A stretch of DNA of 20,965 bases, taken from positions 1 through 20,965 of IMG/VR virus record IMGVR_UViG_3300009436_000138, one strand, 5' to 3'. Shown in pieces: positions 1-20,965 of the stretch (the first letter of the stretch is position 1; every line of letters starts with the position of its first letter). The notes beneath the pieces were generated by a model, which was given only the letters and a program-made list of their open reading frames with translations, did not search any database and was not told where the DNA came from. Origin of the DNA: a virus. The translations under genes and the position numbers were made by a program.

Positions 1-1766
1 ACAGTTTGGTCAGGAGATGTATTAGCAATTACACCCCCATTAGAAAGACTAATCCCTGTACCCGCAGATAAAGCGGCAACTACATTGGTCGTATCTGTAA
101 CGTCTGCACTGGCCTCTACACCATCTAGCTTAGTACCGTCACCAGCAACATCGCGTCCATCTACTGTACCAGAGACTGCAATGTTACCAACTACGTCTAG
201 CTTCTCTGTAATAGAATTAGTGCCTGTGTTTATTCCTACATTACCAGAAGAATCAACCTTAAAACGAGCAGTACCTGAAGTCCCTGTAGCAATAGTTGCT
301 CCTGTTGTCCCTAACGTAAGTCTTGAAACATCTCCAGTTTGCAGCTCTAAATTAAATATATCGTCTGAGCCAGCCCTTACAGCATTTATTTCTGCAACTT
401 GTGACGAGATAGTCCCATCGTTATCGCCAGCATCAAATGTAATGCCTGTACCAAAACCATCTTGCATGTCGCCTGTACTTATAGCACACATACGCAAAAC
501 AGAAAGGCTTGCATTAGTTGTGCCATGTGTCCTGCACAAATAACTTTCACCACCAGTTACGTCTAAGTCTATAGCTTTAATAGTTCCGTTTACGTCTAAC
601 TCCGCAGTAGGTGTTCCTTGTTTAATACCTACTCTGTTGTTAGTTGAGTCAACAATTAAAGTATTTGTGTCTACTGCGAGGCCAGTAAAAGCAGGGCTGC
701 TATTAGTCCCTAAACCTAAGTTAGTTCTTGCTGTAGCTGCATTGTTTAAGTCTGATAGGTTATTATTAGCAATCAAAGCTCCTGATAAAGAAGCATAAGC
801 AGCTACCCATGAGCTTCCCTCGTAAACCATCATAGCATCTGTTGAGGTATTAAAATATAAAGTACCTGCAACAAGAGCATTGCCATCGTTATCCGTTGAG
901 GGGTCACTGGACTTTTGCCCTAAGTATCTGTCATCAAAAGAATCAAAGGCAGCTAGTGCTGAATCTCTCGCAGCTTCTGCGGCAGTTTGTGCCGTGGCTG
1001 CTGAGGTAGCACTGTTAGATGAACTAGTGGCACTCCCTGCAGAAGCGGTTGCTGAGTTAGCAGATGCTGTGGCGCTAGTTGCTGCATTGGTGGCTGAAGT
1101 AGCTGCTGCAGTTTCACTAGTACCCGCATTAGTAGCTGAAGTAGCTGCTGCTGTTGCACTGTTAGCAGAAGCTGTAGCACTTGTAGCTGAAGCTGTAGCT
1201 GATGTACCTGCGTTAGTTTCACTAGTGCTTGCTTCTGAAGCTTTAGTGGTTGCAGTAGTAGCTGAGCCTGATGCACTAGTTGCACTAGTAGATGCTGCTG
1301 TAGCACTATTAGAAGCTGCAGTAGCTGAAGTACCAGCGTTAGTTTCACTAGTAGCTGCATTAGTAGCTGAAGTGCTTGCCTCTGATGCTTTGGTAGTTGC
1401 AGTAGTAGCAGAAGTACCAGCATTAGTTTCACTAGTAGCTGCCGCAGTTGCACTATTAGCAGAAGCTGTAGCACTTGTAGCTGAAGCTGTTGCAGATGTT
1501 GCAGACTGAGTAGCAGATGTTGCAGAAGCAGTCGCAGAGTCAGCAGACTGTGTAGCACTCGTAGATGATGCTGTAGCACTAGTAGCAGATGCTGTAGCAC
1601 TATTAGCTGAGTCAGTTTCGCTAGTAGCTGCTGCAATCTCACTTAGTTTAGCGTTAGCTGCGAATGACTGAGCACCAGCAAGCTCTGCATTATTAGAAGC
1701 ACTAAAGCTTCCACCCTCTGCAGGGTCTGCTACTAAGCTAGATTCTGGTGTATATTCAATAGCCAT
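1..1766 (-). CDS. Tail fibre protein, 3' end cut by the window edge
   Basis: The minus strand is open from ATG at 1766 to the window edge with no stop, giving about 588 residues. AAGGAG lies just upstream of the start. In order: a short head (residues 1-48), about 30 heptads of the type S-A-T-x-x-x-x (49-258), a segment with the fibre-like strings GTLYFNTSTDAMMVYEG and ARTNLGLGT, and a distal part with GTVDGRDVAGDGTKLDGVE, a motif common in fibres of environmental phages. The low-complexity shaft and repeated short beta-type motifs fit a trimeric tail fibre that would contact the host surface. It is the last visible gene of the late operon, 12 bp after the adaptor gene. The C-terminal receptor-binding part is missing. 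The shaft is assigned by composition, not by detected homology. Confidence 0.8.
   Translation of the reverse strand, partial: MAIEYTPESSLVADPAEGGSFSASNNAELAGAQSFAANAKLSEIAAATSETDSANSATASATSATASSTSATQSADSATASATSATQSATSATASATSATASANSATAAATSETNAGTSATTATTKASEASTSATNAATSETNAGTSATAASNSATAASTSATSASGSATTATTKASEASTSETNAGTSATASATSATASANSATAAATSATNAGTSETAAATSATNAATSATASANSATASAGSATSSSNSATSAATAQTAAEAARDSALAAFDSFDDRYLGQKSSDPSTDNDGNALVAGTLYFNTSTDAMMVYEGSSWVAAYASLSGALIANNNLSDLNNAATARTNLGLGTNSSPAFTGLAVDTNTLIVDSTNNRVGIKQGTPTAELDVNGTIKAIDLDVTGGESYLCRTHGTTNASLSVLRMCAISTGDMQDGFGTGITFDAGDNDGTISSQVAEINAVRAGSDDIFNLELQTGDVSRLTLGTTGATIATGTSGTARFKVDSSGNVGINTGTNSITEKLDVVGNIAVSGTVDGRDVAGDGTKLDGVEASADVTDTTNVVAALSAGTGISLSNGGVIANTSPDQT
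993..1622 (-). repeat. 21-bp periodic coding repeat (about 30 heptads) in the tail fibre
   Basis: In the fibre frame the protein runs in strict seven-residue units beginning S-A-T or S-E-T, for example SATASAN, SATAAAT, SETNAGT and SATNAAT. A paired unit SATTATT-KASEAST occurs twice. At the DNA level this is a degenerate 21-bp tandem repeat. It also produces long spurious open frames on both strands here, which should not be annotated as genes. Such arrays can change length by recombination. Confidence 0.85.
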
Positions 1767-1778
1767 TATGACATCTCC

Positions 1779-2540
1779 TTAAAATTGAGCAGTGTTAGAG
1801 TAAGTCTGTATGTGAGACCCACCTCTTGCTTTTCTTTGAATTTCTTCCTGATTTAACTCAAGTATACCTTGGAGTTGTTGGGCAGTATATTTAGCTGACC
1901 TTTCATCTTCTCCAACGTAATCAAATGCATGAGCTATAGCACCCCATAGTAAAACTCTTTCGTTACTATCTCTTAACCAATTAGGTACTTCTGCACCTAC
2001 GTAGTAGTTACCGCTTGATGCTGGGAACTCTACAGAACCCTCAGCGTCAACAGTAGAAGCTGTAGCTAACCCTGCATCTATGTTTGTTTGGTTAACAAAG
2101 TATCTTGCGTCTAAATCAGTAAGCCTTCTATAGTAGTGTACTTCATAAGTATCCCCAAGCTTAGCTTCAGGGTAGAAGATTACTGAAGGGCCTTTACGGG
2201 CGTATGATTCTTGCTTATGAGTGTAGTCATTATCTTGCATAGCTAGTAGAGAGAGTTTCTCATCGAATACATAGCTGTTACCTTCTGAGTCTAACTTACG
2301 TACCTGTATAATCTCTGAAAGGTCTGTAGGAAGCGTAAGGGTTGTTTCACCCACGCCAGTACTTGTTACTGCAGAGTATGTATATGTGTGCTCAAGAGGT
2401 GGTATTCTTAGTTTCCTATAACAGAAATCAGCTGAGTAATCTAAGAAATCAGCAACAAGTGCATCGGTCATTACATTTGAATCTCTATTCACCCATGATC
2501 TAACTTTTGTAACTAAAGCATCGTATAGTGGAGTTGACAT
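1779..2540 (-). CDS. Head-tail adaptor protein, SU10-adaptor-like
   Basis: This 253-aa protein sits between capsid and fibre genes, the usual place for a connector. Its N-terminus (LYDALVTKVRSWVNRD, then a helix with DFLDYSADFCYRKLR), the central TLTLPTDLSEIIQVR stretch, the VHYYRR segment and the C-terminal helical half with AIAHAFDYVGEDERSAKY match the layout of SU10/gp11-type adaptors. These bind below the portal ring and join head to tail. The start ATG has GGAGA upstream. The gene follows the 101-aa gene by 17 bp and precedes the fibre by 12 bp. The family call rests on recognised pattern and position. A T7 gp11-like tail tubular protein is the main alternative and would have the same role. 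Confidence 0.7.
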   Translation of the reverse strand: MSTPLYDALVTKVRSWVNRDSNVMTDALVADFLDYSADFCYRKLRIPPLEHTYTYSAVTSTGVGETTLTLPTDLSEIIQVRKLDSEGNSYVFDEKLSLLAMQDNDYTHKQESYARKGPSVIFYPEAKLGDTYEVHYYRRLTDLDARYFVNQTNIDAGLATASTVDAEGSVEFPASSGNYYVGAEVPNWLRDSNERVLLWGAIAHAFDYVGEDERSAKYTAQQLQGILELNQEEIQRKARGGSHIQTYSNTAQF

Positions 2541-2557
2541 TTATTGTCTCCTATGTT

Positions 2558-2863
2558 TTAACCACGACCTCTACTTACATTAGATGTTAATAGACTCGGG
2601 TACTCTGATTTTATAATTCTTTTTAATTTAGCAACGTCTTGCTTGTTGCTCATAAACTCTGTATGATGTAAATTCATACCATGTTTTTCAAGGATCTCAA
2701 CAGCTACGATATCAGGTATCACAGCAAAAGACCTGTAGTGTGAGGCATCTCCCCCAGAGCTTTGAGTATCTCGGGATTGTTTAGCATAGTTAAGATATTC
2801 AGTTACATCTTGGTGTACTTGTATTTTCTTATCTGCTATCTTGCCTTTAATTTGGTTATCCAT
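2558..2863 (-). CDS. Conserved-looking unknown virion-module protein (101 aa)
   Basis: A small charged soluble protein with a strong site (GGAGG, spaced from ATG at 2863). It lies between the major capsid gene and the adaptor. The N-terminal half is Lys/Gln/Asp-rich and probably helical. The C-terminal half holds FAVIPDIVAVEILEKHGMN followed by an HH dipeptide and LKRIIKSEYPSLLTSN, a compact alpha/beta-looking unit. I do not recognise a named family. Position suggests a minor head or head-completion component. A terminator-like hairpin lies between it and the upstream capsid gene, so it may be transcribed at a lower level than capsid. Confidence 0.7.
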   Translation of the reverse strand: MDNQIKGKIADKKIQVHQDVTEYLNYAKQSRDTQSSGGDASHYRSFAVIPDIVAVEILEKHGMNLHHTEFMSNKQDVAKLKRIIKSEYPSLLTSNVSRGRG

Positions 2864-2878
2864 TTATCCTCCATAGGT

Positions 2879-2908
2879 AAAAAGAAGGGGCCCCCATAAG
2901 GGAGCCCC
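2879..2908 (-). terminator. Rho-independent terminator after the major capsid gene
   Basis: Read on the minus strand, GGGGC and GCCCC arms (2904-2908 and 2887-2891) enclose CCC/GGG pairs and a short loop, followed by TTCTTTTT (2886-2879). It starts 15 bp after the capsid stop codon. Such a partial terminator would keep capsid mRNA abundant relative to the adaptor and fibre genes downstream. Confidence 0.75.
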
Positions 2909-2922
2909 AAAGGTACTAGGGG

Positions 2923-3954
2923 TTATACGCCACCCAGACCTACGATCATACCACAAGCTTTAGGGTTAGTAACAGCTAGTGTGCACTCTTCTACGATCTG
3001 TCCAATAGTGCTATCACCTTGCTGACCAACTTCAGTTTCCTGAAGAGGACGCAGAGTAGCAACCTTGAAGAACGAGGGATCATATACTAACGCTGAGAAG
3101 TTTGCAGAGTTAGTAGTAGCGCCAGAACCAGTGTTATGAGCAAGACCCATAATGTAGTTAGGTACAATGCGGATTTCACCGAAGTCACTGTCGAACAACT
3201 CAATGCTCTGACGGATCTTACCGGTGTCATCTACGTTACGTACAGTGTTGTTACCAGTAGCATGGGCCTTAGAAGACAAGGTACGCTTGTTTAGCGGAGA
3301 AGTCATCAAAGTAGTAGCCTTACCACCAGCTTCATAGATAGCCTGCATAACGTCATCAACTTGGCTTAGCTCGATGTCGTTAAGGTTAGCATCAGAAGAA
3401 CCACGGTTAATAACACCAGCAGTACCGATACCAGTAGTTCCCGGAGCAGTATAAGCAGCAGTTTCACCACCGTTTACTACGAGAGCAGCATCGTTACAGT
3501 AAGCCTGATAACCACCCATAGTGCGAGTACCAGAACCGTTCTTGCTGTGGAAGCTGTGTACGGCATCATGCTCGAGGTCACGACGGAGTTCAGTACCACG
3601 CTTCTTGAGCTGATATGCATATTCGTCAGCAACACCGGCCTGATCTACAGCACGCTTAGTGCCAGAAACCTGTACGGTCTTAGAGTTAATCTGAGTGTAG
3701 TTACCCAGACGAGTACGGTCACCACCAGCAGTCTGAGCACCAGCTACAGTTGAGAAGGTAGAACCTTCAGCAACAGCGCCAGAACCGGGAGCTACGAGCT
3801 CATCAGTCTGCCACTCATGGTAGATTGCTTTAGCAGTGGTTTTGCCAATAGATGACAAGAATGGAGTCTCTTCACGAGAAATCATGGAGATAAAGTTCGC
3901 CAGATCTTGCTTCTCAGAAAGAGTACCAGTAGTTACAAAATTTGTTGCAGCCAT
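2923..3954 (-). CDS. Major capsid protein, SU10-type
   Basis: This 343-aa protein forms the icosahedral shell. The N-terminal signature LANFISMISREETPFLSSIG, followed by HEWQTDEL around residue 50, is typical of the SU10-like major capsid family (DUF5309). So are the SGTKRAVDQAGVADEYAYQ region and a C-terminus ending in a short beta segment, GMIVGLGGV. Length fits the family. It follows the scaffold gene by 39 bp, with AAGGAAA before the ATG, and is followed by a terminator hairpin. Local GC is visibly higher and codon choice more uniform than in neighbours, as often seen for very highly expressed capsid genes. No protease or fused maturation domain is visible in the window. Confidence 0.9.
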   Translation of the reverse strand: MAATNFVTTGTLSEKQDLANFISMISREETPFLSSIGKTTAKAIYHEWQTDELVAPGSGAVAEGSTFSTVAGAQTAGGDRTRLGNYTQINSKTVQVSGTKRAVDQAGVADEYAYQLKKRGTELRRDLEHDAVHSFHSKNGSGTRTMGGYQAYCNDAALVVNGGETAAYTAPGTTGIGTAGVINRGSSDANLNDIELSQVDDVMQAIYEAGGKATTLMTSPLNKRTLSSKAHATGNNTVRNVDDTGKIRQSIELFDSDFGEIRIVPNYIMGLAHNTGSGATTNSANFSALVYDPSFFKVATLRPLQETEVGQQGDSTIGQIVEECTLAVTNPKACGMIVGLGGV

Positions 3955-3993
3955 TTTTAAATTTCCTTATATTATAATTGATTGAATCTATAA

Positions 3994-5100
3994 TTAGCGG
4001 AACTTGCTTAATGACTTTAGAAACTCTAATTCACCTTCTTCACTAGATTCACCAGATAATACCTTTTGCCTAAGGGCGTTAGCATCTCTAGCTTTCCGTT
4101 GGGAGGCTGTTGATTTACGTTTAGTTGGGATACCCTTTGCTTTAGGAGCTGTCTTACGTTTTACAGAGCCCTTTGTAGTCTTCTGTTTAAGTCTTCGATA
4201 ATCATCTACAAACTTAACAACGTTAGCATCCATAATAATATCAAGGAAATCTTGAGGGACACCTTCATCTAGTGCAAACTGACGTACAGCTTCAGAGTCA
4301 AATTCTGGTAAGATAACTTGTATATCTTCTTCAAACTTAACCATAAGCTCGTCTACTTGAGCTTGAAACTGCTCTTGTTGTTTTTGTTGCACTGTAGAAA
4401 GCACGGTCTCTCGTTTATTACGTGCAGCCCAGTATTTCTTTTGGGCAGTCTCACGTTTATCCTTGAGATCATTCAACTCATAGTTATCACCATCTGCACG
4501 AGCTTTCTCAATTTTAGTTTCTAAGTCATGGTAGTCCTGAGCTAACGCAGTCTCTTCTTGTTGTAGTTGCGCTGCTAAGACACTCCCAAGTTCTAAAGCA
4601 TGATTAGTCTTCTCCGAGTATTCCTCTTTGAGTTCTTTCTCAAGCTCACTAACTTCTCTACCCTTCTTAGACAAGTGTTGATCAGTAGCAAAACCTTTAC
4701 GAAGTTCTGACAAAGACACATATTCTGTCTCTCCATCAATCTTGACAGGAACTTTATAGTCCCAGTCTACTTCCTCTTCATCCGGTAAATCGTCATCTTG
4801 GGTAGAATCATCTTCATCCTCATACTCTTCATCGTCTTCAGCGTCTTCCTCATAATCATCGGTATCGTCTTCATCTGCAGCGTCTTCATCATCGGGCATA
4901 TCTTCTTCTGCAGAATCTTCCGGGTCAAGATCAGATTCATCATCATTTGGTAGAGATTCCTCCTCAGGGGGAGTGAGGCCTAAAGCCGCACCCATTGGTC
5001 CCATGGGAACTGGAATGTCATCGATAGATTGACCATCTTGACCAGCGTAAAAACCAGCGTCATCCGAATGGGTAGAGGCTGTATTGTTTTCATTGCTCAT
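3994..5100 (-). CDS. Capsid scaffolding protein (acidic, coiled-coil)
   Basis: This 368-aa protein lies directly upstream of the major capsid gene, the standard scaffold position. Residues about 45-112 are an almost continuous Asp/Glu run. Residues about 145-260 are long charged helices likely to form a coiled coil (EVSELEKELKEEYSEK and a Lys/Glu/Gln-rich segment). The C-terminal 80 residues are strongly basic (KRKTAPKAK, TKRKSTASQRKARD), a common capsid-binding feature. An acidic head, coiled-coil middle and basic tail are the hallmark of scaffolds that guide procapsid assembly and then leave. Scaffolds diverge quickly, so this rests on architecture and synteny rather than sequence identity. 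Start ATG at 5100 with AGGAT upstream. Confidence 0.75.
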   Translation of the reverse strand: MSNENNTASTHSDDAGFYAGQDGQSIDDIPVPMGPMGAALGLTPPEEESLPNDDESDLDPEDSAEEDMPDDEDAADEDDTDDYEEDAEDDEEYEDEDDSTQDDDLPDEEEVDWDYKVPVKIDGETEYVSLSELRKGFATDQHLSKKGREVSELEKELKEEYSEKTNHALELGSVLAAQLQQEETALAQDYHDLETKIEKARADGDNYELNDLKDKRETAQKKYWAARNKRETVLSTVQQKQQEQFQAQVDELMVKFEEDIQVILPEFDSEAVRQFALDEGVPQDFLDIIMDANVVKFVDDYRRLKQKTTKGSVKRKTAPKAKGIPTKRKSTASQRKARDANALRQKVLSGESSEEGELEFLKSLSKFR

Positions 5101-5116
5101 AATTTGTTATCCTATA

Positions 5117-5320
5117 TTAGTCCTGTTTAACCGCCACCTTCTTCTTAGGGGCTCGGGTTTCTTTCTTAATTTCATTTAACTTATTTAAAGCATTACATGC
5201 ATGAACAAAAGTTTCTGCATGGAATCGGGCTTTACCCGGACCTGCAGCTAACTCTTTAATCATAGCGTTAACGGTATTTTCTGTTGATGTAATTGCTCTG
5301 TCCAGTATCTTACTGTCCAT
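5117..5320 (-). CDS. Unknown small basic protein (67 aa)
   Basis: A short gene between the portal and scaffold genes with GGAGAT just before ATG 5320. Its start overlaps the end of the 118-aa gene by 11 bp, so the two are probably translationally coupled. Sequence is helical with a Lys-rich C-terminal tail (RAPKKKVAVK). No family is recognised. Position in the head module suggests a minor assembly or virion protein. Confidence 0.65.
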   Translation of the reverse strand: MDSKILDRAITSTENTVNAMIKELAAGPGKARFHAETFVHACNALNKLNEIKKETRAPKKKVAVKQD

Positions 5321-5666
5321 TATTATCTCCTTCTTGAGATTTATTATGGTCTATTAACTCTTGGTTAAACCCAAAGGTTTCCACATTAATTAGACGTTCT
5401 TTTACAGAACCTAAGCCCATAGCTACGTGGTACAAGTACTCACGCTCTTTGAGACAATGGGGTTCTGTTACTAGCCACTGGGTAAACAAGTCAACTAAGA
5501 TGTCAGAGTACGCTTCAGTAAAGAATTCATCTCTTTCTTTCTTAGCAAACATAGCTGTAGCTAGTGCCTGTTGAGAGTCCCCAAAGGGGTTAGCTTTGTA
5601 CTCTCCAGTGTTTTGGTCCATTTTGGGTTTAAACTTTCGTTTAGCCCCGTTCTTATACTTATCCAC
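5310..5666 (-). CDS. Unknown head-module protein (118 aa), GTG start
   Basis: The start is GTG at 5664-5666, supported by AGAGGAGA a few bases upstream. No better ATG is present. The N-terminal 25 residues are basic and low in structure (KYKNGAKRKFKPK). The rest is acidic and helical, with an aromatic-rich stretch around residues 48-85 including TQWLVTEPHCLKEREYLYHV. It follows the portal gene after a 71-bp gap carrying a GC-rich hairpin and overlaps the next gene by 11 bp. The family is not recognised. By position it may be a minor head protein. Confidence 0.7.
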   Translation of the reverse strand: MDKYKNGAKRKFKPKMDQNTGEYKANPFGDSQQALATAMFAKKERDEFFTEAYSDILVDLFTQWLVTEPHCLKEREYLYHVAMGLGSVKERLINVETFGFNQELIDHNKSQEGDNNGQ

Positions 5667-5698
5667 TATATCTCCTCTGGTTAGTGTCGTAAGTTGAA

Positions 5699-5714
5699 GG
5701 GCCCTTTCGGGCCC
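5699..5714 (-). terminator. GC-rich hairpin after the portal gene
   Basis: On the minus strand two GGGCCC arms flank a GAAA tetraloop, in the gap between portal stop (5738) and the next start (5666). There is no T-run after it, so it is a weak terminator at best. It could instead stabilise or separate the portal transcript. Confidence 0.4.
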
Positions 5715-5737
5715 CTCGTTAGATGAGGATCACCCCC

Positions 5738-7954
5738 TTACATCATACCTCCACCGCCTTGTTCGAGCATAGCTTTGATAGCCTCTGGGTTAATGCCTTG
5801 ACTTTCTGGCCCCATAGGTTGATTAGGCTGTGGCTGCGCACCTTTTGGTAAGGTCATAGTTTGACTAATTAAATCCTGAGCCATCTGATACATTTGTTGT
5901 ACGTCAGGTTGTTCCGGGACATCAGCCCCTTCTTTTGTTGCAGATATACTTAATCTTGACCATTCTTGATATGATTTATCTAAAGCAACTACAAGCTGTT
6001 TCAGGTTATCTTGGATTGCATTCTGAGACTGTATATTAGTATAGTCAACGTTTGCTTGATCCAAAGCAAGCTTAGCTTCTTGGGTTTGAGTGGCAAGTTC
6101 TTTAGCTTTTTGATCTTGCACCGACTGTTGCTTCTTGTCTTCCATTGCGGATTTCTTATACTCATCGGAAGTATAGTCTACTATGTAGTCTAATGGATCT
6201 TCACCTAACGCCTCAATGGTTTTGTAAGCAATGACTGCTGGAGCTGTAGGGTCTATTGCCCCTTTGTACCCAGCTTGCATGAGAGCAGGTAAAACCTTCT
6301 CACCTATCATTGCCATTTTACCCATCACAGTTTTATTACTTGCATCTCCCACATCTGCCTCTACCTGTAACATCATTTCGTTAGGAAGGTCCTTAACATC
6401 AATAGTGCTGTAGAAGTTATTGCGGTCGTAATATTTCATTGATTGGGTACCCATATCCATCTTCATCGTCTTATACACACCTTCACAAAGTGTGGCTAGG
6501 CCGGTCTCCATGAATCTTCTGGCGATATGTTGAATGCGGGTTTGTGCTGCTGTTTGCACAGAAGATACTTTCTGTTCTGAGTTACCAGACACATAGAGAG
6601 TATCATTAAGTCCTTGGGCTGCCTTTGACAGACCATTGGCTTGTTCTTTGTGCTGCTGCAAGAACTCAAGCAGTGGCACAGTACCTGTAGACAAAGCCTC
6701 TGGTGGCATGTTCTTAACAGCCATTGCAGGGTTTCCGTTAGTAGGTACAATTTGTTTTGGCTTCATATTCTGCAGTGCAGAGAAGTCTACAACATTAGGG
6801 TCTGCCAACTTAGGGGAGTAGTTAGTCAAGTAAGTGTTCTCAACAAAACCACGCAGTATAGCAGTAGACGCTAATGTAGAAGGGCGAGTCATATCTGCCA
6901 TAGACAGACCAGCCCATTCGTGAGGGATATCAAAGGCCTTAAGCTCAGCTATTTGAATACAATCGACATCTTCTTCAAAGAGCACATGATCTCCAATTGT
7001 AATAAATCGCTTAAGTTCTGAGATACCATCGCCATCCCGGTCAACACTAATCCAGCACTCTAAAACACTAGCTAGTTGATTAGCTTCTGTCAATTGCACT
7101 TGGGTAAAGTTAGTGTTGCTAAGACCCACTGAGGTTCTTCGGGCAGCTTTCTCATTGTTAATAGCTTGTGCAAAGGTATGGCTATCATTACCTGTATTGT
7201 CCCAGTCAATGCTATCTGCATGATCTGGATACTGTTTGCGAATCTCTGAGCGAGTCATTTCTGTTCTTAGGCCTACAAAGGATGCATCTTCTATAGAGGA
7301 AGCTCCTGCGCTTATAAGAAAAGACTCTGGCTCAATGTTACGGATCTTAATACCACTTTTGTTATGGGTACGCTTGATACGTACTTCTTCGTACACACCA
7401 ATCCCATTTATATACAAGTCACCTACTACTTCTACTTCAGAGTCTGCAAGCAGCACATCCAAGGCTTCAGGGGTAATCTCTTCGTATTCTTCAAAGGTAA
7501 AGTCGTAGTCCTCTACGTACTCCCAGACTACCGCTGCGTTCTTCCAAAGAAGTGCAGCCTTCATCCAAGTGTTGATAATCTCCCAACCTTTATTCTTTTT
7601 AAAGATACAGTAGTTAACTACATCAGAAGCTACCCTAGCTTGGTGAACACCAGTCGCACTTTGTTGTAGTGGTATAAATCTTGCTAATTTTTTATTATTG
7701 AGTAACAACTCAGAAAGTACTGCAGAGTACCCCTCAATTGCCTCAACGGTGTCTGATGACACAATTTTGGATACACCCTGAGGGGCTAAGTGCCCTATAG
7801 GTTGCATCGCATATTCGTATGTTGCTTTCTCTCGCTCATCTGATAGATCAGAGGAATCAAGGAAGTTACCTTGTGAGTTTGCTACTTCAGAGTGGATAAT
7901 GTTCATCAACTCGTCATCTGTTACTGCTTCCATATATCCATCTGGATCATTCAT
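5738..7954 (-). CDS. Portal protein
   Basis: This 738-aa protein lies between TerL and the head genes, and its length suits the large portals of P22/SU10-like phages. The N-terminal third has the usual portal layout: REKATYEYAMQPIGHLAPQG, then helices with SAVLSELLLNNKKLARFIP and an aromatic segment around VWEYVEDYDFTFEEYEE. The middle contains VLECWISVDRDGDGISELKRF, a stem-type segment seen in this portal class. Residues about 595-665 are Gln/Lys-rich coiled coil and the last 40 residues are Pro/Gln/Gly-rich, ending GGGGMM. It would form the dodecameric ring through which TerL drives DNA. AGAGGA precedes ATG 7954. Confidence 0.88.
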   Translation of the reverse strand: MNDPDGYMEAVTDDELMNIIHSEVANSQGNFLDSSDLSDEREKATYEYAMQPIGHLAPQGVSKIVSSDTVEAIEGYSAVLSELLLNNKKLARFIPLQQSATGVHQARVASDVVNYCIFKKNKGWEIINTWMKAALLWKNAAVVWEYVEDYDFTFEEYEEITPEALDVLLADSEVEVVGDLYINGIGVYEEVRIKRTHNKSGIKIRNIEPESFLISAGASSIEDASFVGLRTEMTRSEIRKQYPDHADSIDWDNTGNDSHTFAQAINNEKAARRTSVGLSNTNFTQVQLTEANQLASVLECWISVDRDGDGISELKRFITIGDHVLFEEDVDCIQIAELKAFDIPHEWAGLSMADMTRPSTLASTAILRGFVENTYLTNYSPKLADPNVVDFSALQNMKPKQIVPTNGNPAMAVKNMPPEALSTGTVPLLEFLQQHKEQANGLSKAAQGLNDTLYVSGNSEQKVSSVQTAAQTRIQHIARRFMETGLATLCEGVYKTMKMDMGTQSMKYYDRNNFYSTIDVKDLPNEMMLQVEADVGDASNKTVMGKMAMIGEKVLPALMQAGYKGAIDPTAPAVIAYKTIEALGEDPLDYIVDYTSDEYKKSAMEDKKQQSVQDQKAKELATQTQEAKLALDQANVDYTNIQSQNAIQDNLKQLVVALDKSYQEWSRLSISATKEGADVPEQPDVQQMYQMAQDLISQTMTLPKGAQPQPNQPMGPESQGINPEAIKAMLEQGGGGMM

Positions 7955-8097
7955 ACTAAATTCCTCTAGTTAGGATCATCTCGATCCTTCAGTCAATCAT
8001 TAATAAAAACGGGTTCCAATAGCTTCTCTTTCCCGAAACGTGTATGTCACCTTAAACCGAAACGTTAGCTGGAGGACTAATGGGGAAACTTTCTCAG
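7955..8097. other. TerL-portal spacer with a 9-bp direct repeat
   Basis: This 143-bp gap holds no gene I can support. CCGAAACGT occurs twice on the plus strand (8033-8041 and 8057-8065, 24 bp apart, about two helical turns). A 5-bp inverted repeat, GGATC/GATCC, lies at about 7973-7987 just upstream of the portal start on the minus strand. A paired protein-binding site is possible. No clear terminator or promoter is visible. Confidence 0.4.
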
Positions 8098-9735
8098 TTA
8101 TAGCCAGCTAGTTTGGTCCTCCGAAAACTGCTGGTTCTGGAAGCCTACCTTAGTATTGATCAAACGATCTCTATGGGTTCTTAGGACTTCAAGGGCTATA
8201 GCTGTTGCAATTACAGTATCATCGTGTGCGCCTGTAATAGCATTGGTACGACCATTCGCATCAGCCACGTAATCCATACACTCTTGGATGATTCGCGGGG
8301 ACGCAAGGTTAATGTCATCGTTCTCGATTGCGTTCTTAAGATGCGCTATGATCATGGGTTTAGTAGCTTGCGTTGTACGCCAACCAAGTCGGCTGCCTTC
8401 CTCATTAGACACGTTAGCTACTTTGGTTTGATGGTATAGATTAACATAGTTCATCTGCTTGAGACGATTGAGGGTTGCTATACCTAAGGAATTAGATTCA
8501 ACAGCTAGTAAAGCATTGTTGTAATATCTTCCAAGATAGAATAGTAAATCTCCGTATTGAGTGGGGTCTATCCTATTATTTCTATATAAAGCTACAACTT
8601 CATTACTAGAGTTCATTACTACACATGCCGAGGAGTCTTGACCTACTCCTAATGCACAGTCAGCACCAATTACAAAGTTCTCATCAAACTTAGGGTACTC
8701 GAATATAGACACATCACCTTCACTATAATCTTCGAAGGAGGATGAACTCTGGTTAAACATTTGTCTTTTAAGTACCGTTGAGGGTACTAAGGATTGTAGC
8801 TTTTCAATATTAAACACATTAGCTCCAGAAGTCTGAAAGGCTTCTTCGGGGCTCAATGGGTATTCTTGTCGGAACTTACTAAGGCCTCCTTCTGCTACCT
8901 TCAATCTCCTCCAGTATATCTGTTCTAAGTCAAGATCATACTTCTCTTGTATCTTAGACTCTTCCTCTGATAGGGTCTCTGCGAAAGCTTCAGGCTCTAG
9001 GACTGTTCGTCTGTATTCCGGCATCAAGTACCATGGCACAAATATAGGAAGATAGTCATTCTCTCCCTCTACTGCACCCTTCCATAATCTATGGAATTCG
9101 TTACCAACACCATTAGCGGTGGACTCAAGTATTACTTCCGTACCATCGGCTTCTGATATGCCCTGAAAGAGACCTGCAAGGATCTTCTCATCATGGGTCC
9201 AAAAGGCTACCTCGGAGAGGTGAGCAATGGTTGGTGTAGTACCTCGACCAGCTTCAGGGGATCCTGCTGTGTAAAGTCTGTATCCTGAATCATTGTGATC
9301 AAACAGGATCTCTTTAGCATTGGATTTCTTAAAGACTGGTTTAAACTCTTCAGGCATGTTGGAAATGGTATTCCTTGACATAGTGAAGAGTGCATCAGAT
9401 GTGGCTGAGTCATGTGCCATAACAACTGACTTATTGTATGCATTGAAGTAGGACTTCCAGAAAACCCTTGCGGTCGCAAAGGTCGATAGTCCCATTTGTC
9501 TGCCCTTAAGGATTATGGCCCTGACACGGCCTGTTTCCTCAAGTTGTTTATTGATCTTCTCATTTACTATCTTCTGAGCATCATTAAACTCAAAGGGCAC
9601 AAAGCCCAGTGATGAATTCTTTGTTAAGATCTTTATCTGTTCTTTAGAGAATAACTCAAAGTTACTCTCATAATCTGCTAGCTTCTTACGTCTCTGGGCT
9701 TCTTTAGCCAATGCTAGCTTCTTCTTGTTATCCAT
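8098..9735 (-). CDS. Terminase large subunit (packaging ATPase and nuclease)
   Basis: This 545-aa motor cuts concatemeric DNA and pumps it into the procapsid. The ATPase part shows a Walker A variant KGRQMGLST (residues 77-85), a Walker B segment AHLSEVAFW with likely catalytic E175, and a coupling motif ILESTANG (202-209). The C-terminal RNase H-like nuclease shows an acidic set: D359 in VIGADCALG, E413 in LLAVESN and D505/D506 in GAHDDTVIATA. All expected motifs are present and in order, so it looks intact. GGGAGGAC precedes ATG 9735, and a 6-bp hairpin lies just upstream in the leader. It is the first gene of the leftward late operon. The likely small subunit is on the other strand near 19.2 kb. 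Confidence 0.95.
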   Translation of the reverse strand: MDNKKKLALAKEAQRRKKLADYESNFELFSKEQIKILTKNSSLGFVPFEFNDAQKIVNEKINKQLEETGRVRAIILKGRQMGLSTFATARVFWKSYFNAYNKSVVMAHDSATSDALFTMSRNTISNMPEEFKPVFKKSNAKEILFDHNDSGYRLYTAGSPEAGRGTTPTIAHLSEVAFWTHDEKILAGLFQGISEADGTEVILESTANGVGNEFHRLWKGAVEGENDYLPIFVPWYLMPEYRRTVLEPEAFAETLSEEESKIQEKYDLDLEQIYWRRLKVAEGGLSKFRQEYPLSPEEAFQTSGANVFNIEKLQSLVPSTVLKRQMFNQSSSSFEDYSEGDVSIFEYPKFDENFVIGADCALGVGQDSSACVVMNSSNEVVALYRNNRIDPTQYGDLLFYLGRYYNNALLAVESNSLGIATLNRLKQMNYVNLYHQTKVANVSNEEGSRLGWRTTQATKPMIIAHLKNAIENDDINLASPRIIQECMDYVADANGRTNAITGAHDDTVIATAIALEVLRTHRDRLINTKVGFQNQQFSEDQTSWL

Positions 9736-9754
9736 TTGTAGTCCTCCCAGACCA

Positions 9755-9770
9755 CTTACGATACCGTAAG
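9755..9770 (-). promoter_or_regulatory. Hairpin in the TerL leader
   Basis: CTTACG-ATAC-CGTAAG forms a perfect 6-bp stem with a 4-base loop, about 10 bp upstream of the TerL Shine-Dalgarno GGGAGGAC. It could modulate translation or mRNA stability of the first late gene. Confidence 0.35.
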
Positions 9771-9909
9771 CTTTACCTTAAAGTTTACCAGAGAGAGAAG
9801 TACCATAGGAATATAATCTATAGTATTACCTCTAAGGGTTCCTGCCGTGTCGAGGATCCCCATAGCCCCTTAGGGGGGAGGGGGGTGTTAGCCTCTACAC
9901 ATAGATATC

Positions 9910-9927
9910 TGTATTTTCTATAAGGAC
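9910..9927 (-). promoter_or_regulatory. Promoter-like CTTATAG motif, leftward copy 1
   Basis: On the minus strand the core CTTATAG (9924-9918) sits in GTCCTTATAGAAAATACAG. It points towards TerL, about 180 bp upstream of its start. The same core recurs in the other intergenic regions, in the orientation expected for the gene that follows. No host sigma70 -35 hexamer is apparent. Confidence 0.3.
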
Positions 9928-10054
9928 CTATAGGGCCCTTAAAGTCTTAAGGCCCCCTCGTACCTTAAGCTACCATATCTTGTGGATACCTTTAGGATAT
10001 CAGTCTCTTAAGCTACTGTCGGGTAAGCTCCAACACCGGTGGTGTTTCCTACGT

Positions 10055-10078
10055 ATACTCTCTCTCTATAAGGTACTA
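10055..10078 (-). promoter_or_regulatory. Promoter-like CTTATAG motif, leftward copy 2
   Basis: On the minus strand AGTACCTTATAGAG (10077-10064) is identical over 14 bp to 19204-19217 on the plus strand, upstream of the probable small terminase. A related ACTTATATAGAGGG lies at about 10175-10162. On the opposite strand a TATAAT (10077-10082) adjoins this site but has no good -35 partner. Confidence 0.35.
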
Positions 10079-10084
10079 TAATGA

Positions 10085-10120
10085 ATTTAAAGGATTTAAA
10101 GGATTTAAAGGATTTAAAGG
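10085..10120 (+). repeat. Tandem repeat, four perfect 9-bp units, inside a 15-codon mini-ORF
   Basis: ATTTAAAGG is repeated four times without mismatch. The unit length is a multiple of three, and the array lies in an open frame from ATG 10081 to TAG 10126-10128 that would encode MNLKDLKDLKDLKGL. AAGG at 10070-10073 is well placed as a ribosome site. It could be a leader peptide for the rightward operon, a replication-origin iteron array, or an unexpressed repeat. The sequence alone does not decide. Confidence 0.6.
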
Positions 10121-10459
10121 GTCTTTAGGGAGAACACATAATAACCCCCCATGATGCTATACCCTCTATATAAGTCCAGACCCCCCTCAGAGATCCCACG
10201 AGGTTCCTGTGAGTACCGTCCGTTCAGTACTCCCCGTAAGTCCTGTTAGGTGCTCCGTAGTGAAGAAGAGGATTCTCACGAATCCTTTAAGGAATCCCTA
10301 GAAATCTCCCAGATATCTGGTAGAGCAGGGGATCCCGGGGGCACCGAGGGCATACTTGCCTTAGGGCTCCCTGAGAACCCGTAAGACCCTTTCGAGTCTG
10401 GAAGTAGTCTGCGGGTACACATACTTATTAGAGTCCCTTAGGGGGCATGGAGCACTGTT

Positions 10460-10738
10460 ATGGAACATCTATTGTTTGACCCGTGGGGCATCTTACTGAC
10501 TGCCTCAGCTCTCGGCATCATTGGGTCAGTTGCCGTGTTTGGTATTCTCGAGATTCTTTCTAAGTATCTCAAGCCTAAGCGTCGAGGTGCTACTCCGATC
10601 TCGCAGTTACTTGACCTTCAGTACTCCGAAGATGTGTCAAGGTACAGGCGTGCTCGGGCTAAGTGTCATGTGTTTCTTGCTTTGTCGATACTGTTCATCG
10701 TATCCTTAGCTGGTTACATCGTATCATCTCTGTTGTAA
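10460..10738 (+). CDS. Small membrane protein with two predicted helices (92 aa)
   Basis: Residues about 9-32 (ILLTASALGIIGSVAVFGIL) and 70-91 (VFLALSILFIVSLAGYIVSS) are hydrophobic and long enough to span the membrane. The loop between them is rich in Arg/Lys (KPKRRG, RYRRARAK), which by the positive-inside rule puts it in the cytoplasm with both ends outside. GGAG lies 8 bp before ATG 10460. It is the first clear gene of the rightward module. A small two-helix protein could be a holin, but no endolysin is next to it, and an early host-takeover or membrane-anchor role is equally possible. No family is recognised. Confidence 0.7.
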   Translation: MEHLLFDPWGILLTASALGIIGSVAVFGILEILSKYLKPKRRGATPISQLLDLQYSEDVSRYRRARAKCHVFLALSILFIVSLAGYIVSSLL

Positions 10739-10773
10739 GTTAGTAGCCCTTGGATCCTTTCAGGGGCTATCGT

Positions 10774-10859
10774 AGTTACAACGTAACTGGGGCTCCTGGC
10801 GGAGCCCTTAAGGTATCCTTGGGATGCCAGTACTATTCTGGCTTCTCGCTTTGGATACC
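10774..10859 (+). promoter_or_regulatory. Series of hairpins in the leader of the first gp2.5-like gene
   Basis: Three structures follow each other. AGTTAC-AAC-GTAACT is at 10774-10788. GGGCTCC-TGGC-GGAGCCC is at 10790-10807. A nested pair has outer arms GGTATCC (10812-10818) and GGATACC (10853-10859) around GCCAG/CTGGC (10826-10842). None is followed by a T-run, so a structured 5' leader that controls the next gene, or an RNA processing site, is likelier than a terminator. Confidence 0.45.
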
Positions 10860-10900
10860 ACTACCTTAACCTAGTGGATTAACCCAAGTGGAGAAATATC

Positions 10901-11383
10901 ATGACTACAACCAATGTTAAAGTACTACTTCCAAATGTTACTATTTCTGCGTGTAAACTGCGCAGATCATATATTAACAAGTTCGGCAACCTTCAGTACG
11001 GAGTCCTTCTTAGTGGAGACGCTCTGGCTAAATCAGGTTTGAAGCTGAATGCGGAAGGGCAGTATTGGCATAATCAGAATGCCAAGTACGGTTCGATGGA
11101 TATAGATGTCCCGCCTGTCTCTATTCAGGACATACACGGTAACGAAATCGGAGATGATCTCGAAGACGGTTCCGTTGCTCATGTTCATTTAGAGAAGCGT
11201 GAATATCCTGCAGGTAAGAGCAAAGATGGTAGATCTTATCCTGCTGGTGTTTCTTATCGAGTCAGTGCTGTACGTGCTGTTTCTTTCTCTGCAAAGAGAT
11301 CGAAGCAAGACGAGCTTACAGCCGCTCTATTAGAACTGGGCATTGATTCAGATTCCGAAGTGGTTTATGATCCGGAGTTCTAA
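10901..11383 (+). CDS. Probable ssDNA-binding protein, gp2.5-like (copy 1)
   Basis: This 160-aa protein probably coats single-stranded DNA during phage replication. It begins with beta-type segments (VTISACKL, FGNLQYGVLLSG), has a central VSIQDIHGNEI and a VHLEKREYPAG...VSYRVSAVRAVSF core. It ends in an acidic tail with a terminal aromatic (SDSEVVYDPEF). The acidic C-terminus ending in Phe is the hallmark of T7 gp2.5 and other phage SSBs. The order of segments parallels the protein at 18482-18949. GGAG precedes ATG 10901, hairpins sit upstream and a strong terminator follows, so it is probably its own transcription unit. The family call is by architecture, since overall identity to known SSBs is not checkable here. 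Confidence 0.55.
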   Translation: MTTTNVKVLLPNVTISACKLRRSYINKFGNLQYGVLLSGDALAKSGLKLNAEGQYWHNQNAKYGSMDIDVPPVSIQDIHGNEIGDDLEDGSVAHVHLEKREYPAGKSKDGRSYPAGVSYRVSAVRAVSFSAKRSKQDELTAALLELGIDSDSEVVYDPEF

Positions 11384-11392
11384 ACTCCCTAT

Positions 11393-11422
11393 GGTACGTA
11401 CTGCTAGTTCAGGGTGCGTACC
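11393..11422. repeat. Inverted repeat GGTACG/CGTACC
   Basis: Perfect 6-bp arms at 11393-11398 and 11417-11422 with an 18-base spacer, directly after the stop of the gp2.5-like gene. It may be an accessory hairpin in front of the terminator. Confidence 0.3.
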
Positions 11423-11437
11423 TCTAGTTTCCCCCTT

Positions 11438-11478
11438 GAGGCTGGTCTTTCCTGCGCGGAGAGATCGGCCTCTTTTTT
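11438..11478 (+). terminator. Rho-independent terminator
   Basis: GAGGCTGGTCT (11438-11448) pairs with AGATCGGCCTC (11462-11472) over 11 bp, including two G-T wobbles, followed by six T (11473-11478). It ends the transcript of the upstream gp2.5-like gene. Confidence 0.85.
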
Positions 11479-11490
11479 ATTCAAAGAACC

Positions 11491-11530
11491 GACACTAGCA
11501 CAGGCTTAATTAGCCTTTAATTTTTGTGTC
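11491..11530 (+). terminator. Second hairpin with T-rich tail
   Basis: AGGCT (11502-11506) and AGCCT (11512-11516) form a stem followed by TTAATTTTT. Outer arms GACAC (11491-11495) and GTGTC (11526-11530) could close a larger structure. It is a weaker backup terminator or a leader structure for the operon starting at 11587. Confidence 0.45.
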
Positions 11531-11586
11531 AACCAACAACTCCATAGGCATCCCCATGGATCCCACAAGCAACCGAGGATAGCATA

Positions 11587-11883
11587 ATGCAATACGGTAC
11601 AAGAGTAAGCTCAGCTAAAGTAGTACAGAAAACGTGGACTGTTATACACAGTGCTAATGCAGTAGAGATGAAAGTAGTAACTGATTGGTACCCTAAAAGC
11701 CAACGTATATCTAGCGGAATCTATTTAGGTAAACGTTCACTGCCTTACGGTGAAAGATTAGTAGCCAACGGAATCTTCAAGGTCAAAGGTCACAAGACTG
11801 TAGCCCTAGTGTCTCCCGATGGCAAGCGTAACCCAGTCTATGTAGACATTAAAGATCTCGAGGTAATCCCAAATGGAATTTAA
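11587..11883 (+). CDS. Unknown basic protein (98 aa), first gene of the amidoligase operon
   Basis: The start at 11587 has CGAGGA about 8 bp upstream. The protein is basic and beta-rich: a segment VVQKTWTVIHSANAVEMKVV, then RLVANGIFKVKGHKTVALVSPDGKRNPVYVDIKDLEVIPNG, which has the look of a small barrel of the SH3/KOW type. No family is recognised. It overlaps the next gene by 11 bp and opens an almost gapless operon, so it is probably co-expressed with the amidoligase enzymes, but nothing shows a direct role with them. Confidence 0.7.
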   Translation: MQYGTRVSSAKVVQKTWTVIHSANAVEMKVVTDWYPKSQRISSGIYLGKRSLPYGERLVANGIFKVKGHKTVALVSPDGKRNPVYVDIKDLEVIPNGI

Positions 11884-12055
11884 TTTCTCTGATATATCTG
11901 ATGATGGCCTTAGGACTTCAGCTATCAACCGTTATGTGAAGCGTATCAATCAGTACAATGGCAGATGTCCTGCTGATGAGTCTGTTGATTTACGTGTACG
12001 CATTGTAAAGTTTTACTTACGAATAGAAAAGGTGATAATCAAATGGAAGATCTAA
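11873..12055 (+). CDS. Unknown small basic protein (60 aa)
   Basis: ATG 11873 lies inside the end of the previous gene, with CGAGG 9-10 bp upstream. The protein has an acidic, helical N-terminus (MEFNFSDISDDG) and a basic C-terminal half (RVRIVKFYLRIEKVIIKWKI). It overlaps the following 28-aa gene by 13 bp. No family is recognised. Coupling on both sides and a good ribosome site support it being real. Confidence 0.6.
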   Translation: MEFNFSDISDDGLRTSAINRYVKRINQYNGRCPADESVDLRVRIVKFYLRIEKVIIKWKI

Positions 12056-12129
12056 TTCTCTTATTCATAGGTGCCTTAGTTGTTGTACTAGGTATTTACT
12101 TTTATGTGCCAGACCAAGGAGATGACTAA
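12043..12129 (+). CDS. Single-helix membrane micropeptide (28 aa)
   Basis: ATG 12043 is preceded by AAAAGGTG. The frame reads MEDLILLFIGALVVVLGIYF and then YVPDQGDD to TAA 12127-12129. Residues 4-21 are a clean membrane-spanning stretch between an acidic N-terminus and an acidic tail. The stop overlaps the ATG of the 313-aa gene in a TAATG arrangement, and that gene's Shine-Dalgarno AAGGAG is inside this frame. Overlaps on both sides and a ribosome site make it a credible gene despite its length. It could anchor a partner at the membrane. The function is unknown. Confidence 0.6.
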   Translation: MEDLILLFIGALVVVLGIYFYVPDQGDD

Positions 12130-13070
12130 TGTCCGTGTCATTTGAAGTTGAAACCAATACCAGTAAAGTATTGAAGTTCATGTCCCGTGCTTGCTTTGCC
12201 GGTGTGAACCATGTGATTACACCTCGGGAAAACCAGCAAGGTGTTGGCATAAAAAGGATTACTTACAAACCTTTCTATCAAAACATATATGACAGGGACA
12301 TAGACACTTCCGTTGATACCTATCATATGAATGATGATATGTCATGGGATTTAGCTAACAAGTGGTGGGATTACATGCTTAGCTTACCCTTCGTGTCAGA
12401 ACTATTGCCTACCAATCAGTCACAACATAGCAAAGCATACAAGCAAGGTTTACAAGTAGACTGTGATGCTAACGCTGATAGAGTAATGCTAGTGTTGTTT
12501 CTCCTTAGGCTCCCTCAGTTTTCATCTGGTATTGTAAGAAGCTGGGCAAGGCTTGTCTCTTATCACAAAGCTCACCCCGATACTGCATTTGTAATAGCAC
12601 TAGGGTTAAACAACAGAATCGCTAACTGTAAGTACAAAGAAGGTGAAGAACATACCGACCCTGAGAACTGCCTTACAGCAAAGATGGTAGATCGTATCTA
12701 TTCTCAGACTTGTTCAGAGAACAGTGTGATATACAACGAGTACTTTACTGTTCGTGGTGCAAAGATTCTGTTGAACAGATTAACTTCTCAAGAACCTGAT
12801 GAAAGTTTATTCAATGGAGAGCAAGAATCCTTTTCAAGATGCAGTAAGTACATAAGGTACAATAAGACAGAGCCAAGAGCAATCGGTAGGTTGTTAGTTA
12901 AGTACCCTTCAAGGTCTTATCGTCGTGGTAACTTTACCCTAAAGGTCATAAAAGATATACTCAAGATAGACCGAGTTGCTCGCTTTGATGACTGCTTGTA
13001 CTTAAACCATAATGAATGCAATATTAACCCAAGTCAAATGCAAGAGATTATATCTCTAATAGAATCTTAA
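12129..13070 (+). CDS. Unknown protein (313 aa) at the head of the amidoligase genes
   Basis: Strong coupling to the upstream micropeptide (TAATG, AAGGAG 8 bp before). I recognise no known domain. The N-terminal 100 residues are mixed (VSFEVETNTSKVLKFMSRA). A region around residues 55-80 is Trp-rich (DDMSWDLANKWWDYM). The C-terminal third holds basic aromatic segments (RCSKYIRYNKTEPRAIGRLL, YPSRSYRRGNFTLKVIKDIL). The segment starting SVSFEVETNT vaguely resembles the first strand of glutamine-synthetase-fold amidoligases (a G-x-E-x-E type strand), and 'LQVDCDANADRVMLVLFLLRL' recalls their H-x-H helix region without the histidines. A degenerate third amidoligase relative is possible but weakly supported. 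It ends 10 bp before the first clear amidoligase. Confidence 0.75.
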   Translation: MSVSFEVETNTSKVLKFMSRACFAGVNHVITPRENQQGVGIKRITYKPFYQNIYDRDIDTSVDTYHMNDDMSWDLANKWWDYMLSLPFVSELLPTNQSQHSKAYKQGLQVDCDANADRVMLVLFLLRLPQFSSGIVRSWARLVSYHKAHPDTAFVIALGLNNRIANCKYKEGEEHTDPENCLTAKMVDRIYSQTCSENSVIYNEYFTVRGAKILLNRLTSQEPDESLFNGEQESFSRCSKYIRYNKTEPRAIGRLLVKYPSRSYRRGNFTLKVIKDILKIDRVARFDDCLYLNHNECNINPSQMQEIISLIES

Positions 13071-13080
13071 CGGAGAGTTT

Positions 13081-13887
13081 ATGTTATACGAATCTAAATT
13101 GGAAAATGTAACAGTAGGTGCAGACCCTGAGGTTTTCGTAGCGACAACAGAGGGTGACATCTCTTCTGTAATTGGTAAGCTAGGTGGTAGTAAAGCTCAC
13201 CCTTTACCTGTAGCAGATGGTGCCTTGCAAGAAGACAATGTTCTTGCTGAGTTTAACATACGGCCTGCAAAGAACAAGATAGAGTTCATATACAATATGA
13301 ATTCTGTTATGTCATCTCTAAGAAAAGCCTTACAAAACAAAGGGTTACAACCAGTTGTAATTCCTAGTCATGTCTTTTCTAAAGGTAAGCTTGAGAGCTA
13401 TGGTCATCAAGCTATGGAGTTTGGCTGCAGCTCTGAATGGAATGCTTGGAGTCGTAAGGAAATGCCGAGGCCTAACGGGGCTAAGGTTAACTTAAGAACT
13501 GCTGGTGGTCACGTTCATGTTGGCTATGACAACCCTTGCAGAGGTAGTGCAGAGAGTCTTATTAAGATGCTCGACTTTACCCTTGGTGTCCCTTCAGTCC
13601 TTATAGATAACGACAATGCAAGGCGTAAACTGTATGGTAAAGCAGGCTCGATGAGACATAAGCCTTACGGTGTAGAGTATCGTACCCTTAGTAACTTCTG
13701 GTTAAACTCAGATGAACTGATGTCTTGGGTCTATGATACAACCCTTTGGTCCACTGATAACTTAGATAAACTTAAAGACTACTTAGAAGTATGTAACCCT
13801 AAGGATGTCCAGAAAGCTATCAACAAAAGTGATCAAGGGTTAGCATGGGAAATTGTTAGTGAATTAGAAATGGAGATACCTTTATGA
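13081..13887 (+). CDS. phiEco32-like amidoligase (COOH-NH2 ligase, type 2)
   Basis: This 268-aa enzyme belongs to the glutamine-synthetase/gamma-glutamylcysteine-ligase fold, which activates a carboxylate with ATP and joins it to an amine. Visible signatures are GADPEVF (13-19), LAEFNIRP (55-62, with E57), GGHVHVGY (142-149, with metal-type H144 and H146), a basic segment RRKLYGKAG (181-189) and YGVEYRTLSNFW (196-207, with E199 and R201). This series is specific to the phage amidoligase family first noted in phiEco32, and all key positions are present. GGAGAG precedes ATG 13081, and the stop overlaps the next start (ATGA). The substrate is not predictable. A second amidoligase of a different subfamily follows one gene later. 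Confidence 0.88.
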   Translation: MLYESKLENVTVGADPEVFVATTEGDISSVIGKLGGSKAHPLPVADGALQEDNVLAEFNIRPAKNKIEFIYNMNSVMSSLRKALQNKGLQPVVIPSHVFSKGKLESYGHQAMEFGCSSEWNAWSRKEMPRPNGAKVNLRTAGGHVHVGYDNPCRGSAESLIKMLDFTLGVPSVLIDNDNARRKLYGKAGSMRHKPYGVEYRTLSNFWLNSDELMSWVYDTTLWSTDNLDKLKDYLEVCNPKDVQKAINKSDQGLAWEIVSELEMEIPL

Positions 13888-14576
13888 CAGTGAGTATGTT
13901 TTATGATATGAACCTCAGGGATATAGCTGCAACCTACGAAGGTACTGTAGTGCAACTCGATTCACCAGATGATGATGGCCTGTACCCTGTAAAGATAGTA
14001 GATGTAAGCAGGGAGAACTACAATATAGTTGTAAGGAAAGTATCAGGTGAGCATATGGATGTACCTATCTTAGACAAAAGGTACAAGTTTTCAAATAAGT
14101 TCCCCACTCTTGGTATGATTAATGTAGCTGACCACGTATGCTATGTCAGTAGGAAAGCTCAACGTCAATGGAAGAAAGGTTTAAGATTACACAATCTTTC
14201 AGTTAGAACATTTGATACAGATCTGTTGAATCTTCTTAATGAGGAAGCGAATACATCTTATCGTACATACACTGATGACTTAGAGTTTAAGCTATACAAT
14301 CATAAGTATACTCCTTACTTTGAAGCCTTAGAATCTGTCAATGATGGTGATAAAGTTGCAAGAGCTATCTCACCTGACTTCTGTCTAAGCAACAGATACA
14401 ACTGTGCTAAACCATTACTATACTACAGAGACCATGCTGTAGGTGTAGTGAACAATTATACCGTGACTATCAGTAAACAGTTAGCTCACATAATTCCAAT
14501 CCTAAAGAGGAACATACCAAATGGATACGGTTCAATCATTGTGGAGACTGAGCAAGATGTCTGCACCGCAAGCTGA
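13884..14576 (+). CDS. Unknown protein (230 aa) between the two amidoligases
   Basis: ATGA overlap with the first amidoligase and a 56-bp overlap with the second show tight coupling. GGAGAT precedes ATG 13884. The N-terminal 100 residues look like a small beta domain (AATYEGTVVQLDSPDDDGLYP, then VKIVDVSRENYNIVVRKV). The middle has RKAQRQWKKGLRLHNLSV, the C-terminal part is mixed, and it ends ...VCTAS. No catalytic motif or known family is recognised. Its place between two amidoligases suggests a partner, a substrate-binding factor or the target of the pathway. That is inference from context only. Confidence 0.75.
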   Translation: MTVSMFYDMNLRDIAATYEGTVVQLDSPDDDGLYPVKIVDVSRENYNIVVRKVSGEHMDVPILDKRYKFSNKFPTLGMINVADHVCYVSRKAQRQWKKGLRLHNLSVRTFDTDLLNLLNEEANTSYRTYTDDLEFKLYNHKYTPYFEALESVNDGDKVARAISPDFCLSNRYNCAKPLLYYRDHAVGVVNNYTVTISKQLAHIIPILKRNIPNGYGSIIVETEQDVCTAS

Positions 14577-15432
14577 CTTTGGAGAATTAGTTTGCAATAC
14601 CAAGATAGGGTTAGAAGTAGAGGTAGAAGGTGTGCTTAACCCGGAAAGAGTACGTGGTTGGAAAGTAACAACCGATGGTTCACTTCGTAATGAAGGTGTT
14701 GAGTATGTATTCAACGGACCAATAGGCGGTGCACCTGCCTGTAAGCGTATCTCTGATCTACATAATGCTATATCAAACATGAGTAATGCTGACTTCTCTG
14801 CCCGAACATCCCTTCATGTTCATATGGATGTACGAGATTTATCTTGGAACCAAGTTATGCAGGTAGTTATACTGTATGCTATGGTAGAACCTTACCTGTT
14901 TAGTATATGTGGTAATGAGAGAGAAGAAAGTATATACTCTCTATCTTTATACCGAGGTAAGCAGCAGATACAAGACTTGTCTGAACTGATAAGGCTAGGG
15001 CCGGGTGCTGTAAGTGGAGGTAGACTGACTAAGTATACAGCTCTTAACTTGTTATCCTTACCTACCTTTGGGTCCCTTGAGTTCCGTGGACATAAGGGTA
15101 CTAGCGATAAGCGTACTATCATTAACTGGGTTAACCACTTACTGTCCCTAAAGAAGTACGTGTTAAACCCTAACAAAGAGATTAACAATCTCCCAAAGAT
15201 ACTAAGCACTGATGGTCACATCGCAATGCTCAGGGAAATCTTTAATGATAAGTTAGTAGTGGCTAACATTAAGCATGCTAACAGTGTGCGTAGAAAGATC
15301 TATGAAGGTGTAAACGTAGGTGAAGACTTATTATTCTCAAGTGTTATGCGAGATACATCTAATAGAATTTTAACTAATAACAAAGGCCAAGGCCAAATGG
15401 ATAAACTAAAGGACAAACTATGTGTGGATTAG
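14521..15432 (+). CDS. Amidoligase, Amidoligase_2-type
   Basis: This 303-aa enzyme has the ordered signatures of the Amidoligase_2 group: GLEVEVEG (30-37, three acidic positions for metal-ATP), TDGSLRNEGVEYVFNGP (51-67), SLHVHMDV (97-104, H99 and H101), a long helical middle, and KYTALNLLSLPTFGSLEFRG (171-190, E187 and R189) followed by HKGTSD. These match an ATP-dependent carboxylate-amine ligase of the same fold as the neighbour but a distinct family. The start at 14521 is chosen because AAAGAGG lies 10 bp upstream. ATG 14557 would give a shorter N-terminus but has no such site. It overlaps the 230-aa gene by 56 bp and the amidotransferase by 13 bp. Confidence 0.85.
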   Translation: MDTVQSLWRLSKMSAPQADFGELVCNTKIGLEVEVEGVLNPERVRGWKVTTDGSLRNEGVEYVFNGPIGGAPACKRISDLHNAISNMSNADFSARTSLHVHMDVRDLSWNQVMQVVILYAMVEPYLFSICGNEREESIYSLSLYRGKQQIQDLSELIRLGPGAVSGGRLTKYTALNLLSLPTFGSLEFRGHKGTSDKRTIINWVNHLLSLKKYVLNPNKEINNLPKILSTDGHIAMLREIFNDKLVVANIKHANSVRRKIYEGVNVGEDLLFSSVMRDTSNRILTNNKGQGQMDKLKDKLCVD

Positions 15433-16568
15433 TAGGTGTTGTAGGTAATGATATTTCCTATGTAAGTAACAAAGTGTTTAAACAATTGCTGTACATCGAT
15501 GCTCTTCGTGGACCTCATAGTACTGGTATTGCACGTAACAACGTTAAGAATAATGTATCAGTGTACAAACGTGCATTGAATTCTACAGATTTCTTACAGC
15601 TAGATACAACAAAATCTTTCATTGGAGTTGACACTGACTTCCTTATGGGTCATAACAGGTACGCTACCCAAGGTGAAATCAATGATACAAATGCTCACCC
15701 TTTCACTTACGGTAATGTAACCTTGTGCCACAACGGTACACTTACAGATCAATCTCCCTTACCTGATTACAAAAACTTTGAAGTTGACAGCGAAAACATT
15801 GCATATGCTATGGGATTAGCTGAAAACCCTAAAGATGTAGTTAGCAAGTTGGTTGGTGCATTTGCATTGACATGGTACAATGATTACGAACTCAAGTATT
15901 ATATTGTTCGTAACAAAGAAAGACCCATGTTTATTGCTAAAGAGAAAGGTAAAGACCTGTACTACTACGCATCTGAAGAACATATGCTTCACCTTGTTCT
16001 TGGTCGCAATGGTATTAAGTATGAGATCAATGAGCTACCAGTAGGTAAACTTGTTTCGTTTGATCTAAGTAAGTCTGTAACCCAACTAAAGTTCACTGAT
16101 GTTAAGCTAGCAAAGCCAAAGCCCATCACTTACAATACGGGCAAATTCATAAACTATGGAAGAAATGTAGGCTCTTACCCTAGTAATACTACTTATAAGA
16201 AACCAAATCCTTTATCTCATTACAAGTTAAGGGTTGGGGATGAGGTTGAGTTCTATACTTCAGGGTTACCTGATGTACTACCAAGTAACATTACCGGTGT
16301 ACTTAAGGGCATTAGTACTTGCAAGAAGCCTATCAAAATTAAATGTTTTAATCAACCTAATGATTCTCTTGCAGGTTACTACACAGCTATAGTAACTTCT
16401 CTTATAAATGAAAGTGGACATGATACTCTTATTGTATCTGAACCTTGGCTAGCAGAAGTTGTTATAGATGACGCAAACAATTCACATAGAACAGAAGTAG
16501 TGAATAACTTAGTTGCAAAAAATGAAGTACTGGCATCCACTCAAACCCAAGAGGTTATCAAGTTTTGA
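15420..16568 (+). CDS. Class II glutamine amidotransferase
   Basis: This 382-aa protein starts MCGLVGVVG. Cys2, exposed after Met removal, is the N-terminal nucleophile that releases ammonia from glutamine. Further hallmarks are DALRGPHSTGIA (28-39), MGHNRYATQGE (76-86), NAHPF (91-95), CHNGTL (103-108) and DSEN (123-126), equivalent to the glutamine-binding set of GlmS. The glutaminase domain ends near residue 215. No sugar-isomerase or asparagine-synthetase domain follows. The last 150 residues contain a small beta-rich unit (LRVGDEVEFYTSGLP...GVLKGISTCKK) of unknown role. AAAGGA precedes ATG 15420, which overlaps the upstream amidoligase. It likely supplies nitrogen to the amidoligases or ATP-grasp enzyme, or works as a transferase on a gamma-glutamyl compound. 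Confidence 0.9.
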   Translation: MCGLVGVVGNDISYVSNKVFKQLLYIDALRGPHSTGIARNNVKNNVSVYKRALNSTDFLQLDTTKSFIGVDTDFLMGHNRYATQGEINDTNAHPFTYGNVTLCHNGTLTDQSPLPDYKNFEVDSENIAYAMGLAENPKDVVSKLVGAFALTWYNDYELKYYIVRNKERPMFIAKEKGKDLYYYASEEHMLHLVLGRNGIKYEINELPVGKLVSFDLSKSVTQLKFTDVKLAKPKPITYNTGKFINYGRNVGSYPSNTTYKKPNPLSHYKLRVGDEVEFYTSGLPDVLPSNITGVLKGISTCKKPIKIKCFNQPNDSLAGYYTAIVTSLINESGHDTLIVSEPWLAEVVIDDANNSHRTEVVNNLVAKNEVLASTQTQEVIKF

Positions 16569-17788
16569 ATAATGTATTTGTTGTGCCTTATAAAACAGAA
16601 AGTAATTCAGCAAAGCAGCTGTCTTCTTTTCTAAAGTGTAAACGAATGAGACTAAACAACTCTACTCTTTCAGATAGAGAAGGTCTCAAGTTAATTAACT
16701 GGGGTAACTCTACTGTAAACCTATCCCACTTACCCAGTGCAAAAGTGTTTAACAAACCTGATAACATTAGACTTGCATCTCATAAGATAGAATTCTTTAG
16801 AAGAATATCTAAGTTTAATGAAAATAGCTCAGTGATTGTTAACATACCAGACTGGACTACTTCTGTAAGAGAAGCTAGGAACTGGTATGCAGACGGTAAC
16901 GATGTTGTTTGTCGTCATGTACTTCAGGGTCATTCAGGTGATGGGATAGAGCTTGTCAAGTTTAATGAAGATATTAGTGCAAGCAATGCTGTACCTAAGG
17001 CACCCTTGTACACCAAGTACTCTAAGAAGAAAGACGAGTACCGTGTACATGTTGTAGCTGGTAAAGCAATCTTTGTACAACGCAAAGCAGTTCATCACTC
17101 AACAAGTTCTGCTAACTACCAGATACGGAACGTAGCTAATGGTTTTGTATTTGCAACTAGAGACTTGTCTCCTGATCCATCTATTATTTCTTCAGCAGTG
17201 AACGCAGTAAATGCTTTAGGTTTAGACTTTGGCGCAGCTGATGTAATGTGGAATGAAAGAAGAAAGACTGCAACTGTTATTGAAGTCAACACTGCTTGTG
17301 CTTTAGAGAGTAGCACTGGAGCTACAAGATACAAAGCTGCAATGTATAACTTAATAAACAATAATGAGCAAGTAAGTTGGGCAGAGCCTGCTCCAATGGA
17401 GTTTGTAACTGAAGAAGAAGCAAGTGAGACTAATCATCTTCGTGCTAATTTTGAAGAACAAATGAGAGTTTGGGGATCTGCATCTTATAATGAAGGCTGG
17501 CACCACCATGATCACTTTAATGGACAAGCTGTAACACTAGATCCCTATCTGTATACCTTCCTAGTCTCAGCTGGAGAAGAAGGTGTAGGTGTTCAGGGCT
17601 TAGAGTCCCTTGCATTCTATTCAAACCAAGATGACCACCATGTAATTGAATTTGAAATACATGAAAAGAATGTCAGAGGTGCTACCTTAGTAGGGTACCC
17701 CGGTGGTCAAGCAGATTTATCTTTCCATATAGAAGTAGAAGTTCCTTACAAGTACCTACGAATAAATCTATTCAATAGTGGAGCGTAG
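16565..17788 (+). CDS. ATP-grasp ligase with an extra C-terminal region, TTG start
   Basis: This 407-aa protein begins at TTG 16565, overlapping the amidotransferase stop (TTGA), with AAGAGG 10 bp upstream. The nearest ATG (16572) is out of frame. ATP-grasp features are a preATP-grasp domain with SAKQLSSFL and IINWG-like strands, a central VCRHVLQGHSGDGIELVK (115-132, glycine-rich loop), PLYTKYSKKKDEYRVHVVAG (147-166), GLDFGAADVMW (219-229) and VIEVNTACALE (238-248, with E240 and N242 as expected metal ligands). Residues 270-407 are not part of the usual fold: a charged linker, a His-rich GWHHHDHFNG and beta-type segments to the end. ATP-grasp enzymes make amide or peptide bonds through acyl-phosphates, so this is a second, independent ligase chemistry in the operon. 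Confidence 0.85.
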   Translation: MNNVFVVPYKTESNSAKQLSSFLKCKRMRLNNSTLSDREGLKLINWGNSTVNLSHLPSAKVFNKPDNIRLASHKIEFFRRISKFNENSSVIVNIPDWTTSVREARNWYADGNDVVCRHVLQGHSGDGIELVKFNEDISASNAVPKAPLYTKYSKKKDEYRVHVVAGKAIFVQRKAVHHSTSSANYQIRNVANGFVFATRDLSPDPSIISSAVNAVNALGLDFGAADVMWNERRKTATVIEVNTACALESSTGATRYKAAMYNLINNNEQVSWAEPAPMEFVTEEEASETNHLRANFEEQMRVWGSASYNEGWHHHDHFNGQAVTLDPYLYTFLVSAGEEGVGVQGLESLAFYSNQDDHHVIEFEIHEKNVRGATLVGYPGGQADLSFHIEVEVPYKYLRINLFNSGA

Positions 17789-17794
17789 ACTATA

Positions 17795-18193
17795 ATGTCA
17801 AATGAGTTGTATAAAGTAGCAGTGTATGGTACACTACGTCAAGGTAATGGTAACAACATACTGTTATCTAATTCAAATTTCTTAGGTAAAGGAAAAACAT
17901 TACCTAAGTTTGAAATGTTTTCTTTAGGTGGCTTCCCCGGTATCACTGAAGGCTCTACTCGTATTATAGTAGAGGTGTACGAGGTGGACTCAGATACCCT
18001 CTCTCGCCTTGATAGGCTTGAGGGGTACCGTGGTAAAGGTGAAAGCAACTTTTACGATAGGGAGGTTATCAGTACTCCCTATGGTAACGCTATGACTTAT
18101 ACCCTAAGGGACGAGAGATACTCCAGTCAAGAACGTATAGTAAGTGGTGATTGGGAGGATCGAAACAAGGTAAAACTAAAGGATCTTATATGA
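17795..18193 (+). CDS. Gamma-glutamylcyclotransferase-like protein (AIG2/GGCT fold)
   Basis: This 132-aa protein has the family's first motif VAVYGTLRQGNGN (8-20), the GGFPGI loop (45-50), strand IIVEVYEV (57-64) and LDRLEGY (72-78), whose Glu is at the catalytic acid position, then FYDREVI (86-92). Such enzymes release 5-oxoproline from gamma-glutamyl peptides or amines, or act on gamma-glutamylamines. GGAG lies upstream of ATG 17795, 6 bp after the ATP-grasp gene, and the stop overlaps the next start (ATGA). In this operon it would remove gamma-glutamyl groups from an intermediate or product. All key residues look intact. Confidence 0.85.
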   Translation: MSNELYKVAVYGTLRQGNGNNILLSNSNFLGKGKTLPKFEMFSLGGFPGITEGSTRIIVEVYEVDSDTLSRLDRLEGYRGKGESNFYDREVISTPYGNAMTYTLRDERYSSQERIVSGDWEDRNKVKLKDLI

Positions 18194-18414
18194 GATTGTA
18201 TGCTTATGCAGAACCGAAGTATATTGATGGTCAAATAACAGATGATGTAAAGGTTATAACTGATCTCGGTATACTAATTGATGAATGGGAAAGCTATTCT
18301 CAGGTTGCACGACTGAGAAATCAAGACGTAACGGTCTTAGATTGTGTGGAAGACTGGGTAATAGATCACTACGCTTGGGATATTACATACCAAATGGAGG
18401 ATACCATGACTTAA
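18190..18414 (+). CDS. Unknown acidic protein (74 aa), last gene of the operon
   Basis: The start ATG 18190 overlaps the stop of the cyclotransferase-like gene (ATGA) and has AAAGGA a few bases before. An in-frame ATG at 18151 would extend it 13 residues into the upstream gene and is less likely. The protein is small and acidic with several aromatics (LGILIDEWESYSQVARLRN, DCVEDWVIDHYAWDITYQM). No family is recognised. Coupling suggests it is co-expressed with the amidoligase set. Confidence 0.65.
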   Translation: MRLYAYAEPKYIDGQITDDVKVITDLGILIDEWESYSQVARLRNQDVTVLDCVEDWVIDHYAWDITYQMEDTMT

Positions 18415-18481
18415 ATTAGCATAAAGCAGTAAAAATCATAAAGAAACAAAACTATTATTTAATTATTAAAGGTATATTTAT

Positions 18482-18949
18482 ATGTCAGCAGTTCTTGGAA
18501 CCTCAATCATCCGTGATGTTACACTCAACTACGTTAAAGTAGATCCTGAAAATCCAACTGATCCTTTCGGTACCCTTCAATGGGAATGCCAGATCGTTGT
18601 ACCTTCTGAACGTGCTTCAGAGCTAGAGGGATACGGTAGTGTGCGTCCAGTTAAGGATGATCCAAGCCGAATTGCTATCAACCTAAAGCGCAAAGCTGTT
18701 AGGAAAGATGGTGATGCCAACGATCCAGTGCAACTGGTAGATGGTAAGAAGCAAAAGATTGACCCAAAGATTAAAGTTGGTAATGGATCTAAGGGTAATG
18801 TCAAAGTGTATCGACGAGAGTACGATGTTGCTGGTCGTCAAGGTATCTCAACTATCCTTACTGCAATTCAGATCACTGATCTAATTGAGTACACTGGTTC
18901 AGTTGACTTCGATATCGATGACTCAGAAGCTGACTCCTCTGAGTTCTAA
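18482..18949 (+). CDS. Probable ssDNA-binding protein, gp2.5-like (copy 2)
   Basis: This 155-aa protein has the pattern of phage gp2.5-like/DUF2815-type SSBs. It shows N-terminal strands (VTLNYVKV, FGTLQWECQIVVP), a central VQLVDGKKQKIDPKIKVGNG followed by KGNVKVYRREYDVAGRQGIS and TILTAIQITDLIEY, and an acidic tail DFDIDDSEADSSEF ending in Phe. The tail would bind polymerase or helicase and compete with DNA. It lies 67 bp after the amidoligase operon behind an AT-rich stretch with AAAGG upstream of ATG 18482. The match to known SSB layout is better than for the copy at 10901. It is likely the main replication SSB. Confidence 0.7.
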   Translation: MSAVLGTSIIRDVTLNYVKVDPENPTDPFGTLQWECQIVVPSERASELEGYGSVRPVKDDPSRIAINLKRKAVRKDGDANDPVQLVDGKKQKIDPKIKVGNGSKGNVKVYRREYDVAGRQGISTILTAIQITDLIEYTGSVDFDIDDSEADSSEF

Positions 18950-19114
18950 ATGCTTATAGTTTAATGTTCTTATAACTTAAACTAAGTACCCAATAAGGGA
19001 ATAAGGATAAAGGAATAATTATTCTTATAGCATTTTTTATATTTATTACGTTTATGGTTGTACTAGATGTAGTTAACAAGAGGCCTTAAGCTTAATATAA
19101 TAACGTATGAAGAG
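18950..19114 (+). promoter_or_regulatory. Intergenic region with repeated CTTATAG motifs
   Basis: CTTATAG occurs at 18953-18959 and 19024-19030, and CTTATAA at 18969-18975. A terminator follows at 19115. No ATG-initiated gene is supported. One frame (about 19015 or 19021 to 19089) would encode a hydrophobic 22-24 aa peptide only with an ATA or ATT start. The motif may be a phage promoter element. Confidence 0.35.
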
Positions 19115-19153
19115 CCCTGCTCAACTTCTAATAGGTTGGGTAGGGTTTTTTTT
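19115..19153 (+). terminator. Rho-independent terminator
   Basis: CCCTGCTCAACT (19115-19126) pairs with GGTTGGGTAGGG (19134-19145) over 12 bp, including three G-T pairs, followed by eight T (19146-19153). It ends transcripts reading through from the gp2.5-like gene. Confidence 0.88.
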
Positions 19154-19179
19154 ATACAGCTTAGAAGAGAATACAGTGC

Positions 19180-19240
19180 GTTATAGAAGACTCTAGGGAA
19201 TTAAGTACCTTATAGAGGGCACCCTAGAACGGAGGATATA
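19180..19240 (+). promoter_or_regulatory. Promoter-like leader of the probable small terminase
   Basis: CTTATAG at 19209-19215 lies in AGTACCTTATAGAG (19204-19217), which is the exact complement of 10064-10077. GTTATAG occurs at 19180-19186. Perfect 7-bp arms TCTAGGG (19192-19198) and CCCTAGA (19222-19228) flank the motif, so it could sit in an operator or hairpin. CGGAGGA 6 bp before ATG 19241 is a strong ribosome site. Confidence 0.4.
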
Positions 19241-19675
19241 ATGTCTACTGAAGAAAAAGTATTCACTCAAGATGATGTGAATGATGGTAAGAAAAAGATT
19301 CACCCTAATTCATTAGCAAACTTAAAGCCTAGGCATGACAAAGAACATATGGCAATGATGAAACAAAAAGCTGATGAAGCTAGAATTAAGAATGAAAAAA
19401 TGAAAGAACAAATGCAAGACGTTCTGAAGCTTGTTAACAATCTGTCTGATAGCTTAATGGATTCTATCCCTAAGGGTTTAACTGTTATGAAGCTAGCAAT
19501 GCTTAAGTCTATATCGGAAGACGATATGGTTGAAGCCTCTCGACTAGCTGCTGTTGTAGCAGAGTATGAACAACCTAAGTTACAGCGATCAGAAACAATC
19601 AATACTAACTTTGATTACACTGATCTTACTGATGAAGAGTTACAGAAAGAGATAGACCGATTGAGTGGTAATTAA
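19241..19675 (+). CDS. Probable terminase small subunit
   Basis: A 144-aa soluble protein. It starts with a charged, flexible part including KKKIHPNSLANLKP, followed by a Lys/Glu/Met-rich helix (33-68). Then come LMDSIPKGLTVMKLAMLKSIS and DDMVEASRLAAVVAEYEQPKLQR, and it ends with TDLTDEELQKEIDRLSG. The 'yE-PKL-R' segment and the 'L-T-D-E-E-L...I' C-terminus are typical of phage small terminases, which recognise the packaging site and recruit TerL. It has its own promoter-like leader, strong ribosome site and terminator. It is on the opposite strand and almost 10 kb from TerL, which is unusual, so a non-terminase helical protein remains possible. Confidence 0.55.
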   Translation: MSTEEKVFTQDDVNDGKKKIHPNSLANLKPRHDKEHMAMMKQKADEARIKNEKMKEQMQDVLKLVNNLSDSLMDSIPKGLTVMKLAMLKSISEDDMVEASRLAAVVAEYEQPKLQRSETINTNFDYTDLTDEELQKEIDRLSGN

Positions 19676-19678
19676 GCA

Positions 19679-19700
19679 GGGGCCTTGAGCCCCTATTTTT
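19679..19700 (+). terminator. Rho-independent terminator
   Basis: GGGGC (19679-19683) and GCCCC (19689-19693) form a stem with loop CTTGA, followed by TATTTTT. It lies 3 bp after the stop of the probable small terminase gene. Confidence 0.85.
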
Positions 19701-19746
19701 ATTAAACAGATGGAGCGAAGCGGAATTCTGCTTTGAATTACTTGTT

Positions 19747-19968
19747 ATGAATACATGGCCAGGTGGACAGCGAAAAGCTATGACGCCATACGAGCATAGA
19801 GTATGGAATGATAATAATTACCCCGGCACATTACAGCTTTGCTGCCAGTGTGAAAGTGAAACTGGCAGATGTGAAGAAGATGAAATTTATTTAGATGATG
19901 GTGAAACTGGGCCGCTATGTCAATCCTGCTACCACGAGAGTGATGAATATAAACTACAGGATTCATAA
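19747..19968 (+). CDS. Small zinc-ribbon-type protein (73 aa)
   Basis: Two CxxC pairs are visible, C32/C35 (with C33 also Cys) and C58/C61, spaced like a zinc ribbon. The pattern LCCQCESETGRCEEDEIYLD...GPLCQSCYHE is typical of small phage and bacterial zinc-binding proteins. A very acidic stretch separates the knuckles. The ATG at 19747 has a poor ribosome site. A second in-frame ATG at 19780 (MTPYEH...) would keep all cysteines and may be the true start. It is the first of four short genes that look different from the rest of the module. The function is unknown. Confidence 0.6.
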   Translation: MNTWPGGQRKAMTPYEHRVWNDNNYPGTLQLCCQCESETGRCEEDEIYLDDGETGPLCQSCYHESDEYKLQDS

Positions 19969-19995
19969 CGCCGATATTTGCGGACACACTTAATA

Positions 19996-20015
19996 CTACA
20001 TACAGAGAGTAAATA
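19996..20015 (+). repeat. 20-bp direct repeat, copy 1
   Basis: CTACATACAGAGAGTAAATA ends directly at the ATG of the 62-aa gene and is identical to 20238-20257. AGAGAG inside it may act as the ribosome site. Confidence 0.85.
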
Positions 20016-20204
20016 ATGGACATTATTGATACGGTGGATTACAGAAAGTACTACCTAAAGACTCGCACAGGTAGGGAATGTAAAAAGACTGAGTGCGAAA
20101 GGCACAAGGAATATTTGGCGTGGAACTGCGGCAACAGTAACTTAAAGTTTTGTATGGAATGCAAGCATGCGCATGTATCACAGTATAAGAAAGCTAATAC
20201 ATAA
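20016..20204 (+). CDS. Small Cys/His-rich protein (62 aa)
   Basis: A basic protein with Cys at 22, 27, 38, 46 and 49 and His at 30, 51 and 53 (GRECKKTECERHKEYLAWNC...FCMECKHAH), suggesting one bound zinc. The start at 20016 directly follows the 20-bp repeat. No family is recognised. It may bind nucleic acid, as many phage zinc peptides do. Confidence 0.6.
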   Translation: MDIIDTVDYRKYYLKTRTGRECKKTECERHKEYLAWNCGNSNLKFCMECKHAHVSQYKKANT

Positions 20205-20237
20205 CGCGACTGAAATATAACCTAGAGCATCGCCGTC

Positions 20238-20257
20238 CTACATACAGAGAGTAAATA
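20238..20257 (+). repeat. 20-bp direct repeat, copy 2
   Basis: Identical to 19996-20015, 242 bp downstream, and 3 bp before the ATG of the 46-aa frame. In both cases the upstream gene also ends in the shared octamer CATAACGC at its stop codon. Confidence 0.85.
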
Positions 20258-20260
20258 GAT

Positions 20261-20401
20261 ATGACGGATCACTGTGAATATGCGTTCGACCACCAAGAAG
20301 GTGAGAGAAGTCATAACCTTTTTATTGAAACCGACACCTTCACTTGCATTTTTTTCAGGCACCGACAACCAACACGGGCTTTCAAGCACCGACAACTGTG
20401 A
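20261..20401 (+). CDS. Possible small protein (46 aa)
   Basis: The open frame from ATG 20261 to TGA 20399-20401 begins MTDHCEYAFDHQEGERSHNL. The shared 20-bp repeat sits 3 bp before the start, exactly as for the neighbouring 62-aa gene, and this is the main support. The second half contains an 11-bp direct repeat GCACCGACAAC (20359-20369 and 20386-20396), which puts the tripeptide H-R-Q in twice. It may be a decayed or very recent gene. Confidence 0.4.
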   Translation: MTDHCEYAFDHQEGERSHNLFIETDTFTCIFFRHRQPTRAFKHRQL

Positions 20402-20413
20402 GGACACAGGCAT

Positions 20414-20623
20414 ATGAGTATAGATTTTTTAGGAAAGAAACTAACCGCAGAGTATCGAAACGGTACAGGTATTGACATTGAGTTCGTTGATAGCCGACCA
20501 GTATGGGCGTACACAGAAGATGAAGACTTAATTGCTTTACCTTTTGAGGGCGTAGTAGTATTGCTGCCTTTAGTTATGATAACTTGGGGTAACGTTTACG
20601 TGGAGACAGAAGATGGGCAATAG
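20414..20623 (+). CDS. Unknown acidic protein (69 aa)
   Basis: GAGGA lies about 9 bp upstream of ATG 20414. The sequence is beta-rich (GIDIEFVDSRPVWAYTED) with one hydrophobic stretch (GVVVLLPLVMITWG) that is long enough to be buried or membrane-associated. It overlaps the glutaredoxin-like gene by 11 bp, so the two are coupled. No family is recognised. Confidence 0.65.
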   Translation: MSIDFLGKKLTAEYRNGTGIDIEFVDSRPVWAYTEDEDLIALPFEGVVVLLPLVMITWGNVYVETEDGQ

Positions 20624-20885
20624 ACTGCTGCTAGTATCTGGCCCCGGATGCTCCGGGTGTGTTCAGATGAAGGACAGGCTACAAGCTTTAGGTTTTTACG
20701 ATGAAGTTATTTTAATGGACATAGCAACCGACAGAGGTAAAGACTATGCCATGCAAAATAATATAAGAAGTGTACCCCTACTGATAAAAGAAGCTGCACC
20801 CGGGGCTATAATAGATATCCTTAGTGGTGCTAACCATACCGATGCTGCAATTAAAGGTTTCATCAATGCTGGAGGAAACAAATAA
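20613..20885 (+). CDS. Glutaredoxin/thioredoxin-fold protein
   Basis: A 90-aa protein with an N-terminal strand LLLVSGPGCSGCVQMKDRL carrying a CSGC redox centre (C13-C16). A DIATDRGKDYAMQNNIRSVPLL segment holds the conserved cis-proline (SVP), and the C-terminal helix follows. Length and motif order fit a minimal glutaredoxin. Such phage proteins commonly reduce ribonucleotide reductase, but no reductase gene is visible in the window. GGAGA precedes ATG 20613, and the stop overlaps the next start. Confidence 0.85.
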   Translation: MGNRLLLVSGPGCSGCVQMKDRLQALGFYDEVILMDIATDRGKDYAMQNNIRSVPLLIKEAAPGAIIDILSGANHTDAAIKGFINAGGNK

Positions 20886-20965
20886 TGGCTAGTTATACAA
20901 TACGATTAAGAGATACAGAAGAAAATGACTCTGTTAAAGTAAGCTTTGAAGCTGAAGAGTTAGAG
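20885..20965 (+). CDS. Partial unknown gene, cut by the right edge
   Basis: ATG 20885 overlaps the stop of the glutaredoxin-like gene (TAATG), with GGAGG 10 bp upstream. The frame is open for 27 codons to the edge (MASYTIRLRDTEENDSVKVS...). Acidic N-terminus, no recognisable family. Confidence 0.65.
   Translation, partial: MASYTIRLRDTEENDSVKVSFEAEELE

Follow-up and report, generated by a model that had tools for sequence, protein, structure and literature searches.

An amidoligase operon in a podovirus-type record carries a known phage cassette that recurs with putative gamma-glutamyl release enzymes

The window, by which we mean the whole stretch of DNA analysed here, is a virus record of 20,965 bases. 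Its minus strand carries a podovirus-type head module that includes the terminase (8098-9735), the portal (5738-7954) and the major head protein (2923-3954), the last of which is 51% identical to its counterpart in Roseobacter phage CRP-7. The plus strand carries an early-type module, and eleven ORFs, all on this strand, form a single operon at positions 11587-18414. The gaps at the ten junctions are, in order, -11, -13, -1, +10, -4, -20, -13, -4, +6 and -4, so that eight of the ten are overlaps; these values are computed with the ATG at 14557 as the start of the second amidoligase gene, for which the alternative ATG at 14521 would give an overlap of 56. The first-pass annotation had described one operon with mostly overlapping junctions, and its coordinates, order, overlaps and catalytic signatures all hold up. 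A terminator-like hairpin on the plus strand (11438-11472; 15 pairs with a T-rich tail) divides the operon from the upstream gene; it is the longest stem there, and the total of terminator-like sites in that region is no higher than chance would give. A comparison of the whole window with 50,697 phage records at the DNA level gives no match. The LUZ24-type nick motif TACTRTGMC occurs once in the window, as expected by chance, and therefore gives no sign of a tf-type nicking system, and the PADLOC models of known anti-phage defence find nothing convincing.

Two genes of the operon encode glutamine-synthetase-fold (GS-fold) amidoligases. The first, lig1 (13081-13887), is a COOH-NH2 ligase of type 2 (PF14395, E = 3.7e-12, with 46.5 bits against a curated cutoff of 25; phrog_3815, 4.5e-88), and the second, lig2 (14557-15432), is an Amidoligase_2 protein (PF12224, 2.5e-5, with 24.7 bits against a cutoff of 22; phrog_7469, 3.9e-52). 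When about 30 divergent relatives are aligned, the conserved residues are E17, E57, H144, H146, E199 and R201 in lig1, and E32, E34, H99, H101, E187 and R189 in lig2. The identity of lig1 to every phage record is below 60% (best about 44%), and a comparison with PDB sequences gives no match.

Downstream of these lies gat (15420-16568), a class II glutamine amidotransferase (GATase) with a C-terminal extension (PF13522, 3e-14; phrog_4736, 6.3e-82), which is GlmS/PurF-like by PDB and NCBIfam comparison. It has the N-terminal Cys after Met, the Arg, the Asn-Gly and the Asp of this class (M1-C2, R80, H104-N105-G106 and D123), and C2 is kept in 28 of 31 relatives. CxxC pairs occur in the C-terminal part of the GATase in 17 of 33 relatives, and there is none in that of the window. 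The next gene, grasp (16565-17788), encodes an R2K-like ATP-grasp ligase, also with a C-terminal extension (phrog_2599, 2.5e-64). Its best Pfam matches are R2K_3 (2.2e-5, 25.1 bits against a cutoff of 26.3) and R2K_2 (15.3 against 26.2), and it weakly resembles alpha-L-glutamate ligases (NCBIfam MptN, 2.8e-7, and rimK_fam, 8.5e-6, each well short of its cutoff); E158, R160, D226, E240 and N242 are conserved among the roughly 30 relatives. The fifth enzyme, ggct (17795-18193), is a gamma-glutamyl (amine) cyclotransferase (GGCT) of the AIG2/GGACT type (PF06094, 7.4e-23, 81.8 bits against a cutoff of 22.8) and resembles the YtfP structure 1xhs (3e-18). Y11 and G12 of its YGTL motif are conserved, and the catalytic-type Glu76 is invariant in an alignment of similar depth. 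The window thus holds a COOH-NH2 ligase, an Amidoligase_2, a class II GATase, an ATP-grasp ligase and a GGCT in one operon. The first-pass annotation had read these enzymes, with intact catalytic signatures, from the letters alone; Pfam and PHROG matches bear out the assignments, and the check that it proposed, for missing catalytic residues, finds the residues in place.

Between the two amidoligase genes is u230 (13884-14576; phrog_11055, 1e-16), which encodes a protein of 230 aa. It occupies this position in 35 of 39 lig1-positive whole records and in 93 of 95 further loci, and is a core part of the cassette. The protein is homologous to ORF47 of the LUZ24 group, which has the same gene position (profile E = 1.8e-9). 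Its AF2 model (pLDDT 82.6, pTM 0.75) gives weak, partial Tudor-like matches in Foldseek (best E about 1e-3), which suggest small SH3/Tudor-like beta barrels, and a binding or scaffold role may be envisaged on this basis.

A protein of 313 aa, u313 (12129-13070), is associated with the cassette at 15 loci found by profile. It is tied to other phages only by structure and bridging profiles: tblastn against the phage records gives no match, and its direct profile comparison with LUZ24 ORF49 is weak. The AF2 model has a pLDDT of 73 and is good only in the best of five models, the other four being worse. No PDB structure matches it, and the named viral matches in BFVD (two GAP52 proteins, and proteins of CVT22, CW02, RIO-1 and the Aeromonas phages LAh_6/8) all come from cassette phages, several from cassette-flanking genes. 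Assigned by length, these are GAP52 gp028 and gp029, CVT22 gp67 and RIO-1 gp7, just upstream of the cassette, and CW02 gp70, which lies at the right end of a record that has its cassette at the left end. As modelled, u313 belongs to a fold family without a PDB match. Both proteins had been proposed as candidate targets or partners of the enzymes, and the linkage is borne out for each, by the loci for u230 and by the cassette phages that supply the matches for u313.

The remaining ORFs are small. The first gene of the operon encodes 98 aa (11587-11883); it is found by profile at 5 loci, all of the window's own clade, and has no Pfam or PHROG match. A clade-specific ORF of 60 aa (11873-12055) is found at 6 loci, with a weak PHROG match (0.054). 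The 28-aa peptide that follows (12043-12129) has a single hydrophobic segment of the membrane type, and its C-terminus is acidic, ending in PDQGDD. Twelve other loci, some of them overlapping and all from the window's clade, have a similar peptide with the end PDQ[GE][DE].. immediately upstream of u313. The last gene, of 74 aa (18190-18414), is found at 6 loci of its own clade, and has no Pfam or PHROG family match.

The cassette itself is not of a new kind, and is already known from hundreds of phage records. It is found in LUZ24/PaP3, phiEco32-like, 7-11/GAP52, CW02 and RIO-1 phages and in hundreds more records, and the order lig1-u230-lig2-gat-grasp-ggct recurs, far beyond chance, in PaP3, UFV-P2, the phiEco32-like phage Bas87, GAP52 and many uncultivated phages; CW02, CVT22 and RIO-1 have rearranged forms. 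The relationship to phiEco32-type phages that had been suspected is supported, and Bas87 has the same gene order. In tblastn searches of the 50,697 phage records, lig1, lig2 and gat find 314, 336 and 338 records, respectively, with counts of 121/119/121 for Pseudomonas, 93/92/92 for Escherichia and 22/22/22 for Vibrio hosts. Of 95 further loci retrieved through lig1, 92 have lig2, 94 have gat, 91 have grasp and 93 have u230, and so the genes, when checked for linkage in relatives, do travel together. Relatives of lig1 are encoded in at least 534 viral-contig stretches, while 84,980 cellular genomes yield only 6 cassette loci; the pathway is therefore essentially viral. We had also considered that phage ZRK32 and Pseudomonas phage SCYZ1 might share one identical cassette, and rejected this, the stretch being about 85% identical.

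The cluster had been presented at first mainly as an open puzzle. The cassette as such has been described and named: PMC5498523, following Hardies 2013 and Iyer 2009, reports a hypothetical seven-gene "peptidoglycan modification cassette" in RIO-1-like, phiEco32, 7-11, PA11, tf, LUZ24, PaP3 and CW02 phages that is thought to prevent superinfection, and PMC10580990 restates the idea. According to this published hypothesis, stem peptides or their precursors receive unusual amide links or amidations from the ligases and the GATase, and the altered surface excludes other phages. The host labels fit, since the cassette records come mostly from phages with Gram-negative hosts, but Pfam finds no signal or peptidoglycan-binding domain in the cassette proteins of the window, endolysin neighbours are seen in some phages and not generally, and a literature search found no experiment on the matter and no paper that tests the cassette enzymes. 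Peptidoglycan contains gamma-D-glutamyl links; GGCT, however, requires the alpha-amine of the gamma-glutamyl group to be free, and in an intact stem peptide that of D-Glu is not. We rank this reading first among the alternatives and consider it unlikely, with some real chance of being right.

A bearing on the chemistry comes from the genes that accompany the cassette. In CW02, CVT22 and PA11, a cassette neighbour labelled "glutamine amidotransferase" belongs to Peptidase C26, the family that includes gamma-glutamyl hydrolase and PuuD. The triad Cys82, His183 and Glu185 of this neighbour is invariant in seven aligned copies, and its median distance from lig1 is 2.4 kb. We searched for GGCT and C26 with profiles over whole records, in 50 near-complete records picked by lig1 alone. 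Forty-one of these have C26 only, eight have both, one has GGCT only and none has neither. The corresponding numbers for 17 earlier contigs are 2, 4, 10 and 1, and the last of these is cut by the contig end, so that 66 of 67 records carry one or both families and the single exception is a truncated one. (Twelve phage records, including CVT22 and PA11, are excluded from the count, as they were selected through C26 or GGCT matches.) Because every near-complete cassette record has GGCT or C26, removal of a gamma-glutamyl group is probably an obligatory step of the pathway. The chemistry is predicted from family membership, since GGCT-family and C26 enzymes have several substrates. The earlier suggestion that a gamma-glutamyl intermediate forms and is then cleared is supported as an idea, and the recurrence of a C26 partner strengthens it.

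The two families also appear complementary in the pooled table (Fisher p = 1e-5, uncorrected for relatedness). On the lig1 tree, there are at least 8 changes for GGCT and at least 5 for C26, with only 2 well-supported independent pairs, and mutual exclusion is not significant once the tree is allowed for. Exclusion of GGCT by C26 is not established, because the sequences are related and the independent pairs few, and we do not claim it.

The combination of a GS-fold ligase, an ATP-grasp enzyme and a GGCT also resembles the gamma-glutamyl cycle, and might accordingly make a soluble gamma-glutamyl peptide or a glutathione-like thiol for redox balance, or serve nitrogen or amino-acid supply. A thioredoxin-like gene at 20613-20885 of the window, and a glutaredoxin gene that adjoins the RIO-1 cassette, are in keeping with this, as is the interpretation of the phage ZRK32 genes as nitrogen-metabolism genes in an eLife paper (PMC10945688), although the growth promotion on which that paper relies comes from a whole phage preparation rather than from the enzymes. 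Two amidoligases, a GATase and the non-enzymatic u230 and u313 exceed what a glutathione-type synthesis needs, however, and the near-absence of the cassette from cellular genomes is unlike the distribution of ordinary metabolic genes borrowed from hosts. This alternative, second in rank, we regard as improbable. Ranked third, and very improbable, is hypermodification of DNA or nucleotides, in which an amino acid on a modified base would shield the phage DNA. Replication genes adjoin the cassette in many relatives, and some phages do put amino acids or amines on bases; against this, genes for a base hydroxylase, a thymidylate-synthase-like protein or a DNA transglycosylase show up neither in the cassette regions annotated in PaP3, UFV-P2 and Bas87 nor among the Pfam families of 95 neighbouring proteins.

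We favour, with a probability of about one half, a virus-specific pathway for an amide-linked glutamyl (or aminoacyl) conjugate from which the gamma-glutamyl part is then released. Two GS-fold ligases, an ATP-grasp ligase, a glutaminase domain and a GGCT are kept together with u230, their catalytic residues conserved, and ligation with a transient gamma-glutamyl group is the simplest chemistry that employs all the parts. The conjugate would be made early in infection, with the ligases spending ATP to couple a target carboxylate or amine with glutamate, or with ammonia that the glutaminase supplies from glutamine. The gamma-glutamyl group would be temporary, a carrier or protecting group that this phage would later take off with GGCT and many relatives with a C26 gamma-glutamyl hydrolase, while u230 would most likely hold the two amidoligases, the target, or all of these together through its small barrels. 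With low confidence, we place the target among host or phage macromolecules or carrier-bound peptides rather than free metabolites. Binding to a macromolecule is compatible with the Tudor/SH3-like barrels predicted for u230 and with the CxxC pairs in the GATases of many relatives. The weakness of the Tudor-like matches, and the window's GATase without such a pair, count against the proposed pathway.

A more specific form of this pathway would be a new kind of group-protection or tagging system, in which u230 organises both amidoligases into one complex, the target is macromolecular or carrier-bound (possibly u313 or, in this clade, the membrane peptide with the PDQ tail), and gamma-glutamyl removal by GGCT or C26 is obligatory; we offer it tentatively, as a proposal that has the odds well against it in its full detail. 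Overall, the observation made in the first-pass annotation is confirmed, and its interpretation is supported in part, which does not extend to any particular target. More than 300 sequenced phages have the cassette, among them Pseudomonas and E. coli phages used in the laboratory and in therapy, and so do more than 500 uncultivated viral contigs. The pairing with release enzymes, along with u230 and u313, narrows the chemistry and points to proteins for joint purification; with these two unrecognised partners in hand, the substrate question can be put to a direct test in a model phage such as LUZ24 or one of the phiEco32-type phages in the BASEL collection.

The protecting-group logic is known from the butirosin (BtrJ/BtrG) and putrescine (PuuA/PuuD) pathways, where the substrates are acyl-carrier-bound GABA and putrescine, respectively. 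As in those systems, a ligase predicted here to form a gamma-glutamyl amide is accompanied by a putative release enzyme, either a C26 hydrolase (as is PuuD) or an AIG2-type cyclotransferase (as is BtrG). Unlike them, the cassette has two GS-fold ligases, an ATP-grasp enzyme and a GATase together with u230 and u313, and the analogy is a chemical one only. The grasp protein has R2K_3 and R2K_2 as its top Pfam matches, and is in this respect like the R2K-clade ATP-grasp ligases (Burroughs 2015, PMC4431377), with scores just below the curated cutoffs of the models; it differs from R2K.3 in having the standard E-x-N motif (E240, N242) rather than ExGD, and from the clade in general in having GS-fold amidoligases as operonic partners. 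With respect to the published cassette phages (PMC5498523), the window is of a different lineage, having no DNA match and only the distant lig1 identity given above. Its lig2 and GATase are shorter, its ATP-grasp protein has the C-terminal extension, no primase/helicase adjoins the cassette, and there is one u313-type gene rather than two. The enzyme set is nevertheless identical to that of the published cassette, and the gene order, including the gene between the amidoligases, is the same as in LUZ24, PaP3, UFV-P2, GAP52 and the phiEco32-like phages.

The major head protein of the window (2923-3954) is 51% identical to that of Roseobacter phage CRP-7; a search of the CRP-7 genome for the COOH-NH2 ligase lig1, the gamma-glutamyl cyclotransferase, Peptidase C26 and u230 (the 230-aa protein between the amidoligases) found none of them, and the cassette is therefore not tied to the head module. 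The host of the window phage may be a marine member of the Rhodobacteraceae. At the contig edge, a minus-strand gene (3-1766) that runs off the contig encodes a long repetitive segment rich in Ala, Ser and Thr (SATASATSATAS...), and its product is probably a tail or fibre protein. The divergent head and early modules are separated by approximately 1.1 kb with sparse coding evidence (9736-10900), which includes a run of 9-bp repeats (ATTTAAAGG; 10070-10129). This region may hold an origin or serve in packaging or regulation. On the 3' side of the operon are genes for a Gp2.5-like single-strand-binding protein (18482-18949; phrog_112, 3.2e-9) and a thioredoxin-like protein (20613-20885; phrog_22, 7.6e-7).

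Immediately 5' of u313, the 313-aa protein gene, is a 28-aa plus-strand ORF (12043-12129) with one hydrophobic segment and a PDQ[GE][DE].. C-terminal tail. ORFs of this type (28-31 aa) occupy the same position in loci L006, L008 and L011-L017, and are limited to the window's clade; the peptide is a candidate membrane partner or target.

Some relatives encode a 176-209-aa protein after the ATP-grasp gene (L021:15651-16280, L022:8654-9184 and L023:10794-11357). It grouped with the ATP-grasp family in similarity clustering, perhaps because L018 and L019 encode it as a fusion with the ATP-grasp enzyme (641-657 aa in total).

Genes labelled "glutamine amidotransferase" in phages CW02 (L042:235-882), CVT22 (L053:6795-7439) and PA11 (L056:295-915) are members of Peptidase C26, the gamma-glutamyl hydrolase/PuuD type, as judged from Pfam matches for the first two and similarity for the third. 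The cassettes of "Poriferisphaera phage ZRK32" (L165, OP650935) and Pseudomonas fluorescens phage SCYZ1 are ∼85% identical over 5.2 kb; ZRK32 is reported as a planctomycete chronic phage.
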